A stretch of DNA of 64,000 nucleotides, from the NCBI RefSeq assembly GCF_014202315.1, contig NZ_JACHGN010000016.1, positions 62,001 through 126,000 on the forward strand. The letters run 5' to 3'. The translations under genes were made by a program, and so were the position numbers. The notes beneath the pieces are model-generated. The model did not search any database. It was given only the letters and a program-made list of their open reading frames with translations, and was not told the origin of the DNA. Shown in pieces: positions 1 to 64,000 of the stretch (within the stretch, counting starts at the first letter, position 1; each line of letters opens with the position of its first letter). The DNA comes from Thermocatellispora tengchongensis (lineage in GTDB: Bacteria; Actinomycetota; Actinomycetes; Streptosporangiales; Streptosporangiaceae).

Positions 1-1309
1 GGCGGTCGCGGTCGCCGTACGCCTGCCACAGGCTTTCCGGCACCCAGACGGCGGCGTCTCCCCAGATCGCGGTCGGCCCGAGCATGGGTTCGCTCTTCGC
101 GCGGACCTCTGCGGGCGCGAGTTTCAGCACGTTGGGCACCACGAACGGGACGTATCCGGAGTGTTCGGTCTCCACTGCGAGGTCGAGCAGCCAGCCGTGC
201 AGGATGTCGGCGCAGTCGAACTGGTAGCAGGCGGCCGGTGCGTAGACGGCGATGTCGCCGGTCCAGCCGAGACGCTCGTCGCGTTGCGGGCAGTCGGTGG
301 GCAGGTCGAGGAAGTTGCCCTTCTGGCTCCAGGCGGAGTTCTCCACCAGCCGGTTGACCAGCGGGTTCGAGCACTCGAACGTGCCGGTGCGGCGCATGGC
401 GGAGTGCACCACGACGGCCTCCAGGTCGTCCGCGGTGACGTCGATTCCCGACACCTCGGCGTAGCGGAAGCCGTGGAAGGTGAGCGTAGGCTCGAAGACG
501 TCCTCGGGGCCGCCGGACAGCACGAACGTGTCGGTGGCGCGGGCGCCGCGCAGCGGCCGGGTGGCCAGTTCCCCGTGCTCCAGGACTTCGGCGTGCCGGA
601 CGGTGATCTCGGTCCCGGCCGGGCCACTCGCTCGCAGCCGGATCCAGCCGACGAGGTTCTGCCCGAAGTCCACGAGGGTCTTCCCGCTGGGGGATGACCA
701 GACGCGCACCGGCCGTAGCGTCTCGTGCCGGGTGATGGCCGGCTTCGTCTGCGGCACCAGCGTGGCGCGGTCGAAGTCGGCTGTGCGGACGGGCAGCCGC
801 TCGCCGGATGGCGGGCGGGCGTCGATGCGTACCCCGTCGTACAGGCTGTTCTCGGTGACCTGGGAGCGGCGCGCGCTCCAGTGCGGCCCGGTCACCAGCA
901 CCTGGGTGGCGCCGTCGCGGTAGGTCACCTCCAGTTCCGCGACGAAGCCGATCGAAGGGCCGTAGTCCAGGTTCAGGCCGGCGAAGCCGAGGCCGCCGCG
1001 CCACCAGCCGTTGCCGAGGAGCACCTCGACATCGACGGTGTCGGCGATGTGGGCGATGTCGGCGATGAGGTCGGTGACGTCGTGTTCCTGCACCTGGAGC
1101 CGCCACTCGTAGGCGCTCCAGCCGGGGGAGAGGACGGCGTCGCCGACGGCGCGTCCGCCGATGCGAGCCTCGTATACGCCGTGGGCCGTAGCCCGGAAGA
1201 CGGCCCCCGCCACCTGCGAGGCCGGCTGGTCGAGCGCGAGCCGGGCGCTGAGCACGAGGGCCGTGCCGCGTTCCGCATCAGCGGTGATCATGAAGGCGTG
1301 GTCGAGCAC
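1..1309 (-). CDS. alpha-L-rhamnosidase, GH78 family (3' end beyond window)
   Basis: The visible 436 residues are the N-terminal part of a GH78 alpha-L-rhamnosidase, which releases terminal rhamnose from glycosides. The protein begins with a beta-sandwich substrate-binding region (LGNGWWRGG near residue 98) and runs into the catalytic barrel. The hallmark LPTDCPQRDERLGWTGD near residue 350 carries the acidic residues that in the family (Asp, Glu, Asp of the D..QR.ER..W.GD motif) form the active site. GTG at 1309 is chosen because AAAGGAG lies about 9 bases upstream; ATG at 1291 is an alternative. No signal peptide is seen, so it probably acts on imported glycosides. It is the last visible gene of a minus-strand glycosidase operon that starts at 5000. 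The C-terminal end is cut by the window edge. Confidence 0.93.
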   Translation of the reverse strand, partial: MLDHAFMITADAERGTALVLSARLALDQPASQVAGAVFRATAHGVYEARIGGRAVGDAVLSPGWSAYEWRLQVQEHDVTDLIADIAHIADTVDVEVLLGNGWWRGGLGFAGLNLDYGPSIGFVAELEVTYRDGATQVLVTGPHWSARRSQVTENSLYDGVRIDARPPSGERLPVRTADFDRATLVPQTKPAITRHETLRPVRVWSSPSGKTLVDFGQNLVGWIRLRASGPAGTEITVRHAEVLEHGELATRPLRGARATDTFVLSGGPEDVFEPTLTFHGFRYAEVSGIDVTADDLEAVVVHSAMRRTGTFECSNPLVNRLVENSAWSQKGNFLDLPTDCPQRDERLGWTGDIAVYAPAACYQFDCADILHGWLLDLAVETEHSGYVPFVVPNVLKLAPAEVRAKSEPMLGPTAIWGDAAVWVPESLWQAYGDRDR

Positions 1310-1335
1310 GCTGCTGTCTCCTTTCGTTACACGCA

Positions 1336-1532
1336 CTACGCCGCGTCGAGCACCGCTTTCAGCGCGGAGACGATCCGCAGGACGTTGCTCGCGGCCTGCC
1401 TGCGGTGGGTGAGATAGCCGTGGGCGGCACCGACAGTGCCGCGCCACCCGACTGCGGCTCGGTCACCGTCTCGGCGAAGGCCGCCACCACCGGCCCGAAC
1501 CGCGCCTCGAACGTACCCCCGGCCTCACTCAC
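1336..1532 (-). pseudogene. collapsed gene, N- and C-terminal stubs of a serine-hydrolase-like protein
   Basis: A GTG at 1532 overlaps the stop of the preceding stub (GTGA), a typical operon start. The first ~34 residues (FEARFGPVVAAFAETVTEP, then GGAALSV) resemble the N-terminus of beta-lactamase-like serine hydrolases. The frame then breaks, and a different frame gives AHGYLTHRRQAASNVLRIV, ending at a TAG at 1336-1338 that would be a plausible C-terminus. No SxxK or other catalytic motif is present, so the middle of the gene appears to be missing. The family assignment of so short a stub is weak. It sits between the GH3 and GH78 genes. Confidence 0.45.
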
Positions 1533-1637
1533 CGGATGCCTTCCTCGCGCAGGCGGGCCGCCAGGCGGCCGAGGATGGCGTGCGCGACGTCGAGCCCGAC
1601 CAGGTTGAGGCGGCCGGTGGAACTCGTGGTCGCTCAT
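1529..1637 (-). pseudogene. collapsed gene stub translationally coupled to GH3
   Basis: An ATG at 1637 overlaps the (frameshift-corrected) stop of the GH3 gene as ATGA, so a gene once started here. After about four codons the sensible frame changes to SSTGRLNLVGLDVAHAILG and ends RLREEGIR at a TGA overlapping the next GTG. This looks like a start codon joined directly to a C-terminus after loss of nearly the whole gene. The family is not recognisable. With the next stub it shows that the operon once had five coupled genes. Confidence 0.4.
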
Positions 1638-3858
1638 GAGGTTTCCTTCCGCGCGGCGGCGGCGAGTGCGGTGATGGCGTCGGAGGTGAGCCCGAGGACG
1701 GGCCCGGCGAACTTGGCGAGCGGGATCTGGGCGACGGCGGACAGCACCAGAGGATCGACCTCATCGAGCTTGACGGCACCGGGATGCTCGGTGAGCCGTT
1801 TCCGGAGCAGATTCCCACCGACCGGATGGTCGAGCCACTCGCCCAGGAGGACGCGCCGGTCAGCTCGTCGGCTACGCCGTCGCCCGGCGTGTGCAGCTCG
1901 GCCCGCAGCCGGATGTCACGGGAGGAAGCGCCCACCTCGACCGTGAACGCGCCCGGGTCGATGCGCCAGCCGCCCCGCTTCGTGGAGTACCAGGCCAGGT
2001 CGCGGCCGGTGAGCCGGAACTCCGCCCGCGCCGAGGCGCCGGGCGCCAGCGCCGGCTTGGCGAAGCCGCGCAGCTCGTGCCGGGGCCGGGTGGGATGCGG
2101 CTCGTCGAAGGCGACATAGAGCTGGACGACCTCCTCGCCGTGGCGGGAGCCGGTGTTGGTGACGGTGACGCGGACCGTCCAGGCGTTCACACCGGTCTCC
2201 TCCACCTCCAGGTCGGAGTAGGAGAAGGTGGTGTAGCTCAGCCCGTGACCGAACGGGTAGGCCACCGGCAGGTCCAGGGTGTCGTAGTACCGGTAGCCGA
2301 CGTAGCGGCCCTCACCGTGCACCGTGTGGCCGTCCTGCCCGGGAAAGTGCAGGTAGGAGGGGACGTCCTGGAGCTGGAGCGGGATCGACTCGGTCAGCTT
2401 GCCCGACGGGCTGTGCGCGCCGAGGATCAGGTCGGCCAGCGCGATTCCGCCCGCCTGGCCGCCGAGCCAGGACTCCAGGATCGCCTGCGCGTCGTCCCGC
2501 CAGTTGCTCACCGAGACCACCCCGCCGTTGGCCAGCACGACCGCGACCTTGCGGCAGACGGCGGCGATCGAGCGCAGCAGGTCCACCTGGCAGCGGGGCA
2601 GCGAGATGTCGGTGCGGTCCCGCCCCTCGGTCTCCGACTCCTCCGGCAGGCCAAGGAAGAGCAGCACGATGTCGGCCCGGGCCGCGTGGGTGACGGCCTC
2701 CTCCGTCATCGCCGGGCCGGGCTCGCCGGTCAGGGTGTAGCCGGGGGAGAAGGTCAGCTCCAGCTCGGGGCCGGCCGCCTGCCGCAACGCGTCCCAGGCG
2801 TTGTCCAGGCGGGTGGGCGTCACGCGGGAGCTGCCGTGGCCCTGGTAGCGCGGGGTGCGGGCGAACTCGCCGATGACCGCCACCTTCAGCCGCGCCGCCG
2901 GGTCGATCGGCAGCAGGCCGTCCTCGTTCTTCAGCAGCACCGCGCCCGCCCGGGCCGCCTCACGGGCCAGCTCGTGGTGGGCGTCCACGTCCCAGCCGTC
3001 GAAGCGCTCCGCGCGGTCCACGCGTTCCTGCAACCGCAGCCCCCGGGCGGCGGCGGCCGCGACGGACGCCCGCTCCAGGCTGCCCTCCTCCACCGCCGCC
3101 GTGATCCGGCCGTCGGTGCCGTCGGGCGGCATCTGCAGGTCGAGACCGGCGGCCAGAGACGCGACCCGGTCGTTGACCGCGCCCCAGTCGGACATCACCA
3201 GGCCGTCGAAGCCCCACTCCTCGCGCAGCACCTGCGTCAGCAGCCAGGGGTTCTCGCAGGCGTACACGCCGTTGACGCGGTTGTAGGCGGCCATCACGGT
3301 GTACGGCCGGGCCTGGCGCACGATGTGCTCGAAGGCCGGCAGGTACAGCTCGCGCAGCGTACGCTCATCGACGTCCGCGCTGACACGCATCCGGTCGGTC
3401 TCCTGATTGTTGACGGCGAAGTGCTTGACGCAGGCGCCGATGCCCAGGGACTGGATGCCGTCGACCAATGCGGCCCCCATGACGCCGCTGACATGCGGGT
3501 CCTCGGAGAAGTACTCGAAGTTGCGCCCGCACAGAGGGCTGCGCTTGATGTTGATCCCGGGGCCCAGGACCACGTCCACGCCGAGCGCCGCGGCCTCCCA
3601 CGCCATAGCGGCGCCGATGCGGTGGACCAGCGCGGGATCCCACGTCGATCCGGACGTGACGGCGGGCGGGAAGCAGGTGGCGGGCACGCCGGCGGACAGC
3701 AGCGACCCGTCCTGTGGCCGCCTCAGCCCGTGCGGGCCGTCCGACAGGCGCAGCGCCCGGACGACGTCGCGGACGGCCTTGGTGGTCCAGGCCGTGCCGC
3801 CCGAGGTGAGGGAGGCCTGCTCGGCGAGGGTCAGCTCCGTGACCCGGTCAGACGTCAT
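1634..3858 (-). pseudogene. GH3 beta-glucosidase, frameshifted near its C-terminus
   Basis: A glycoside hydrolase family 3 enzyme (beta-glucosidase type) that removes terminal beta-linked sugars. The N-terminal barrel contains the KHFAVNNQE motif (KHF(A)xNNxE, about residue 148) and VMSDWGAV near residue 225, whose Asp is the family nucleophile. The alpha/beta sandwich and fibronectin-III-like C-terminal domain follow (HGEEVVQLYV). The frame is open to about 1855; there one base seems to be missing, because the conserved tail LLGEWLDHPVGG continues in another frame to a TGA at 1634-1636. Uncorrected, the frame reads a random tail to 1525. ATG at 3858 overlaps the upstream hydrolase stop (ATGA), so this start is preferred over GTG 3864. 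The catalytic part is intact, so residual activity is possible, or the indel is a sequencing error. Confidence 0.85.
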
Positions 3859-5000
3859 GCCCACTGCGCCGCCTCCGACTCGATGGCGGCGTGCCGCCGG
3901 GCGTCACGCAGCAGGTCGCGGTCGAACCCGTTGACGAGGAGGCAGAACGACAGGCCCGTGGCCGGGTCGGCCCAGGCGGACTGGCCGCCCGCCCCGCCGT
4001 GCCCGAACGCCCGCGGCGACACCCGGCCGCCGAACGGCCGCAGCGGCACCTCGACGCCGAGTGAGGGGATCTTCAGCGCCGCGCCGTCGTCGGCTCCGGC
4101 GATGATCAGGCCGATGCTCCGGTTGGCGGCGGCCCCCATCCGCATCGGGTCCGGTAAGGCGTTGCGGATCTCTCCCGTGGCCATCGCCAGTACGTCCGGC
4201 CGCCACAGCCCCGCGGTGTTGTGCAGCAGCTCCTGGTAGAACAGGGCCACACTGGCCGCGTCGGAGAAGGCGTTGGCGCCGGGCACCCCCGCTGCCACCA
4301 CTTCCGGGTCGTTGGCGACGGCCAGTGTCCTCGCCGAGTCGGCGTCCAGGGCGGTCTCGTCGACCGGCTGCCCGAACAGCGCCTCCAGCACCTCCATCGA
4401 GCGGGTCCCGGTCGCGGTGACCCGCTTCAGGTCGGCCTGCCGCTCCACCGGGACGCCCAGCTCCAGCCGGTCCAGGCCCAGCGGGTCGAGCACCCGGGCC
4501 CGCAGTGCCTGCCGGAAGTCCTGGCCGGTCACGCGGTGGATCACCTCCGTCAGCACCCAGTGCGCCGAGGTGGCGTGGTATTCGTAGCGGCTTCCTGGCG
4601 GCCATTCCAGCGGCCACGCCTCCATCTCGGCGGCCCGTTTCTCCCGGGAGGCGATGGCGTCACGGGAGATGACGGCGGCCGGGAAGCCGCAGGTGTGCAG
4701 CAGCACCTGTTCGAGGGTGACCACGTCCTTGCCGTACGCGCCGAACCCGGGCCACACCTCGGCCACCCGCGTCCCGAGCTCGATCAGGCCCTCATCGAGC
4801 AACTGCCACACCAGCGAGGCCACGACCGGCTTGGTGGCCGAGAACAGGCAGAACCGGTCGGAATCACGGGCGTCACCGAACGACTCGAATGCCAGGATCT
4901 CACCGTGCCGGGCGACGGCGAACTGAACGGCGGGCCAGACGCCGTCATCGACCGCCTTCTGGATGTGGTCGCGCATCGAAGCGCGGCCGGTGGGGTTCAT
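3855..5000 (-). CDS. serine hydrolase (beta-lactamase / class C esterase family)
   Basis: A 381-residue soluble serine hydrolase of the class C beta-lactamase fold. The SxxK nucleophile motif is visible as SATK in CLFSATKPVVASLVWQL near residue 75; the tyrosine motif is YEYHATSAHW near residue 180, and a late GHGGAGGQSAW supplies the third element. Members are esterases, peptidases or transesterases; the substrate is unknown, but being first gene of a GH3/GH78 operon suggests deacylation of acylated plant glycosides. ATG at 5000 is chosen because GAGGAG lies 6 bases upstream; the frame also extends further upstream. No signal peptide is seen. It overlaps GH3 by four bases. Confidence 0.88.
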   Translation of the reverse strand: MNPTGRASMRDHIQKAVDDGVWPAVQFAVARHGEILAFESFGDARDSDRFCLFSATKPVVASLVWQLLDEGLIELGTRVAEVWPGFGAYGKDVVTLEQVLLHTCGFPAAVISRDAIASREKRAAEMEAWPLEWPPGSRYEYHATSAHWVLTEVIHRVTGQDFRQALRARVLDPLGLDRLELGVPVERQADLKRVTATGTRSMEVLEALFGQPVDETALDADSARTLAVANDPEVVAAGVPGANAFSDAASVALFYQELLHNTAGLWRPDVLAMATGEIRNALPDPMRMGAAANRSIGLIIAGADDGAALKIPSLGVEVPLRPFGGRVSPRAFGHGGAGGQSAWADPATGLSFCLLVNGFDRDLLRDARRHAAIESEAAQWA

Positions 5001-5157
5001 CGCATCTCCTCGCACAGACGGCACGCCGATCTCGACGGAGTTACTTATACGTCTCAGTGTTCCTGAGAGAGCAACTTAACCCCGGGTGAAGCAGAGGACA
5101 AGAGGGTGTTGAAACGTTTTTAGCCACATTCCGGAAACAGCCGCGACACCTGCGACA
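5001..5157 (-). promoter_or_regulatory. promoter region of the glycosidase operon with LacI-type and other dyads
   Basis: Reading on the minus strand, a -10-like TATAAG (about 5044-5049) lies 19 bases from a TTGCTC. Between them is a perfect 6-base inverted repeat TCTCAG/CTGAGA (5052-5068). At 5110-5119 is TGAAACGTTT, matching the core of LacI-family operators (TGNAANCGNTTNCA) in its left half. These are plausible repressor sites for the operon; the LacI gene at 7693-8679 is the obvious candidate regulator. Site assignment is by eye. Confidence 0.45.
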
Positions 5158-5979
5158 TCAGGGCAGGCGGCCCAGCCTCCGGGCGATGACCACGGCCTCA
5201 TGCCGGGACCCCGCGCCGAGCTTGCCCATGAGGGACTTCATGTAGCTCTTGACCGTGAACGTCGTGAGGCCGAGCGCCGAAGCGATCTGCGCGTTCGTCA
5301 GGCCGCCCGCCACCAGCGCGAGCACATCGTTCTCGCGGGGCGTCAGCGTGAGCGCGGGCGGCCCGGCCTCCTGATCGGTGAACCGGTCGGCCTCTCGCAG
5401 GAGCTCCTCGCGGATCACCGGATCGGCGGTCCGGGCGGCGAGCAGGCGCAACTGCGTGTAGGTGTCGCGCAGGGCCGCGCGCAGCCGGCGGTTCTCCTCG
5501 ATGACCGCCGCCTCGCCGCCCTGCGGCGGCTCGATGGTCTCCAGCGCGTGCGCGACGACGAGATCGTGTTCGAGCGTTCTCGTCTCACCGGCGACGACGT
5601 CGTAGATGCGGCCGCCGATGATCTGCGTGTCGCGGAACGCGGCGTAGATGACGGTGACCGTCCGCTTGGCGACCACCACCGGGACCGCCACCATCGCGCG
5701 CAGTCCCTCGGCCTGAATGATGCGATCGTACTGGTGCGTGATGTGCGGAGCACGGACGTAGTCGTTCACGACCACGGGCCGCTGGATCGAGGCGGCCTTC
5801 CCGCCGAGGCCGTGCCCGAAGGACAGCCTGACCCCCGACAACGGACCCACCACCGGGCCGTCGAAGCGTTCGAGGAGCACGCCGTCACGATCGACAGGCC
5901 CGGCGAACGCGAGCGAAACCCCGGTCAGGGACCGGATCCTGGCCAGCGTGGCCTGCACCCGCTCGGCCCGGGGCTTCAT
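5158..5979 (-). CDS. GAF domain / LuxR-type transcriptional regulator
   Basis: 273 residues. Residues ~20-165 form a GAF-like sensor domain (VRLSFGHGLGGKAASIQRPV, GLRAMVAVPVVV). A short helical linker (VIEENRRLRAALRDTYTQL) follows, then a C-terminal NarL/LuxR helix-turn-helix (LTPRENDVLALVAGGLTNAQ ... FTVKSYMKSL). GAF-LuxR regulators of this kind in actinomycetes often lie beside acyl-CoA ligase or dehydrogenase genes and are thought to sense small ligands. This one is divergent from an acyl-CoA synthetase, its likely target. ATG 5979 follows GAGGG; a longer start at 6036 would read through the intergenic hairpin and is less likely. Confidence 0.85.
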   Translation of the reverse strand: MKPRAERVQATLARIRSLTGVSLAFAGPVDRDGVLLERFDGPVVGPLSGVRLSFGHGLGGKAASIQRPVVVNDYVRAPHITHQYDRIIQAEGLRAMVAVPVVVAKRTVTVIYAAFRDTQIIGGRIYDVVAGETRTLEHDLVVAHALETIEPPQGGEAAVIEENRRLRAALRDTYTQLRLLAARTADPVIREELLREADRFTDQEAGPPALTLTPRENDVLALVAGGLTNAQIASALGLTTFTVKSYMKSLMGKLGAGSRHEAVVIARRLGRLP

Positions 5980-5981
5980 CG

Positions 5982-6001
5982 GTACCCTCTTCGGAGGGTA
6001 C
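5982..6001. promoter_or_regulatory. perfect hairpin with TTCG loop over the LuxR ribosome-binding site
   Basis: GTACCCTC-TTCG-GAGGGTAC: 8-base perfect arms with a 4-base loop. On the plus strand the loop is the extra-stable C(UUCG)G tetraloop. On the minus strand the 3' arm contains the GAGGG that serves as ribosome-binding site for the regulator at 5979. It could be a DNA operator or an RNA hairpin that hides the RBS. Confidence 0.6.
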
Positions 6002-6025
6002 GCGTGTTGACCGTCACGGCGCAGA

Positions 6026-6043
6026 GTATGGCGCATGCCATAC
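6026..6043. promoter_or_regulatory. 18-bp palindrome over the acyl-CoA synthetase start codon
   Basis: GTATGGC-GCAT-GCCATAC has perfect 7-base arms and includes the ATG at 6035. In a divergent LuxR/ligase intergenic region this is a good candidate operator, or the true start of the ligase lies further downstream. Confidence 0.5.
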
Positions 6044-7612
6044 GCGAATCACAGGGCCCATCACTCCTCCGTGCAGGCGCAGATCGAGTCCTGGCGGGCC
6101 GCTTTCGGCTCGGCCGAGGCGTGCGCGGCGGAGTTGCTGTGCGACCGGCACGACCCGTCGGCGGTCGCCTTCACCTTCGTCGAGCCCGATCTCAGCGCCC
6201 GTGACCTGACCTACGGCGAGCTGGCGGACGCCTCCAGGCGGCTGGCGACGCTGCTGGCGCTGTCCGGCGTCGCCGCCGGGGACAGCGTCGCCGTGCTGAT
6301 GGGCAAGCGCCGGGAACTGGTGGTGACCCTGCTGGCGATCTGGCGGCTCGGCGCCGTGCACGTGCCCCTGTTCACCGCGTTCGCCACGCCCGCGATCGAG
6401 ATGCGCGTGCGTGCCAGCGGCGCCCGGCTGGTCGTCACCGAGCCGAGCCAGCAGGACAAGCTCGCCCCCCTCGACGACCTCACGACGCTGGTGGCCGGAC
6501 CCGAGCTGGACGAGCTCGTCGCCGGCTGCGAACCCATGGGTGACGCGGTGGCCGTCGGGGGAGAGAGCCCGCTGATCCACCTGTTCACCAGCGGCACCAC
6601 CGGAGCGCCCAAGGCCGTGCCCGTCCCCGTCAAGGCACTGGCCTCCTTCGCCTGCTACATGCACTACGGTCTGGACGTCATCGCCGAGGACGTGTTCTGG
6701 AACGCCGCCGACCCCGGCTGGGCCTACGGCCTGTACTACGGCATCCTCGGGCCGCTGGCCACCGGCCGGCGCAACCTGCTGCTGAACGCCGGGTTCACCG
6801 CCGAATCCACCCTCGCCGTCTTCAAGGCGTTCGGCGTGACGAACTTCGCCGCCGCGCCGACCGTCTACCGCGGCCTGCGGCGCAGCGGCGAGGTGGACGG
6901 CCTCTCCCTGCGCCGCGCCTCCTCGGCCGGCGAACCCCTCACCCCCGACATCACGGCCTGGGCCCCGGGCGCGCTCGGCGTCGAGGTACGCGACCACTAC
7001 GGGCAGACCGAGCACGGCATGGTGATCGTGAACGCCTGGCACCCCGACCTCGCCGAACCCGTCCGCCCCGGGTCGATGGGCAAGCCGCTGCCCGGCTTCA
7101 CCGCTTCCGTTCTCGACGGAAAGGTGGTGCTCGACGTCACCGCCAGCCCGCTGATGTGGTTCACCGGGTACGCCGACGCGCCCGACAGGACCGCCGAACG
7201 GTTCACGCCCGACGGGCGCTGGTACCTGACCGGCGACGCGGGGTCGGTGGACGACGACGGCTACTTCTTCTTCTCCTCCCGGGACGACGACCTCATCCTG
7301 ATGGCCGGCTACCGGATCGCGCCCTTCGACGTCGAAAGCGTGCTGGCCACCCACCCGGCCGTCGCCGAGGTGGCCGTGACCGGACGGCCCGACGAGCTGC
7401 GCGGCGAGGTCGTCGAAGCGTTCGTGGTCCTGGCCGACGGGGTCGCCGGCTCGCCCGAGCTGGCCGCCGAGCTGCAGCAACTCGTCCGTACCGGCTACTC
7501 CGCCCACGCCTACCCGCGCCGCGTGCACTTCGTGGAGGCGCTGCCGAAGACCCCCAGCGGCAAGATCCAGCGCTACCTCCTCCGTCAGGCCGGCGTACCT
7601 GGCCGACCCTGA
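6035..7612 (+). CDS. acyl-CoA synthetase (AMP-dependent ligase, ANL superfamily)
   Basis: 525 residues, full length for the family. It activates a carboxylic acid with ATP to an acyl-adenylate and then forms the CoA thioester. Visible motifs: P-loop LFTSGTTGAPKAVPVP (~residue 187), the adenine-binding DHYGQTEHGM (~327), YLTGDAGSVD (~400), and the C-terminal KTPSGKIQR with the catalytic lysine. Acetyl-, medium-chain or aromatic-acid-CoA synthetases share these, so the substrate is not fixed. Divergent from the GAF-LuxR regulator; no operon partner follows on the plus strand. The start codon lies inside a palindrome and has no clear Shine-Dalgarno sequence. Confidence 0.92.
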   Translation: MPYANHRAHHSSVQAQIESWRAAFGSAEACAAELLCDRHDPSAVAFTFVEPDLSARDLTYGELADASRRLATLLALSGVAAGDSVAVLMGKRRELVVTLLAIWRLGAVHVPLFTAFATPAIEMRVRASGARLVVTEPSQQDKLAPLDDLTTLVAGPELDELVAGCEPMGDAVAVGGESPLIHLFTSGTTGAPKAVPVPVKALASFACYMHYGLDVIAEDVFWNAADPGWAYGLYYGILGPLATGRRNLLLNAGFTAESTLAVFKAFGVTNFAAAPTVYRGLRRSGEVDGLSLRRASSAGEPLTPDITAWAPGALGVEVRDHYGQTEHGMVIVNAWHPDLAEPVRPGSMGKPLPGFTASVLDGKVVLDVTASPLMWFTGYADAPDRTAERFTPDGRWYLTGDAGSVDDDGYFFFSSRDDDLILMAGYRIAPFDVESVLATHPAVAEVAVTGRPDELRGEVVEAFVVLADGVAGSPELAAELQQLVRTGYSAHAYPRRVHFVEALPKTPSGKIQRYLLRQAGVPGRP

Positions 7613-7692
7613 CCCTGCACGAGCACCGTCTCGCCGCCCCGGCCCAACGGAGGATCACCGTGTTCCGGCACTGCCGCCGATCAATCGGCAGC

Positions 7693-8679
7693 TCAGGCAG
7701 AGCGGCGGATCACCAAGGTCGCGCTCTCCGGCGGCGCGGGGCGGCGGGCGTCCGGTCTTTCCAGGCCGGTGAGCACCGTGTCGGCCAGTTCGGCGGCGAC
7801 GGCCTCCATGTGCTGGTTGATCGTGGTCAGGGGCGGTTCGGCGAAGCGGGCCATGGGGGTGTCGTCCACGCCTATGACGGCCAGGTCGGCGGGGGCCGCC
7901 AGCCCTGCGGCGCGCAGCCCGGCCAGCAGGGCGATGGCGACCTCGTCGTTGAAGGCGCACACGGCGGTGACGCCTTCCTCACGCCAGGCCCGCGCCGCCG
8001 CTGCCGCGGCCTCGGTGTCCAGCGCGACTTCCCGCACCGACGGAGAAGCGAGGCCGTGGTCGGCGCAGCCCTGCCGGACTCCTTCCAGGCGTGGATCGAG
8101 GAAGGCGCGCATGCGGGCATCGGCTGGAGCGGCGTAGCCCACCCGGACATGGCCCTGCGCCACCAGATGCTCGATCTGCATCCGTCCGACGCGGACCTGT
8201 CCGCGTGTCATCACGTTCGGCTCGCCGTCGCTGTCGCCCCAGACGTTGACCACGTAGGTGCCGGCGGCGCGCATGTCCGCGCGGTGCTGCTTGGCGACGG
8301 GGGCGAAGGAGACGACGGCGGCCGGTGCCAGGTCCTTCCACAGCGTGGCGACGGTGCGTCCGCTCTCGATGCGGGTGACGACGCTGAGGCCGTGACGTTC
8401 CAGGCCGGCGGTGAGGTATTCGATCAGCTCGATGGCCGTGGAGCCCAGCGGCAGGTCCGGCATGAGCAGCAGCACGATGTCGCTGCGGCCCAGCCGCAGG
8501 GTCCGGGCCGCGGCCGAGGGCGTGTAACCCAGCTTTTCCACGGCCGCGAAGATCCGCTGCCGCGTCTCCTCGGAGATCTTCTGATGCGGCACGTTGTTGA
8601 GCACGTAGCTGACCGTCGTCTGCGAGACGCCGGCCTCTTTGGCCACGTCGATGGACGTGACGCGCCGCGCTTTGGCCAT
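7693..8679 (-). CDS. LacI family transcriptional repressor
   Basis: 328 residues. The N-terminal LacI helix-turn-helix is clear (TSIDVAKEAGVSQTTVSYVL) with hinge helix PSAAARTLRLGRSDIVLLL, followed by a periplasmic-binding-protein-like effector domain ending AVIGVDDTPMARFAEPPLTT. It should bind a palindromic operator and release it on binding a sugar. It lies directly downstream of, and on the same strand as, the truncated GH1 gene, and is the likely regulator of the beta-glucosidase genes. ATG 8679 follows AGGGAGAC. Confidence 0.93.
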   Translation of the reverse strand: MAKARRVTSIDVAKEAGVSQTTVSYVLNNVPHQKISEETRQRIFAAVEKLGYTPSAAARTLRLGRSDIVLLLMPDLPLGSTAIELIEYLTAGLERHGLSVVTRIESGRTVATLWKDLAPAAVVSFAPVAKQHRADMRAAGTYVVNVWGDSDGEPNVMTRGQVRVGRMQIEHLVAQGHVRVGYAAPADARMRAFLDPRLEGVRQGCADHGLASPSVREVALDTEAAAAAARAWREEGVTAVCAFNDEVAIALLAGLRAAGLAAPADLAVIGVDDTPMARFAEPPLTTINQHMEAVAAELADTVLTGLERPDARRPAPPESATLVIRRSA

Positions 8680-8709
8680 CGAGTCTCCCTGGTCCCGCCT
8701 GCCACCGTG

Positions 8710-8723
8710 CTGAATCGTATCAG
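8710..8723. promoter_or_regulatory. candidate LacI operator
   Basis: CTGAATCGTATCAG has CTGA/TCAG arms around a central CG, as in LacI-family operators, and lies 31 bases upstream of the lacI-type start, suiting autoregulation. Confidence 0.4.
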
Positions 8724-8766
8724 CGGAGGGGAGCGGGCTGCTCACGTGCCTCTGACCGGCACGTGG

Positions 8767-9771
8767 TCAGGATCGGCCGGTGTCCAGGCAGGCTCCGTTG
8801 GTCGCGGCCACCCGCCCCAGATAGCGCAGGCTCGGCTTCGGGGCACGGTCGAAGGTCTGGCGGTCCACGGCGACCAGGCCGAACGTCATGGCGTAACCGG
8901 CGTGCCATTCCCAGTTGTCCAGCAGCGTCCAGTGCAGGTAGCCCAGCACGCCGGCGCCGTCGGCGATGGCCTCGGGCAGGCCGGCGAGGGCCTGGCGGAT
9001 GTGGGCGATGCGCAGGTCGTCATCGGCGGTGGCGATGCCGTTCTCGGTGACCAGGACGGGCACGCCGGTGAAACCGGCCGCGAGACGGACGGCGTTCCCC
9101 AGGGCTTGCGGGTAGTACTCCCAGCCGGTCTGGAAGGTACGCTCGGTGCGGGCGGCCTTGAGAGGGCCGTCCGGGCCGAAGACCATGCGGGTGTAGGTCT
9201 GCACGCCGACGAAGTCGTCGTCCTTCGACAGCTCCAGGAACGGCTCCACAATGTGCCGCAGCATCTCCGCGGCCTTCTGCTCGCCGCCCTCGCCCGCCTG
9301 GACGTCCTGGAGGGTCAGCGACCAGCCCACGCGGGCCTTCGGCTGGAGTTCCTTGATGGCGGTACGGGCGCGGCGGTGGGCCTCGCAGAGGTTCGCCACG
9401 CCCTCGGGGGTGGTGACGGGCAGGGCGAGGGTCGCGGTGCCCGGCTCGCCGCCGACGCGGCGGGCGAAGGCATCCGCCGGGTCCTGCTGCGCGGCCTCGG
9501 CCGGGCCGCCGTAGGCGAGCAGGCCGGTCGCGGCCAGCAGCGCGCCCACGTTGGGCTCGTTCAGCGTGACCCACCACGTGACCTCGCCGGCGAAGTGGCT
9601 GACGACGCGGCGGCAGTAGCGTTCGAACAGCTCGGGCGCCTCGGGCTGGTTCCAGGCCCCGTCGCGGGCGAACCAGGCGGGCACGGTGAAATGGTTGAGC
9701 GTGACGACCGGAGTGAGGCCGCGTTCGTGGCAGGCGGCGGCCATGCGGTCGCCCTCCAAGTCTGCGAGCAC
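8767..9771 (-). pseudogene. GH1 beta-glucosidase lacking its N-terminus
   Basis: 334 residues of a family 1 glycosidase. It carries the acid/base motif WVTLNEPN, the nucleophile motif PVLVTENGIA and the aglycone-site DNWEWHAGY. Full-length GH1 enzymes are about 430-470 residues; here the sequence begins at the strand just before TPVVTLNHFT, so roughly the first 90-100 residues, including the substrate-binding Q and H of strands 1-2, are missing. The frame simply opens with GTG 9771 a few bases after the stop of the sigma-factor gene, with no RBS, so this looks like a deletion that removed promoter and N-terminus. It is probably inactive. Confidence 0.85.
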
Positions 9772-9791
9772 ACCAGGCCGGGCCGCGGGCG

Positions 9792-11024
9792 CTACTGCAG
9801 TTGGTCGCGGCGGCGGGTGAGGTAGGCGGTCTCGCCGGTGTTGCCGGCCAGCTCGATGGCCCGGTCGTAGGCCGCGCGTGACTGCTGACTTCGGCCCAGC
9901 CGGCGCAGCAGGTCGGCGCGGGTGGCGTGATAGGCGTGATAACCGGCCAACGTCTCGGCGAGGCGATCGACGATGGCCAGTGCCACCTCCGGCCCGTCGA
10001 GCTCGGCCACGGCGATGGCCCGGTTGAGGGCGATGATCGGCGAGGGGTCGAGGCGGACGAGCTGGTCGTAGAGGGCGAGGACCTGCGACCAGTCGGTGTC
10101 GCGGATGTCGCGGGCGGAGGTGTGCACCGCGTTGATCGCGGCGAGGATCTGATAGCGGCCCGGAGCCACCCCGGCAGCGGCAGCGGCCAGGCGCTCGCGT
10201 ACCAGTCGGTGACCTTCGGCGATCAGTTCCGCGTCCCAGGCGCCGCGGTCCTGCTCGGCCAGGGGGACCAGTTCGCCGCCGGCCGAGACCCGGGCCGGGC
10301 GGCGGGCCTCGATGAGCAGCATCAGCGCCAGCAGGCCGGCCACTTCTCCGTCCTGCGGCAGGAGCGCGCGGATCAGGCGGGTGAGCCGGATCGCCTCGGT
10401 GGTCAGGTCGTGTCGTACGGGATCGGTGCCGGGGCCGCTCGCCAGGTAGCCCTCGTTGAAGACGAGGAACAGGACGGCCAGGACGCCGGAGACGCGTGCC
10501 GGCAGATCGCCGACGGACGGCATCCGATAGGGGATGCGAGCCGCCTTGATCTTGGCCTTCGCGCGGGTGATGCGCCGCTCCATGGTGGTCCCCTGCACCA
10601 GGAAGGCACGGGCGATCTCGGGCACGGTCAGACCGCCGACCATGCGCAGGGTCAACGCCACGCGGGCTTCCATCGCCAGTGCCGGGTGACAGCAGGTGAA
10701 GATCAGCCGGAGCCGGTCGTCGTCGATGGCGCCGACAGGCTCGGGCGGGTCGTCGTACGACATCTGAGCCTCCCTGTGCTTGGCGTCGCGCTTGCTCTCA
10801 CGCCGGATCCGGTCGATGGCCTTGCGGTTGGCGGTTGTGGTCAGCCAGGCTCCGGGATTGGGCGGCACGCCGTCGGCCGGCCACCGCTCCACGGCGATCG
10901 CGAACGCCTCGGCAGCCGCCTCCTCGGCGATGTCGAGGTCACCGAAACGCCTGGTCAGGGCGGCCACCACCCGCGCCCACTCGCCGCGGTGGGCCCGGGT
11001 GATCGCCTCCTCGACGTCGCTCAC
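9792..11024 (-). CDS. ECF sigma factor with C-terminal TPR-like extension (ECF42-like)
   Basis: 410 residues. Region 2 is at the N-terminus (DLDIAEEAAAEAFAIAVERW, AWLTTTANRKAIDRIRRE), followed by the conserved [20 protein letters not shown] and region 4 helix-turn-helix (LTVPEIARAFLVQGTTMERR). A long C-terminal DUF6596/TPR-like part follows (VLFLVFNEGYLAS, ILAAINAVH, PSPIIALNRAIAVAE). This layout and the partner DGPF gene are typical of group ECF42. The GTG overlaps the DGPF stop (GTGA), so the two are coupled; the operon begins with a RibD-type reductase. The promoter at 12042-12068 fits the published ECF42 pattern, suggesting autoregulation. Confidence 0.92.
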   Translation of the reverse strand: MSDVEEAITRAHRGEWARVVAALTRRFGDLDIAEEAAAEAFAIAVERWPADGVPPNPGAWLTTTANRKAIDRIRRESKRDAKHREAQMSYDDPPEPVGAIDDDRLRLIFTCCHPALAMEARVALTLRMVGGLTVPEIARAFLVQGTTMERRITRAKAKIKAARIPYRMPSVGDLPARVSGVLAVLFLVFNEGYLASGPGTDPVRHDLTTEAIRLTRLIRALLPQDGEVAGLLALMLLIEARRPARVSAGGELVPLAEQDRGAWDAELIAEGHRLVRERLAAAAAGVAPGRYQILAAINAVHTSARDIRDTDWSQVLALYDQLVRLDPSPIIALNRAIAVAELDGPEVALAIVDRLAETLAGYHAYHATRADLLRRLGRSQQSRAAYDRAIELAGNTGETAYLTRRRDQLQ

Positions 11025-11344
11025 AGGAACGGCCGCACCTCGATTTTCCGATCGCAGACCTTCGACGCCTCGGCGGCGAGCTTGAGCGCCACATCCAGAT
11101 CGGGAGCCTCCCACACCCAGATGCCGGCGAGGTACTCCTTCGACTCCACGAAAGGCCCGTCGGTGAACACCGCCTGCTCGCCCCGGTTGTCGATGACCGT
11201 GGCCGTGTCGGTGTCCGCGAGTCCGCCCGCGAAAACCCAGTAGCCCTCGGCGATCAGTCGTTCGTTGAACGCGCTGATGGCAGGCCGCCTGTCCGTGCTG
11301 CCGGGATTGCTCTTGTCATCGATCACGGAAACCAGGTACTGCAT
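11021..11344 (-). CDS. DGPF-domain (YCII-related) protein
   Basis: 107 residues with the signature FTDGPFVESKEYLAGIWVWE. The family is a dimeric ferredoxin-like fold related to YciI; its chemistry is unknown, but these genes are the standard partner and target of ECF42 sigma factors. ATG 11344 follows AGGAGATG. It overlaps the sigma gene by four bases and follows the reductase gene by about 35 bases. Confidence 0.9.
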   Translation of the reverse strand: MQYLVSVIDDKSNPGSTDRRPAISAFNERLIAEGYWVFAGGLADTDTATVIDNRGEQAVFTDGPFVESKEYLAGIWVWEAPDLDVALKLAAEASKVCDRKIEVRPFL

Positions 11345-11379
11345 CTGAAGATCATCTCCTGTGGTGTCGAGTAGGAACT

Positions 11380-11988
11380 TCAGGCCGTTGCGTACCGAGG
11401 GCGCCCGGCCGGCCGGTAGACCTGGATCGTCACGCCCTTCGAGTCGACCCGCGACTCGACCAGGTCGAGCGCAAGATCCGGACCGGTCTCCGGGAACAGT
11501 CTCGCGCCCTGGCCGAGGATCACCGGGATCACGATCAGAGTCATCTCGTCGACCAGGTCGTTCTCCAGCAGCCATTGGGTCAGGATGCCACTGCCGTGCA
11601 CCTGCAGCTCACCCCCGGGCTTGGCCTTCAGCTCACCGATGGCCGCCGCGAGGTCACCGCGGAGAACGGTCGTGTCCTGCCAGCGCGGCGCGGCGAGCGT
11701 GGCCGAGGCGACGTACTTGGGGGACTCGTTCAAGGCCACGCCGATGGGATGTGCGCGCATCTGGTCGATCGATCCCCACGAGCCCGCGAACAGCTCGTAG
11801 GTGCGCCGGCCGAACAGGAACGCCTCTGCGCGCTGGTAGGTCTGCGTGATGAACGCCCTGGTCTCGTCGTCGCCCTTCCCCCGGGCCCATCCGCCGCGCT
11901 CGAATCCGTTCCTGCGGTCATCCGACGCGGCGCCGTTTCCCTGCATCACTCCATCGATGGTGACCTGAGTCATGGTCGTCAGCTTCAT
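11380..11988 (-). CDS. dihydrofolate reductase-like protein (RibD C-terminal domain)
   Basis: 202 residues of the RibD_C/dihydrofolate-reductase-like fold, an NADPH-dependent reductase family. Visible landmarks are FLFGRRTYELFAGSWGS and the glycine-containing LQVHGSGILTQWLLENDLVDE followed by PVILGQGARLF. The physiological substrate is unknown; such genes are common in ECF42/DGPF operons. ATG 11988 has only a weak upstream GA-rich stretch, so the start is less certain than the product. Confidence 0.87.
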   Translation of the reverse strand: MKLTTMTQVTIDGVMQGNGAASDDRRNGFERGGWARGKGDDETRAFITQTYQRAEAFLFGRRTYELFAGSWGSIDQMRAHPIGVALNESPKYVASATLAAPRWQDTTVLRGDLAAAIGELKAKPGGELQVHGSGILTQWLLENDLVDEMTLIVIPVILGQGARLFPETGPDLALDLVESRVDSKGVTIQVYRPAGRPRYATA

Positions 11989-12041
11989 GATCGCGGTTCT
12001 TTCGCCGTGGCGCCGCCCCCTGCGGGCGGCCTCACCCCTGC

Positions 12042-12068
12042 TACGAACACCACCGCCCCGATCCGACA
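12042..12068 (-). promoter_or_regulatory. ECF42-like promoter of the reductase-DGPF-sigma operon
   Basis: On the minus strand TGTCGG (12068-12063), 17 bases, then CGTA (12045-12042), with GTTCGT across the -10. The other sigma/DGPF operon has the same arrangement at 59698-59724 (TGTCGG-N17-CGTC). Published ECF42 promoters have TGTCGA and CG(A/T)C. Distance to the start codon is about 55 bases. Confidence 0.5.
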
Positions 12069-12173
12069 CCGCTCCCAAATTTCTCGTCAAGCCGCCCAGT
12101 GCCCCTCGACCACGGCCTGGGCCCGCTCGTGGGCGATTCGGACCACGAAGGAGGAAGTCCATATGATCGCGGC

Positions 12174-12515
12174 ATGGCGCTCGACTTGTTCGCAGGAATC
12201 CCGGTCACCGAGTACGCGGCAGCCCTGAAGTGGTACGAACGGCTGCTGGGCTCCCCGCCGACGTTCGTCGCGAGCGACACGGAGGCTGTGTGGGAGCTCG
12301 CAGAACATCGGTACGTGTTCATCGAGCAGCGGCCCGAGCGCGCCGGCCACGCCATGCACACGATCTTCGTCGACGACTTCGATGCGCTCGTCGCGCAGAT
12401 CGCCGAACGTGGACTCGACCCCGCAGAGCGGGAGACCTACTCCAACGGCGTACGCAAGGCCACCTACCGCGATCCCGACGGGAACGAGATCGGGTTCGGC
12501 GGCGCTCCTTTGTGA
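12174..12515 (+). CDS. VOC family (glyoxalase-like) protein
   Basis: 113 residues with the vicinal-oxygen-chelate fold: an N-terminal half with TEYAAALKWYERLLG and a C-terminal half ending RKATYRDPDGNEIGFGGAP. Such proteins are metal-dependent lyases, dioxygenases or drug-binding proteins; nothing here fixes the substrate. GGAGGA at 12150 lies about 18 bases from the ATG, which is long; no closer in-frame start exists. Divergent from the sigma-factor operon. Confidence 0.82.
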   Translation: MALDLFAGIPVTEYAAALKWYERLLGSPPTFVASDTEAVWELAEHRYVFIEQRPERAGHAMHTIFVDDFDALVAQIAERGLDPAERETYSNGVRKATYRDPDGNEIGFGGAPL

Positions 12516-12524
12516 CCGCCTTGA

Positions 12525-12760
12525 TGACCGCGTTGGCGCCGGTGTTCAACAGGGCCGAGCCGCGCCTGCAGACCGGCGAATACGTCCCGGGCGGTGATGC
12601 CTGACCTGCCCGAACGTAACGGGTGGACGATCGCGGAGTGGGTCGGAGACCGCAGTCGCGACGCCACCCGGCGGCTGCTGGACCGTGCCCGCTGGGACAC
12701 CGCGCAGGCCATGCGCGTCCTCCGCGGCCTTGCCGTGGCCTTGGACGCGAGGGACGGCAT
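12525..12760 (+). pseudogene. remnant N-terminus of an IS701-like transposase
   Basis: MTALAPVFNRAEPRLQTGEYV resembles the start of IS701-family transposases (LAPVFxRxEPR). A -1 shift then gives PDLPERNGWTIAEWVGDRSR and DATRRLLDRARWDTAQAMRV, matching the family's conserved KNGWxxAE and WDxD blocks. Homology fades after LAVALDA, and no DDE catalytic region follows. It is therefore a frameshifted stub of about 75 residues joined to an unrelated gene end at 12769. Confidence 0.6.
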
Positions 12761-12768
12761 GGGACCTG

Positions 12769-13095
12769 TCAGGTCCTCGGCTCCTGGCGGGCGCGCTCCT
12801 GGTGGCGACGGGCCTTCAAGCGGTTACCGCAGGTCTTCATCGAACACCAGCGGGCGGTGTTGGCCCGGCTGCGGTCCAGGAGGAACAGGCGGCACTCGTC
12901 GTTGGCGCAGGGGCGCAGCCGACCGGGCCTGCGCGCCTGGACGTCGTACCAGGCGAGCACCAGCTCCACCGCGAGCATCCGTTCGGGCGGTCCGCACAGA
13001 CGCCACCGCAGACCTGACGCGCCGACCTCGGGGAGCTGGTGGACGCCCGTGAGCAGCCGCGCAGATCCTCCTCTGGCACGGGGCCGCAGGTGGCG
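12769..13095 (-). pseudogene. C-terminal fragment of a CGNR zinc-finger protein
   Basis: The last ~100 codons of a CGNR (ABATE-domain) regulator. The zinc finger is clear: CANDECRLFLLDRSR followed by RWCSMKTCGNRLKARRH. The N-terminal ABATE domain is missing and the sequence is fused upstream, in another frame, to the first ~27 codons of a short-chain dehydrogenase starting at 13181. So a deletion joined the start of one gene to the end of another. Confidence 0.75.
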
Positions 13096-13181
13096 GTGGC
13101 GGCGCCGATGCCGCTGGAGGCGCCCGAGACGACGGCCACGCGGCCGGCCAGCGGAGCTCCGGTGAGCAGAGCAGCGGTCAT
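13096..13181 (-). pseudogene. N-terminal stub of a short-chain dehydrogenase
   Basis: ATG 13181 with AAAGGA upstream encodes MTAALLTGAPLAGRVAVVSG and then ASSGIGAATA, the Rossmann TGxxxGxG-type start of an SDR enzyme. After this the sequence passes into the CGNR fragment. A functional RBS remains, so a chimeric out-of-frame peptide could be made. Confidence 0.7.
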
Positions 13182-13216
13182 GACAGATCCTTTCAAGGGT
13201 GAAGGCGGGCCCGGGG

Positions 13217-14056
13217 TCAGGCCGCGTCGTCGTGTGCGGTGGCGGCGGATTTGTCCCGCCAGGGGGCCGCGTCCTGCTCGATGCGGTCCAGCTTGACCCG
13301 CAGCCGCTCAAGGGTGTCGCGGCCGAGGTACAGGTGCCCCGGCAGCTTGTCCTGGCAGGTGACCTCGTAGATCAGCGCGGCGCCCTTGACCGGGTCGCCG
13401 AGCTGGGTGTGGTTGGCGGTGCCGGCCCAGTCCAGGGTGACGTGGGCGGGGGTGCCGTCGTAGGCGTCGATGCGGTGCGCGGCGGTGGACAAGGAGCCGG
13501 CGTCGAGGAAGTCGGTACGGAAGACGCCCGGCTCGACGACCATGCACTGGATACCGAAGGGCTCCAGCTCCGCCGACAGTGCCTCGCTGATGCCGGCGAC
13601 GGCGAACTTGGTGGCGGCGTACATGCTCACCCCGGGCTCGCCTTCGAATCCGGACCGGGACCCGATGTTGACGATCTTGCCGTGCCCGGCGGCGCGCATG
13701 CCCGGTAGGACGGCGCGGGTCAGATTGATCAGGCCGAAGACGTTGAGGTCGAACAGGGAGCGCGCCTCGGCGTCGGTGATCTCCTCCAGCGCGCCGAGCA
13801 GGCCCCGGCCCGCGTTGTTGACCAGGACATCGATGGCGCCGAAACGAGCGACGGCCGCCTCGACGGCGGGTGGGATCTCCTCGCCGCGGGTGACGTCGAG
13901 CCGGACCCCGAGCACCCGGCCGGACCGCTGGAGGTCCTCCGGCAGGGCGTCCGGGTTACGGGCCGCCGCCACCACGGCGTCGCCGCCCGCTAGGGCGGCA
14001 CGAGCGATCTCCAGGCCGAGGCCCCGGGAGGCGCCGGTGATGAACCACGTGGACAT
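13217..14056 (-). CDS. SDR family NAD(P)-dependent oxidoreductase
   Basis: 279 residues of a classical short-chain dehydrogenase. Cofactor motif FITGASRGLGLEIA at the N-terminus, NNAGRG near residue 85, and the catalytic Ser-Tyr-Lys set in IGSRSGFEGEPGVSMYAATK. The first residue after the TG motif is Ser-Arg, which favours NADPH. Substrate unknown. ATG 14056 follows GAAGGAG. The gene is divergent from the XRE regulator at 14227, its likely controller. Confidence 0.92.
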   Translation of the reverse strand: MSTWFITGASRGLGLEIARAALAGGDAVVAAARNPDALPEDLQRSGRVLGVRLDVTRGEEIPPAVEAAVARFGAIDVLVNNAGRGLLGALEEITDAEARSLFDLNVFGLINLTRAVLPGMRAAGHGKIVNIGSRSGFEGEPGVSMYAATKFAVAGISEALSAELEPFGIQCMVVEPGVFRTDFLDAGSLSTAAHRIDAYDGTPAHVTLDWAGTANHTQLGDPVKGAALIYEVTCQDKLPGHLYLGRDTLERLRVKLDRIEQDAAPWRDKSAATAHDDAA

Positions 14057-14226
14057 GTGAAAGCTCCTTCGTGCGGATGAGAGACAGGACCGGATCACCG
14101 GTCCGATTCCTACTGAACCAGCTCTGAGCAGGGAAAACAGGCGGCAAAACAGCCCAAGCCATCGGGGGACGAACTGGGCCACCCTCACCGAATGCCGCAC
14201 CGCGGGAAGGCGCGACACTGGGTGGT

Positions 14227-15129
14227 ATGGACGGTGACCACACCAGCACCCCGCTGGCGGAGTTCCTGCGCTCAGCCCGGGCCCGGCTCGGCCCGCACGA
14301 GGCCGGGCTCGACGAGCCGCTTCTGGGCCGGCGCCGCGTCTCCGGGCTGCGGCGCGAGGAACTGGCCCGCCTGGCCGGGGTGAGCGTGGACTACTACACC
14401 CGCCTGGAGCAGGGCCGTAGCCGCAGCGCCTCGCCCGAGGTGCTCGACGCGCTGGCCACCGCCCTCCGCCTCGACGACGCCGAACGCGAGCACCTGCACA
14501 TCCTCGCCCGTCCCCAGCCCGCCCGGCGCAGGCGGCGCCCCCGCCCGCAGCGGGTCCACCCGGCCACCTGGCGGCTGCTGGACCTCCTGGAGACGGCGTG
14601 CCGGCCCGCCTTCGTCCTGGGCCGCCGCCTGGACGTGCTGGCCCACAACCGGCTCGCCGGACGCCTGATCACCGACTTCCGGGCCCTGCCCGCGGCCGAG
14701 CGCAACCAGGCTCGTTTCGTCTTCCTCGACCCCCACGCCCGCGAGCTGTACACGGACTGGCCCGCTGTGGCCGCCGATACGGCCGCCATGCTTCGCCGCG
14801 ACGCCGGACGCCACCCCGACGACCCCGCTCTCGGCGCCCTCGTCGGGGACCTGTCCATCCGCAGCGAGCACTTCCGCCGGTACTGGTCCGACAACAAGGT
14901 CCACCGGCGCACCACCGGTACCAAGGGTTACCACCACCCGCTCGTCGGCGACCTCACCATCACCTATCAGGCACTCGCCCCCGCGGACGACCCCGACCAG
15001 ACCCTGTTCATCTACGACACCGAACCCGGCAGCCCGTCCGAGGCCGCACTGCACCTGCTCGCCCGCTGGAGCGAGTCGGCCGCCGGCAACCAGCTTGCCG
15101 AGAACCGGGCGGACGACCGGTCGAGATGA
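14227..15129 (+). CDS. XRE family regulator with MmyB-like ligand-binding domain
   Basis: 300 residues. N-terminal helix-turn-helix (LRREELARLAGVSVDYYTRL) then a MmyB-like ligand-binding domain (VLAHNRLAGRLITDF, HARELYTDWPAVAADTAAML, DPALGALVGDLSIRSEHFRR). Such regulators in actinomycetes usually sit divergent from an SDR gene that they control, as here; the ligand is proposed to be a fatty acid or similar. No Shine-Dalgarno sequence is seen before ATG 14227. Confidence 0.93.
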   Translation: MDGDHTSTPLAEFLRSARARLGPHEAGLDEPLLGRRRVSGLRREELARLAGVSVDYYTRLEQGRSRSASPEVLDALATALRLDDAEREHLHILARPQPARRRRRPRPQRVHPATWRLLDLLETACRPAFVLGRRLDVLAHNRLAGRLITDFRALPAAERNQARFVFLDPHARELYTDWPAVAADTAAMLRRDAGRHPDDPALGALVGDLSIRSEHFRRYWSDNKVHRRTTGTKGYHHPLVGDLTITYQALAPADDPDQTLFIYDTEPGSPSEAALHLLARWSESAAGNQLAENRADDRSR

Positions 15130-15234
15130 CAGCGACTTTCAGGCTCGTCGGCCGCGGGAGGCGAGGCGGTCGGCGAGGGTGCGGGCCGAACCTGGAGGTG
15201 GCGGCGCCGGATCAGCGCGCCGCGCGGTGCACGA

Positions 15235-15660
15235 TCATCGTCCGGTCATGCGGGTGGTCAGGCGGGCCAGCAGGGAGACGCACTCGCGCAGTCGCTGCTG
15301 CTCCTCGGGGCTGAGCGTGTCACGGATGGCGGCGTCGAGCCAGGTGGCGCGCTGTGCGCGTTCCCGCTGGAGGCGGGCGCGGCCGATGTCGGTGATGTGC
15401 AGCAGGAGCTTGCGGCCGTCACGGGGATGAGGCTCGGCCCGCACCAGGCCGTCGCCGAGGAGTTCCTTGACGGATTTGGCGGCCGCCTGGTGGGTCACGC
15501 CGCGCAGGTGGGCAAGGTCGGCCGTGGTTCGCGGGCCGCCGCGATCGAGGTGGCCGAGGATGGCGGCCTCTCCGGAGGGCATGGTGTCCGCGGCCCGTAC
15601 GGCGCGGACCAGGTCCCCGATCACCTGCCGCAGGTCTTCAGCCAAGGCGTCGTCTTCCAT
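15235..15660 (-). CDS. MarR family transcriptional regulator
   Basis: 141 residues with a winged helix (RTTADLAHLRGVTHQAAAKS) and wing (LVRAEPHPRDGRKLLLHITD). MarR dimers repress neighbouring genes and respond to small aromatic ligands. It is divergent from the metallo-hydrolase at 15730 with 69 bases between, which contain an imperfect palindrome at 15688-15703. Confidence 0.92.
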   Translation of the reverse strand: MEDDALAEDLRQVIGDLVRAVRAADTMPSGEAAILGHLDRGGPRTTADLAHLRGVTHQAAAKSVKELLGDGLVRAEPHPRDGRKLLLHITDIGRARLQRERAQRATWLDAAIRDTLSPEEQQRLRECVSLLARLTTRMTGR

Positions 15661-15687
15661 GGCCTCACCCTACCTCTATTATGTAAT

Positions 15688-15703
15688 CAAGTTGTACAGC
15701 TTG
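15688..15703. promoter_or_regulatory. candidate MarR operator
   Basis: CAAG-TTGTACAG-CTTG, an imperfect 16-bp palindrome centred on GTAC in an AT-rich island between the divergent marR-type and metallo-hydrolase genes; MarR sites are usually of this size. Confidence 0.5.
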
Positions 15704-15729
15704 GTTGTATAGTTGGAAGGGTCGGGGAC

Positions 15730-16359
15730 ATGCATCTCACCAAGTTCGGTCACGCCTGCGTCCGCGTCGAGAAGGACGGCCGCCGCCTGGTCATCGACCC
15801 GGGCGGCCTGACCGAACCGCAGGCGCTTGACGACGTCGACGCGATCCTGGTCACCCATGAGCACTTCGATCACTTCTCGGAGGAGGCCCTGCGGAGAGCC
15901 GTTCAGGACAACGCGGCCCTGAAGATCTGGACCAACACCTCCGTTGCCAGGCAACTGGACGGTCTCGGCGCGGGCGTCACCGCCGTAGGGGAGGGGGAGG
16001 TCTTCACCGCGGCCGGCTTCGAGGTGAAGGTCTACGGGACGTGGCACGCCCTCATCCATCCTGACATCCCGCGCGTCACCAACATCGGCTTCCTCCTCGA
16101 CGACGCCCTGTTCCATCCCGGAGACGCGCTCACCGTCCCGGACGCCACCGTCGACACCCTGCTGCTGCCCGTACACGGCCCCTGGTCCACCACCGGGCAG
16201 CTCATCGACTACGTGCGCGCGGTGGCCCCGCGGCAGTCCTACGCCGTCCACGACGGCGCCCTCAACGAGATCGGCACCGCAATGGTCGGCGGCTTCCTGG
16301 GCGGCATCGGGCCCCGCTATGACCACCTGACCGCGGGCGCGTCCGTCGAGATCAGTTGA
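15730..16359 (+). CDS. MBL-fold metallo-hydrolase (UlaG/L-ascorbate lactonase-like)
   Basis: 209 residues. The metal-binding HxHxDH motif is present as THEHFDHFSEEAL near residue 45, with a later HPGDAL and a C-terminal AVHDGALNEIG. The short length and opening MHLTKFGHACVRVE match the UlaG-like branch rather than beta-lactamases. Substrate unknown. GAAGGG and GGGG lie upstream of ATG 15730. Its divergent MarR regulator is its probable controller. Confidence 0.9.
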   Translation: MHLTKFGHACVRVEKDGRRLVIDPGGLTEPQALDDVDAILVTHEHFDHFSEEALRRAVQDNAALKIWTNTSVARQLDGLGAGVTAVGEGEVFTAAGFEVKVYGTWHALIHPDIPRVTNIGFLLDDALFHPGDALTVPDATVDTLLLPVHGPWSTTGQLIDYVRAVAPRQSYAVHDGALNEIGTAMVGGFLGGIGPRYDHLTAGASVEIS

Positions 16360-16374
16360 AGCGGCGGCACACGG

Positions 16375-16659
16375 GTGCACGGCACCGTATGCTTCACCGG
16401 CGCTCCGGCGGGAGGGTGGTCCATCCCCGACTTGACCCCGTTCATGATCCCGAGCGGGGTGCGGCTGACCAGCTACGCGGGCGAGGCCGCCGACCTGCCG
16501 TCCGACCTCTTCGCCCGCCGGCTCCAGGCCCTCGTCGAAGGGCGCCTCACGACCCCGGTCGCGAAGGTCTACCACGGCCTGGAACAGGTCGGTGACGCCC
16601 AGGCCGGCGTCGAGTCCGGCGCCATCCCGGGCAAGCACGTCGTTGTCCTGAACGACTGA
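16375..16659 (+). pseudogene. C-terminal fragment of a zinc-type quinone oxidoreductase (MDR family)
   Basis: About 94 residues: GTVCFTGAPAGGWSIPDLTP, then FMIPSGVRLTSYAGEA and VAKVYHGLEQVGDAQAGVES with the typical end GKHVVVL. This is the last third of a medium-chain NADPH:quinone reductase. The N-terminal catalytic domain and most of the Rossmann domain are missing. The fragment begins right after the metallo-hydrolase stop. No RBS is seen. Confidence 0.8.
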
Positions 16660-16689
16660 GCGGCGAGCCTTCGGGGCGCCGCACTCCGC

Positions 16690-17199
16690 TCACGGATCGG
16701 TCGTAAGCGCGCGGGCTGCGAAGGCGGCTGGGGTGATGCCGGTGCGGTCGCGGAAGAAGCGGCCGAAGTTCGCGGGATCGGTGATGCCGAGGTGGGCGGC
16801 CACACTCCGGGCGTCCCACCGGGCGCTTCCCAGCAGGCGCCGGGCTTCAAGGAGGCGCCGCTCGTCGATCAGGTCACGCACCCCTTTGCCAGTGGCGTTT
16901 CGAGTGGCGCGGCTGAGGGTGCGGACCGAGCAGCCGAGCAGCTCGGCGTAGTCCGCCGCCCGGTGCAGTTCGCGGAAGTGCAGCTCCAGGGCGTCCACGA
17001 ACCGGCCGTAGGTATCACCACGGGCCGTGCCGGTCGTCGCCGCACCCGTGGGGGTGATGCCGGGGGCGTTGGCAAGGCGCAGCAGCAGCGATTCGAGCAG
17101 GCTGCGCCGCAGGGCGTGGTGGACATCGAGGGGGCGACGTCCAAGTGCGCGGTGTTCGTCAAGGAGCTGGAGTGCCGTCTGCTGCAGCCAGGCTGCACG
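16690..17199 (-). pseudogene. AraC family regulator lacking its N-terminus
   Basis: About 169 residues are open. The C-terminal AraC/XylS double helix-turn-helix is intact (YAELLGCSVRTLSRATRNAT; VAAHLGITDPANFGRFFRDR). The preceding part (LQQTALQLLDEHRALGRR) is the end of the cupin-containing half. Beyond 17199 the sequence changes to a Tn3 transposase on the opposite strand, so the 5' part was lost at that junction. A shorter start at GTG 16998 would leave a free DNA-binding domain. Confidence 0.75.
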
Positions 17200-18478
17200 T
17201 GTTCTTCACGCCGTCGCCGGAGGAGGTGGCGTGGGCCGAACAGCGCACCGGCAGCCCGGAGTCGTGCTTCGCGCTGGTGCTGGCGTTGAAGTGCTTTCAG
17301 AAGATGGCGCGTTTCCCGTCTCCGGACGAGATTCCCGAGGTGGTGATCGACCACGTCCGGCGCTGCCTGGACTTGGCCGAGGATGTCTGGCCGGGCCATG
17401 GGTCCTCCCCGAGCGCGAAGGCGCATCGCAAGCTGGTGCGCCAGCGTCAGGGCGTGAAGTACGACGCGGGCCGGGCCCGGGCGATCGCCGCGGTGGCGAT
17501 CCGGAAGGCGGCCCAGGCCAAGAACAACCCGGCGGACCTGATCAACGTGGCGATCGAGGAGTTGCTCCGGCTCCGGCTGGAGCTGCTCGGGTACACGACG
17601 TTGGAGGACCTGGCCACCAGCATCCGCGCCGAGGTGAACGCCACCATCTTCGCCACGATCGTGCAGCGGATGGGCGAGGCCGGCCGGGCCCGGATGGAGG
17701 GTCTGCTCGTGGTCGGGCCGGACGGCAAATCGACGTTCAACCGGACACCCAGGGCCAGAACTTTCCGGTCTTCGCCCTGGCCACGTTATTCGGGTTCGAC
17801 CTGATGCCGCGTATCCGCAACTTCAAGGACCTGATCTTCTTCCGCGCTTCGGAGAAGATCGCCTATCCGCACATCGATCAGCTGTTCGGCGAGAGCGGCC
17901 GCCACGTCATTGACTGGAAACTCATCGAAAGGCACTGGGGCGACCTGATGCAGGTGGCGATCTCCATCAGCGAGGGCCGCCTGTCCTCGGCCACGCTGAT
18001 GCGGCGCCTGCGGTCCAACTCCCGCAAGAACCGCATCTACAAGGCCTTCCGTGAGGTCGGCCGCAGCGTGCGCACCGTCGCCCTGCTGCGGTATCTGGCC
18101 GACCCGGCGCTGCGGGCGCGCGTCACCGCGGCGACGAACAAGGTCGCGTCCTACAACGGCTTTTCCAAGTGGCTCGGCTTCGGCGGGGTGCTGGCCGACA
18201 ACGACCCCGAAGAGCAGGAAAAACTGATCAAGTTCAACACGCTGCTGGCCAACCTGGTCGTCTCCCACAACGCCCTGGACATCTCCGACATCGTGCGGCA
18301 GCTGGTCGCCGAGGGCTGGAGCATCACCGCCGATCAGCTCGGCCGGATGGCGCCCTACCTGCGCGCCCACATCAGCCGCTTCGGTGCGTACGCCACCGAC
18401 GACCTACGTCATCGGCCCGATCCGTTCGATCCCCTGCTGAAGGAGGTCGACTTCGCCGACGTCGAGCTGGCCGCTTGA
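17198..18478 (+). pseudogene. Tn3-family transposase with internal deletion
   Basis: The N-terminal ~180 codons (VFFTPSPEEVAWAEQRTG, LALKCFQKMARFPSPDE) are a DUF4158-type DNA-binding start. At about 17743 the frame changes to the transposase C-terminal domain (FPVFALATLFGFDLMPRIRN, FKDLIFFRAS, ending DPFDPLLKEVDFADVELAA). Full enzymes have about 1000 residues; here 427 codons remain, so roughly 550 residues, including the first catalytic Asp, are gone. It belongs to a different Tn3 branch from the intact copy at 24613. It abuts the truncated AraC gene. Confidence 0.88.
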
Positions 18479-18516
18479 TCGCTCGCGCGGGTTGGTGTCA
18501 TGAGCATGCGCAAGCG

Positions 18517-18549
18517 AACGGTGGCCCGCGCGCCGCGCGGGCCACCGTT
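18517..18549. terminator. strong bidirectional hairpin terminator
   Basis: Perfect 16-base inverted repeat (arms AACGGTGGCCCGCGCG and its complement) with one central base, lying between the tnpA remnant and the convergent monooxygenase gene. It has no U-run, as is usual for actinomycete terminators. Confidence 0.7.
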
Positions 18550-18598
18550 GTGGCGCGGGATCCGGCCGGGGCTCAGCCGGGGCGGGCCGGAGTGGAGG

Positions 18599-20128
18599 TC
18601 AGCTCGGGCCGAACCAGGTGGAGAGTGCTTCTCGCAGCGCAGGCGCGGCTGTTGCGGCGGGTTCGTCGAGGGGCGCGGCCCAGGCGATGTGGGCGTCCGG
18701 GCGGATCAGCAGGGCGTCGGCCGGCCGGGTGTCGGTCCTGGCGGTGTGGACGTCGACGCGGTCCTTCCAGTCGTGGGCGGCCTCGCGCAGGTCGGGGCGG
18801 TCGGCGAGGTCGAGCAGGACGGGCCTGGCGGGGTGCATGAGCCGGGCGACGCTGGTCATGCCCTCGTCGGTGTGCAGGGTGAGGTCGGGGGCGAAGGCGC
18901 CGGTCAGTGGGTGGTGGTTGGTGCCGGGCGTGGGGTAGCGCAGGTCGCTTCCGGCGACGAGGGCTCCTATGCGGCGTAGGGGTTGTTCGTCGGTGAGCAG
19001 TTCGGTGAACATCTCGCGCAGGGCTTCGGCGGCCGCGTCGTGGCCGCGGCGCAGGGCGACCTGGGCGCGGGTGTGCAGCATGGTGCGGGCGGAGGCGAGG
19101 TGGCGTTCGGTGTGGTAGGTGTCCAGCAGGCCGAGCGGGGCCCGGCCGTGCAGGTCGGCGGCGAGTTTCCAGGCGAGGTTGACCGCGTCCAGCATCCCGG
19201 TGTTGAGTGCCACGCCGGTGGCGGGGAACAGGTGGGCCGCGTCCCCGGCCAGCAGGATGCGGCCTTTGCGGTAGTGGTCGGCCTGGCGGGCCTTGAAGGT
19301 GAAGCGGGACAGCCGGGTCGTGGCGGCGATCGGCAGGTGCGCGCCGAGCACGCGGTGCACGCTGTCCTGGAGTTCGGTGACGGTCATGGGGACGTCGTCG
19401 TCGTACTCGGTGGTCTCGTCCTCGATGGTGTAGAGGGAGACGCTGGTGGCGCCGGGTGCGGAGCCGAGGCCGAACAGGCCGTGGTCGGTGCGGGTGAATC
19501 CGGCGCGGACCACGCCGAAGCCGGGGACGTCCAGGTCGCCGTTGCCGAGCACGGTCACCGCGGTGGGCAGGGTGACCTGGGCCAGCCGGTTGACCTCCGG
19601 GTAGACGGTGCCCGGAAAGCCGATGCCGGCCCAGTCACGGACGCGGCTGCGGGCGCCGTCGCAGCCCACCAGGTAGCGGGCGGGCACCTGATACGGCCCG
19701 TCCGGGCCGCGCACGTCCACCGTCACCGCCGCGTCGTCCTGGCGGATGCCGGTCACCTCGTGCCCTCGGTGGATTTCGACGTCCAGCTCTGCGGCACGTT
19801 CCTCCAGCAGCCGCTCCAGCTCCTGTTGCGGCAGCGGCAGGGCGTGCATCGGAGGATCGGGGAGCCGGGTGAAGTCCAGGTGCACGCCGCCGAACGGGAA
19901 CCGGGGCGCCGGCGGCGGTCCCGGGCAGGCGGCCTCGAAACGCTCCAGCAGGCCCCGGTAGCGCAGCAGCTCCAGGATCTGCCCGCCCAGGCCGCCGGCC
20001 TTCGGGGTGTCCCGGCGGCGCGGGTGCCGCTCCAGCACCAGCGGCCGCACCCCGGCCAGCCGCAGCTCGGCGGCGAGCATCAGGCCGGTCGGCCCGGCCC
20101 CCACAATGATCACATCGGCGTTCGTCAC
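18599..20128 (-). CDS. FAD-dependent monooxygenase (PheA/TfdB-type aromatic hydroxylase)
   Basis: 509 residues. FAD-binding GxGxxG near the N-terminus (DVIIVGAGPTGLMLAAELRL), the DG motif YLVGCDGARSRVRDW, and the second FAD motif RILLAGDAAHLFPATG. A thioredoxin-like C-terminal domain follows, as in phenol and polyketide hydroxylases. Members hydroxylate aromatics or polyketides, and some inactivate rifamycins; the substrate is not determined here. GTG 20128 follows GAGGAAAG. It is the last gene of a same-strand group with an erythromycin esterase and a Vat-like acetyltransferase. Confidence 0.9.
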   Translation of the reverse strand: MTNADVIIVGAGPTGLMLAAELRLAGVRPLVLERHPRRRDTPKAGGLGGQILELLRYRGLLERFEAACPGPPPAPRFPFGGVHLDFTRLPDPPMHALPLPQQELERLLEERAAELDVEIHRGHEVTGIRQDDAAVTVDVRGPDGPYQVPARYLVGCDGARSRVRDWAGIGFPGTVYPEVNRLAQVTLPTAVTVLGNGDLDVPGFGVVRAGFTRTDHGLFGLGSAPGATSVSLYTIEDETTEYDDDVPMTVTELQDSVHRVLGAHLPIAATTRLSRFTFKARQADHYRKGRILLAGDAAHLFPATGVALNTGMLDAVNLAWKLAADLHGRAPLGLLDTYHTERHLASARTMLHTRAQVALRRGHDAAAEALREMFTELLTDEQPLRRIGALVAGSDLRYPTPGTNHHPLTGAFAPDLTLHTDEGMTSVARLMHPARPVLLDLADRPDLREAAHDWKDRVDVHTARTDTRPADALLIRPDAHIAWAAPLDEPAATAAPALREALSTWFGPS

Positions 20129-20166
20129 TTGTCTGCTTTCCTCGTCATTCCTCGTCATTCGTCGTT

Positions 20167-20202
20167 GTCGCCAGCGTCGCCAGCGTCGCCAGCGTCGTCA
20201 GC
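20167..20202. repeat. short tandem repeat, 4 x 9 bp
   Basis: GTCGCCAGC repeated three times plus GTCGTCAGC, in the 185-base gap upstream of the monooxygenase; a second short repeat (CTCGTCATT twice) lies beside it at about 20142-20160. No gene is seen in this gap. Confidence 0.8.
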
Positions 20203-20343
20203 GTGCGCATGGCGCTATTCCCCGGTCCGCCGATCCCGGGCCCGGCCGATGATCCCCCGGGCGGCTCCGCCGGCATGGTGGTGCGGGCCTGAATCAGGGG
20301 CAGCATGGCGGGATGGGATGGCGACGGGTCACCAGGCGATGTG

Positions 20344-21615
20344 TCAGCTTCCCAGGTCGGCCACGGTCGAGGACGGGGCGGTCAGGACGGCGTCGAAAGC
20401 GTCCAGGACGGGAGTGTGCAGATAGGCGCTCTGGATCCGGTAGCGGTCGGGGCCGGGAGCCTCGCGGGGCGCCTGCCGGAGGTCGGCGATGCTGAGCCCG
20501 AGCCCGGCCTCGGCGAAGGCGGCCTCGACGCTGCCCGGCTCGGGCGGCTGCAGCGGGGTGTCGTCGATGGCGAAGCCGAAGCGGGCGTTCTCGTCGGGGC
20601 GCATGTCGGCGGTGTGCCCGCCGATGCTGGTCAGGGCGAGCGCGACGTAGTCTCCCCCGAGGGCGTGGTGCAGGTGCTGGCCCATCGGCAACCCGGTGAG
20701 CCGGCCGTTGAAGGAGACGGGCGTCTTCTGGATGTGGGCGTTGTGGGCCGGCAGCACGATGCGGGCGCCGGGGCCGGAGCGTCGCAGGTGCCACTGGACG
20801 GATCCGGCCATGTAGACGTCGCGGCCGGAGGTGTCGGCGGTCCAACCGGTGCCGGCGTACAGGCCGGCCATGGCACGGAAACCGTAGTCGGCGTGGCAGG
20901 CGGCCTCCAGGCGGCGCAGCGCGAGGTCGTAGCTGTGCCGGTCACCGCGGGAGACGTACAGCACCTCGACGGCACGGAAACGCAGCAGCAGCCGCATCAG
21001 CAGAGCGCTGAGCGCGTCCTGCTCGGCGGCGGGCAGACGGGTCCAGGCCGGTGCGGCCGAGGCGGCGGACGCGCCGGCGAAGGATCCGGCGATCCGCATC
21101 GCCTGCTCGATGGCCGGCAGGGTCTCGGGGTCGATGTCGCGCAGGTAGTCGGCGACCGGGGCCAGGGCGGGCAGCAGGGAGCCGCCGGCGGCCCGGATGT
21201 CGATGCCGGCGAACCGCATCGGCACCCCGGCGGTGGCGTTGTGCCGGCGCATCCAGCGCAGCGGCTCCTCAACGCCCACCGGGATCGTCGCGTCGAGCAG
21301 GGCCTTCAGGTCGTCGTCGGTGCCCTGGCCCTGGGCCCAGGCGTCCAGGGGGAAGCCCTCGCTGAAGCCGTACTCGAAGGCCAGGACGGTGAAACCGCAG
21401 CGTTCGGCCAGGAAGCGCAGGATGCGCTGCCGCAGGTGCGCGAACTCGGTGATGAAGTGGGAGTTCTCGCCGATCGCGACAACGCGCGCGTCGCCGATGA
21501 GCGCGCGCAGCGGCTCCAGGTCGTCCAGCGGCGCCTCGGGGTCGAGGTGGCCGAGCGGGATGGCGTGCTCGCGCAGCCAGCCGGTGAACGGGTCGAGGTG
21601 GGACGAAGCAGGCAT
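20344..21615 (-). CDS. erythromycin esterase family protein
   Basis: 423 residues of the erythromycin esterase/succinoglycan family (PF05139). The conserved VVAIGENSHFITEFAHLR supplies the Glu and His at the active centre, with a second conserved block PAHNAHIQK and HLHHALGGDYVALAL. Ere enzymes open the macrolide lactone; many actinobacterial homologues are untested. ATG 21615 has no clear Shine-Dalgarno. It is 40 bases downstream of the Vat-like gene on the same strand, suggesting co-transcription. Confidence 0.88.
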   Translation of the reverse strand: MPASSHLDPFTGWLREHAIPLGHLDPEAPLDDLEPLRALIGDARVVAIGENSHFITEFAHLRQRILRFLAERCGFTVLAFEYGFSEGFPLDAWAQGQGTDDDLKALLDATIPVGVEEPLRWMRRHNATAGVPMRFAGIDIRAAGGSLLPALAPVADYLRDIDPETLPAIEQAMRIAGSFAGASAASAAPAWTRLPAAEQDALSALLMRLLLRFRAVEVLYVSRGDRHSYDLALRRLEAACHADYGFRAMAGLYAGTGWTADTSGRDVYMAGSVQWHLRRSGPGARIVLPAHNAHIQKTPVSFNGRLTGLPMGQHLHHALGGDYVALALTSIGGHTADMRPDENARFGFAIDDTPLQPPEPGSVEAAFAEAGLGLSIADLRQAPREAPGPDRYRIQSAYLHTPVLDAFDAVLTAPSSTVADLGS

Positions 21616-21655
21616 GCTGATGAACCGATTCTGTCGTGCTTTGGTACGGGTTGGA

Positions 21656-22312
21656 TCAGAGGTGCGGCAGCGCGGAAGCCGCACGCTCCAGGTCGTCGAC
21701 GCTGCCGGACATGATCGTCCGGACGTGCGCGGTGATGTGCTCCAGCGGCCAGTCCCACCACGCCACCGCCAGGAGCCGGGCGATGTCGGCGTCGCTGTGG
21801 CGGCGGCGGATGAGCCGGGCGGGGTTGCCGCCGACGACGCCGTAGTCGGGCACGTCGTCGACCACCACGGCGCCGGAGGCGATGATCGCGCCGTGCCCGA
21901 TGCGGACGCCGGGCATCACCATGGACCGGTAGCCGAACCACACGTCGTGGCCTACCACGGTGTCACCCCGGCCGGGCAAAGCGCTGATGAGGTCGAAGTG
22001 CTCGGCCCAGGAGCCGCCCATGATCGGGAACGGGAACGTCGAAGGGCCGTCCATGCGGTGGTTGGCGCCGTTCATGATGAACCGCACACCCTCGCCGAGC
22101 GCGCAGAACTTGCCGATGACCAGCTTCTCCGGCCCGTAGTGGTACAGCACGTTGCGGGTCTCGAACGCGGTCGGGTCGTCCGGGTCGTCATAGTAGGAGA
22201 ATTCCCCGACCTCGATCAGCGGCGAGGTGACCAGCGGCTTGAGCAGCACCACTCGGGGCTGGCCGGGCATCGGGTGCACCACGGTCGGATCGGCGGGGAC
22301 CAAGGCTGTCAT
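21656..22312 (-). CDS. Vat/CatB-like xenobiotic acetyltransferase (left-handed beta-helix)
   Basis: 218 residues. Hexapeptide repeats build a left-handed beta-helix (VVGHDVWFGYRSMVMPGVRI, then GHGAIIASGAVV). The loop NGANHRMDGPSTFPF contains the catalytic His of streptogramin A and chloramphenicol acetyltransferases of the CatB/Vat class, and PEKLVIGKFCALGEGVRFI is also typical. Acetyl-CoA is the donor. RBS AGAAAGGAAA lies upstream of ATG 22312. A candidate leader peptide and hairpins precede it (22366-22451), as often seen for ribosome-targeting-antibiotic resistance genes. Confidence 0.9.
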   Translation of the reverse strand: MTALVPADPTVVHPMPGQPRVVLLKPLVTSPLIEVGEFSYYDDPDDPTAFETRNVLYHYGPEKLVIGKFCALGEGVRFIMNGANHRMDGPSTFPFPIMGGSWAEHFDLISALPGRGDTVVGHDVWFGYRSMVMPGVRIGHGAIIASGAVVVDDVPDYGVVGGNPARLIRRRHSDADIARLLAVAWWDWPLEHITAHVRTIMSGSVDDLERAASALPHL

Positions 22313-22365
22313 GAACGGTTTCCTTTCTGCCTGGAGCGAGGTTCGCGGGTTCTGTGTGGAGGATG

Positions 22366-22417
22366 TGAGGCCGTCCGCCGGGCCTCATGATTCACTGCGG
22401 CTTGATCCGGGCCGCAG
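22366..22417 (-). promoter_or_regulatory. paired hairpins in the Vat-like gene leader
   Basis: Two perfect 7-base inverted repeats: CTGCGGC/GCCGCAG (22395-22401 with 22411-22417), inside the last codons of the leader ORF, and TGAGGCC/GGCCTCA (22366-22372 with 22381-22387), just after its stop. The order leader ORF, hairpin, gene suits translational or transcriptional attenuation. Confidence 0.45.
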
Positions 22418-22451
22418 CCAGACGTCGCAGGCCGGGGTCATGGGCACTCAC
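22392..22451 (-). CDS. candidate 19-residue leader peptide
   Basis: GTG at 22451 follows GGGGAG with 6-base spacing and encodes VSAHDPGLRRLAAARIKPQ, ending 79 bases before the Vat-like start. The short length, good RBS and overlap with a hairpin suggest a regulatory leader peptide whose stalled translation would change the RNA fold. No homologue is known to me; it may be fortuitous. Confidence 0.4.
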   Translation of the reverse strand: MSAHDPGLRRLAAARIKPQ

Positions 22452-22514
22452 CGTGGCTCCCCATCAGCGGGGCCTGTGGGTCGTGGCGCCGGTGCGGCGC
22501 CCCTGTGTGTACGC

Positions 22515-22880
22515 CTACGCCCCAGCGGGCGGGACCCATTCGACGAACTGAATCACGATGCCGTTGGGGTCGGTGAGCTGGAAGAGCCGCTCGCCCCAGG
22601 GCTCCTCCCGCAGCGGTGCCGCGATGGGGACGCCTTCGCGGCGCAATCGTTCGTATTCGGCGACGACGTCAGAGATGCCGAAGTAGACCATGACCCCCGC
22701 CGGTCGCTGCTCGCGGACGCTGCCCGGCAGCATCCGGCTGCCGCGCGCCACCAACACGATGTCGGCGCTGTCTGGACGGGTGAGCGTGACGAAGCCTGTG
22801 GCCGCCACCGACTCGTGGAAGCCCAGATGCGTGGTGAAGAAATTGATGGAGGCCGCCAGGTCGTCGACGTTCAGCGACAC
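22515..22880 (-). CDS. VOC family (glyoxalase-like) protein
   Basis: 121 residues from GTG 22880: two beta-alpha-beta-beta-beta halves with DDLAASINFFTTHLGFHES and a C-terminal LTDPNGIVIQFVEW. The frame continues upstream as LHIITSAV, which matches the usual beginning of this family. A GGGGAGG ribosome-binding site (22906-22912) lies close to a CTG codon at 22901, not the GTG. So translation may start at a non-standard CTG. Role unknown; upstream of the antibiotic-inactivation group and divergent from the LysR gene. Confidence 0.82.
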   Translation of the reverse strand: MSLNVDDLAASINFFTTHLGFHESVAATGFVTLTRPDSADIVLVARGSRMLPGSVREQRPAGVMVYFGISDVVAEYERLRREGVPIAAPLREEPWGERLFQLTDPNGIVIQFVEWVPPAGA

Positions 22881-23060
22881 GGCCGAGGTGATGATGTGCA
22901 GAGTGCCTCCCCAGAAACGGAAAATCCGGCAGCCCGGCGAGCACCACCAGCCATCGTGATCTCTACGGACGCCCTCCAGCCTGGCCGCAAGCCGGCACCG
23001 GTGACAACTCCGGCTCCGATAAGGTGCCTTAACCTCTCGCTTAACAACGAAAGAGCATGT

Positions 23061-23954
23061 GTGGAGCTGCGGGACATCGAGATCTTCCTAACCCTGGCCG
23101 AGGAACTGCACTTCGGCCGGACCGCCGAGCGGCTGCACGTGACACCTGCCCGTGTCAGTCAGGCGATCAAGAAGCAGGAGCGCCGGATCGGCGCCGCCTT
23201 GTTCGAACGCAACAACCGGGCCGTGGCGCTGACGCCGATCGGCAGGCAGCTCTTCGAGGACCTGCGGCCGATGTACCGGGGCCTGCACGAAAGCCTGGAG
23301 CGCGCCATCCGCGCGGCCGGCGGAAAGACCGAGGTGCTGCGCCTGGGCATGCTCTCCAGCAATGTCCAGGACTTCCGGCCGCTGCTCGACGGGTTCCACG
23401 CCCGGCATCCCGCGTGCGAGGCACAGATCCGCTACGTCGGGTTCGGCGACCCGTTCGGGCCCTTGCGGGCCGGGGAGGTCGACATCCAGATCGCCTGGCT
23501 GCCGGTCAGGGAGGCCGACCTCACCGTCGGGCCACTCGTCCGCGTCGAGCCCGTCGTCCTTGCCGTCGGCGCCGGCCACCGCCTGGCCCAACGGGAAACG
23601 GTGTCGTACGAGGACCTGGCCGACGAGATCGTCATCGGCGGTGCCAAACCCGACTACTGGCGGCAGGCCCTCGTCCCCAGCCACACCCCCGGCGGGCGGC
23701 CGATCCGCGTGGGGCCGGCCGTCACCGCCGAGAGCGAACTGCTGCCGATCCTGTCCAACGGCGAAGCCGTCGCGCTCGTGCATTCCCATGCCAGCCGTTA
23801 CCACTCCCGGCCCGACATCGTCTACATACCGATTCGCGACGCACCTCCAGCACGGTGGGCGCTGCTGTGGCGCACCGCCACCGAAACCGACCTGATCCGC
23901 TCCTTCGCTCACACCGCCCGCCAGGTCGGACCCAGCGTCGCCGGACACGAGTGA
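23061..23954 (+). CDS. LysR family transcriptional regulator
   Basis: 297 residues. N-terminal LysR winged helix (DIEIFLTLAEELHFGRTAER; VTPARVSQAIKKQERRIGA) with the linker helix, then a two-lobed effector domain starting VLRLGMLSSNVQDF. GTG 23061 is the natural start (VELRDIEIF) with GAAAGAG upstream. It is divergent from the VOC gene and the drug-inactivation genes behind it, which it may control; the ligand is unknown. Confidence 0.92.
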   Translation: MELRDIEIFLTLAEELHFGRTAERLHVTPARVSQAIKKQERRIGAALFERNNRAVALTPIGRQLFEDLRPMYRGLHESLERAIRAAGGKTEVLRLGMLSSNVQDFRPLLDGFHARHPACEAQIRYVGFGDPFGPLRAGEVDIQIAWLPVREADLTVGPLVRVEPVVLAVGAGHRLAQRETVSYEDLADEIVIGGAKPDYWRQALVPSHTPGGRPIRVGPAVTAESELLPILSNGEAVALVHSHASRYHSRPDIVYIPIRDAPPARWALLWRTATETDLIRSFAHTARQVGPSVAGHE

Positions 23955-23991
23955 CCTGTGGACAGCCGCTGGCGCTGAGGATGGATCATGA

Positions 23992-24093
23992 TCACGAAGA
24001 TTCCTCAGCTGGTGCCACTTCGTCGTGCAGGCCGCAGACTTTAGAGGCGCGGATACCGAACACGTAGGCGGTCTCGAGCAGCGCGTGTTTCAT
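23992..24093 (-). pseudogene. tyrosine-recombinase-like fragment
   Basis: 33 codons. The stretch LLETAYVFGIRASKVCGL resembles the first catalytic Arg region of tyrosine recombinases (LLxTGLRxSExCxL), but nothing else of the enzyme remains. Its ATG lies in the left arm of an inverted repeat (24084-24115). A recombinase fragment next to clustered repeats suggests a former recombination module; the match is short and not decisive. Confidence 0.35.
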
Positions 24094-24200
24094 AAGCGAC
24101 CGCCTATGAAACACGTGTCGCGGCCGGGCGTGTCCAGGACGCACATCGTTTCATAGGTCGGTGCAAACAGATAGTCATTTGAAACGCTCCCATGAAACAC
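24084..24200. repeat. cluster of TTTCATA/TATGAAA half-sites with an 11-bp inverted repeat
   Basis: CGTGTTTCATA (24084-24094) and TATGAAACACG (24105-24115) form a perfect 11-base inverted repeat around 10 bases. Further half-sites are GTTTCATA (24148-24155), TTTGAAACG (24178-24186) and CATGAAACAC (24191-24200). Five related half-sites in 117 bases is the layout of a resolution site or a multi-operator. Confidence 0.6.
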
Positions 24201-24231
24201 TTCCGGGGGGCGCGACGACGACTACCTCTGT

Positions 24232-24483
24232 GTGGAGGCCCACGCCTGTCCGATGACCTCCTGCGCCGCCCCTGCCGGCTCGCCCTGCCGGACCGGCAAG
24301 GGCAAGGTGGCCGTCCAGTACCACACCGCCCGCTTCCGGCTCGTGCCTGCGCTCGCCAAGACGCTCACCGTGGCGACCCCGGCCGTCCGCAAGCCGGGCA
24401 CGCTCTGGATCGAACTGCCCCGTCCGACCGCGCCCGGCGCAGAACCGGGGGTCGAGCAGCAATGGAACGGCCAGTGGCGTTAG
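24232..24483 (+). pseudogene. zinc-finger protein cut by the Tn3 transposon
   Basis: The reading frame gives ACPMTSCAAPAGSPCRTGKG and AVQYHTARFRLVPALAKTLT, a small actinobacterial zinc-finger family (C-x3-C...GxPC...YHTARF) often found near mobile elements. From about 24447 the codons are those of the transposon's left inverted repeat, so the natural C-terminus is lost. Upstream the frame meets a stop shortly before 24200 and no ATG is available, so the 5' end is also doubtful. GTG 24232 is only the first possible start. Confidence 0.5.
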
Positions 24484-24485
24484 CA
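24448..24485 (+). repeat. left terminal inverted repeat of the Tn3 transposon
   Basis: Starts GGGGTCGAGCAGCAATGG and ends in GTGGCGTTAGCA. Only four positions differ from the right repeat (positions 6, 16, 17 and 38). Confidence 0.85.
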
Positions 24486-24612
24486 AGGCGGCGGTGCGCG
24501 GCTTACCGCCACTCGTCGTTCCAATCCGGGTGGAGCGTCGAATAGGCAAGCATCTTGTAACGGTTCCATCGCTCTAGGTGATCCGTCTGCCGGTTGGCCC
24601 TACTTTGCGGGC

Positions 24613-27567
24613 ATGCCGGTGGAGTTTTTGACGGATGATGAAGCTGCTGCGTACGGGCGATTCGCGGGGCCGCCGTCGCGGGCGGATCTGGAGCGAGTGT
24701 TCTTCCTCGATGACGAGGACCGGGCGCAGGTCGCGCAGCGGCGCGGTCAGCACATGAGGCTCGGGTTCGCGCTCCAGCTGGTGACAGTGCGGTGGCTGGG
24801 GACGTTCCTTGAGGACCCGCTGGATGTGCCGGGTGTGGTGCTGGAGTTCATGGCCGAGCAGCTGGAGGTCGAAGACCCCTCGCAGGTGAAGCGGTACGCC
24901 GAGCGGCGCGAGACGCCGTTCGATCACCAGCGGGACATCCGGCGGGCGTATGGGTGGAAGGACTTCACCGACGTTGACGGCGAGTTCGCGGCGTGGGTGA
25001 CGGCCCGTTCCTGGACATCGGGCGACGGACCGAAGGCGATCTTCACCGACGGGATCGGGTGGCTGCGAGAGCGGAAGGTACTGCTGCCGGGCGTGACGAC
25101 GCTGGCCCGGCTGGTGGCGAAGATCCGAGACGACACGACCAAGCGGCTGTGGGGTGTGCTGGAAGGGCTGCTGACGGGCGGGCAGCGGTCGGACATCGAA
25201 AGCCTGGAGCTTGCGGGCCTGGGGGCCGAAGCGCTGGTGCCGCCGCGTCGGCTGGGAGAGCTGGCCAAGTACGGGATGCGGGCAGACGCCTCCGCGCTGC
25301 GCCGTCATCCGGACGGCCGCCGACTGGCCACGCTGCTGGCCACGGTCCGGCACCTGGAGGGCAAGTCGGTCGACGACACCCTGGAACTGCTCGATCTGCT
25401 GATGGCGACCGAGCTGGTGAACAAGGCGCAGAACGCCTCTGACAAGGAGAAGGTCCGCAAGCACCCGAAGCTGGCGAAGTCCGCGGCCAGGTTGGCGGTC
25501 GCGGTGGAGGCGTTGTTTGAGTCCGACGGCTGGGGCGGCCCGGACGAGGAGGTCCGCGTGGCGGAGGTGTGGGAGGCGATCGAGACGGTCATCTCCCGCG
25601 CCGATCTGCGCGCGGCGCTGGTGCTGGTGAACGAAAGCGTGCCGCCGGCGGACGCCGCCGACCCCGACGACTGGCGGGCCGAGCTGCTGGGCCGGTACAC
25701 CACCGTGTCGGGGTTCTTGAAGGTGCTGCCCGAGGTGATCGAGTTCGGCGCGAATGCCGAGGGGACGCCGGTGCTGGAGGCGATGAAGGCGCTGCCGGAC
25801 GTGCTGACCTACCGCAGCCGCCTGCCCGCCCCGCTGATCCCCGGCCGCCTGGTCGACGCCGGCATGGTGAACAGCCCGTGGAAACGCCTGGTCTTTGGCC
25901 ACCCGATCCGCGAGGACGGCTCGGTGAACCGGCACGCCTACGCCTTCTGCGTGCTGGAGCGGTTCTGGCGCGGCCTCAAGCGCCGCGAAATCCACGCCGA
26001 CGCCTCCACCAAGTGGCGCAACCCCCAGGCTGAGCTGCTGGAAGGCGCCCAGTGGGAGGCGATCCGGCCTGACGCGCTCACCGCGCTCAGCCTCCCCACC
26101 GACCCCGACGCGCTGCTGGCCGAGCACTCGGCCACCCTGGACGCCGCCCTCCGCGAGGTCGGCGGACGCCTGACCGCCAACCCCGACGTCCGGGTCGACG
26201 GGGCGGGGAAGATCCACCTGACCGGGGTGAAGGCGATCGAGGAACCGCCGTCCCTGGTGGATCTGCGGGCCCGCACCACGGCGATGCTGCCGCGCGTGGA
26301 GCTGCCCGAGGTGATCTTGGAGGTCATGTCCTGGGTGCCCGAGCTGGCGGAGGCGTTCACCGCGGTGTCGGGAGGCCGGTCCCGGCTGGAGGACCTGCCG
26401 GTCTCGATCGCGGCCTGCTTGGCCGCACACTCCATGAACGTCGGCTACCGGCCGATCGCGAAGAAGGGCGTGCCCTCCCTGGAACGGTCGCGACTGTCGC
26501 ACATCTATCAGAACTACTTCCGGCCCGAGACCCTGGCGCCGGCGAACGCGCCGCTGGTCGCCCGCCAGGCCGGGTTGTCGCTGGCCCAGGCGTGGGGCGG
26601 CGGCCTGGTCGCCGCGGTCGACGGGATGCGGTTCGTCGTCCCGGTCCCCGCCGCGTTTGCCCGCCCCAACCGCAAGTACTTCGGCTCCAAACGCGGAATG
26701 ACCTGGCTGAACGCCATGAACGACCGCGGCATGGGACGCGGCGCGAAGGTTGTGTCGGGAACGATCCGCGACTCCCTGCACATGGTCGACGTCATCTTCG
26801 GCCTGGACGGCGGTGATCTCCCCGAGATCGTCGTGTCCGACACCGGCTCCTACAGCGACCTGGTCTTCGGCTTGCTGGAGCTGCTCGGGATCTCCTACCG
26901 GCCCGCGCTGGCGGATCTGCCCGATCAGAAGGGCTGGCGGATCAACGCGTCCGCGGAATATGGGCCGCTGGGCGCCTTCGCCCGGGGAAAGATCGACCTA
27001 CGGAAGATCCGGCGGAACTGGGAGGACATCCTGCGGGTGGTCGCCTCGATCTACACCGGCACCGTGCGGGCCTACGACGTCGTCACCATGCTCCAGCGTG
27101 ATGGCCACCCCACCGCGCTCGGCGAGGCGATCGCCTCCTACGGCAGGATCTTCAAGACTCTGCACATCCTGCAGTTCATCGACGTCGATGAGAGCTACCG
27201 CCGCGACATCAAGGACATCCGCAACCTCCAGGAGAACCGCCACTCCCTCGCCCGCAAGATCTGCCACGGCAAGAAGGGCGAGCTCTACCATCGCTACGAA
27301 CGCGGCCTGGAAAACCAGCTCGGCGCCCTCGGGCTTGTCCTCAACTGCGTCACCCTATGGACAACCGTCTACCTGGACGCCGCCGTCCGCCGACTCAAGG
27401 CCCAGGGCTACCCGGTCCGGGAGGAGGACATGGCCCGGCTGTCCCCGTTCGTCCACTCCCACCTCGGTGTCCACGGCACCTACACCTTTGCCTTGCCCGA
27501 GCTGGCCCCCGGCGCAATCCGCGACCTGCGTGACCCCGACGCCGCCGAAGACGACGACGAGATCTGA
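24613..27567 (+). CDS. tnpA: Tn3-family transposase TnpA
   Basis: 984 residues, full length. N-terminal DUF4158-type DNA-binding part (VEFLTDDEAAAYGRFAG, HMRLGFALQLVTVRWLG) and C-terminal DDE domain. The likely triad is Asp in GLVAAVDGMRFVVPVP, Asp in EIVVSDTGSYSDLVFG, and Glu in LENQLGALGLVLNCVTLWTT. It carries out replicative transposition by binding the 38-bp ends. A TACTTT -10 box at 24601-24606 lies 6 bases before ATG 24613, so the message is probably leaderless. The frame has no interruption. Confidence 0.96.
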   Translation: MPVEFLTDDEAAAYGRFAGPPSRADLERVFFLDDEDRAQVAQRRGQHMRLGFALQLVTVRWLGTFLEDPLDVPGVVLEFMAEQLEVEDPSQVKRYAERRETPFDHQRDIRRAYGWKDFTDVDGEFAAWVTARSWTSGDGPKAIFTDGIGWLRERKVLLPGVTTLARLVAKIRDDTTKRLWGVLEGLLTGGQRSDIESLELAGLGAEALVPPRRLGELAKYGMRADASALRRHPDGRRLATLLATVRHLEGKSVDDTLELLDLLMATELVNKAQNASDKEKVRKHPKLAKSAARLAVAVEALFESDGWGGPDEEVRVAEVWEAIETVISRADLRAALVLVNESVPPADAADPDDWRAELLGRYTTVSGFLKVLPEVIEFGANAEGTPVLEAMKALPDVLTYRSRLPAPLIPGRLVDAGMVNSPWKRLVFGHPIREDGSVNRHAYAFCVLERFWRGLKRREIHADASTKWRNPQAELLEGAQWEAIRPDALTALSLPTDPDALLAEHSATLDAALREVGGRLTANPDVRVDGAGKIHLTGVKAIEEPPSLVDLRARTTAMLPRVELPEVILEVMSWVPELAEAFTAVSGGRSRLEDLPVSIAACLAAHSMNVGYRPIAKKGVPSLERSRLSHIYQNYFRPETLAPANAPLVARQAGLSLAQAWGGGLVAAVDGMRFVVPVPAAFARPNRKYFGSKRGMTWLNAMNDRGMGRGAKVVSGTIRDSLHMVDVIFGLDGGDLPEIVVSDTGSYSDLVFGLLELLGISYRPALADLPDQKGWRINASAEYGPLGAFARGKIDLRKIRRNWEDILRVVASIYTGTVRAYDVVTMLQRDGHPTALGEAIASYGRIFKTLHILQFIDVDESYRRDIKDIRNLQENRHSLARKICHGKKGELYHRYERGLENQLGALGLVLNCVTLWTTVYLDAAVRRLKAQGYPVREEDMARLSPFVHSHLGVHGTYTFALPELAPGAIRDLRDPDAAEDDDEI

Positions 27568-27597
27568 CCCCTCCCGCCGGCGGCGGCTACTTCCGGG

Positions 27598-27745
27598 CGT
27601 TCATCTAACGACCGTTAGATGAACGTCGAGCCGAGCGTGGCCAGGCGAGCCGTCAGATCCCGTCAAAGCGTTCATCTTGCCGTTCATTTTCCAATAGTGT
27701 TCAGCTACCTCTCACGGCACGTTTGATGAACGGAGGGCGCTTTCC
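27598..27745. promoter_or_regulatory. res-like resolution site between tnpA and tnpR
   Basis: A perfect 28-bp dyad CGTTCATCTAACG-AC-CGTTAGATGAACG (27598-27625) has the length and 2-bp centre of a resolvase crossover site. Related half-sites follow: CGTTCATC (27669-27676), CGTTCATT (27681-27688) and GATGAACG (27725-27732). The last overlaps the tnpR ribosome-binding site, so resolvase bound there should repress its own gene. Confidence 0.75.
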
Positions 27746-28321
27746 ATGGCGCTCATCGGCCTGGTCCGGGTCAGTACCGACAAGCAGAACACCCAGCGGC
27801 AGCACGACGCCCTCGACCCCATCTGCCTGAAGGTCTTCGAGGAGAAGATCAGCGGCAAACTCGCCACCGACGACCGGCCCGCGCTGCTGAACGCGCTCTC
27901 CCACATCCGTGACGGCGACCTGCTGACCGTCCAGGAGGTCGACCGCCTCGGCCGCAACCTCCTGGAAGGGCTGATCGTCCTCAACGACCTGTTCCAGCGC
28001 GGTGTCGGCGTCAAGGTGCTGGAGGGCATAGCGGCCGGCGAGCACATCGAACGCTCCCTCATCCTCGACCTGGCCCTCGCCCTGGCCGAAGACCGCCGCC
28101 GCGACATCACGCGCAAGACCAAGAACGGCCTGGAGGCCGCCCGCAAACGCGGCCGGGTCGGCGGCCGCCGTCCTGTGGTTGACGACGACAAACGCGCCGC
28201 CATTCTCGCCCGGCGCCAGCGCGGCGAATCCATCCGTACCATCGCCGCCGGAGTCAAAGTCTCCGTCGGTGTCGTCCACAAGACCCTCGCGGAGTCCGGC
28301 GTTGATGGCGACTCCAGGTAG
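27746..28321 (+). CDS. tnpR: serine resolvase TnpR
   Basis: 191 residues. Catalytic N-terminal domain with the nucleophilic Ser in ALIGLVRVSTDKQNTQ, the arginine-bearing DRPALLNALSHIRDGD and VDRLGRN, the long E-helix (LALALAEDRRRDITRKTKNG), and a C-terminal helix-turn-helix (ESIRTIAAGVKVSVGVVHKT). It resolves cointegrates at the adjacent res-like site. ATG 27746 has CGGAGGG upstream. A second copy of the C-terminal half lies at 30668-30883. Confidence 0.95.
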   Translation: MALIGLVRVSTDKQNTQRQHDALDPICLKVFEEKISGKLATDDRPALLNALSHIRDGDLLTVQEVDRLGRNLLEGLIVLNDLFQRGVGVKVLEGIAAGEHIERSLILDLALALAEDRRRDITRKTKNGLEAARKRGRVGGRRPVVDDDKRAAILARRQRGESIRTIAAGVKVSVGVVHKTLAESGVDGDSR

Positions 28322-28460
28322 TTGCAGGCAGCGAGTCCTTCCGCTCCTTGTCGGTCGGCTCCTCCCAGGCCGAAACAGAGGGTTCCTTCGTGGGCGAGCC
28401 GCCCGGAACCTGCCCGACCAGCTCGACGCGCCGCCGACCAACACCGGTGAGCAGCATCGC

Positions 28461-28743
28461 GTGCCCGCATCGGACCCGGACGCGACCCTCGATCTGCCGG
28501 GACTGCTCGCCGATCACCTGCGTACCACTGGTGATGAAACCGTCCGCCAGGCCCTCGCCTCCGGGCAGACCATCCGTCGCGGCCACGGCTACTCGGTCCG
28601 CATCACGGCCCCGCTCACACTCCACCGCGTCGCGCTGGAACAGAGCGCCGCCCTCGCCGGCCGGCCCGACCGAGCGCAAGGCGCACCGCGTGTACGCCGC
28701 CCGTGTCACAGCCGTTCAGGCCACCCCACTGCATCCCTCATGA
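28461..28743 (+). pseudogene. frameshifted hypothetical protein carried by the transposon
   Basis: One frame gives TLDLPGLLADHLRTTGDET and TIRRGHGYSVRITAPLTLHR; about 28668 it must shift to give PTERKAHRVYAARVTAVQA and a natural stop at 28743. Together these look like one small hydrophilic protein family seen next to recombinases, but I cannot name it. A one-base indel breaks it. GTG 28461 is a weak start. Confidence 0.45.
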
Positions 28744-28840
28744 GCTGCGACACGGCAAAGCCGCTCAACGCTGCCCTGCTAACGGGACTTTTCGTTCGGA
28801 TCCTCGTCGTGCCCCGTTCCGCACCACCCCCTCCGGCGGG

Positions 28841-29029
28841 ATGAGCGTAGGGACCGTCTTGAACAAGCTGGCTGAGACCGCCGAGCACGTCGGCGAGTTC
28901 GCCCGCGAGTTCGCCGCCCAGAACTGGGTCGACATGGATGAGGAAGAGGCCGTTGGCTGGCGCAAGGCCTTGGCGGACCTGGAGGCCGCTGCCGCCACCT
29001 TCCGCAGCACCGTGAACCTCATCGACTGA
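28841..29029 (+). CDS. small hypothetical cargo protein
   Basis: 62 residues, acidic and predicted helical (LNKLAETAEHVGEFAREFAA; EEAVGWRKALADLEAAAATF). No recognised domain. It is the last gene before the right end of the transposon. ATG 28841 follows GGCGGG; TTG 28860 is another possible start. Reading frame length and composition are gene-like, but function is unknown. Confidence 0.5.
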   Translation: MSVGTVLNKLAETAEHVGEFAREFAAQNWVDMDEEEAVGWRKALADLEAAAATFRSTVNLID

Positions 29030-29070
29030 CCGGGGCTCTGCAGGCCGCACAGCGCGACCACCCGCATTAG

Positions 29071-29125
29071 AACGGCCAGTGGCGATAACCCGAGCCCCAA
29101 CGGCTCGCTAACGCCACTGGCCGTT
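29071..29125. terminator. two-tier hairpin at the transposon right end
   Basis: Outer arms AACGGCCAGTGGCG (29071-29084) and its complement (29112-29125), inner arms CGAGCC/GGCTCG (29091-29096, 29102-29107) with a 5-base loop. The outer left arm is an extra partial copy of the terminal repeat in inverted orientation, so the hairpin is built from transposon-end sequence. Confidence 0.6.
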
Positions 29126-29143
29126 CGGTTGCTGCTCAACCCC
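29106..29143 (-). repeat. right terminal inverted repeat of the Tn3 transposon
   Basis: On the minus strand it starts GGGGTTGAGCAGCAACCG and ends GTGGCGTTAGCG. Confidence 0.85.
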
Positions 29144-29215
29144 CGATCCATGGTGCCGGCTACAGACCGCCTGCTGCGAGGCCCGGCCCCGCAGCAGAAA
29201 GAACCGGTGGCGCAG

Positions 29216-29716
29216 TCAGACGCCGCGGGTCCAGAACTCCTGCGCCGACCCCGTGAACGACGTCGGGTCGCCGGCGAGGAAGAATTCGTCCCACACCGGC
29301 CCGTCGGAGAGCTCCCAGTGCTCAACGGCCAGACCGTCCCTGAAGCGCCACGCGCCCATGCCGACGCGCGTCCAGATCCATTCGCCACGCGCCGTGCGGA
29401 ATGTCCCGTGGATGATGCCGTAATGGTCGTCGGCGAGGATCTGGTCGATCTCGAGGGGTTCGACGTTGGCGTCGGCGAGACTCGCCCGCCGCTTGGCGTA
29501 GCGGCGCAAGAAGTCCATTCCTCCGGTCGCCGCCAGACGCACGCCGCCGGTGTGAATCACCATGTCCGGAGACATCCGCTCCATCATTTTGCTGGTGTGC
29601 TCTTGTTGCCGCAGGAGCCGCTCGTCCTCACTGAGGCTCGGATCGGTCGTGATCGCCGCGCCGCCTCGGTACAGCTCGGCCAGCCACAAGGCGTTCGGAT
29701 GGGTGTCGGACAGCAT
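29216..29716 (-). CDS. nuclear-transport-factor-2-like (SnoaL-type) protein
   Basis: 166 residues. The cone-shaped NTF2 fold is suggested by the N-terminal helix (NALWLAELYRGGAAITT), MSPDMVIHTGGVRLAATGG and the strand-rich end GIIHGTFRTARGEWIWTRVG. Such proteins are small cyclases, isomerases or ligand binders; no catalytic residues can be assigned. ATG 29716 follows GAGAGGTG. It is the first gene right of the transposon. Confidence 0.75.
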   Translation of the reverse strand: MLSDTHPNALWLAELYRGGAAITTDPSLSEDERLLRQQEHTSKMMERMSPDMVIHTGGVRLAATGGMDFLRRYAKRRASLADANVEPLEIDQILADDHYGIIHGTFRTARGEWIWTRVGMGAWRFRDGLAVEHWELSDGPVWDEFFLAGDPTSFTGSAQEFWTRGV

Positions 29717-29719
29717 GAT

Positions 29720-30096
29720 GTCACCTCTCGGTCGGGAAGTGTCCGCAGGGCCCTCGCCGGGTCGGAATGAGACATCGAGGACTCCATCAGATCGGGGAGG
29801 GGCGCGTTGCGCGGGTCAGCCACGCGTCGAGACCGTGCCCATTGAATCATAGTTCTCATATGAGAAGCATGTCTCACTCAGAACGGGGTAGCTCATCGTG
29901 TTCGTCTCCGCAGCCAGCCCGTCGCCGATAGCCGGGATCGCACGTCGCCGGACGACATCCGCCGCCTCGGCGAGGTGCCCGCCGCCAACGTCGGCGACGC
30001 TCTGGAAGGAAGGGGGCGGTTTCGAGCAGGGGGTCACGCCGGCCGATCGCCAGGTCACCGTGCTGCGGGTGTGAAGGGGCATGGATAGCGACCGGT
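29720..30096. other. gene-poor stretch with a 14-bp palindrome
   Basis: The only strong signal is TTCTCATATGAGAA (29853-29866), a perfect 14-bp palindrome in an AT-rich spot, suitable as a dimeric-repressor operator. Around 29950-30010 the plus strand reads DDIRRLGEVPAANVGDAL, which may be a scrap of a RraA-like protein, but it is too short to annotate. Confidence 0.5.
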
Positions 30097-30655
30097 TCAG
30101 AGGGTGACGGATCCCTCCGCGAGGTCGTCGTACAGGTCCAATTCCTCCGCCGGGCGGTCGAGGCCGCGTAGGGGGCCCTGGTCGGCGAGGTGGGTCTCGG
30201 CGTACAGGCGGGCCACCGCCGCCTTGCGGCCGTCGTCCAAGCCCCAGGTGGCCTACTCCTCCAGCAGGGCGGCGGCGTACACGTCAGCCATGAACTGGGC
30301 GAGCGGGTAGAGACGGGCCTCGGCGACGGGCGGGTCCAGGGCGGACCAGGCGGAGATCGCCTTGGCGAGGTCGTCGACGCGGGTCCGTACGAGGTCGGAG
30401 GTGGCGGCCTCGCGCAGGCGGTCGAGGAACGGTTCGTGGGCCCGTTCGCGGACCATGGCCCGCCGCACGTCCAGGCAGAGGATGTTGTCGCCGCCCTCCC
30501 AGATCGGGTTGACCTGGGCGTCGCGCAGGAGCCGGGCCACCGGCCACTGTTCGATGTAGCCGTTGCCGCCGTGCACCTCGATGGCGTCGCTGGCGGCCGT
30601 GACGCCGAGCCGGGCGGCGCGCAGTTGGAAGGCGCGGCCCGTTTCTGGCATATTC
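30097..30655 (-). pseudogene. C-terminal fragment of an acyl-CoA dehydrogenase
   Basis: Contains the family hallmark DAIEVHGGNGYIEQWPVARL and LRDAQVNPIWEGGDNILCLD. An amber TAG at 30253-30255 interrupts the C-terminal helix (AAALLEE then ATWGLDDGRKAAVARLYA), and the natural stop is at 30097. The N-terminal two thirds are missing; at about 30655-30667 the sequence changes to a resolvase fragment in the opposite orientation. Not functional. Confidence 0.8.
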
Positions 30656-30667
30656 CGGCCGGCCCCC

Positions 30668-30883
30668 AAGAACGGCCTCGAAGCCGCCCGCAAACGCGGC
30701 CGGATCGGCGGCCGCCGTCCCGTGGTCGACGACGACAAACGCGCCGCCATCCTCGCCCGCCGAGGGCGCGGCGAATCCATCCGCACCATCGCCGCCGGCG
30801 TCAAAGTCTCCGTCGGCGTCGTCCACAAGACCCTCGCCGATGCTCAGGGCGCCGCCGCGGCCGCCGAGGGCAACCACGGCTGA
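30668..30883 (+). pseudogene. C-terminal fragment of a second Tn3 resolvase
   Basis: KNGLEAARKRGRIGGRRPVV ... ESIRTIAAGVKVSVGVVHKT is nearly identical to the end of the resolvase at 27746. The catalytic domain is absent. It was joined at about 30666 to the acyl-CoA dehydrogenase fragment, marking the edge of a former second transposon. Confidence 0.85.
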
Positions 30884-31084
30884 CCAGCCCGACCCACTCT
30901 GGAGGAGAGCGCCGTGCCGCTGCCGCAGATCCCGCTCGACGACCCGCGCGTCCTGCAGCGTCGCGGGCCCTCGCTGACCTGATCAACAAGTTCGCGCACC
31001 AGGAAAGCAACCCTGAGCGGCAGCTGACCATCATAGAAGCGCCCGAAACTTTGGGACTTCTGGCCTGAGAGTGGCCATCCGCCG

Positions 31085-31290
31085 GCTCGGCGGCCGGAAG
31101 GTGCCCGCGGGCGCGCCGACCGGTTTCGTGCCCATGTCGCCGGCCGCGCTTCATCTCCTTCAACACCGCCACCGCCTCCATCAGCTCGCCCGTGCCCGGC
31201 CCGCCCTGGAAGTCGATCGCGGCCAGCACGTTCGAGCGAGGTGAACCGGCGCAGGTAGGTGTAGGAGTCGGCTGCGGCGACTGCCCCCAA
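31085..31290 (-). pseudogene. Tn3 transposase fragment with an apparent micro-inversion
   Basis: Minus strand: YTYLRRFTSL, then in another frame VLAAIDFQGGPGTGELMEAV and AVLKEMKR, like the central region of a Tn3 transposase. The expected continuation (KVPAGAPTGFVP) is present but on the plus strand at about 31110-31145, so a short segment seems to have been flipped. A third transposase type is therefore represented in the window. Confidence 0.5.
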
Positions 31291-31370
31291 TCACCCGTCG
31301 ACGCAGAGTAACTTGCGGGAATTGCCATTCTCGGTAGTTGCTGGCGGGCGACGCCACGCAACAGACACGA

Positions 31371-31403
31371 TTTTCTGTTTTTGATTTTCTGGAAAACAGA
31401 AAA
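31371..31403. promoter_or_regulatory. 33-bp AT-rich inverted repeat upstream of the coiled-coil gene
   Basis: TTTTCTGTTTT (31371-31381) and AAAACAGAAAA (31393-31403) are perfect 11-base arms around TGATTTTCTGG. It ends 15 bases before the GTG at 31419 and covers the likely promoter. An AT-rich dyad of this size stands out in such GC-rich DNA and looks like an autoregulatory operator. Confidence 0.65.
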
Positions 31404-31418
31404 TGGTAGGGTGCGCGT

Positions 31419-32630
31419 GTGGCGACGGAGATCGACAGTGGGGTTGGGCAGTGCAAGCACTGCGGGGCGGTCATCGAGCGGCGGCAGGGGAGGGGGCGGC
31501 CCAGGGAGTACTGTCCGCAGGGCGACTGTCAGGCGGCGGCCAAGCGGGAGCGCGAGATGCGGCGGGCGACCCCCGGGCTGGAGGGGGCGCTGACCCGGGC
31601 CGAGGAGCTGTATGAGCGGATGGAGAAGGGGCTGGCGGCGGCCATCGCGCCCCTGGCCGACGCGCTGGCCCAGGAGCTGAGCCCGGCGGGGGTGGAGGCG
31701 CGGATCAGTGCGGTGCAGGCCGAGGCGCACACGCGTGTGGCCATCGCGCGTACCGAGCGGGAGCAGGCCTTCGAGCAGGTCCGCCTCGCCCGCGAGGCCA
31801 CCGAGCATGCCCGCAGGGAGCGCGATGAGATGCGCGCCCGCGCCGAGGAGGCCGACGCCGAACGCGAGATGGCCCTTGGCGACGCAGAGAGGGCGCGCGA
31901 GCAGGCGCTGGCCGCCCTGAGAGAGGCGGCCACCACCGAGCGGCGGGCCAAGCAGGCCGCCAAGCAGGCGCGGGAGCAGGCCGAGCGGGCCGAGCGCGCC
32001 CGCGACGCCGCCGTACGGGAGATGAACGAGCGGGTAGAAGCCGCCGAGGCCGTCGCCGCCGCGGCGGAGGCCGCCGCCGGGGAGGCCCGGCACACCGCCA
32101 GGCAGGCCGCGGAGGAACGCGACGCCGCCCTCGCCCGCGCCGAGGCCGCCGAGCGAGGCAGGCTGGACGCCGAGCAGGCCGCGGCGGCGTCCGCCGCTCG
32201 CGCCGAGGCCGCCGAGGCGGAGCGGGACCGGGCCGTGGCACGTGCGGAGGCCGCCGAGGAGGCCAGGTCACAGGCCCTGGCCGAGTCGGCCGCGCAACGC
32301 GCCACGGCCGAGGCCGAGATCGCCGCCCTGCGCACGCAGGCCGTCCAGGCGGCCGAACGGGCCGAGCGCGAGGTGCGTACGGCCGCTCAGCGGCTCGAAG
32401 AGGAGCGCCACGCCGCCGCCGAGCGCATCGCCCAGGCCGAACAGCGCGAACGCGAGGCCGCCGCCGAACGCGACCGGCTGCGCATGGAACACGCCCTGCA
32501 GAGCGCCACCTGCGCCGACCTGCGCGCCCAGCTCGACGCCGCCCTCGCCGAGGCGGCCGCGCTACGGGAGCGCGCCATCGCCGCCGAACTGCGCTTGCGT
32601 CCCGACGGTGGCGCGGAACAGGTCGGGTAG
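31419..32630 (+). CDS. zinc-ribbon and long coiled-coil protein (KfrA-like layout)
   Basis: 403 residues. The N-terminal ~40 residues contain four cysteines (CKHCG ... REYCPQGDC) that could bind zinc, with an arginine-rich loop. Residues ~55-395 are an almost unbroken alanine/glutamate/arginine coiled coil (EREQAFEQVRLAREATEHAR and similar heptads). There is no signal peptide or membrane segment. A small DNA-binding head plus long coiled coil recalls plasmid KfrA-type proteins, although the KfrA N-terminal domain itself is not visible. GTG 31419 follows GGTAGGG. It is intact within a zone of transposon debris and has its own AT-rich dyad, so it was probably mobile cargo. Function unknown. Confidence 0.8.
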   Translation: MATEIDSGVGQCKHCGAVIERRQGRGRPREYCPQGDCQAAAKREREMRRATPGLEGALTRAEELYERMEKGLAAAIAPLADALAQELSPAGVEARISAVQAEAHTRVAIARTEREQAFEQVRLAREATEHARRERDEMRARAEEADAEREMALGDAERAREQALAALREAATTERRAKQAAKQAREQAERAERARDAAVREMNERVEAAEAVAAAAEAAAGEARHTARQAAEERDAALARAEAAERGRLDAEQAAAASAARAEAAEAERDRAVARAEAAEEARSQALAESAAQRATAEAEIAALRTQAVQAAERAEREVRTAAQRLEEERHAAAERIAQAEQREREAAAERDRLRMEHALQSATCADLRAQLDAALAEAAALRERAIAAELRLRPDGGAEQVG

Positions 32631-32989
32631 CGGCAGGTGGCGTGGTGTCCGGACCCCGCGGCGACCGGCTCCGGCGGCTCCTGACCGGGCGCCGCCGGGA
32701 TGCGGCAGAAAGGGTCTCGGGCTGCTATGGCGCTGCTGGTCAGCATTGCTTGAGTTCGGCGAGAGCGGGCGCAACGCCATCGGCCGGAAGCTGATCGAGA
32801 AGCGCGTGGGCGAGCGTTACTCGGCGGCGCGTCCCCTGCCCGCTCATGGTCAGCCGCTCCGCTTCCCGGGGTGCCGCCCGTTCCTCTTTACCGGTGGTGA
32901 TGACCCGTCAGGACGACGGGCGAAGGGCTCCGTCGGAGTCGCCGGCTTGTTGGACAGCCGTTGGCGCTGCGTTCCGCGGCAGCGCCGGC
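32631..32989. other. 359-bp stretch without a supported gene
   Basis: Reading frames are open here but none carries a recognisable domain or a good ribosome-binding site. One plus-strand frame reads FGESGRNAIGRKLIEKRVGE, faintly like a Tn3 transposase segment. I see no other feature. Confidence 0.4.
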
Positions 32990-33118
32990 TCACCGCGGTG
33001 GCTTGACGGTCTTCATCGTGAAGTGCGAGGTGATGCCCCACGTGCGCGGGATGGTCATGACGTGCTGACTCAAGAACGCCTCGTAGGCGGCCAGGTCGGC
33101 GACGGCCACCCGGACGAC
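32990..33118 (-). pseudogene. C-terminal fragment of an Lrp/AsnC family regulator
   Basis: VVRVAVADLAAYEAFLSQHV followed by TSHFTMKTVK is the ligand-domain end of an Lrp/AsnC regulator, with a stop at 32990-32992. The helix-turn-helix and most of the effector domain are missing. It abuts, head to head, a fragment of AzlC, so the lost segment held both 5' ends and the shared promoter. Confidence 0.7.
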
Positions 33119-33490
33119 AGCTCGGCGATGATCGACGAGGCGTACGCCGTCAACGCCTCGCTGCCCGATGCCGAGCGTTCGGCGACCGGGTTGCTGGCGA
33201 TGCAGATTCCCTGCCCGGGCCTACTGGGTCGGCGGCGGCCTGGCCGGCCTCGCCATCGGCGCGGTCCTGCCCGTGCCGATCAAGGGCCTGGAATTCGCCC
33301 TGTGCGCCCTGTTCACCGTGCTCACCCTGGACGCCTTCCGCTTTCGCGACGAGATCGGCTCGGCGCTGCTCGCCGGGGGCGAGCGTGAGCGTCGCCCTCA
33401 TCGTCACCCCGGACATGGCCATCTTCACCGCGCTGCTGCTGTTCCTCGCCCTGCTGTTGGCACGCCACGCCCTCGCCGCCGCCAGCGTGG
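33119..33490 (+). pseudogene. azlC: AzlC-like branched-chain amino acid exporter fragment
   Basis: Pieces of AzlC in successive frames: SAMIDEAYAVNASLPDAERS, then AYWVGGGLAGLAIGAVLPVP with IKGLEFALCALFTVLTLDAF, then PDMAIFTALLLFLALLLARH. These are the middle and last membrane helices; the N-terminal half is missing and there are at least two frameshifts (near 33215 and 33380). AzlC with AzlD exports branched-chain amino acids, usually under Lrp-type control. Confidence 0.7.
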
Positions 33491-33685
33491 ATGCTGGTCG
33501 GCATCCTGGCCATTCTGGCGGTGACCGCGCTGCATGGCACCATCGCCGCCGACCCGCGCGTGACGCTGTACGCGTTGCTCGCGGTCGCGCTCACCGCGGG
33601 CGTCCACGTCGCCTCCGGCCGCCGCACGATCCTGAGCGTCGGGGTCGGCACGGCCGTCTACGTCGTGCTCGTCAACGCCTACTAA
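33491..33685 (+). pseudogene. azlD: AzlD-like exporter subunit with internal deletion
   Basis: 64 residues: MLVGILAILAVTALHGTIAA joined to RVTLYALLAVALTAGVHVAS and LSVGVGTAVYVVLVN. AzlD is normally about 100 residues with four helices; roughly 35-40 central residues are absent without loss of frame. It follows the AzlC fragment directly and is unlikely to work without it. Confidence 0.65.
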
Positions 33686-33782
33686 GTCCCGCAGTGTGCC
33701 GGGCAGGGGATCCGTCCCATGCGGTCCTTGCCGGCCGGAACGTCACCGTGGCGGCGGCCGGGCGGCGATCGGGTCTGATGCG

Positions 33783-33829
33783 GGTGTCGTGTCAGCGGCC
33801 GTGTCAGTACGGCGACGGCCCGGCATCAG
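33783..33829 (+). promoter_or_regulatory. conserved ECF-like promoter block, copy A
   Basis: TGTCAGC (33790-33796), 16 bases, then CGAC (33813-33816), followed by CCCGGCATCAG. The whole block recurs at 61449-61495 and, inverted, at 60948-60989. The geometry resembles ECF41-type promoters (TGTCACA-N16-CGTC). Here it precedes the hydrolase and the 135-residue protein gene. Confidence 0.6.
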
Positions 33830-33852
33830 TGCCTGGGGTCATTGTGGACCAC

Positions 33853-34668
33853 ATGACGAAGAACAGCGCTTCCTCGATGCACTCGAAGTGGACAGGCATG
33901 GTGCCGGTGGGCGATACCGCCCTGGCCGTCACCGACACCGGTGGTTCCGGTATCCCTGTGGTCTACCTCAACGGCCACACCGCCACTCAGGGGTATTGGC
34001 GGCGGGTCATCGCCGAACTGGGGACGGAGTGGCGGCACATCACCTACGACATGCGGGCCCGCGGCAAGTCGAAGCGTTCGGCGGACTATTCGTTCGAGAC
34101 GAACGTCCGGGATGTCGATGCCGTTCTCGCGGCCCGGGGCGTGGACCGGGCGCTGCTGGTGGGCTGGTCCTACGGAGCGTTCGTCGCGGCGCACTGGGCC
34201 AGCCGGAATCCCGGCCGTACCGTGGGCGCGGTCCTGGTTGACGGCGCCCAGCCCTACGACTGGCTCGATGAGGCCATGGAGCAGCGGATCCGGAAGCTGT
34301 TTCGGCGGATGAGGTGGATCCTGCCGTTACTGCGCCCGACGGGCCTGACCCCGCGGATGACCGCCGAACAGATCGCGAACAGCAACATCGAGCTCGGCCT
34401 GATCGCCCGCGAGCGCGAGCTGGGCCCCGTGCTGGACAGCATCACCGTCCCGGCGCGGTATGTGGTCGCTTCGGGGGTGTCCTTCGGAAGCAAGGGTGAT
34501 GAGCAGGAACGGATCCGCGCCGGCCTCGGTGCGGTGACCGCCCGTAACCCGAACATCCGAATCAGCGCGAAGGTCCCCAGTAACCACGCCGCGATCCTGC
34601 GTAAGGACTTCCGCGCCGTCGCCGAGGCCGTACGCGAGGTCGCCGCCCTCGACCGCGGCCGGCCCTGA
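33853..34668 (+). CDS. alpha/beta hydrolase
   Basis: 271 residues of the alpha/beta-hydrolase fold. The oxyanion region PVVYLNGHTATQGYW is unusual (NGH for HG), the nucleophile elbow is LLVGWSYGAFVAAHWA (GWSYG), and the C-terminal His is probably in KVPSNHAAIL. Substrate unknown. ATG 33853 has an in-frame GTG at 33844 as alternative; neither has a strong RBS. It is the first gene after the conserved promoter block and precedes a member of the 135-residue family by 252 bases. Confidence 0.85.
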   Translation: MTKNSASSMHSKWTGMVPVGDTALAVTDTGGSGIPVVYLNGHTATQGYWRRVIAELGTEWRHITYDMRARGKSKRSADYSFETNVRDVDAVLAARGVDRALLVGWSYGAFVAAHWASRNPGRTVGAVLVDGAQPYDWLDEAMEQRIRKLFRRMRWILPLLRPTGLTPRMTAEQIANSNIELGLIARERELGPVLDSITVPARYVVASGVSFGSKGDEQERIRAGLGAVTARNPNIRISAKVPSNHAAILRKDFRAVAEAVREVAALDRGRP

Positions 34669-34920
34669 CGACCTGACCGGCGGACTGACGATCCAGCCAG
34701 GCAGCGGCCTTCGCCCGTTGTCAGGGTGAAGACCGTGCGGCATTGCCACCGGTTCGGTCTGGCGGGCGATCCGGTCCGTGGGCGTGTCCGTCCCGTGCCA
34801 ATGACGGCGGTCCGACCCGGCCTGAGCAGGCGAGAGACCCCGGGCGACCAGCAGGACCGCATTCCCACAATCCGTCCGTTCGACTGCCCTTCGCAACCGA
34901 TCCAAAGGAGGCAGACCACC

Positions 34921-35328
34921 ATGCCCATCACCCTTACCGCCCAGGACAAGATCACCCTGCGTACCGCCGCCTACGGCGCCGTCTCGTTGATCGTCGCCGC
35001 TGACGCGACCGGCAAGCCGCACCGGGCCGCGACCGACGGCTCCATCGCCCTGGGTTCCGCGACCGGCCTGGTCGGGCACGTGCTGGCCGAGTGGCCCAAG
35101 GGGGTGAACCTGAGCGGCAAGTCCGTGGCCGAACTCGCCGACCTGGTGCTGCCGGCTCTGACGGCGGCCATGAGCCTGCTCAAGCAGCAGGCTCCGGCAG
35201 AGGCCGGCAACTTCCGCAGTACCGTCGTCGTCGCCGTCGAAGCAGCCGCCCGTACTCACCAGGGCCGGCCCAGCCCCGTCCTGGCGGACATGATCCGCAA
35301 GATCACCGCAGCCCTCGACGCCGCTTGA
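34921..35328 (+). CDS. conserved 135-residue protein of unknown function, paralogue A
   Basis: A soluble, probably all-helical protein with no recognised domain, signal peptide or membrane segment. Landmarks shared by all three copies in the window: QDKITLRTAAYGAVSL near the start, SATGLVGHVLA at residue ~45, VLPALTAAMSLLKQQAPAEA at ~80, GNFRSTVVVAVEAA and the end RKITAALDA. The perfect conservation of these blocks against variable linkers (residues 59-69) suggests a real structural unit. RBS AAAGGAGG is strong. A GC-rich hairpin at 35339-35357 ends the unit. Confidence 0.85.
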   Translation: MPITLTAQDKITLRTAAYGAVSLIVAADATGKPHRAATDGSIALGSATGLVGHVLAEWPKGVNLSGKSVAELADLVLPALTAAMSLLKQQAPAEAGNFRSTVVVAVEAAARTHQGRPSPVLADMIRKITAALDAA

Positions 35329-35338
35329 TGCCATGTCG

Positions 35339-35357
35339 CCCCGCGGCTACCGCGGGG
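35339..35357 (+). terminator. hairpin after the 135-residue protein gene
   Basis: CCCCGCGG-CTA-CCGCGGGG, perfect 8-base arms, 10 bases after the stop at 35328. Confidence 0.55.
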
Positions 35358-35554
35358 GAGCAGGACCGGGCCCGGCGGCCGGTGGCACCCGCGGCGGGGG
35401 GTCGGCTCTGAGTTCAGTCGGCGGGCGACCATACCTGTGCCGGCAGCACGGCGTTCGCGCCGAACGGCGTCGCGCTCCGGGCCGGTGCGACGGGCTTCTC
35501 GGCGGCCGGGTGAAGGCCAGTTCGATGCTCGACATCAAATCAGGTCAAGGCCGT

Positions 35555-37408
35555 CTAGCCGAATTGCCAGCCGAGCAGGTTCCAGTGCCGGCAGAACCAA
35601 ACGAGGGCCAGCATTCCGGCCAGCAGGACCACCTGGTGGCCGCGGGCCAGGACGCCGGGGCCCTGCCGCCTCCAGCCGATGACGGTGGTGGTGATCGCGG
35701 CGACGGTGAGGGCGAGGAACAGCGGGGGAAGGAGCAGCAGGGCCCGGAGGGAGTCCGGAACCCCGTACAGGATGCTCGTCTCGCCGGTCAGCATCAGCGT
35801 GAACAGGACGATGAACACCAGCCCGACGGCGCCGGCCAGGCCGGCGAGGAGCCGTCCGGCCCGCCAGGCGCGGGACGTCCGCGAGGGACGCCTACGCAGC
35901 CGCCGGATCGCGGCGGTCAGCGGCAGGCCGAGCACGGCGGTCAAGGCGGTGACGGCGAACGTCAGGACGACGACGAGGTTGGCCGGGGGAGTGTCCCACC
36001 AGGGGATGAGCTCGTAGGCGGGACCGTCGGTGGCCGCGTACGTGGCGGCGCCGTCCGTGACGAACGCCAGTCGCTGCCACCCGCCGTCCTGCTGGTAGAG
36101 CCCCGGCGCCAGGGGGCTCCACGTCTTGCCCAGGAACGCGAGCTTCCCGCCGTCCTCGATCCGCAGCCGGGACGAGCCGGTCAGCGTGAGCACCTTCTCG
36201 ATGGTCGACTCGACGCTGCGGGTCGGCTTGTAGAAGCCCGCCACGGGAGCGGCCGTCCTCCCCGAGGAGGCGGGCGCGGCGCGATCGCCGGGGAGGAAGC
36301 GGTCGAAGAAGGCGGGCAGGAGCTCGGTGACGGCGTCGATGCCGCCGACGCCGTTGGTGGAGACGAACAGGCCGAGGTCGGCGTCGGGCACCAGCAGCAG
36401 CAGGCTCGCGAAGCCCTCCCAGGCGCCGTCGTGCATGATCACGCGGTGTCCGTTGAGCGTCTGCTCCTTGAACCCGTGGGCGTACCCGTCGATGCGCGGG
36501 TCGGCGGCGAAGGACCGCTGGTGCATGAGACGGGCGGTGGGCTCGTCGAGCAGGGGCCCGCTCCGCAGATGGGCGATCATGAAGCGGGCCATGTCGTTCG
36601 CGGTGGCGCTGATCGATCCGTCGGGCGCGAGGTTGTCGAAGACGAAGGGTTTGCGCTGGTACGTCCCCTCGTCGTAGTCGTAGCTGCGAGCCTGGCCGGC
36701 GGCCAGGGCGGCGGGGACCGGCTCGGCGGCCGTGCTGTGCCGCATGCCGAGCGGGTCCAGGATGTGCGCCTGTACGTACTGGTCGTACGGCTGCCCGCTC
36801 ACCTGCGACACGATGTATCCGGCCAGCGCGGCGCCATAGTTCGAATAGGCCGACACCAGACCGGGCGGTCGCACCCGCGCCGGCAGGCGCTCGGCGAGAT
36901 ACGTGCCCAGCGGTGGCACGTCGGCCTTGCTCCGGGAGCCCAGGCCGATGGCGCTGTCCTCGAATCCGGCGGTGTGGCTCATGAGGTGCGCCAGCGTGAT
37001 CGGCTGGGGGTACGTCGCGGGGATCTTGAACGTGGTGAGGTAGCGGTTCACGTCCGCGTGCAGGTCCAGCCGCCCCTGTTGCACCTGCTGCATGACTGCG
37101 GTCCAGGTGAACAGCTTGGTGATCGAGGCGATCCGCACCAGCGAGGTCTCGGGGTCGAACGGCGTCCGGTTCTCGCGGTCGGCCAGGCCGTACCCCTTGC
37201 TGAAGATGTTCCGTCCGCCGCCCACCACCGAGACCACCGCGCCCGGCACGTGGTTGGCCTCCAGTCCTCGCGCCATCGCGGCGTCGAAGAAGTCCGTCAG
37301 CTCACGGGTGTCCGGAATGTCCGCGGCCGACGCCGGGGCGGGGACGGAGACGACCCCCAGCGACAGCACGACGACGAGCAGCAGGCGAGGGAGGGTGACT
37401 GGCCACAC
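35555..37408 (-). CDS. secreted, membrane-anchored serine hydrolase (beta-lactamase family)
   Basis: 617 residues. An N-terminal signal peptide (LPRLLLVVVLSLGVVSVPAP) precedes a class C beta-lactamase-like domain: SxxK in RIASITKLFTW (~residue 95), the Tyr motif in VSAYSNYGAALAGYIVS (YSN), and HDG in RVIMHDGAWEGFASL. After ~residue 400 comes a beta-rich domain and then four hydrophobic helices at the C-terminus (ANLVVVLTFAVTALTAVLG; AVGLVFIVLFTLMLTG; LRALLLLPPLFLALTVAAIT; VVLLAGMLALVWF). It probably acts at the outer face of the membrane on cell-wall peptides or esters. It is divergent from a two-component system. Confidence 0.9.
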   Translation of the reverse strand: MWPVTLPRLLLVVVLSLGVVSVPAPASAADIPDTRELTDFFDAAMARGLEANHVPGAVVSVVGGGRNIFSKGYGLADRENRTPFDPETSLVRIASITKLFTWTAVMQQVQQGRLDLHADVNRYLTTFKIPATYPQPITLAHLMSHTAGFEDSAIGLGSRSKADVPPLGTYLAERLPARVRPPGLVSAYSNYGAALAGYIVSQVSGQPYDQYVQAHILDPLGMRHSTAAEPVPAALAAGQARSYDYDEGTYQRKPFVFDNLAPDGSISATANDMARFMIAHLRSGPLLDEPTARLMHQRSFAADPRIDGYAHGFKEQTLNGHRVIMHDGAWEGFASLLLLVPDADLGLFVSTNGVGGIDAVTELLPAFFDRFLPGDRAAPASSGRTAAPVAGFYKPTRSVESTIEKVLTLTGSSRLRIEDGGKLAFLGKTWSPLAPGLYQQDGGWQRLAFVTDGAATYAATDGPAYELIPWWDTPPANLVVVLTFAVTALTAVLGLPLTAAIRRLRRRPSRTSRAWRAGRLLAGLAGAVGLVFIVLFTLMLTGETSILYGVPDSLRALLLLPPLFLALTVAAITTTVIGWRRQGPGVLARGHQVVLLAGMLALVWFCRHWNLLGWQFG

Positions 37409-37575
37409 GGCGTGACTCCTGACGTTGTAGGTGTCATCAAGGGTGCGGTCGGCGAGGGTGCGGCCACATCGCCATCAGATCCATGGCCGCGTCACACTAA
37501 AGTCGGAGATTTCCTGCGGTAGGCATCGACGCTCGGCCGAGGTGACGCCGGCGCCGCCCTGGCTACGCTGGGCCG

Positions 37576-38727
37576 ATGGTGCCCGACCGGAGCGCGCTGC
37601 GGCGGCTCGTCACATCCGGCCCGCACGCGATCAGCGCGGCGTCCGTGGCGTTCTGTATGTTCCTGACCGTCCTGGCGGTCAAGACACCGTGGGCGCCGCT
37701 GCCGCGCGGAGTCATCGCCGCCGCCGGGCTGGTCGCCTCCAGCGCCGTGTGGTTCCACGAGCGGCGGCCGGCCGTCGTCGCCGCCGTCGGGGCGGTCGGG
37801 TACGCGCTGTCGGGCAATCCCGGGCCGCTGCTGATCGGCCTGTTCTCCGGCGCGGGGACCCGGCTGGGCGCACGGTTCGCGGCGCTGGCGGCGATCGGCG
37901 TCGCGGGATTCCTGGCCCAGCAGTGGATCGGCAACGGCGGGTTCGGAGCGGGCGCGCTCCTCTCCGCGGTGGCCGCCACCGGCGTCGTGCTCCTGGCCGG
38001 CCTGTACACCGCCACTCGCCGCGAGCTCACCCGATCACTGCGCGAACGCGCGGAGCGCGCCGAGAGCGAACGGCACCTGCGCGACGAACAGGCGAAGGCC
38101 GACGAGCGCGCCCGGATCGCGCGGGAGATGCACGACGTGCTCGCGCACAAAGTCACCCTCATCTCGCTGCACGCCGGCGGGCTGGAGGTGAACGCCGATG
38201 CGGAACCGGCACGGATTCGGCGGGAGGCGGCGCTGATCCGGCTCACCGCCCAGGAGGCGCTCGAAGAGCTGCGGAAGATCGTGGGCGTGTTGCGGGCGGG
38301 ACACGACGACGACACCGGATTCGCCGACCTGCGGCGGTTGGTGGAGTCGTGGGCGGCGGCCGGCAACACCCTCACGCTGCACGACGACCTCGGCCCGTTG
38401 CCCGCGGCGACGGCCCGGGCCGCCTACCGGCTCGTCCAGGAAGGGCTGACCAACGCACACAAACACGCCCCCGGCGCGCCCGTCACCGTCTCGGTGACCG
38501 GCAGCCCGGAGGACGGCGTCACGATCGCGGTCGTCAACGAGCTCAGGCCCGGAGCGTACCCGTCCGGTGGCGGGGCCGGTCTGGTCGGCCTGGCGGAGCG
38601 TTTCCGATTGATCGGCGGAACGGTGCGCAGCGCGCCCGATGATGCGGGAGGCTGGCGTCTCGAGGGCCGGTTGCCGTGGGACGCATCCGCGAGGGGCACG
38701 CATGATCAGAACGCTGCTGGTGGATGA
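37576..38727 (+). CDS. sensor histidine kinase (NarL/DesK type)
   Basis: 383 residues: four or five hydrophobic N-terminal helices, then a HisKA_3 dimerisation domain with phospho-acceptor His in ARIAREMHDVLAHKVTLISL, and a C-terminal ATPase (YRLVQEGLTNAHKHAPGAPV; GGAGLVGLAERF). A TACGCT -10 box at 37564-37569 lies 6 bases before the ATG, so the transcript is probably leaderless. It overlaps the response regulator gene by 26 bases. The signal is unknown; the divergent cell-surface hydrolase is a plausible target. Confidence 0.93.
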   Translation: MVPDRSALRRLVTSGPHAISAASVAFCMFLTVLAVKTPWAPLPRGVIAAAGLVASSAVWFHERRPAVVAAVGAVGYALSGNPGPLLIGLFSGAGTRLGARFAALAAIGVAGFLAQQWIGNGGFGAGALLSAVAATGVVLLAGLYTATRRELTRSLRERAERAESERHLRDEQAKADERARIAREMHDVLAHKVTLISLHAGGLEVNADAEPARIRREAALIRLTAQEALEELRKIVGVLRAGHDDDTGFADLRRLVESWAAAGNTLTLHDDLGPLPAATARAAYRLVQEGLTNAHKHAPGAPVTVSVTGSPEDGVTIAVVNELRPGAYPSGGGAGLVGLAERFRLIGGTVRSAPDDAGGWRLEGRLPWDASARGTHDQNAAGG

Positions 38728-39355
38728 CGAGTCGCTGATCCGCGCCGGGCTGCGATTCATCCTCGAATCCGCGCCCGACGTGGAGATCGTGGGGGAGGCC
38801 GAGGACGGGGACCAGGCGGTCGACGCCGTCCGCCGCCTCCGGCCGGACGTCGTCCTGATGGACATCAGGATGCCGCGGTCCGATGGCCTGGCCGCCACCG
38901 AGGCCATCCGCGAGCTCGCCCGGCCGCCCGCGGTGGTGATCCTCACCACGTTCGACACCGACGAGTACGTCTTCACCGCCCTGGAGGCCGGGGCCTGCGG
39001 CTTCCTGCTCAAGGACACCTCGCCGCACGACTTGATCGCCGCGGTGCGCGTCGCGCACGCCGGCGACTCGATGCTGTCCCCGCGGGTGACCCGGCGGCTG
39101 ATCCACCGGGTCACCACCCACGTGCCGATCCGGCGGCACCGTGATGCGCTGGCCCGGCTGGAGATTCTCACCGACCGCGAGCGCGAGGTGCTCACCGAGG
39201 TGGGGCTCGGCCGCTCCAACGCCGAGATCGCGGCCAGTCTGAACATGAGCCAGGCGACGGTCAAAAGCCACATATCCCACCTGTTCACCAAGCTCGCCGT
39301 CACGAACCGAGTGCAGGTGGCCATCGCCGCCTACCGCGCCGGCCTGGTGGACTGA
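38702..39355 (+). CDS. response regulator (NarL/LuxR type)
   Basis: 217 residues. Receiver domain with phospho-acceptor Asp in DVVLMDIRMPRSDGLAATEA, the conserved Thr in VVILTTFDTDEYV and Lys in FLLKDTSPHDL; C-terminal LuxR helix-turn-helix (LTDREREVLTEVGLGRSNAE; MSQATVKSHISHLFTKL). Start ATG 38702 lies within the end of the kinase gene, indicating coupled translation and a cognate pair. Confidence 0.95.
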   Translation: MIRTLLVDDESLIRAGLRFILESAPDVEIVGEAEDGDQAVDAVRRLRPDVVLMDIRMPRSDGLAATEAIRELARPPAVVILTTFDTDEYVFTALEAGACGFLLKDTSPHDLIAAVRVAHAGDSMLSPRVTRRLIHRVTTHVPIRRHRDALARLEILTDREREVLTEVGLGRSNAEIAASLNMSQATVKSHISHLFTKLAVTNRVQVAIAAYRAGLVD

Positions 39356-39381
39356 CCCGTACGTTCGCCGCTCAGCACGCC

Positions 39382-39996
39382 TCACGACTTGGTCTGGGCG
39401 AGTGCGCTCCAGCCGTGTTCCAGGAGGTCGAAGGCCCGGGTGATGGCCTCGCGGGGGTCGTCGTGGGTGTAGGCCGCGCGGGGGGCTTCGAGGGCGAAGT
39501 GGGCCAGGGCGGCGCAGATGGGGTCGTCGGCGGCGAGGCCGCTCTCCTCGGCGATGGCCTGGGCGAGTGCGGCGGTGTGGCGCAGCCACATGTTCTGGGC
39601 ATAGTCGCGCAGCGCGGGAGTACTGGCCACCAGGCCGGCGAAGGCGGTGAAGCCGGCGTCGCCGTCGGCGGCGGCCAGCCGGGTGGTCAGGGCGTGCTCG
39701 CGCAGCGCGGCGGGGATGGACTGGCCCTTGGGCCGCTCGCGGACGGCGGCGAGCAGGCGGGCCTCCTGGTCGGAGTCCTCGTCGAAGACGAGGGCTTCCT
39801 TGACCGGGAAGTGCTTGAACAGCGTGGTGGTGGACACGTCGGCGGCGTCCGCGATCTCGCGAATGCTGACCTCGTCGTATCCGCGCTCCAGGAACAGGCG
39901 CAGCGCGGCGTCGGCGATGGCCTGGCGGGTGGCGGCCTTCTTGCGCTCGCGGCGCCCCACGGGCGCGGGAGAGGTGTCGGTCGTGGTGCTGGGCAT
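39382..39996 (-). CDS. TetR family transcriptional regulator
   Basis: 204 residues. N-terminal TetR helix-turn-helix (ALRLFLERGYDEVSIREIAD; DVSTTTLFKHFPVKEALVFD) and an all-helical effector domain. Divergent from the TetX-like monooxygenase, which is the natural target. The 204-base gap between them contains two TTGACT copies (40018-40023 and 40035-40040, 17 bases apart start to start) within an AT-richer stretch where the operator should lie. Confidence 0.93.
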   Translation of the reverse strand: MPSTTTDTSPAPVGRRERKKAATRQAIADAALRLFLERGYDEVSIREIADAADVSTTTLFKHFPVKEALVFDEDSDQEARLLAAVRERPKGQSIPAALREHALTTRLAAADGDAGFTAFAGLVASTPALRDYAQNMWLRHTAALAQAIAEESGLAADDPICAALAHFALEAPRAAYTHDDPREAITRAFDLLEHGWSALAQTKS

Positions 39997-40017
39997 ACCG
40001 GCACCCTACATCCTCGG

Positions 40018-40060
40018 TTGACTCACTTCAAAAGTTGACTTGTTGCACTTATTGGGTTGG
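40018..40060. promoter_or_regulatory. operator/promoter zone between tetR-type and monooxygenase genes
   Basis: Two direct TTGACT copies and partly symmetric AAGTG/CACTT elements in an AT-rich segment. TTGACT also serves as a -35 candidate for rightward transcription. Exact site not resolved. Confidence 0.35.
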
Positions 40061-40200
40061 TGTGCTTTTCTGGAGCGGCGGTTCCGAGGGATCACCCGGC
40101 CGCCCTCTCTTCTCGGCGAGGCCCCGCCATCCCCTGATCCCACCGCCCCCTTCAGCACGGCAGTCACGGCACTGCCGCACCGAACGAACGGAGCACCACG

Positions 40201-41334
40201 ATGAACACCACGCCGACACCCCGTATCGCCATCATCGGAGCCGGCCCCGGCGGGCTGATCTGCGCTCGCATCCTCCAGCAGCACGGCATCACCGCCGCCG
40301 TCTACGACCGCGACCCCGGCCCCGACGCCCGCGACCAGGGCGGCAGCCTCGACCTGCACGCCGACAACGGCCAGATCGCCCTGCGCGAAGCCGGCCTCCT
40401 GGAGGAGTTCTTCCGACTGGCCCGGCCCGAGGGCCAGGAGATGCGCCAGATGGACCCGGCCGGCACGATCCTCTTCCACCACGTCCCCGAGCAGGACGAG
40501 CGGTTCAAACCGGAAATCGACCGCGGCCGGCTGCGCGAGCTGCTGCTCGGCTCGCTTCAGCCCGGCACCGTACGCTGGGGGCACGCCCTGCAGAGCGTCA
40601 GCGGCCCCGCTGAAGGCACCCGGCGACTCCACTTCGCCGACGGCGCCACCGTCGAAGCCGACCTCGTCGTCGGCGCCGACGGCGCCTGGTCCAAGGTCCG
40701 CCGCGCCGTCTCCCAGGCCACCCCCCGCTACAGCGGCGTAAGCTTCCTGGAAGCCTGGTTCCACGACGTCGCGACCCGACACCCCGACATCGCCGAGCTC
40801 GTCGGCCAGGGCAGCGCCGCCGCAGCCGACGGCGAGCGCGGTCTGTTCGCCCAGCGCAACAGCGGCGACCACATCCGTGTCTACATCATCCAGCGCGTCC
40901 CGGCCGCCTGGATCACCGCCGGCGGGCTCACCCTCCAGGACACCGGCGGCATCCGCGCCCTCCTGCTGGAGCGCTACCGCGACTGGTCGCCCCGCCTGCG
41001 CCAACTGATCGCCGACAACGACGGCCCCTACGTCGATCGCCCGATCTTCGCCCTGCCCGTCCCACACGTCTGGGAGCACAACCCCACGGTGACCCTGCTC
41101 GGCGACGCCGCCCACCTCATGCCCCCGCTCGGCGTCGGCGTCAACCTCGCCATGCTGGACGGATGCGACCTCGCCCTCGCCATCGCCCGCCACGACACCA
41201 TCGGCGAAGCCATCCACGCCTACGAGAAGACCATGCTTCCCCGCTCCACGGAGATGGCCCGGCTCCTCGACGGCGCCGCCGACGGGCTGCTGTCCACGGA
41301 GCTGCCCGACTTCGCCACCGCCGAGGACCACTGA
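40201..41334 (+). CDS. TetX-like flavin-dependent monooxygenase
   Basis: 377 residues. FAD-binding [20 protein letters not shown], followed by [20 protein letters not shown] and [15 protein letters not shown], which closely parallel the GGTLDLH and EINRxxLRxxLLxSL segments of TetX. The DG motif is [14 protein letters not shown], and [20 protein letters not shown] matches the GDAAHLMPP loop of TetX. TetX hydroxylates and inactivates tetracyclines; whether this one does is untested, and related enzymes act on other polyketides. The divergent TetR gene strengthens a drug-inducible role. GAACGGAGC lies before ATG 40201. Confidence 0.88.
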
Positions 41335-41336
41335 CC

Positions 41337-41729
41337 GTCTGGACTCTTCCAGGGGGCGGGGTCGGGTACGGGGAGGATCCGTTCGACGCGGTGATCCGGG
41401 AGGTGATCGAGGAGACGGGCTGCGACGCGGTGGTCGAACGCCTGCTGGGCGTGGACTCAAGGGTGATTCCCGCCGCGGTCGCCCGTGCCGGCACCGAGCA
41501 CCAGAATGTCGGCATCTTCTACCGGATACGTATCACGGGCGGCCGGCTCCGGCCCGAGCCGGACGGCGAAACCGCCGAGCCGGTCTGGACCGCTATCCCC
41601 GATGTCGCCCGCCTGCGTCGGTCATCGCTCGTCGAGGGATGGGCGCCGACCGGTTGCGTGGGGGATGCGTCCTCACGCGACGGGCCGGGCGGTTGCCGTC
41701 AGGCGGGTGTGGTGATTTCCCAGCGATAG
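41337..41729 (+). pseudogene. NUDIX hydrolase lacking its N-terminus
   Basis: The Nudix box is intact: [20 protein letters not shown] followed by ETG. The sequence starts abruptly at VWTLPGGG, three bases after the monooxygenase stop, with no start codon or RBS, so about 30 N-terminal residues are lost. The C-terminal end also runs past the usual family end into the convergent VOC gene. Probably not expressed as an active enzyme. Confidence 0.7.
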
Positions 41730-42490
41730 CCGTCGGGGTCGGTGAAGTGCCCGGCGTACTCACCCTGGCCGGTCTGGGCCGCTGCGGCGGTGACCCGGCC
41801 ACCGGCCGAGTTCGCGGCGGCGAGAAGAGCGTCCACATCGTCACGCGAGGCGGCGATGTGGGTGAGGACGAGCGCGGAGAAGCCGTCGCCGTGCTCGTCG
41901 CCGACGCCGGCGTCCTTGGCGAGGGCTTTGCGGGGCAGCAGGCCCAGCCGGCACACGCCGGCGGCGATGGTGAAGTCGATGAACTTGTCTCCGTAGTCGT
42001 GGTTGACGCTCATGCCCAGCGCCTCGTAGAACGCCTTGGACGCCTTCGGCTTGGCGACGCCGAGGTAGACGGCGGTCTCGGTCGGTTTCGGTGGGCCGCA
42101 GACGGGTTCGGTGTCCTTCTTGGAGGCCGCGGCCAGCTTCCACATGGCCCCGTCCGGTGCCTGGTAGACGGCGGTGAACTCGCCGAACATCTGTTTCTTG
42201 GCCGGTTTGATGACCGTTGCGCCGTTGGCGGTGGCGGCGTCGAGGAGGGATTTCACCTCCGCGGGCTGGTTGACGATGCAGGACAGGACGTGGCCACGGA
42301 AGCCCGCGCTCGGCGGCTTCGTAGCGGAGCCGGTGGCGGGCGCGTCCATCTGGCGGAGGGCGAGCCGTCCGGTGCCGTGCAGGTCGAGACCGGCATCGGT
42401 GGCCGTGGCCGAGAATGCGGCGGTGTAGAAGGAGCGGGCGGTTTCTACCTGCGGTACGCCGATCGTGATGATGTCTATGCGGAGCGTCAT
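41699..42490 (-). CDS. two-domain VOC family protein
   Basis: 263 residues with two tandem vicinal-oxygen-chelate domains: residues ~1-125 ([20 protein letters not shown]) and ~130-263 ([20 protein letters not shown], ending [16 protein letters not shown]). Such fused proteins resemble hydroxylase/antibiotic-binding glyoxalase relatives. ATG 42490 follows AAGGACC. It is followed upstream by another VOC gene on the same strand. Confidence 0.88.
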
Positions 42491-42533
42491 CGAGTGGGTC
42501 CTTGGTGTTGCGGGAGGTCGGTTGATCTGCGGC

Positions 42534-42956
42534 TCACGCAGATGCGCTGGTGACGCGGATGAGGTTGCCGGCGGGGTCGCGGAAGGCGCAGTCGCGGACT
42601 CCGTAGTCCTGGTCGATGGGTTCCTGCACCACATCGGCCCCGGCGGCCTGGAGGCGGTCGAACAGCCCGTCGAGGTCGTCGGTGGCCAGCGTGATGGCGG
42701 TGTAGACGCCCTTGGTGATGAGTTCCAGGATGGTGCGGCGCTCCTCCTCGGTGATGCCCGGATCGGCCGCCGGTGGGTGCAACACGATGGAGGTGCCGGG
42801 TTGCCCGACCGGGCCGACGGTGATCCACCGCATGTCCTCGTAGCCGGCGTCGGCCCGGACCTCGAAGCCCAGGATGTCGCGATAGAAGACCAGAGCGGCC
42901 TCGGGGTCGGTCTGCGGGACGAAGGCCTGCTGAATGGTGATGTTCACGTCCGTCAC
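42534..42956 (-). CDS. VOC family protein
   Basis: 140 residues with QTDPEAALVFYRDILGFEVR in the first half and DYGVRDCAFRDPAGNLIRV at the end. Two or three GTG codons (42947, 42956, 42965) could be the start; 42956 is chosen as a compromise. It overlaps no neighbour, lies 43 bases upstream of the two-domain VOC gene, and directly follows an AraC gene on the same strand, so it may be regulated by it. Confidence 0.85.
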   Translation of the reverse strand: MTDVNITIQQAFVPQTDPEAALVFYRDILGFEVRADAGYEDMRWITVGPVGQPGTSIVLHPPAADPGITEEERRTILELITKGVYTAITLATDDLDGLFDRLQAAGADVVQEPIDQDYGVRDCAFRDPAGNLIRVTSASA

Positions 42957-42967
42957 GCTATGCACCA

Positions 42968-43411
42968 CTACCGGGCGCGGGCTTCTCGATTCTTGACCGG
43001 TCTGGTCACTTGCTTGCTCAGACACGGCGGAATGCCCGCCGCCGCCTGGGAGTGGTCACGCCGGTAGACGCTCGGCGGCACGCCGACCAGTTCGGTGAAC
43101 CTCGTGCTGAAGGTGCCCAGCGAGGAGAAGCCCACCTCGAAGCACACCTCCGTGACGCTCAGGTCTCCGCGGCGCAGCAGCGTCATGGCCCGTTCGATGC
43201 GCCGGGTCATCAGGTACGAGTACGGGGACTCACCGTAGAGACGACGAAACCCCCGGCTCAGGTGCCCGATCGACATGTGCGCCCCGCGGGCCAGTGTGTC
43301 GAGGTTCAGCGGCTTGGCGTACTCACGATCGATCCGGTCCCGCACACGGCGCATCATGGCGATGTCGCGCAACCGTTGCGCCAGCGCACGCCCACCATCC
43401 ATGAGCACCAT
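42968..43411 (-). CDS. AraC family transcriptional regulator (short)
   Basis: 147 residues consisting of little more than the AraC double helix-turn-helix (LDTLARGAHMSIGHLSRGFR; LSVTEVCFEVGFSSLGTFST). There is no separate effector domain, as in the short AraC proteins found beside VOC genes. It starts a minus-strand run with two VOC genes. ATG 43411 or 43399 are possible starts. Confidence 0.88.
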   Translation of the reverse strand: MVLMDGGRALAQRLRDIAMMRRVRDRIDREYAKPLNLDTLARGAHMSIGHLSRGFRRLYGESPYSYLMTRRIERAMTLLRRGDLSVTEVCFEVGFSSLGTFSTRFTELVGVPPSVYRRDHSQAAAGIPPCLSKQVTRPVKNREARAR

Positions 43412-43565
43412 CGTCCCATTTTCACACCCGGCGCACGGACGATCGGGCCGGCCAGAGGTGTCGCCGAGACACGGCGAGCATCGATCAAGAATCGAGAAGC
43501 GCCGGCTCCCACGGCACGGCTAACCTCGCTTGCGTCCTACCGCCCATGACAGGAAAGTGACAGCG

Positions 43566-44000
43566 ATGAGCAGGAACGGCTTCTCCGAGGAAGAACGCGC
43601 CGCCATGAAGGAGCGCGCCGCGGAACTGAAGAGGGAGGCGAACCGCGGTCGTGGCAACAAGGCGGCGGCCGAGGAACTCGACGTGCTGACGAAGATCGCG
43701 GAGATGGAGCCGCCGGACCGCGCAATAGCGGAACGCATCCACGCCATCGTCACCGCCAACGCCCCGGAACTGGCGCCGAAGCTCTGGTACGGACAGCCGG
43801 CCTACGCCAGAAAGGGGAAGGTCGTGTGCTTCTTCCGGAGCGGGCACGTGGACAACGAGCCATACTCCACCTTCGGCTTCACCGCCGAAGCCAACCTCGC
43901 CGACGCCGCCGGCCTGTGGCCCACGTCCTTCGCCGTGACCGAGCTGAGCGACGAGGCCACGAACATGATCACCGCCCTCGTCAAGAAGGCCGTCAGCTGA
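43566..44000 (+). CDS. DUF1801-type (iron-chaperone-like fold) protein
   Basis: 144 residues. A charged helical N-terminus (EEERAAMKERAAELKREANR) precedes a DUF1801 domain: ANAPELAPKLWYGQPAYARK and KVVCFFRSGHVD are typical. The family includes the frataxin-like YdhG fold, but most members are uncharacterised. GACAGGAAAG lies upstream of the ATG. Divergent from the AraC gene. Members of this family, like VOC and DGPF proteins, often accompany ECF sigma modules. Confidence 0.85.
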   Translation: MSRNGFSEEERAAMKERAAELKREANRGRGNKAAAEELDVLTKIAEMEPPDRAIAERIHAIVTANAPELAPKLWYGQPAYARKGKVVCFFRSGHVDNEPYSTFGFTAEANLADAAGLWPTSFAVTELSDEATNMITALVKKAVS

Positions 44001-44088
44001 CGCTTCCGCGCGCCCGGCTCACACCTCCCGAGCCGCGCGCCGTGCTGCGGGCGGCAGCCGGATCGCCCTGGCCGGCCGTGACGGACCG

Positions 44089-44538
44089 TCAGCCGAGTTG
44101 CTGGGCCAAGGCGACGACGATGCCCTCGGGGCCGCGGACATAGCAGATCCGATAGCTGTCCTCGTACTGTTCCAGCGTGCCGACGAGTTCGGCTCCGTGG
44201 GGGCGCAGGCGGGCAATGACGTCCTCGATGTCGTCGACGACGAACATGACGCGGCGAATGCCCAGCGTGTTCGCCGGCGCGTCCTTCGGCTCGGTGCTGA
44301 TCGCCTTCGGCGTGTGGAACTTCGCCAGCTCGATTCCGCCGACGCCGCCCGGGATCCGCAGCATTGCGACCTCCTGCCGCACCCCGTTGAGGCCGATGAC
44401 ACGCTCCGCCTGCTCCGCCCAACGCCCCTCGATCGGCGCCCTGCCCTCCAGTTCCATGCCGAGTTCGACGAAGAACGCGATGGCGGCGTCAAGGTCGTCG
44501 ACAACGATGAGGACGTTGTCCATCCGCTGGATGGTCAT
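44089..44538 (-). CDS. VOC family protein
   Basis: 149 residues: DNVLIVVDDLDAAIAFFVEL in the first half, GIRRVMFVVDDIEDVIARLR in the second, with metal-ligand candidates His in KFHTPKAIS and Glu in TLEQYEDSY. Substrate unknown. RBS GAAGGAGACC precedes ATG 44538. Confidence 0.88.
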   Translation of the reverse strand: MTIQRMDNVLIVVDDLDAAIAFFVELGMELEGRAPIEGRWAEQAERVIGLNGVRQEVAMLRIPGGVGGIELAKFHTPKAISTEPKDAPANTLGIRRVMFVVDDIEDVIARLRPHGAELVGTLEQYEDSYRICYVRGPEGIVVALAQQLG

Positions 44539-44553
44539 GCCGGGTCTCCTTCA

Positions 44554-44676
44554 TCACGCGGCCGGTTCGTGGCCGCTGGTGTCCCTGGGACGGAGCCGGC
44601 GCCGCATTCTCGACACCAGGCAGTCGATGTGGACGTACTGGAGCGGGGAGAGCCGGGCGAGGAGTTCGCCGGTGAT
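44554..44676 (-). pseudogene. Tn3 transposase C-terminal scrap
   Basis: About 40 codons: ITGELLARLSPLQYVHIDC recalls the conserved end of Tn3 transposases (LARLSPLxxxHINxLGRY), after which similarity stops. It ends at a TGA at 44554. Too short for certainty, but the position next to another truncated gene fits an old insertion point. Confidence 0.4.
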
Positions 44677-44679
44677 GCA

Positions 44680-45117
44680 TCACCCGCCCAGCGGTGATGT
44701 GGCTGTGGGACGCACGTCGCCATCGGCGTCCAGGCTGGCCAGGAGCCGCAGGGCGTCGGCGGAGGGGCTGCCGGGGGCCGCTGAGAGCACCAGCAGTTCC
44801 ATGCCCGATTCGTCCGACAGCGTGAAGTTCTCCTGGTGCAGTTCCAGCTCCCCGACCAGGGGGTGCCGGTAGGCCTTGCGCCCGTACGTCCGCGCGCGCA
44901 CGTCCGCGCGGGCCCACAGGCGCCGGAAACGCTCGCTGCCCATCGCCAGCTCCCCGATCAACGAGGCCAGGCGCGGATCGTCGGGGTACTTGCCGGCCGC
45001 CAGGCGCAGGTGCCCGACCACGTCGCGGGTGCACTGGTCCCAGTCGGCGTACAGGCCGCGCTCGGTCTCCGTGAAGGTGGTCCTGCCGTTACCAGGAAGC
45101 CGGGTCCGACGGAAGTA
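44680..45117 (-). pseudogene. XRE-MmyB regulator lacking its N-terminus
   Basis: The remaining ~145 residues are the MmyB-like ligand domain (ERGLYADWDQCTRDVVGHLR; DPRLASLIGELAMGSERFRR; GRKAYRHPLVGELELHQENF). The helix-turn-helix half is gone; upstream lies the promoter of the divergent quinone reductase. This mirrors the intact gene at 14227 beside an SDR, so it was probably the regulator of the reductase at 45184. Confidence 0.8.
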
Positions 45118-45183
45118 GCGCCCCTGAACGGCGGCCGCCCGGGTGTGAAGGATCGAAGGCACTCGATCCAAAGGAGTTCGCAC

Positions 45184-45963
45184 ATGAAGACGCTGATCGT
45201 CTACGCCCACCCGGAGCCGAGGTCGCTCAACGGCTCGCTGAAGGACCTGGCGGTGGCCACGCTGGAGAAGGCGGGGCACGAGGTGCGGGTCAGTGACCTG
45301 TACGCGATGCGCTGGAAGGCGGTCGTGGACGCCGGGGACTTCGGCCCGTCCGCTTCGAGCCCGCTGAAGGTCGCCGCGGACTCGGGGCGGGCCTTCGACA
45401 CCGGAACCCTCACCCCGGACGTCCTGGCCGAGCAGGAGAAGCTGCTGTGGGCGGACATGATCATCTTCCAGTTCCCGATGTGGTGGTACACGATGCCGGC
45501 GATCCTCAAAGGCTGGGTCGACCGGGTCTTCACGTACCACTTCGCGTACGGCGTCGGCGAGCACAGCGACGTCAAGTACGGGGAGCGTTTCGGCGAGGGA
45601 ACCCTCGCGGGCAGGCGGGCGCTGCTGTCGGTGACCGTCGGCGGCCCGGAGTCGCACTACGCCGAGCGCGGGATCAACGGCCCGATCGACGACCTGCTGT
45701 TCCCGATCCAGCACGGCATCCTGTACTACCCGGGGATCGAGGTGCTGCCGCCGTTCGTGCTGTACGGCTCGGACCGGGTCACCGACGAGGACTTCCCGGA
45801 CATCGCCAAGGCCTGGGAGCAGCGGCTGCTGACCTTGGAGTCGACCGAGCCGATCGCGTTCCGGCGGCAGAACTTCGGCGACTACGAGATCCCGTCACTG
45901 CACCTGAAGGAAGGGCTGGAGCCCCCGGGCCGCTCGGGGTTCAGGCTCCACGTACGGCCCTAG
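45184..45963 (+). CDS. NAD(P)H-dependent quinone/flavodoxin-fold reductase (NQO2-like)
   Basis: 259 residues of the flavodoxin-like fold: MKTLIVYAHPEPRSLNGSLK (FMN/FAD phosphate loop), QFPMWWYTMPAILKGWVDRV and LLSVTVGGPESHYAERGING, which are the hallmarks of NQO/MdaB-type quinone reductases. It should reduce quinones or nitro compounds with two electrons. RBS AAAGGAG precedes ATG 45184. The regulator that probably controlled it (44680-45117) is broken. Confidence 0.92.
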   Translation: MKTLIVYAHPEPRSLNGSLKDLAVATLEKAGHEVRVSDLYAMRWKAVVDAGDFGPSASSPLKVAADSGRAFDTGTLTPDVLAEQEKLLWADMIIFQFPMWWYTMPAILKGWVDRVFTYHFAYGVGEHSDVKYGERFGEGTLAGRRALLSVTVGGPESHYAERGINGPIDDLLFPIQHGILYYPGIEVLPPFVLYGSDRVTDEDFPDIAKAWEQRLLTLESTEPIAFRRQNFGDYEIPSLHLKEGLEPPGRSGFRLHVRP

Positions 45964-46020
45964 CCTCCGGCGAGCGGCGACAACGTCTGGGTGCGCGCCC
46001 CCAATCACGGCCCGCCTCGA

Positions 46021-46079
46021 TGTCAAGCACACTTGACATCGAGGCGGGCCGTCTCCTACCGTGTCAAGCGTACTTGACA
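46021..46079 (+). promoter_or_regulatory. twin TGTCAAG-N4-CTTGACA operators
   Basis: TGTCAAG-CACA-CTTGACA (46021-46038) and TGTCAAG-CGTA-CTTGACA (46062-46079), each with perfect 7-base arms, spaced 41 bases start to start (about four helix turns). The right arm of the first doubles as a TTGACA -35 box. Placed just before the membrane protein/HTH operon, they suit cooperative autorepression by the small HTH protein. Confidence 0.65.
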
Positions 46080-46102
46080 TCTCGCTGCGGGGAGGGCACC
46101 TC

Positions 46103-46522
46103 GTGCAAGCGCACAACACGGCCGGAGACTATCGGGAATCGATCAAGACGAGCGTTCGGCTCGTCCTCTGGACACTCGCCTGGGTGGCGACCCTCGCTTT
46201 AGCCAAGTTCGGTCCCGAGCTGTCCTGGGGCTCGCGGCAACCGGTGGCGAGCTGGGCCGCGGTTGCCGCCAACCTGGTCGCCGGCATCGGATGGATCGTC
46301 GCCTTCACGCGCTTTCTCCGAGGACAAGATGAGCTGCAGCGAAAGATCCTCCAGGACGCGCTGGCGATCACCCTCGGAGTGGGGTGGGTCGCCGGATTCG
46401 CCTACGTCGTCGCGGACGGCGCCGACCTCGTCGCCTACGACGTCGATATCGCGGTCCTCCCCGTGTTCATGGGAGTCGTATACTTGATCGCCATCGTCGC
46501 CGGCAAGATCAGATATCGATGA
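46103..46522 (+). CDS. small integral membrane protein (partner of HTH protein)
   Basis: 139 residues with about four hydrophobic helices: VRLVLWTLAWVATLALAKFG, WAAVAANLVAGIGWIVAFTR, ALAITLGVGWVAGFAYVVAD and VLPVFMGVVYLIAIVAG. No catalytic motif. GTG 46103 follows GGGGAGGG with 6-base spacing. Its stop overlaps the next start (ATGA), so it is coupled to the small HTH regulator; such membrane-protein/HTH pairs are common and their signal is unknown. Confidence 0.85.
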   Translation: MQAHNTAGDYRESIKTSVRLVLWTLAWVATLALAKFGPELSWGSRQPVASWAAVAANLVAGIGWIVAFTRFLRGQDELQRKILQDALAITLGVGWVAGFAYVVADGADLVAYDVDIAVLPVFMGVVYLIAIVAGKIRYR

Positions 46523-46713
46523 AGAACCGCATCCCGGAACTTCGGGCCGAACGCGCCTGGACCCAGGCCGACCTGGCTCAGCGTGTCAGCGTGTCGAGGC
46601 AGACGATCAACGCCATCGAGAAGGGGAAGTTCGACCCGAGCCTTCCGGTCGCCTTCCGTCTCGCCAAGGTGTTCAACCTGACGATCGAAGAGCTCTTCAT
46701 CGACGATCAATGA
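46519..46713 (+). CDS. small XRE-family HTH regulator
   Basis: 64 residues, entirely a Cro/C1-type helix-turn-helix: LRAERAWTQADLAQRVSVSR, QTINAIEKGKFDPSLPVAFR and LAKVFNLTIEELF. ATG 46519 overlaps the upstream stop by four bases. It very likely binds the twin dyads at 46021-46079 and is itself kept inactive or active by the membrane partner. Confidence 0.93.
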   Translation: MKNRIPELRAERAWTQADLAQRVSVSRQTINAIEKGKFDPSLPVAFRLAKVFNLTIEELFIDDQ

Positions 46714-46953
46714 AGCGCCTCGGGTGCACCAGCCGCGCGCGGCGCTCGGACGGCGGGCCGTCATGGTCACGGTCGACCAGGATCACCATCTCATGAGGAG
46801 GCCGGGAGGCGCTCGGTGAACGCGCCGGAGCGACCGCGGGCGACGTCGCCGCCCGGCCCGGCCGGGCCGGGGCCGGTGAGCCCCGCTGCGGCGGCCCCGC
46901 CCCGGTGGGGGCCTCCGTCCCGGGGAGCACGGCGGCCCCCGCCGGCACCAGGA

Positions 46954-47937
46954 TCAGCGAGCCAGCAGCGCGTCGATCTCGCCCATCTGGGCCGGGGTCA
47001 GCGGGCCGCGGTCGAGCGCCCCGGCGTTCTCCTCCGCCTGGGCCACCGACTTGAACCCGGGAATGGGGATCATCGCCTCGCCCCGGGCGAGGATCCACGC
47101 CAGCGCGCCCTGGGCGAGGGTGCGGCCCTCGCTGGTGAGGATCTCCCGGACGGCGGCCAGCCGGTCGAGGGCGTCCTGGTCGGGACGTCCGTCGCGGAAG
47201 TAGGTCACCCACGAGTGCCCGCTGCCGCGTACGTCGTCGGCGGGCAGCCGCGACTCGGCGGTGAACTTGCCCGTCAGCAGCCCCATCGCCAGCGGCGAGC
47301 GGGCCAGGCCGGCCAGGCCGGCCTCCTCGCTGACCTCGACCAGGCCGGGCACGTCGCTGAGCACGTTGATCGCGAACTGCACGGCCGCCGCGCCATGCCG
47401 GCCGGCCAGCATCCGGGCCCGTTCCTCGTCGTCGGTGCTCCACCCGTAGCTGCGGATCATGCCCTTGTCGACCAGGCTCTCCAGCTCGGCGAACACGTCC
47501 TCGGCGGCGGCGGTGCCGGTGTCTCCCACGTGCAACTGGTACAGGTCGATGTAGTCGGTGCCCAGGCGGGCCAGCGACGCCTCGCACGCGCGCCGTACGT
47601 ACGCGGCGGAGGTGTCGGTGCCGGTGATCTCCTTCCGCGCCTCGTCGTAGGTGTAGCCGAACTTCGTGGCGATGACCACGGCGTCGCGCCGGTCCCGCAG
47701 GGCGCGGCCGAGGACCCGCTCGCTGTGGCCGGTGCCGTAGACGTCGGCGGTGTCGAAGAACGTCACGCCCAGATCGACGGCGCGGTCGATCGCGCGGATG
47801 GACTCGTCGTCGTCCACCTCCCCCCAGCCGTCCTGCTTGCCGTCGAGCAGGAACGGCCCGCCGATCGCCCAGCACCCCAGTCCGATCGCGCCGACCTCCA
47901 GCTCCGTGCCGCCGAGCTTCCTGGTCAAAGTGGTCAT
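46954..47937 (-). CDS. aldo/keto reductase
   Basis: 327 residues, complete AKR barrel. The catalytic tetrad is visible: Asp and Tyr in VTFFDTADVYGTGHSERVLG, Lys in VVIATKFGYTYDEA and His in IDLYQLHVGDTG. The NADPH-binding end is AMIPIPGFKSVAQAEENA. Divergent from a MocR/PdxR-type regulator; such pairs include pyridoxal reductases, so vitamin B6 chemistry is one possibility, not shown. The 240 bases downstream (46714-46953) hold no gene. Confidence 0.92.
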   Translation of the reverse strand: MTTLTRKLGGTELEVGAIGLGCWAIGGPFLLDGKQDGWGEVDDDESIRAIDRAVDLGVTFFDTADVYGTGHSERVLGRALRDRRDAVVIATKFGYTYDEARKEITGTDTSAAYVRRACEASLARLGTDYIDLYQLHVGDTGTAAAEDVFAELESLVDKGMIRSYGWSTDDEERARMLAGRHGAAAVQFAINVLSDVPGLVEVSEEAGLAGLARSPLAMGLLTGKFTAESRLPADDVRGSGHSWVTYFRDGRPDQDALDRLAAVREILTSEGRTLAQGALAWILARGEAMIPIPGFKSVAQAEENAGALDRGPLTPAQMGEIDALLAR

Positions 47938-48051
47938 ATCCCTGCTCCTTCACGGATCTTCATCTCACTCGGCCGTCTACGGTAAGCGCGACTTGGTATC
48001 GTCTGAAGAACCAATTTCCGCCAAGCAGGCAAGTCCATTTCCGGGCCGATC

Positions 48052-49545
48052 ATGTCCAGGCAGTCCCCTTCGCTCGCCGCGGTCGGCATCACGCTCGACC
48101 CCGCCCCGGGCATCGCCGTCTCGCGTCACCTCTACGAGCGGATCCGCGACGCCATCCTGTCCGGCCAGCTCAGGCCGGGGCTCAGGCTGCCGTCCTCGCG
48201 TGCGCTCGCGGCCGAGCTGGGCGTGTCGCGCACCACCACGGTCACCGCGTACGAGCGGCTGCGCGACGAGGGCTACCTGGACGGACGGGTCGGCGCCGGC
48301 ACCACCGTGGCACTGCTGCAGATCCCCCCGGCGGCGGCTCCCGTCCACCAGCCCCCGGCCGTACGCCGCCCGCCGCGGTTGTCTGCCCAGGGCGCCGCCC
48401 TGGCCGGCGTGCGCTGGCGGATACGGCACGCCATGGACGGCCCCGGCTCTGGCCCACCGGCGTTCCCGGTCGGCCGCCCGGCGCTCGACGCGTTCCCGGC
48501 CGAGCTGTGGGGCAAGGTGGTGGCCCGGCGCGCCCGCCGCTCGGCCGGCTCCCTCCTGCGCTACCAGCATCCCGCCGGGTACCGGCCGCTGCGCGAGGCC
48601 ATCGCCGCGTACGCCGGCATGGCCAGGGCGGTGCGCTGCACCCCGGAACAGGTGCTGGTCGTGGGCGGCGCGCAGGCCGGGCTCAGCCTCGCCGCCCGGC
48701 TGCTCCTCGACCCGGGCGACGACGCCTGGATGGAGAACCCGGGCTACTACGGCGCCCGCGGCGCGATCATCGCCGCCGGGGCCACCCCGGTCCCGGTGCC
48801 CGTCGATGAGGACGGCCTGGACATCGCCGCGGGGAAGGCGTTGGCGCCCCGCGCCCGGGTCGCCTACGTGACCCCCTCGCACCAGTTCCCGCTGGGCGTC
48901 ACCATGAGCCTGCCCCGCCGGCTCGCCCTGCTGGAGTGGGCGCGCACCGCCGACGCCTACGTCGTGGAGGACGACTACGACAGCGAATACCGCTACGTCG
49001 GGGACCCGCTCCCCTCCCTGCAAGGTCTGGACGGCTCGGGACGCGTGGTGTACGTCGGCAGCTTCAGCAAGGTGCTGTTCCCCGCGCTGCGCATCGGATA
49101 CCTGATCGTGCCCGACGAGCTCGTGGACGCCTTCGCGGCCGGGCAGCGCTTCGCCGCCGCGCACGTCCCCGCGCTTGAGCAGGCCGCCCTCACCGACTTC
49201 ATCGCCGACGGGCACTTCGCCCGGCACGTCCGGCGCATGCGCGCCCTGTACGCCGAACGGGGGGCCGCCCTGGTGCAGGCGGCGCGGCGCGAGCTCGACG
49301 GAGTCCTGTCCGTGACGCCCGCGCACGCCGGCCTGCACGTCATCGGCTGGCTGCCGGACGGCATGGACGACGGGGCGGCCGCCCTGCGGGCCGCGGAGCA
49401 CGGCGTGGACGTGCAGCCCTTGTCCGCGCACGCCCAAGAGCCCGGCCGGCGTCCCGGGCTGCTCCTGGGCCACGCGGCGACGCCCGAGCCCGACATCGTC
49501 ACCGGCATCCAGCGCCTCGCGGCCGCCCTGACCGCGGCGTCCTAG
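48052..49545 (+). CDS. MocR/PdxR-type regulator (GntR helix-turn-helix fused to aminotransferase)
   Basis: 497 residues. N-terminal GntR winged helix (LRLPSSRALAAELGVSRTTT) and a fold-type I aminotransferase domain. The PLP lysine is in VYVGSFSKVLFPALRIGYLI; RQL-type cofactor contacts are VEDDYDSEYRY and VTPSHQFPLGVTM. MocR proteins sense PLP or PLP-amino acid adducts and control B6, GABA or amino acid genes. The divergent aldo/keto reductase is the probable target. No strong RBS is seen before ATG 48052. Confidence 0.93.
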   Translation: MSRQSPSLAAVGITLDPAPGIAVSRHLYERIRDAILSGQLRPGLRLPSSRALAAELGVSRTTTVTAYERLRDEGYLDGRVGAGTTVALLQIPPAAAPVHQPPAVRRPPRLSAQGAALAGVRWRIRHAMDGPGSGPPAFPVGRPALDAFPAELWGKVVARRARRSAGSLLRYQHPAGYRPLREAIAAYAGMARAVRCTPEQVLVVGGAQAGLSLAARLLLDPGDDAWMENPGYYGARGAIIAAGATPVPVPVDEDGLDIAAGKALAPRARVAYVTPSHQFPLGVTMSLPRRLALLEWARTADAYVVEDDYDSEYRYVGDPLPSLQGLDGSGRVVYVGSFSKVLFPALRIGYLIVPDELVDAFAAGQRFAAAHVPALEQAALTDFIADGHFARHVRRMRALYAERGAALVQAARRELDGVLSVTPAHAGLHVIGWLPDGMDDGAAALRAAEHGVDVQPLSAHAQEPGRRPGLLLGHAATPEPDIVTGIQRLAAALTAAS

Positions 49546-49567
49546 CCGACCGGCACGCCGCCCCGCC

Positions 49568-51070
49568 TCAGCGGATGCCGTTCCACACGGCGCGTTCGTC
49601 GCCGGCCGGGTCGGCGGCCTCCTCGACCTTGTCGCTGATCAGGCCGGTGGCGCGCTCCGGCGGAGTGTACGGGGACCAGCCGGGCGTGCCGTCGGCGACG
49701 AACGACACCCAGGTGCCGTGCGCGGTGTCGGCGACGGCGGGGGAGGGGTCGTCGCCGATGAGGGGGCGTACGTCCTGCCGGTCGATCGTGCCGAACACGA
49801 ACGGCAGCTCGACCGCGTGGCAGGCGCCGAAGCCGTGGTTGGCCTCCGGATCGGGATGGTCGAAGCGGTACATCCAGGTCGTGGCGCCGGTGGCGGCGCG
49901 GGCCTCGGCGACGCGGACGGCCGGGATGCGGAAGAACCAGTCGGAGACGGCGGCGGCGAGGAGATCGCCGGGGCGGGCGCCGGGGCGGTTGGCCCGGTAG
50001 ACGGCCAGCCCGGCGGGGGTGAGGCCGTAGGCCGCCACGGCGGCTTCGAGCGCGGCGTCGTCGATCAGGTCGATGGTGCGGGCCGCGACCAGGAACAGCC
50101 GCGCCTCGTCCCGGGTCGATCCGATCAGCAGCGGCACGTCGGCGCCGCGGCCGGCGGCGATGGCCTCCAGCGGGGCGGTGGGGAGCACGGTGCCGTCCAC
50201 GGTGGGCGCGAACGGCAGCAGGCTCAGCGCGAGGGTGCCCCACTTGGCCGGGTCGGGCGTGCCCTGTACCTCCACCACCAGGTCGGAGGCGGCGCGCACG
50301 AGGGTGTCGAGGGCGACCTGCTTGATCGCCTCGCGCGTCGGCGGCACGCCGAGCGCCTCGGCCAGGTAGCGGCCCACCATGAGTCCCTGCTCGGGGGGCA
50401 GGGCGTGGGCGGCGGCGCCGGACTGGGCGATGGCCCGGGCGAACAGGCCCTCGGTCTGCGGCATGGACAGCAGCGTGGTCACGCTCATCGCCCCGGCCGA
50501 CTCGCCGGCGACGGTGACCCGTGCGGGGTCGCCGCCGAACGCGGCGATGTTCTCCTGCACCCAGCGCAGGGCGGCGATCTGGTCGAGCAGGCCCAGGTTG
50601 GCCACGCCGTCGCCGAGGTACAGGAAGCCCTCGGCCGCCATCCGGTAGTTGATCGTGACGCATACGACGCCGTCGCGGGCGAAGGCGGCGCCGTCGTACG
50701 CGCCGACCGAGCCCGAGCCGTTCATGAACGACCCGCCGTGGATCCACACCAGCACCGGCAGGCCGGACCCGCCCGGGTCGGGGGTCCAGACGTTGAGGTT
50801 CAGGCACTCCTCGCCCGCGATGACGACCTCGCGGAAGAGCGGCTGGTACTGCGGCGGGTAGTCCCCCTTGGGCACGGTCGGCCCGTACGCGGTGGCCGCC
50901 CGGGTGCCGCTCCACGACGGCGCGGGCCGCGGCGGCAGCATCCGGTTCGGGCCGAAGGGTGCGGCGGCGTAGGGGATGCCGAGGAAGGCCGCCACGCCTC
51001 CCGGGAGAAGCCGGCCCGCCAGCCTGCCGCTCGACACCGTCACCACTGGAGCTTGCATCGGATCGTTCAT
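49568..51070 (-). CDS. carboxylesterase, type B
   Basis: 500 residues. Nucleophile elbow GDPARVTVAGESAGAMSVTT (GESAG), oxyanion/early motif LPVLVWIHGGSFMNGSGSVG, and C-terminal His in HGFGACHAVELPFVFG. It hydrolyses carboxylic esters such as p-nitrobenzyl or drug esters; no signal peptide. ATG 51070 is preferred over 51088 because CGGAG lies 6-8 bases upstream. Divergent from a TetR gene that probably represses it. Confidence 0.92.
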   Translation of the reverse strand: MNDPMQAPVVTVSSGRLAGRLLPGGVAAFLGIPYAAAPFGPNRMLPPRPAPSWSGTRAATAYGPTVPKGDYPPQYQPLFREVVIAGEECLNLNVWTPDPGGSGLPVLVWIHGGSFMNGSGSVGAYDGAAFARDGVVCVTINYRMAAEGFLYLGDGVANLGLLDQIAALRWVQENIAAFGGDPARVTVAGESAGAMSVTTLLSMPQTEGLFARAIAQSGAAAHALPPEQGLMVGRYLAEALGVPPTREAIKQVALDTLVRAASDLVVEVQGTPDPAKWGTLALSLLPFAPTVDGTVLPTAPLEAIAAGRGADVPLLIGSTRDEARLFLVAARTIDLIDDAALEAAVAAYGLTPAGLAVYRANRPGARPGDLLAAAVSDWFFRIPAVRVAEARAATGATTWMYRFDHPDPEANHGFGACHAVELPFVFGTIDRQDVRPLIGDDPSPAVADTAHGTWVSFVADGTPGWSPYTPPERATGLISDKVEEAADPAGDERAVWNGIR

Positions 51071-51156
51071 GTGTTGCTCCGTTGCCACATTTCCGGCGAA
51101 TGACGCAGACTGTCTCCCATGACGTCACACTTGTCAACGGTGCCGGAGCCGCGATT

Positions 51157-51747
51157 GTGAGCACTCCGCTGCAGCGGCACCTCAGCGGCGCGGCCCCGGC
51201 CCGCCCGGGCCCGCTCGACGTGCTGCGCGAGGCCCAGCGCATGTTCCAGGCGGGCGAGCGCGTGGACATGCAGACCCTCGCGGCCACGCTCGGCGTGGAC
51301 CGCACCACCGTGTACCGGTGGGTCGGGTCACGCGAACGGCTCCTGGTCGAGGTGCTGTGGCGCCTGATGAGCAAGACGGTGGCCCGCCTGCGCGAGCCCA
51401 CGGCGGCCGGCGCCCGCCCCACGGCCGCCGAGGTGATCGTCGGGGCCACGCACGCGGCGATGACGAACGCGGGCATGCGCCGCTTCCTGCAGCAGGAGGG
51501 CGACCTGGCCCTGAAGCTGCTGACCACCAAGGCGGGGGAGTTCCAGCACCGCCTGATCGAGCTGGTCGCCGACGTGGTCGAGGCCGACCGCCGCGACGGC
51601 CTGCTGCGCAGTCCCCTGCCCGCCGAGGAGCTGCCCTACGTCCTGGTCCGGATCATGGAGTCCTACGTCTACCTCGGGCTGATCACCGGCGAGGAGCCCG
51701 ACACCGCCCGCGCGGCCCAGGTCATCCGGGTCCTGCTGCCCTCCTGA
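51157..51747 (+). CDS. TetR family regulator (QsdR-like)
   Basis: 196 residues from GTG 51157 (CCGGAG upstream). Helix-turn-helix VDMQTLAATLGVDRTTVYRW followed by VGSRERLLVEVLW, then an all-helical effector domain. An ATG at 51100 is also in frame but would leave only 29 bases to the divergent esterase start. QsdR-type members sit next to lactonase or esterase genes, as here. Confidence 0.88.
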   Translation: MSTPLQRHLSGAAPARPGPLDVLREAQRMFQAGERVDMQTLAATLGVDRTTVYRWVGSRERLLVEVLWRLMSKTVARLREPTAAGARPTAAEVIVGATHAAMTNAGMRRFLQQEGDLALKLLTTKAGEFQHRLIELVADVVEADRRDGLLRSPLPAEELPYVLVRIMESYVYLGLITGEEPDTARAAQVIRVLLPS

Positions 51748-51786
51748 CCCGGCCCGTGGCCGGGCCGCGTCACCGGGATGGCTGCG

Positions 51787-52551
51787 TCAGCGGCCTGTCA
51801 GCGCGCCCGCGTACCGGCGGAGCACCGGCTCCAGGTAGTCCGCGAGGGGGCCGCCGAGGGCCGGCAGCTCGGCCGGGCCGGCGACCAGGGCGATCTCGTC
51901 GAGTTCCGGGTCGCGCCCCAGCGCCCGCTCCGCGCTCACCGCGGCGGCGTGCCGCTCGCGCAGCAGCGACTCGGGCCGGGGCGGGGCGAGGAACAGCACC
52001 CCGACGTTGCCGTGGTCACCGCGCGTGACCAGCCACAGCCTCAGCTCCTGCGGCGCGAGCTGCACGCCGGTCTCCTCGGCCAGCTCCCGGGCGGCGTGCC
52101 GGGTGAGCGCGGCCGCATCCAGGCGGTCGCCGGCCGGCGGGGGTTCGACCGTGCCGCCGGGAAGCTGCCAGCGGCCGGGGAAGGACGTGGCCGGCGACAT
52201 CCGCCCCACCAGCACGCGCCTGTCCTCGGAAGGCTGCAGGACGCTGACGAACAGCGACGGCAGCAACGCGGTGGCGCCCGGGACCCGGCGCAGGGCGAGC
52301 AGCCGGTACGTCGTGCGCGCCCAGGCGATGACCAGGTCGTGCGGCCCGTCGCGGTCCAGCCCGGCGCACGCCGCCACCGGCCCGTCGAACAGGCACGGGT
52401 TGGCCCGGACCGCCTCCTCCCACACCTGGTCCATGGCCGCCCGCTCCTGCGGTGAGGGCCGGGGCGCGGGGGCTTCGACCAGGCGGAGCCGGCCGGGCTG
52501 CAGGAACTCGACGCCGTCGCGGTGCTGCGGTGGTTGGCTCACCCGGCTCAT
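51787..52551 (-). CDS. NUDIX hydrolase-domain protein
   Basis: 254 residues. After ~110 residues of helical N-terminal domain comes a Nudix core; the box is stretched as GGTVEPPPAGDRLDAAALTR then HAARELAEETGV, with the REx2EExG core intact. It would hydrolyse a nucleoside diphosphate linked to another moiety; substrate unknown. ATG 52551 lacks a good RBS. It is downstream of the SARP gene on the same strand. Confidence 0.82.
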   Translation of the reverse strand: MSRVSQPPQHRDGVEFLQPGRLRLVEAPAPRPSPQERAAMDQVWEEAVRANPCLFDGPVAACAGLDRDGPHDLVIAWARTTYRLLALRRVPGATALLPSLFVSVLQPSEDRRVLVGRMSPATSFPGRWQLPGGTVEPPPAGDRLDAAALTRHAARELAEETGVQLAPQELRLWLVTRGDHGNVGVLFLAPPRPESLLRERHAAAVSAERALGRDPELDEIALVAGPAELPALGGPLADYLEPVLRRYAGALTGR

Positions 52552-52616
52552 GCTGGCACACCCGCCCCGCCCCGGCGGCGTACGACATGCGGGCGGCGCG
52601 CCGTGACCCGTCCGGG

Positions 52617-54575
52617 TCAGCGGCCGTGCAGGGCGGCGGCGAGGGCGTCGAGGTGGCGGGCGACGGGGCCGAGGGTGAGCATGCCGCTGCCGGCGCCGGC
52701 CAGCTCGGCGGCGGCGGGCGCGAGGGCGGCATGGGCGCGCCGCATCGCCTCCCGGTCGCCCAGGGCGATGCCCGCCCGGCCCATCAGGCACCACAGGGCC
52801 TCGGCCAGCAGGTCGCGGGGCGGGTCGGGGGCCGCGCGCAGGGCCTGGGCGGCCTCGTCGCGGCGGTCGCGGGCCAGCAGCACCAGGGGGCGGGCCCACG
52901 GCTCGTAGGGCCCCCACCCGCCGGGTTCGCCGAGGACGGGCAGCCCGTGGCGCAGGCGCAGGCACAGCAGCGCCAGCGCAAGCAGGCCGTCTTCCACGCC
53001 GGGCATGCCGCAGCCGTCCAGGCGTTCGGCGGCCCGCCGGTAGGCCGCCTCGGCCTCGGCGGGCCCGGCCCGGCCGGTGGCGTCCAGGCGCAGCGCCCGG
53101 TACCACTGGGTGAACACCCCCACCAGCGGCAGCTCATGCCGCTCGGCCAGGCGGTCGGCGGCGCGGGCGTGCTCGTCGGCGGCCGGGAAGTCGGCGAGCG
53201 CGGCGCGCGACTGGAGGCGGATGAGGTGCCCGAGCACCTCGTAGGTGACCAGGCCGTGGCGCCGGGACAACGCGATCAGCTCGGCGCCGATCTCGTCGCG
53301 CCGCCCGGCCAGTCCGGTGCGGTGGAAGGTCTGCATGAACAGGCCGTTGAGCGCGAAGGCCAGCAGCGCCGGATCGTCCAGGCCGCGGGCGATCCGCTCG
53401 GCCTCGCGGGCCGCCTGGGGGCCGCGGGCGCAGTGGGTGCCGCGCGATTCCAGGGCGATCGTGGCCAGCAGCCGGGCGCGGGTGGCCTCGGGCGCGCCGG
53501 GCGGGAGCGCGGCCAGGGTGCGTTCGGCCGCCGCGACGATCCGGGCCGCCTGCGCGGGGTCGTCGCTGCGGGTCCAGATCGCCGGGACGTCGTAGGCGCC
53601 GATGACGCGCGCGGTCAGCTCGGGGTCGTGCAGCTCCTCGGCCGCGGCGACGGCGGCGGCGCGGTGGCGGCGGGCCGCCTCAAGCCCGCTGCCGCCGGTC
53701 ACGGCCAGGTCGCGCATCAGGCCGACCGTGGACTCCAGCCGGGCGCGGGCGCCGCGCGGCGCAACCCGGTCGTAGGCGGCGGCGGCCTGCGCCCACACCT
53801 GTTCGGCCCTGGCCGGGGCGTCCAGGTGCGGGGCCTGGCGCAGGATGTCGGCCTCCAGGCCGCGCAGCGCCGGCCCGGGGTCCACCCCCAGGTGCTCCAC
53901 GAGGAGCGTACGCGCCCGCCGCAGCACCGCCAGCGCGTCGCCCTGGCGGCCGGTGCGGTACAGCGCCAGCGCCAGCAGCCGCCAGGCGTCCTCGCGCCAG
54001 GGGTGCCCGGCCACGTGCGCGTCCAGATCCGGCACCGCCTCGGCGGCCAGGCCCAGGGCCAATCGCGCGCCGGCCTGCCGCTCCACGGCGGTCAGGCGCA
54101 GCTCGGCCAGGCGGGAGCGCTCGGCGTGCGCCCAGTCCTGCTCGGCGAACTCGGCGTACGCCGGGCCGCGCCACCAGCCCAGCGCCTCCTCCAGCCGCGT
54201 GAGCGCCTGCTCGGGCGGCAGCTCCGGGGCGGCGGCGACCGCCTGCTCGAACCTCCAGGCGTCCACGGCGCCGGGCTCGGCGCGCAGCGCGTACCCCGGC
54301 CCCTCGGTGACCAGCAGCCGCGCGGCGGCGCGGGGCGGGCGGCCGGGCTCCAGCGCCCGGCGCAGCGCGGCCACGAACGTGCGCACCGCGCTGACCGCGC
54401 CCGGCGGCGGGTCGTCCCACAGGTCGGCCACCAGGTCGGCGAGCGGGACGACGCGGCGGCGGGCGATGATCAGCCGGGCCAGCACCGCCCGGTGCCGGGG
54501 CCCTTTCAGCCCGATCACGGCGCCGGAGGGCTCCCAGGCCGTCACCGGCCCCAGGACTCCGAACCCGACCTGCAC
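52617..54575 (-). CDS. SARP/AfsR-type regulator with BTAD domain
   Basis: 652 residues. N-terminal OmpR-like winged helix (LKGPRHRAVLARLIIARRRV; VSAVRTFVAALRRALEPG), then the bacterial transcriptional activator domain (AHVAGHPWREDAWRLLALAL; YRTGRQGDALAVLRRARTLL), and a long C-terminal helical TPR-like part without an NB-ARC P-loop. SARP proteins activate secondary metabolite or specialised hydrolase genes. GTG 54575 follows AAAGGAG at 11-12 bases. Divergent from the hydrolase at 54686, its likely target. Confidence 0.9.
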   Translation of the reverse strand: MQVGFGVLGPVTAWEPSGAVIGLKGPRHRAVLARLIIARRRVVPLADLVADLWDDPPPGAVSAVRTFVAALRRALEPGRPPRAAARLLVTEGPGYALRAEPGAVDAWRFEQAVAAAPELPPEQALTRLEEALGWWRGPAYAEFAEQDWAHAERSRLAELRLTAVERQAGARLALGLAAEAVPDLDAHVAGHPWREDAWRLLALALYRTGRQGDALAVLRRARTLLVEHLGVDPGPALRGLEADILRQAPHLDAPARAEQVWAQAAAAYDRVAPRGARARLESTVGLMRDLAVTGGSGLEAARRHRAAAVAAAEELHDPELTARVIGAYDVPAIWTRSDDPAQAARIVAAAERTLAALPPGAPEATRARLLATIALESRGTHCARGPQAAREAERIARGLDDPALLAFALNGLFMQTFHRTGLAGRRDEIGAELIALSRRHGLVTYEVLGHLIRLQSRAALADFPAADEHARAADRLAERHELPLVGVFTQWYRALRLDATGRAGPAEAEAAYRRAAERLDGCGMPGVEDGLLALALLCLRLRHGLPVLGEPGGWGPYEPWARPLVLLARDRRDEAAQALRAAPDPPRDLLAEALWCLMGRAGIALGDREAMRRAHAALAPAAAELAGAGSGMLTLGPVARHLDALAAALHGR

Positions 54576-54685
54576 TGCGCGACCACTCCTTTCACCGGTC
54601 ACCGTAGCGCGCTGACCGGATGCTCATCGCCGCCCGGCAGGGTGGACGGCGTCCGGCACCGAGTGAGAGGAACGGAGAAACCACC

Positions 54686-55564
54686 ATGGCCCCTGTCATC
54701 CCCGGATTCGGCTACCAGCGGGTCCCCGTCGGCGACGGGGTGTCGCTGAACGTGGCCGTCGCGGGCTCGGGCAGCCCGATCGTGCTGCTGCACGGCTTCC
54801 CGCAGACCCACCTGATGTGGCGGCACGTGGCCGCCGACCTGGCGGCCGGTCACACCGTGATCTGCCCCGACCTGCGCGGCTACGGAGCCAGCGACAAGCC
54901 CGCCGAGAGCGGCCCCGGCACCTACTCCAAGCGCACCATGGCCGCCGACGTGATCGCCCTGGCCCGCGCCCTGGGGCACGAGCGCTTCGCGCTGGCCGGG
55001 CACGACCGCGGCGCCCTGGTGGCCTTCCGCGCCGGTTTGGACCACCCCGAGGCGATCACCCACCTGGCCTGCCTGGACGTGCTGCCGACGGTGGACATGT
55101 GGGAGGTGTTGCGCGGCGCCGGCGCCGCGGTCGGCTTCCACCTGTACCTGATGGCCCAGCCGCCCGGCCTGCCCGAGCAGATGATCGCCGCGGCCCCGGA
55201 CGTCTTCTTCGGGCACTTCCTGGACCTGTGGGCGGGCGACCGGGGGGCGATCCCCGCCGACGTGCGCGCGGCCTACCTGTCGGCCTGCCGGGAGGCGATC
55301 CCCTCGATCGTGGCCGACTACCGCGCCTCGGCCGGGATCGACATCGAGCACGACCTGGCCGACCGCGAGGCCGGCGCCCGGCTGCGGATGCCGGTCACCG
55401 TGCTGCAGCAGGACTGGGGCGCCGCCCTCGGCTACGACGCCGCCGCGCTGTGGCGCGCCTGGGCCCCGGACTTGCGGCACGTGACGGTGACGTGCGGCCA
55501 CTTCATGGCCGAGGAGGCCCCCGCCGACATCGCCGGGGCGCTGCGCGAGCTGCTGACGCGCTGA
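54686..55564 (+). CDS. alpha/beta hydrolase (haloacetate dehalogenase/epoxide hydrolase-like)
   Basis: 292 residues. Oxyanion motif [18 protein letters not shown]; the nucleophile is Asp in [18 protein letters not shown] rather than Ser, which is the pattern of haloacetate dehalogenases and epoxide hydrolases; the base is His in [21 protein letters not shown] supports this branch. RBS GGAGAAA. Divergent SARP regulator at 54575. Confidence 0.9.
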
Positions 55565-55641
55565 GCCCCCCGGGGGCGGAACGGCGGGGTGCGCCTTCGA
55601 CGTGCCCGACGGGTGCGCGCGGCCTCGGTAGGCTCCATCGC

Positions 55642-56547
55642 GTGACCCGATCCGCGTCGAGCGGATCCGCCGAGCAGAAACCGGAGCTGATGATCCAACG
55701 CGACTCGCGAGCCGTATCGCAGGGCCAGGCCCCGCCGGAACGTACGCCGGCGGGCGTGCGCGCCGCACAGGCCGTGCGCCTGCCCGAGCCCTGGGCGTCG
55801 TCGGCGGTGACGGTGGTGATGCCCACCTACAACGAGGCCGACAACCTGCCCGCCGTCCTGGAGGCCCTGTTCGCCCTGCCCCTGCCGGCGTTGCGGGTGC
55901 TGGTGGTGGACGACAACTCCCCCGACGGCACCGGTGACCTGGCCGAGCGGCTGGCCCGCGAGGAGTACGGGCCCGAGCGCCTGTCGGTGCTGCGCCGTCC
56001 GGGCAAGCAGGGGCTCGGCCGCGCCTACGTGCACGGCATCACGCACGCGCTGGAGCACGGCGCCGACTTCGTCGTGCAGATGGACGCCGATCTGTCCCAT
56101 CCGCCCGAGGCGGTGCCGCAGATGCTGGGCACGCTGCTGTCCACCGAGGCCGACGTCGTGATCGGCAGCCGTTACGCCACCGGCGGCAAGCTGGCCGAGA
56201 ACTGGGCGCCGCACCGCAAGGCCCTGTCGGCGTGGGCGAACTTCTATGTGCGGGTGCTGCTGCACCTGCGCATCCGCGACGTGACCGCCGGGTTCAAGAT
56301 CTGGCGCCGCGAGACGCTGCGCGCGATCGACGTGGCCGGGGTGGCCAGCAACGGCTACTCCTTCCAGGTCGAGATGAACTACCGCGCCGTCAGGCTCGGC
56401 CTGAAGATCGTCGAGGTGCCGATCCGGTTCGAGGAGCGCCACGACGGCCAGAGCAAGATGAGCCTGGGCGTGCAGCTTGAGTCGGCGCTGATGCCGTTCC
56501 GGCTGCGCCGCCTGGCGGGCCGGCTCGGCGCCCCGCCGCGCGAATGA
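55642..56547 (+). CDS. polyprenol-phosphate mannosyltransferase-like GT2 glycosyltransferase
   Basis: 301 residues. GT-A fold: [40 protein letters not shown], the metal-binding DXD as [15 protein letters not shown], and [20 protein letters not shown] with [20 protein letters not shown]. This is the Ppm1/DPM1 catalytic domain that moves mannose from GDP-mannose to polyprenyl phosphate for mannosylated glycolipids and glycoproteins; it lacks the acyltransferase and membrane domains. A TAGGCT -10 box at 55628-55633 lies 8 bases before GTG 55642, so the message is probably leaderless; ATG 55690 is an alternative. Confidence 0.92.
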
Positions 56548-56571
56548 CGGGGGAACGCGCGGCGATCCGGC

Positions 56572-57105
56572 TCAGGCGCCCGGCCGGGGCGGGTGCTCGG
56601 CGGCCCAGCGCGCCCAGTCGGCCAGGGCCTGGTTGAGCCGGATGGCGGCCTCGATGGTCACCCGCATCGACTGCACCGGCGGGGCGCTGCCGAACTCGCC
56701 GCGGTCCTTGCGCGCGGCGTAGTCGCGGTAGACCTCCGCGGCGGCGGCGTAGAACGCGGCCTCGCGCTCCAGGTGATCGGCCAGCTCGCCGGGGTCCATC
56801 AGCCAGAAGAACAGCGAGCGCAGCAGCGGCTGCAGCCGCATGGTGTGGTCCACGTCGCCGTCGGCCAGCCACTTGCGCACCGCCGCCAGCCCGTCGGGGG
56901 TGATCCGGTACGCCGTGCGCCGCCGCGGCCCCTGGCTGTCGACCTCGATCAGCCCCTCATCGGCCAGGCGGCGCAGCTCGGCGTAGATCTTGGGGTGCTG
57001 GGCCGGCCAGATCTGGCCCAGCACCTCCTGGAAGCGCTGGGCCAGGTCGTATCCGCTGGCCGGTCCCTCGGCCAGCAGGCCGAGCAGCCCGTAGCGCAGC
57101 GACAT
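56572..57105 (-). CDS. PadR family transcriptional regulator
   Basis: 177 residues. N-terminal PadR winged helix (GLLGLLAEGPASGYDLAQRF; HPKIYAELRRLADEGLIEVD) and the C-terminal coiled dimerisation part (ADHLEREAAFYAAAAEVYRD). PadR proteins usually repress efflux or detoxification genes. GAGGGAGG precedes ATG 57105. Convergent with the glycosyltransferase; downstream of, and possibly co-transcribed with, the hydrolase at 57182-57952. Confidence 0.92.
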   Translation of the reverse strand: MSLRYGLLGLLAEGPASGYDLAQRFQEVLGQIWPAQHPKIYAELRRLADEGLIEVDSQGPRRRTAYRITPDGLAAVRKWLADGDVDHTMRLQPLLRSLFFWLMDPGELADHLEREAAFYAAAAEVYRDYAARKDRGEFGSAPPVQSMRVTIEAAIRLNQALADWARWAAEHPPRPGA

Positions 57106-57181
57106 GCCAACGCCTCCCTCAACGCGCGCGCCGATCCCGAGATCCCATCTTGGCACGGCGCGGCGGTGCGGGAGGCCACGG

Positions 57182-57952
57182 TCAGGGCCGGGTGAAGAAC
57201 TCGGTGAGCACCGGGGCGATCACGTCGGGGGCCACGTCGTGGCCCTGCCCGTCCAGGGTCAGGTGGGCGCCGCGGGGCAGGGCGGCGGCCAGGGCGCGGG
57301 CGGTGGCGCGCATCCACTCGGGGCTGTCGCCGCCGTCCAGCACCAGCACCGGCCCGCCGGCGCCGGACACCCGCGGCAGCCCGCCGCCGGTCAGCGCGAA
57401 GTCGTAGGGCAGGGTGTGCGCCACGGCCTCCAGGGCCGCCCACATCGGAGTGGAGCGCATCTGCCCGATCATCTGCCGTGGCAGGCCGACCCCGGTCATG
57501 AACGCCTCCAGGGCGTCGCCGCGGCGTCCCTGGCCGATCAGGCCGGCGATGCGGCGCCCGGCCTCGGCTCCGGCGGCGGCCTCGGCGGCGTCGAGGGCGT
57601 AGGGCGGCTCGTACAGCGCCGCCCTGGCCACCCCGGCGCCGGCGATCATCGCGCGCAGGACCAGCGCGGCGCCGGAGGAGTGGCCGTAGGCGTACGCCGT
57701 GCCGCCGGCCGCGGCGATCAGCGCGGCCAGGTCCTCCACCTCCCGCTCGGGGGCGTACGGCGGGGTGTCGCCGCTGTCGCCGCGCCCCCGCCGGTCGTAG
57801 GTGTAGACGGTGAAGTGCCCGGCCAGCAGCGGGACCAGGGGCCCGGGGCTGTGGCGGGTGTTGAGCGCGCCGCCTGTGATCACGAGCGCGGGGCCGGTTC
57901 CGGTGCGCTCGAAGGCGATGGCGGTGCCGTCGGCGGAGGTGACCTTCTCCAT
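57182..57952 (-). CDS. alpha/beta hydrolase
   Basis: 256 residues. Early motif ALVITGGALNTRHSPGPL and YTYDRRGRGDSGDTPPYAPE, nucleophile elbow AYAYGHSSGAALVLRAMI (GHSSG), C-terminal His in LDGQGHDVAPDVIAPVL. This branch (YDRRGRGDS) is common in actinomycetes and untested for substrate. AAGGG precedes ATG 57952. It lies between the sigma gene and PadR on the same strand. Confidence 0.88.
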   Translation of the reverse strand: MEKVTSADGTAIAFERTGTGPALVITGGALNTRHSPGPLVPLLAGHFTVYTYDRRGRGDSGDTPPYAPEREVEDLAALIAAAGGTAYAYGHSSGAALVLRAMIAGAGVARAALYEPPYALDAAEAAAGAEAGRRIAGLIGQGRRGDALEAFMTGVGLPRQMIGQMRSTPMWAALEAVAHTLPYDFALTGGGLPRVSGAGGPVLVLDGGDSPEWMRATARALAAALPRGAHLTLDGQGHDVAPDVIAPVLTEFFTRP

Positions 57953-58050
57953 GGGGCAGCCCTTCTTCGTCGTTCGGTGTTCGTCTGCGGGGGCGGAACG
58001 CCGCCCGCGTCCCACCGACGAACGGCCCCGCCCGGCACAGACACCCCCGG

Positions 58051-59331
58051 TCAGGGCCGCCCGCCCACCTCCTGCAGCCGGCGTGTCAGGTAGCGGCGTT
58101 CGGGGCCGGTGGGGGCCAGCTCCAGCGCCCGCCCGTAGGCGCTGGCGGCCTCGGCCGCGCGGCCCATGCGGCGCAGCAGGTCGGCGCGGGTGGCCGGCAG
58201 CAGGTGGTAGCCCTCCAGCGTGCCGGCGGCCTCCAGCGCCTCCACCAGTTCCAGCCCGGCGGCCGGGCCGCGGGCCATGCCGACCGCGACCGCCCGGTTC
58301 AGCTCCACCACCGGCGAGGGCGTCAGGCGGGCCAGCCTGCCGTACAGCGCGGCGATCTCCTGCCAGTCGGTGTCCTGCCAGCGCGCGGCGGTGGCGTGGC
58401 AGGCGGCGATGGCCGCCTGGATCTGGTACGGCCCCGGCCGTCCGCGCCGCAGCGCCCGGTCCAGCACCGCGACGCCCTCCTCGATCTCGGCGGAGTCCCA
58501 CCGCGCCCGGTCCTGGTGCTCCAGGGTGACCAGTTCGCCCGCCTCGTCCACCCGCGTCGCGCGGCGGGCGTGGTGCAGCAGCAGCAACGCCAGCAGCCCG
58601 CCGGCCTCCGGCTCGCCGGGCATCAGCCCGGCCAGCAGGCGGGCCAGCCGGATCGCCTCCCCGGCCAGCACCTGGCGCATCGGATCGGCCCCGGCGGAGT
58701 AGCCCTCGTTGAACAGCAGGTACAGCACCGCCAGCACCGCCGCGGTGCGCTCGGGCAGCAGGTGGGCCGGCGGCACGCGGAAGGGGATGCCCGCGTCGCG
58801 GATCTTGCGTTTGGCGCGCACGAGGCGCTGCGACATCGTGGCCTGCGGCACCAGGAACGCCCGCGCGATCTGCGCGGTGCTCAGCCCGGCCAGCGTGCGC
58901 AGGGTGAGCGCGACGCGCGCCTCGAAGGCCAGGGCGGGATGGCAGCAGGTGAACATCAGCCGCAGCCGGTCATCGGCCACGCCGCTGGCCGTGGCGCCGC
59001 CCTCGTCCGCCGACGCGGGGTCCTGCCCGAGGTCCTGCGCGGGGTCCTGCGCCGTCAGGGCCGCCTCCCGCAGCTTGGCCCGCCCGGCCCGCTCGCGGCG
59101 CAGCCGGTCGGTGGCCCGGTTGCGGGCCGTGACCGTCAGCCAGGCCCCTGGCCGGCGTGGCACGCCGTCGCGCGGCCAGACCCGCAGCGCGGCGGCGAAG
59201 GCGTCCTGGGCGCACTCCTCGGCGAGGTCCCAGTCGCCGGTCAGGCCGATCAAGGTGGCGACGATCTGGCCCCACTCCTGGCGGAAGGCGGCCTCGACCG
59301 CCGCGGTCACGTCGCCGGGGGCGCCGGTCAC
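58051..59331 (-). CDS. ECF sigma factor with C-terminal TPR-like extension (ECF42-like)
   Basis: 426 residues, the same architecture as the gene at 9792: region 2 [20 protein letters not shown] and [38 protein letters not shown], region 4 [20 protein letters not shown], then DUF6596 ([16 protein letters not shown]) and TPR-like helices. A short acidic, repeat-like insert ([17 protein letters not shown]) follows region 2. GTG 59331 overlaps the DGPF stop as GTGA. Having two ECF42-like modules in one window is notable. Confidence 0.93.
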
Positions 59332-59663
59332 GGCTCCAGGACCGGCCGGATCTCGATCTTGCCGACGGCGGCGACCGGGTGGCGGGCCGCGATGCGCACG
59401 GCCTCCTCCATCGTGGCGCACTCGATCATGCTGAAGCCGCCGACGAGGTCCTTGGTCTCGGCGAAGGGGCCGTCGCTGACCAGCACCTCGCCCTCGCGCA
59501 CCCGGACGGTGGCCGTCTCGGGGCGCAACGCGCCGCCGCCGACCAGGACGCCGCGCTCGGTCATCTCCTGCGACCAGCCGCCGCAGCCGTCCATGGCCTC
59601 CAGCCTGGCCCGCGCCTCGGGACCGGCCGTGTCGTCGGCGCCGATCAGCAGCATGTATCGCAT
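59328..59663 (-). CDS. DGPF-domain (YCII-related) protein
   Basis: 111 residues with [13 protein letters not shown] at the start and [20 protein letters not shown], the family signature. It is the partner of the overlapping ECF42-like sigma gene. GAAGGAGGG precedes ATG 59663, and a TGTCGG-N17-CGTC promoter lies upstream. Confidence 0.92.
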
Positions 59664-59697
59664 GGGTGTCCCTCCTTCGAACCCCGCCGCCTGCCAC

Positions 59698-59724
59698 GAC
59701 GAACCCTAGCCGCCGGCACCGACA
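59698..59724 (-). promoter_or_regulatory. ECF42-like promoter of the DGPF-sigma operon
   Basis: On the minus strand TGTCGG (59724-59719), 17 bases, CGTC (59701-59698), 35 bases before the DGPF start. This fits the published ECF42 pattern and resembles the promoter at 12042-12068. The remaining 59725-59936 holds no gene that I can see. Confidence 0.55.
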
Positions 59725-59936
59725 GCCTGGAAAGCGGCGGGCGTGGGCCGTCACCGTGGGGATGGTCGCCGCCCAGGTCCCGTTCCCCCGGCCGAAGGAG
59801 CGACCGTGCGGTCACGGCGCCGGCGGGAGCCGGTCGCGATCCATCCCCGGGCGGGCGGCACCGGCGACCCGCCGCATCCGGCTCGTGCGGCGGAGGTCGC
59901 CTCGCCGTGGCGGCCGACCGCCGCCTGACCCCGGTT

Positions 59937-60245
59937 TCAGTCGGGCATGGAGTCCAGGTGGCGTTCCAGGGCGTCCAGGCGGCCGGCCCACAGCCGGCGG
60001 TAGGGCGCCAGCCACTGGTCGATCTCGGCCAGCGGCTCGGGACGCAGTTCGTACCACCGGCGCTGGGCGTCGCGGCGCACCCGGACCAGGCCGGCCTCGC
60101 GCAGCACCCGCAGGTGCTTGGAGGTGCCGGGCTGGCTCAGGCCGAGCTGCTCGGTGATCTCGCCGACCAGGCGGGGCCGCTCCAGCAGCAGGTCGAGGAT
60201 GCGCCGCCGGGTGGGCTCGGCGAGCACGTCGAAGGGAGCCAGCAT
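59937..60245 (-). CDS. ArsR family transcriptional regulator
   Basis: 102 residues of winged helix: FDVLAEPTRRRILDLLLERP, VGEITEQLGLSQPGTSKHLR, VLREAGLVRVRRDAQRRWYE. No metal-binding CxC motif is visible, so a non-metal branch (such as those paired with SRPBCC genes) is likely. TATGAT lies 7 bases before ATG 60245, giving a leaderless-type promoter; ATG 60257 is the alternative start inside that box. Confidence 0.9.
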   Translation of the reverse strand: MLAPFDVLAEPTRRRILDLLLERPRLVGEITEQLGLSQPGTSKHLRVLREAGLVRVRRDAQRRWYELRPEPLAEIDQWLAPYRRLWAGRLDALERHLDSMPD

Positions 60246-60362
60246 GCCGTCAATCATACCAAAGCGGCTATATAAAACCACCGGCATGTATGGCCCCCTC
60301 GCGGCATCGGCAAGGCGCCTCGGCGCTCCGGCCCGGCCCACCCGTCATCAGCGCCCGCGGCG

Positions 60363-60770
60363 TCACCTCCCGGCGTCGAGAGCCTCGGTGATCTTGCGGG
60401 CCATCTCCGCCATGGTCGGGCTGACCTCGCCCTGCTGGGACCGGGTGGCCGCCTCGACGGCGACGAGGACGGTGCGGCGGAAGTTGCCCGCCTCGGCCGG
60501 GTCCTGCTCCTTGAGCAGGCTCATGGACGCCGTCAGGGCCGGCAGCACCTGGTCGGCGAGCTGGGCCACGGTCGTGCCGTACTTCACGCCCTTGGGCGCC
60601 TTGGCGAGCACGTGCCCGACCAGGCCGGTCGCGGAGGTCAGGGCGATGGAGCCCTCGGTGCCGGCCTTGTGGGCAGAGCCGGCGGCACCGGCGGCGGACA
60701 TCAGCGAGACGGCGCCCCACGCGGCGGTGCGAAGAGTGATCTTGTCCTGCTCGTGGAGGGTGACGGTCAT
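60363..60770 (-). CDS. conserved 135-residue protein of unknown function, paralogue C
   Basis: 135 residues, sharing with copies A (34921) and B (63041) the blocks QDKITLRTAAWGAVSL, SATGLVGHVLA, VLPALTASMSLLKEQDPAEA, GNFRRTVLVAVEAATR and RKITEALDA. Differences cluster in residues 59-70. No recognised domain. RBS GAAGGAG precedes the ATG. The conserved promoter block lies about 180 bases upstream, with only a 24-codon ORF between, unlike copies A and B where a hydrolase gene intervenes. Confidence 0.88.
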   Translation of the reverse strand: MTVTLHEQDKITLRTAAWGAVSLMSAAGAAGSAHKAGTEGSIALTSATGLVGHVLAKAPKGVKYGTTVAQLADQVLPALTASMSLLKEQDPAEAGNFRRTVLVAVEAATRSQQGEVSPTMAEMARKITEALDAGR

Positions 60771-60861
60771 GACTGCATGCTCCTTCGAACCGATTGAGAA
60801 GAATTCACCTCAACGGACCGGCGGCGGATGCGGCCCTGCCGAGGGCCCCGGTGCGGATCGC

Positions 60862-60936
60862 TCAGGCCGGGTCGCCCGAGAAGACCGCCCCCGGCCTCGA
60901 GGCCGCGACCGCCGGAACGTTCATGGCATCCACCAT
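60862..60936 (-). CDS. candidate 24-residue ORF after promoter block C
   Basis: MVDAMNVPAVAASRPGAVFS plus four residues, in the position where copies A and B begin their first reading frame. The start context of this ORF (about 40 bases) is nearly the same as at 61507. It may be a leader peptide or the stub of a lost hydrolase gene. Confidence 0.3.
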   Translation of the reverse strand: MVDAMNVPAVAASRPGAVFSGDPA

Positions 60937-60947
60937 CGCCGGCCGCT

Positions 60948-60989
60948 CTGATATCGGGCCGTCGCCGTCCTGACGCGGCCGCTGACACC
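60948..60989 (-). promoter_or_regulatory. conserved ECF-like promoter block, copy C
   Basis: On the minus strand TGTCAGC (60987-60981), 16 bases, CGAC (60964-60961), then CCCGATATCAG. Nearly identical to copy B and similar to copy A. Confidence 0.6.
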
Positions 60990-61017
60990 GTCACTTGACG
61001 CCGCCGCACCGCTCACC

Positions 61018-61416
61018 CCTGCTGGAGCGCTGGTCCTGCGGCCGGGTGGTGCTGCTGGGGGACGCCGGCCAGTGCGCGGCGCCGCTCTCGGCCGCGGCGC
61101 GTCCCAGGCGCTGATCGGCGCCTACATCCTGGCCGGCGAGCCGGCCGTCGCCGGCGGCGACCACACGGCGGCGTTCGCCGCCTACGAGGCGGCGATGCGC
61201 GGCTTCGCCGCCGAGCATCAGCAGATGGGCCGCGAAGGGGCCGACCGGTTCTTCATGGGCATGCCCCCGCAGGAGGCGCTGGACACGGCCCGCGCGCGCA
61301 TCGTCAGGCTGAGGGACTACGCTCCCGGCTTCGCCGCCGCAGCGGACGCGCACCGGTACCGGCCGCCGCTGCTCCGGCTCGCCGCCGGCCCCGCTCGCCG
61401 GCGTCCACCCGGCTGA
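61018..61416 (+). pseudogene. C-terminal fragment of a flavin monooxygenase, frameshifted
   Basis: GRVVLLGDAGQCAAPLS is the second FAD-binding motif (GDAxHxxxP type); one base further on the frame must shift (near 61086) to continue GRGASQALIGAYILAGEPAV and the rest to 61416. The N-terminal 60-70% of the enzyme, with the first FAD motif, is missing. It lies between two divergent copies of the conserved promoter block. Confidence 0.7.
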
Positions 61417-61448
61417 CCGGCCGTCGCGCGCCTGCCGCCGGCCACGCC

Positions 61449-61495
61449 GGTGTCGTGTCAGCGGCCTCGTCAGGACGGCGACGGCCCGATATCAG
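61449..61495 (+). promoter_or_regulatory. conserved ECF-like promoter block, copy B
   Basis: TGTCAGC (61456-61462), 16 bases, CGAC (61479-61482), then CCCGATATCAG. It precedes the serine hydrolase at 61643 and paralogue B. Confidence 0.6.
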
Positions 61496-61642
61496 AGCGG
61501 CCGGCGATGGTTGAGGCCATGAGCGGTTCGGCGATCACGGCCCCGGGCTTGCGAACCGGGGCCACGCCGAAGTCACCCCGTCCCTCGTGCGCCGCACAGG
61601 GACGGGTCTCGGAAGATCGAAAATTTCCCGGCAAGGAGATTC

Positions 61643-62875
61643 ATGATGGGAACCGGCAACAGCGGCTTGTCCGAAGCGGGGCTGCGCAGGCTGCGCGGGC
61701 TGCTGGAGCGGCATGTCGAATCGGGGAGGATTCCCGGCCTCGTCGCCCTGGTCGGCCGGGGCGAGGAGACGCACGTCGAAGTGATCGGGACGATGCGCCA
61801 CGACGGGGGCGCGCCGATGCGCCGCGACACGATCTTCCGCATGGCATCGACGTCCAAGCCGGTGTCGATCGCCGCGGCGATGGTCCTGCTGGATGAGTGC
61901 CGGCTGCGGCTGGACGACCCGGTGGACCCGTGGCTGCCCGAACTGGCCGACCGGCGGGTGCTGAAGCGGATCGACGGCCCGCTGGACGACACCGTGCCGG
62001 CGCGGCGGCCGATCACCGTGCGGGACGTGCTGACCTCCACGTTCGGGCTCGGCATGGACATGACGTCGCTGGGCACGCCGATCATGAACGCGGTCTTCGA
62101 GCAGGGGCTCACGCCCAACCTGCCGGTGCCGATGCCCGAGCCGGACGAGTGGATGCGCCGCCTGGGCGCGCTTCCGCTGATGCACCAGCCCGGAGAGCAC
62201 TGGCAGTACCAGATCAGCAGCGATCTGGTCGGCGTGCTGGTGGCCAGGGTCACGGGCCAGTCGTTCGAGGAGGTCCTGCGCGAACGCGTCTTCGAGCCGC
62301 TGGGGATGAAGGACACCGCCTTCCACGTGCCCGACGACAAGATCGACCGGCTGCCGACCCTCTACGCCCCCGACCCGCAGACCGGAGAGTTCCTCGTGTG
62401 GGACGAGGCCAAGGGCGGACGGTGGAACCGGCCCCCGGCCTTCCAGGGCGGCGGCGGCGGGCTGGTCTCCACCGCCGACGACTACCACGCCTATTTCCGG
62501 ATGCTGCTGAACAGCGGGACGTACAAGGGGCGGCGGGTCCTGTCCCGGCCCGCGGTGGAGCTGATGACCACCAACCGCCTCACCCCCGAGCAGACCGCGG
62601 CCCGCACCGCCATGGCCGTCAACAACGTCCACATCTCCCACGGCCAGGGGCAGCACGGCGGCTGGGGCTTCGGGATGGCGGTGCGCACCTACCGCGGCGA
62701 CTACTCGCCCGTCGGCCAGTTCGGCTGGGACGGCGGAAGCGGCTGCGCGACCTACGCCGACCCGGCCAACCAGCTCATCGGAATCCTGCTCACCCAGGTC
62801 GGGGCGTCCACGCCGGATTCGATGCGGCTCATCCACGACTTCTGGACCACGCTCTACCAGGCGATCGACGACTGA
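61643..62875 (+). CDS. serine hydrolase (beta-lactamase / esterase EstB-like)
   Basis: 410 residues. SxxK in TIFRMASTSKPVSIAAAMV (STSK, ~residue 72), Tyr motif in EHWQYQISSDLVGVLVARV (YQI), and a late GQHGGWGFGMAVRTY. No signal peptide, so a cytoplasmic esterase or transesterase is more likely than a cell-wall enzyme. AAGGAG precedes ATG 61643. It follows promoter block B and is ended by a strong terminator hairpin before the 135-residue protein gene. Confidence 0.92.
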   Translation: MMGTGNSGLSEAGLRRLRGLLERHVESGRIPGLVALVGRGEETHVEVIGTMRHDGGAPMRRDTIFRMASTSKPVSIAAAMVLLDECRLRLDDPVDPWLPELADRRVLKRIDGPLDDTVPARRPITVRDVLTSTFGLGMDMTSLGTPIMNAVFEQGLTPNLPVPMPEPDEWMRRLGALPLMHQPGEHWQYQISSDLVGVLVARVTGQSFEEVLRERVFEPLGMKDTAFHVPDDKIDRLPTLYAPDPQTGEFLVWDEAKGGRWNRPPAFQGGGGGLVSTADDYHAYFRMLLNSGTYKGRRVLSRPAVELMTTNRLTPEQTAARTAMAVNNVHISHGQGQHGGWGFGMAVRTYRGDYSPVGQFGWDGGSGCATYADPANQLIGILLTQVGASTPDSMRLIHDFWTTLYQAIDD

Positions 62876-62956
62876 CGCCGCCCGCCGGGAACCACGCCGC
62901 CCCAAGCGCCGGCGTCCCGGCGAGGCCGGGGCTCGGCCCTGCCCGCCGCCTGAGGC

Positions 62957-62997
62957 CCGGGGTCGCCCGAGGGTGCGATACCCTCGGGCGACCCCGG
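62957..62997 (+). terminator. 18-bp perfect hairpin terminator
   Basis: Arms CCGGGGTCGCCCGAGGGT (62957-62974) and its complement (62980-62997) around GCGAT, 80 bases after the serine hydrolase stop and 44 bases before paralogue B. It should stop most transcripts from the hydrolase, or act as an attenuator for the gene behind it. Confidence 0.75.
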
Positions 62998-63040
62998 AGC
63001 CGCCATCGCATTCCGTAACGTTTCCAAGGAGCACACCAGC

Positions 63041-63448
63041 ATGTCCATCACCCTCACCGACCAGGACAAGTCCACCCTGCGCACCGCCGCGTACGGCGCC
63101 GTGTCGCTGATGTCCGCCGCCGGTGCCGGCGGCTCGGCGCACAAGGCCGCCACCGGCGGCTCCATCGCCCTGGCCTCCGCCACCGGCCTGGTCGGGCACG
63201 TGCTCGCCGAAAAGCGCCGGGACATCGACCTGCACGGCAGGTCCGTGGCCGCGCTCGCCGACCATGTGCTGCCGGCGCTGACCGCGTCCATGAGCCTGCT
63301 CAAGCGGCAGGCTCCGGCCGAGGCCGGCAATTTCCGCCGCACCGTCCTCGTCGCCGTCGAAGCGGCCACCCGGGCCCAGAAGGGCGACCCCGGCCCCACC
63401 ATGGCGGAGATGGCCCGCAAGATCACCGTGGCCCTGGACGCCGCTTAG
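63041..63448 (+). CDS. conserved 135-residue protein of unknown function, paralogue B
   Basis: 135 residues with TLRTAAYGAVSLMSAAGAGG, SATGLVGHVLA, VLPALTASMSLLKRQAPAEA, GNFRRTVLVAVEAATR and RKITVALDA, closest to copy C in its second half. No domain, signal peptide or membrane helix. RBS CAAGGAG precedes the ATG. It follows a serine hydrolase and is followed by another (broken) one, so the family keeps company with hydrolases. Confidence 0.88.
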   Translation: MSITLTDQDKSTLRTAAYGAVSLMSAAGAGGSAHKAATGGSIALASATGLVGHVLAEKRRDIDLHGRSVAALADHVLPALTASMSLLKRQAPAEAGNFRRTVLVAVEAATRAQKGDPGPTMAEMARKITVALDAA

Positions 63449-63451
63449 GCC

Positions 63452-64000
63452 GTGCCCGCGACGCCCATCGCGGACAGCGGGGCCGCCGCCGGGCAGGACC
63501 GCCTGGAGCTGCGGAAGGCCATCGAGGAGATCGTCTAATCCGGTTTCGTCGGGGTGTCGCTGCGGGTGCACGACGAGCGGGGCGAGTGGGCGGGCAGCGC
63601 GGGGGCGCGCGAGCTGGGCCACAGCGGCGAGCCGCCGATCGACGGGCATGTGCGGATCGGCAGCAACACCAAGACCTTCATCGCCACCGTGGTGCTGCGA
63701 CTGGTGGCCGAGGGCAGGGTGGGGCTGGACACCCCGGTGGATGACCACCTGCCGGAGTTCGGGCTGGACCGGCGGATCACGGTGCGGATGCTGTTGGAGC
63801 ACACCAGCGGGGTGCTCGACTTCACCGGCGAGTACTTCGAGGACGGCACGTTCGCGCCGGGGATCCCCGCCACCACGGCGGGCAGGGAGTGGGTGGACAA
63901 GTCGACGTCACCCGGCACAACCCGTCCTGGATCTCCAGCGGCGGTGACATGATCTCGGTCACCCGGGACCTGCACACCTTCATCGCCGCGCTGCTGGGCG
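63452..64000 (+). pseudogene. D-Ala-D-Ala carboxypeptidase-like serine hydrolase with stop and internal deletion (runs off window)
   Basis: GTG 63452 opens a frame with LELRKAIEEIV, then TAA at 63536-63538, then in the same frame GFVGVSLRVHDERGEWAGSA, the start of an R61-type DD-peptidase. The SxxK motif is intact (VRIGSNTKTFIATVVLRLVA, SNTK). At about 63900 GREWVDK jumps, in another frame, to VDVTRHNPSWISSGGDMISV. About 115 residues, including the YxN motif, are missing. So one nonsense change and one internal deletion inactivate it. Confidence 0.8.

Follow-up and report, generated by a model that had tools for sequence, protein, structure and literature searches.

A single-copy zinc-ribbon/coiled-coil protein gene with a conserved control region and a putative role near the chromosome terminus of Streptosporangiaceae

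Introduction

What does a protein with a small cysteine-bearing head and a long coil do when its gene stands under an AT-rich inverted repeat amid the debris of transposable elements, and does such a gene belong to that mobile DNA or to the chromosome around it? The question is raised by a locus of Thermocatellispora tengchongensis lying in the window, by which we mean the whole stretch of 64,000 nucleotides that was analysed (contig NZ_JACHGN010000016.1, positions 62,001 to 126,000). A preliminary description of this DNA compared the layout of the gene with that of KfrA and other plasmid partition accessories, and proposed a new type of nucleoid or segregation protein carried by mobile DNA. 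Here we follow the gene, its control region and its neighbours through related genomes and plasmids, and weigh the roles that the protein may have.

Results

An invariant zinc-ribbon head, a variable coil and a conserved tip

The gene (31419-32630, forward strand) is an open reading frame of 403 codons with a GTG start. The four-cysteine head and long coil of the preliminary description were both recovered, the former as C-x2-C-x16-C-x4-C (residues 12-37; 31452-31529, forward strand), in which Cys12, Cys15, Cys32 and Cys37 are invariant across the aligned heads (n = 30), and the latter as predicted helices. The AlphaFold2 model (mean pLDDT 81.8, pTM 0.32) has a small two-strand head followed mostly by helix over residues 35-392, with helices at 35-50, 54-87, 89-234 and 252-392 and a low-confidence break at residues 233-246, midway along them, where the coil might fold back as a hairpin. 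Foldseek found no PDB match to the predicted structure at E ≤ 0.001. Over its whole length the protein matched no Pfam family (E ≤ 1) and passed no Pfam or NCBIfam cut-off. Isolated heads gave weak matches only, mostly to zinc fingers, Fpg-type and CGNR-type fingers among them (best E of 0.0077 for zf-CGNR, in 5 of 30 heads, and of 0.088 for zf-FPG_IleRS, in 6 of 30 heads). The head thus shares with those fingers a C-x2-C ... YC-x(2-4)-C ribbon, which we take to be the spacing of the Fpg/CGNR type and which likely touches DNA, whereas every one of these matches falls under the curated cut-offs.

Among relatives the coil varies in sequence and both ends are kept, namely the head with its adjoining stretch and a C-terminal tip, LRERAIAAEL in the window (32562-32591, forward strand). 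The tip motif RERAxxAE occurs in 80 of 82 proteins, and its absence from the other two (L065 and L103) results from a reading cut short. A literature search gave nothing on this zinc-ribbon/coiled-coil protein among the matches listed; the module of gene and sites described below is real and conserved and, as far as that search goes, apparently undescribed.

A control region of fixed spacing

Directly upstream of the gene lies the AT-rich dyad (31370-31404), a putative operator, which had been reported as a perfect 11-11-11 inverted repeat. Perfect it is, with slightly longer arms (12-11-12) around an inner palindromic core at 31385-31395, and it holds three ATTTTCTG half-sites, the third of them inside the dyad at 31384-31391. 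As had been claimed, it is unlike the rest of the window: the dyad pattern gave a single match there and 0 in 100 shuffles. Its conservation ahead of homologues was also confirmed, since in 80 of 82 loci (the window, N. gerenzanensis and 80 retained relatives) the dyad core is found no more than 600 bp upstream of the gene; in the other two (L053 and L075) an insertion sets it about 1.1 kb ahead of the gene. In these two Nonomuraea loci (L053 8780-10020; L075 near 8830) the insert of about 1.1 kb separates the control region from the gene, the N-terminus of which is changed.

Two further elements, both absent from the preliminary description, accompany the dyad. One is a conserved box of consensus CGCAACRGATC, here CGCAACAGACA (31357-31367, forward strand); of 82 loci examined, 78 score at least 8/11 for it, and in 73 of these it starts 28 bp ahead of the operator core. 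The other, IR1, is a 28-bp palindrome of 11-6-11 build and tyrosine-recombinase type, ACTTGCGGGAA-TTGCCA-TTCTCGGTAGT (31311-31338, forward strand). Across the 82 loci IR1 takes the form ACTTGCGGGAA - 6 or 7 - TTCTCGCAAGT and variants, and it stands upstream in 67 loci (68 less a false match in L087 that was taken out by hand). In eight loci of Acrocarpospora and Herbidospora a different palindrome, recognised by eye as CATAACGAGGATTATG, is present, at 65 bp in the five measured; the control set is displaced in the two loci with an insertion, and none was found in five (L067, L068, L084, L095 and L106). From the centre of IR1 to that of the operator the distance is 65-66.5 bp in 64 of the 67 loci, 55.5 bp, about one helical turn less, in two and 63.5 bp in one. 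The IR1 centre itself measures 7 bp in most Nonomuraea and 1 bp in L080, which is odd for a recombination site; in L080 the element has shrunk to a perfect palindrome around one central base pair, a form hard to reconcile with a working recombination site.

We searched 22 genomes, 19 of them carriers of the gene, for further copies of these sites. The IR1 pattern matched in 10 genomes, near the gene in all 10 (1.1 kb from it in G134) and at a single place in nine. The sole second IR1-type site, in G094 (G094:C5:195293-195320), is not adjacent to the copy of the gene there. Allowing 2 mismatches at most, a search with the operator palindrome gave 34 sites, of which 7 are own promoters and 27 are scattered, compared to 7 sites for a reversed-pattern control. 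Six of the 19 weak sites that could be mapped lie at 0.43 or more from dnaA, where 2.7 were expected (P = 0.04), a marginal lean towards the terminus. This whole-genome test is a weak one, because among 17 carriers the pattern picked up the gene's own promoter in 7 and missed it in 10. One weak, 2-mismatch copy of the operator lies in the window's own genome, on the same contig and about 135 kb from the gene (G000:C16:228691-228706).

A scan of the region for sigma-70 promoters found none. A putative -10-like hexamer, TAGGGT (31407-31412, forward strand), lies just ahead of the GTG start, and TAnnnT-like hexamers recur in the anchored alignment; this position directly ahead of the start codon suggests that the mRNA is probably leaderless.

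Single copy and mainly vertical inheritance

Homologues with a conserved head, as the preliminary description had anticipated, were found by searches across the family. The first 74 residues matched in 119 of 200 genomes of the GTDB family (E ≤ 1e-3, a threshold that takes in distant relatives), and a query of 110 residues matched in 159 of 315 family genomes, each at least 90% complete, with exactly one match in each (E ≤ 1e-15). The gene is thus single-copy. Of 112 confirmed related loci we kept 80 (L031-L110), from Nonomuraea, Microbispora, Sphaerisporangium, Planobispora and other genera. In a class-wide search, 31 of 393 genomes matched, including 11 that belong to other families.

In a rapidly built tree of 79 proteins, with L038, L065 and L103 left out, the sequences fell into groups by genus: for 14 genera, 13 changes suffice, the lowest number that could occur, with Nonomuraea, Microtetraspora and Streptosporangium each falling not quite on one side of a branch. 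Because the tree follows the genera, inheritance of the gene has been mainly vertical.

Location opposite dnaA and close to dif

Mapping against dnaA was possible in 25 genomes in which a single long contig holds both genes, and in 24 of these the distance between the two amounts to 0.43-0.50 of the length (binomial P = 7e-20 on the assumption of independent genomes, which these are not). Twelve of the 25 are single contigs and 13 consist of two to four, for which the length of the contig with both genes was used; in G258 the dnaA match was split and fell under the cut-off. The exception is G119, with the gene at 0.198 from dnaA, and a further one is likely G252, an uncounted draft of 10 contigs in which the two genes are 1.02 Mb apart. 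Outside the 25 are nine genomes with gene and dnaA on different contigs (G000, G056, G134, G171, G255, G256, G032, G172 and G061) and two for which a chromosome length was missing (G252 and G332, the latter with the genes 4.9 Mb apart on one 8.3-Mb contig). With one or two exceptions, then, the gene is confined to the terminus region in the mapped genomes. The window's own genome is in 62 contigs, and its copy would lie near the terminus too, judging from its relatives.

A canonical actinobacterial dif, searched with a pattern modelled on the Frankia site as given in the accessible part of PMC3025954, was recognised in 16 mapped genomes. In all 16 the gene lies 38-456 kb from it, within 4% of the chromosome, on either side (9 and 7) and oriented towards dif in 13. 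The dif patterns found none in 13 further carriers; a control pattern matched once, in G234, and weaker 2-mismatch hits in G250, G258, G271 and G286, like that on another contig of G000, were not used. The idea that IR1 is itself the chromosome's dif was rejected, given that these genomes have their canonical dif elsewhere. Since at least 16 genomes have that dif, the ordinary resolution of dimers does not require IR1.

Turnover of the neighbouring genes

Near the gene, pairs of Nonomuraea genomes have on average 0.09 gene neighbours in common (11 genomes, 55 pairs), and around dif in the same genomes the figure is 5.13 per pair. Genes were called by a simple composition-based script, so that the absolute numbers are rough, and L149, a second copy in one genome, was left out. 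For the window's type of gene, genomes of genus code g67 have 0.5 common neighbours per pair (6 pairs), and one g52 pair has 3. Partial sharing, of 3-5 neighbours, was seen in some Herbidospora and Microbispora pairs and in one Sphaerisporangium-Microbispora pair. The location is kept and the neighbours are mostly replaced, which indicates that the gene keeps to the terminus region while most of its surroundings turn over.

In the window those surroundings include a Tn3-family element (24446-29145) with a transposase (24613-27567) and a serine resolvase (27746-28321), bounded by an 88-bp inverted repeat (83%; 24446-24533 and 29058-29145), and a second resolvase fragment of 172 bp (92%) at about 30665-30837. 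The earlier picture of a lone intact gene among 4 kb of wreckage is thus broadly fair as regards the Tn3 and resolvase debris, except that a plausible SnoaL-like gene lies at 29216-29716. Downstream, a repeat of about 425 bp occurs three times, one copy inverted (34901-35326, 60371-60792 and 63022-63446; 81-85% identical), the first copy within an open reading frame of unknown kind (34726-35328). The 18 near neighbours read in ten Nonomuraea genomes include one IS4-type transposase, one tyrosine recombinase and no Tn3 gene, and a phage search gave no match. The single copy, the tree and the terminus location of this gene type led us to reject a mobile-DNA origin for the copy in the window and, with it, the proposal that the protein is carried by mobile DNA.

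Tyrosine recombinases linked to part of the loci

A XerD-like tyrosine recombinase (L166:6301-7404) recurs on these chromosomes. Its relatives occur in 95 of 315 genomes (E ≤ 1e-25); 30 genomes have a copy, or a fragment of one, that is at least 65% identical, and all 30 have the coil gene. Hand-reading placed this clade recombinase upstream of the coil gene, on the same strand and within 25 kb, in 25 of the 30 genomes (within 5 kb in 18); two of the remainder lie at 88 and 127 kb and three on other contigs. Additional fragments occur elsewhere in three of the 30 genomes, and several linked recombinases are broken (L104, L159, L171 and others). No recombinase of the clade (at least 65% identity, E ≤ 1e-25) was found in 129 of the 159 carriers, the window's genome included. 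Divergent relatives (about 51%) occur in L132 and L219. Distances between recombinases correlate with those between coil genes (Mantel r of 0.73 for 20 genomes and of 0.52 for 14 Nonomuraea), indicating only partial co-descent.

Of the 24 recombinases that were inspected, 16 are accompanied, at or before the start of their gene, by an 11-6-11 site whose inner ends read GATAA/TTATC. That of one subfamily, GCTTGCGATAA-GTTGCC-TTATCGTAAGC, resembles IR1; that of the main clade, ACCCGTGATAA-CCTTCC-TTATCGCGGGT, does so less. IR1 is also present in loci without a clade recombinase, such as the window, and its being kept there points to a host function, perhaps through the host's XerCD, or to a regulatory role. 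We also considered IR1 as an attachment site used repeatedly by integrating elements, which is disfavoured by its arms being intact beside resident recombinases.

A different recombinase occurs on a 358-kb replicon (L150) that codes for a distant homologue of the coil protein (31% in the aligned region). Here the XerC/D-like recombinase is the second of two open reading frames divergent from the coil gene, and a dif-like stretch and two TTTCYRGAAA sites lie between the two genes.

Plasmid homologues and a paralogous type

The resemblance to a KfrA-like plan holds, and relatives of the protein do occur on Streptomyces and Nocardiopsis plasmids. Starting from one that a plasmid of Nocardiopsis exhalans carries, we reached 18 records: 14 come from Streptomyces and 3 from Nocardiopsis, and the last is a chromosome of Nonomuraea entered as a plasmid. 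In four of five Streptomyces plasmids read, a 3'-5' exonuclease gene follows the homologue and mobC lies further on. Two plasmid homologues have a ParA/MinD-family gene 4-5 kb away, and one contig has a ParA-like gene nearby. A dyad of similar build lies directly ahead of a TAnnnT-like box in 6 of the 7 plasmid loci read and is degenerate in L178; the exact core TTTCYRGAAA occurs in two of the 7, as well as in L150 and L133, and three contigs of family code f15 have near-perfect versions of the dyad. These dyads common to plasmid homologues are the best evidence, indirect as it is, that the protein itself may read the dyad. Four of the Streptomyces plasmids (L173, L176, L177 and L178) carry a further palindrome, e.g. 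CTTCGCTTGTACAAGCGAAG, upstream of the dyad, possibly a centromere-like or recombination site.

A paralogous type (L134, L136-L149, L152 and L190-L192) has heads of the kind VWPCANCGRPVPQ and similar ('VWPCANCG...') and, in many members, the tail DREDPLFxxP. No dyad was seen with it. In the main family it lies at 0.30-0.45 of the chromosome from dnaA, and its members have 5.1 neighbours in common per pair in genus code g67 (10 pairs). The gene found in family code f32, outside the main family, is of this paralogous type without dyad, and lies opposite dnaA in G413 (0.495) and about 3.5 Mb from it in the 6.9-Mb draft G496.

Discussion

The gene likely has a role at the terminus, and a nucleoid or segregation protein, as proposed before, is possible. 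Each of three known systems covers part of the picture and, as far as tested, none fits by descent. In the cointegrate resolution of Tn4651-type elements, rst combines a core pair of inverted repeats with one more pair, between the divergent genes of TnpS and TnpT, according to the available part of PMC7157771. Within what that source covers, the present loci share with it a tyrosine recombinase and a helper, the former in part of the genomes, and a core inverted repeat with a second dyad in the control region by the helper gene, a likeness of arrangement only. Unlike that system, the locus is vertical, single-copy and chromosomal rather than part of a Tn3-family transposon, most carriers appear to do without the clade recombinase, and in the main clade this gene is co-oriented with the coil gene, not divergent from it.

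KfrA of IncP-1 and IncU plasmids, as far as the partial accounts go, shares the small N-terminal DNA-binding head, the long helical tail, an operator in its own promoter (putative here) and plasmid relatives. As the preliminary description had noted, the head differs, being a zinc ribbon with no KfrA_N match, and the present gene further differs in its place in the chromosomal terminus region and in its conserved C-terminal tip. The tus gene is preceded at 11 bp by TerB, through which it is autoregulated (the part available of PMC8707476). On that account Tus-TerB, like RTP, has in common with our gene that it is encoded at the terminus, with a site in its own promoter and with autoregulation, which we infer here; the site here is instead palindromic, no second one was found with the patterns used, and Pfam gave no terminator domain. 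MatP/matS could be a parallel as a terminus organiser, although here there is no clear array of sites, only weak and marginally biased ones, and no relation by Pfam.

The reading that we prefer, tentatively and at less than even confidence, is by analogy to TnpT: the protein would be an autoregulated DNA-bridging helper that builds a fixed complex at a site of recombination type within the terminus region. Dimers would use the zinc ribbon to bind the AT-rich dyad and would repress their own leaderless promoter; the bound dyad, the box and IR1 would then make up a nucleoprotein complex of fixed geometry, which the long coil with its conserved tip might bridge to the sister copy or to a partner. 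In the way that TnpT acts with TnpS at rst, the protein would thereby help Xer-type tyrosine recombination at IR1 and so the resolution of sister chromosomes near the terminus. We prefer this helper role because it uses most of the evidence; its main weakness is that most carriers are without a dedicated recombinase.

A serious though rather doubtful possibility is that the protein organises or segregates the terminus without any recombination, a polymerising or bridging coil of KfrA kind holding or positioning sister termini while the protein binds the promoter region and perhaps weaker sites. The KfrA-like plan, as far as described in the accessible parts of PMC7783346 and PMC7821693, argues for it, and so do the plasmid homologues, some with ParA-type genes nearby, the terminus-region location and the 27 weak operator-like sites, against 7 in the control, with their slight lean to the terminus. 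That lean is marginal, however, and AT-rich DNA may explain it; the protein, having no Pfam hit, belongs with neither KfrA_N nor MatP; and IR1 is left unexplained. It is improbable that the gene codes for an ordinary autoregulated regulator, with IR1 and the box being sites of other factors and the terminus a tolerated variable region. The dyad does overlap the promoter, a fixed helical spacing also suits activators acting there, and the varying centre of IR1 and the weak dyad-like sites elsewhere would cause no difficulty, but tolerance of the region does not by itself account for 24 of 25 genes lying near the terminus despite the almost complete replacement of their neighbours.

Quite improbable, too, is a fork barrier of the Tus/RTP kind, in which a protein encoded at the terminus would halt or slow replication forks while bound within its own promoter. 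Its genetic layout would be that of tus, going by the part of PMC8707476 that was available, the location is right, and 13 of 16 genes are transcribed towards dif. A trap needs both polarities, whereas nine of the ten genomes matching the IR1 pattern have no second IR1 and no near-perfect second dyad core was found with a pattern that caught the own promoter in 7 of 17 carriers; moreover, the gene with its site may stand to one side of dif or to the other, and the protein has no Pfam hit. That the gene is a passenger of a Tn3 or plasmid element we consider very improbable indeed: Tn3 and resolvase debris upstream in the window, homologues on plasmids and tyrosine recombinases adjoining the gene in some relatives would fit it, and the single copy, vertical tree, terminus location and Tn3-free neighbours in ten Nonomuraea genomes, with no phage match, speak against it.

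Circular-chromosome actinomycetes may possess a new terminus system made of a self-regulated zinc-ribbon/coil protein and a second Xer-type site other than dif, a proposal that we put forward as possible but somewhat unlikely. Taken as one claim, and in the same doubtful range, such a system would be kept at the terminus by selection amid the turnover of its neighbours, and a similar operator would serve plasmid maintenance.

The handling of the terminus is poorly known beyond a few model bacteria. That a single-copy gene lies near the terminus in many genera and has lost nearly all of its neighbours suggests that its place matters. With its rigidly conserved control region and recombination-type site, the gene hints that many soil actinobacteria may have a mechanism, so far unrecognised, for dealing with the end of chromosome replication. 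Nonomuraea, Microbispora and their relatives offer a concrete locus, with a protein, an operator, a recombination-type site and sometimes a recombinase, which may show a plasmid-type maintenance module becoming, or arising from, a chromosomal one.
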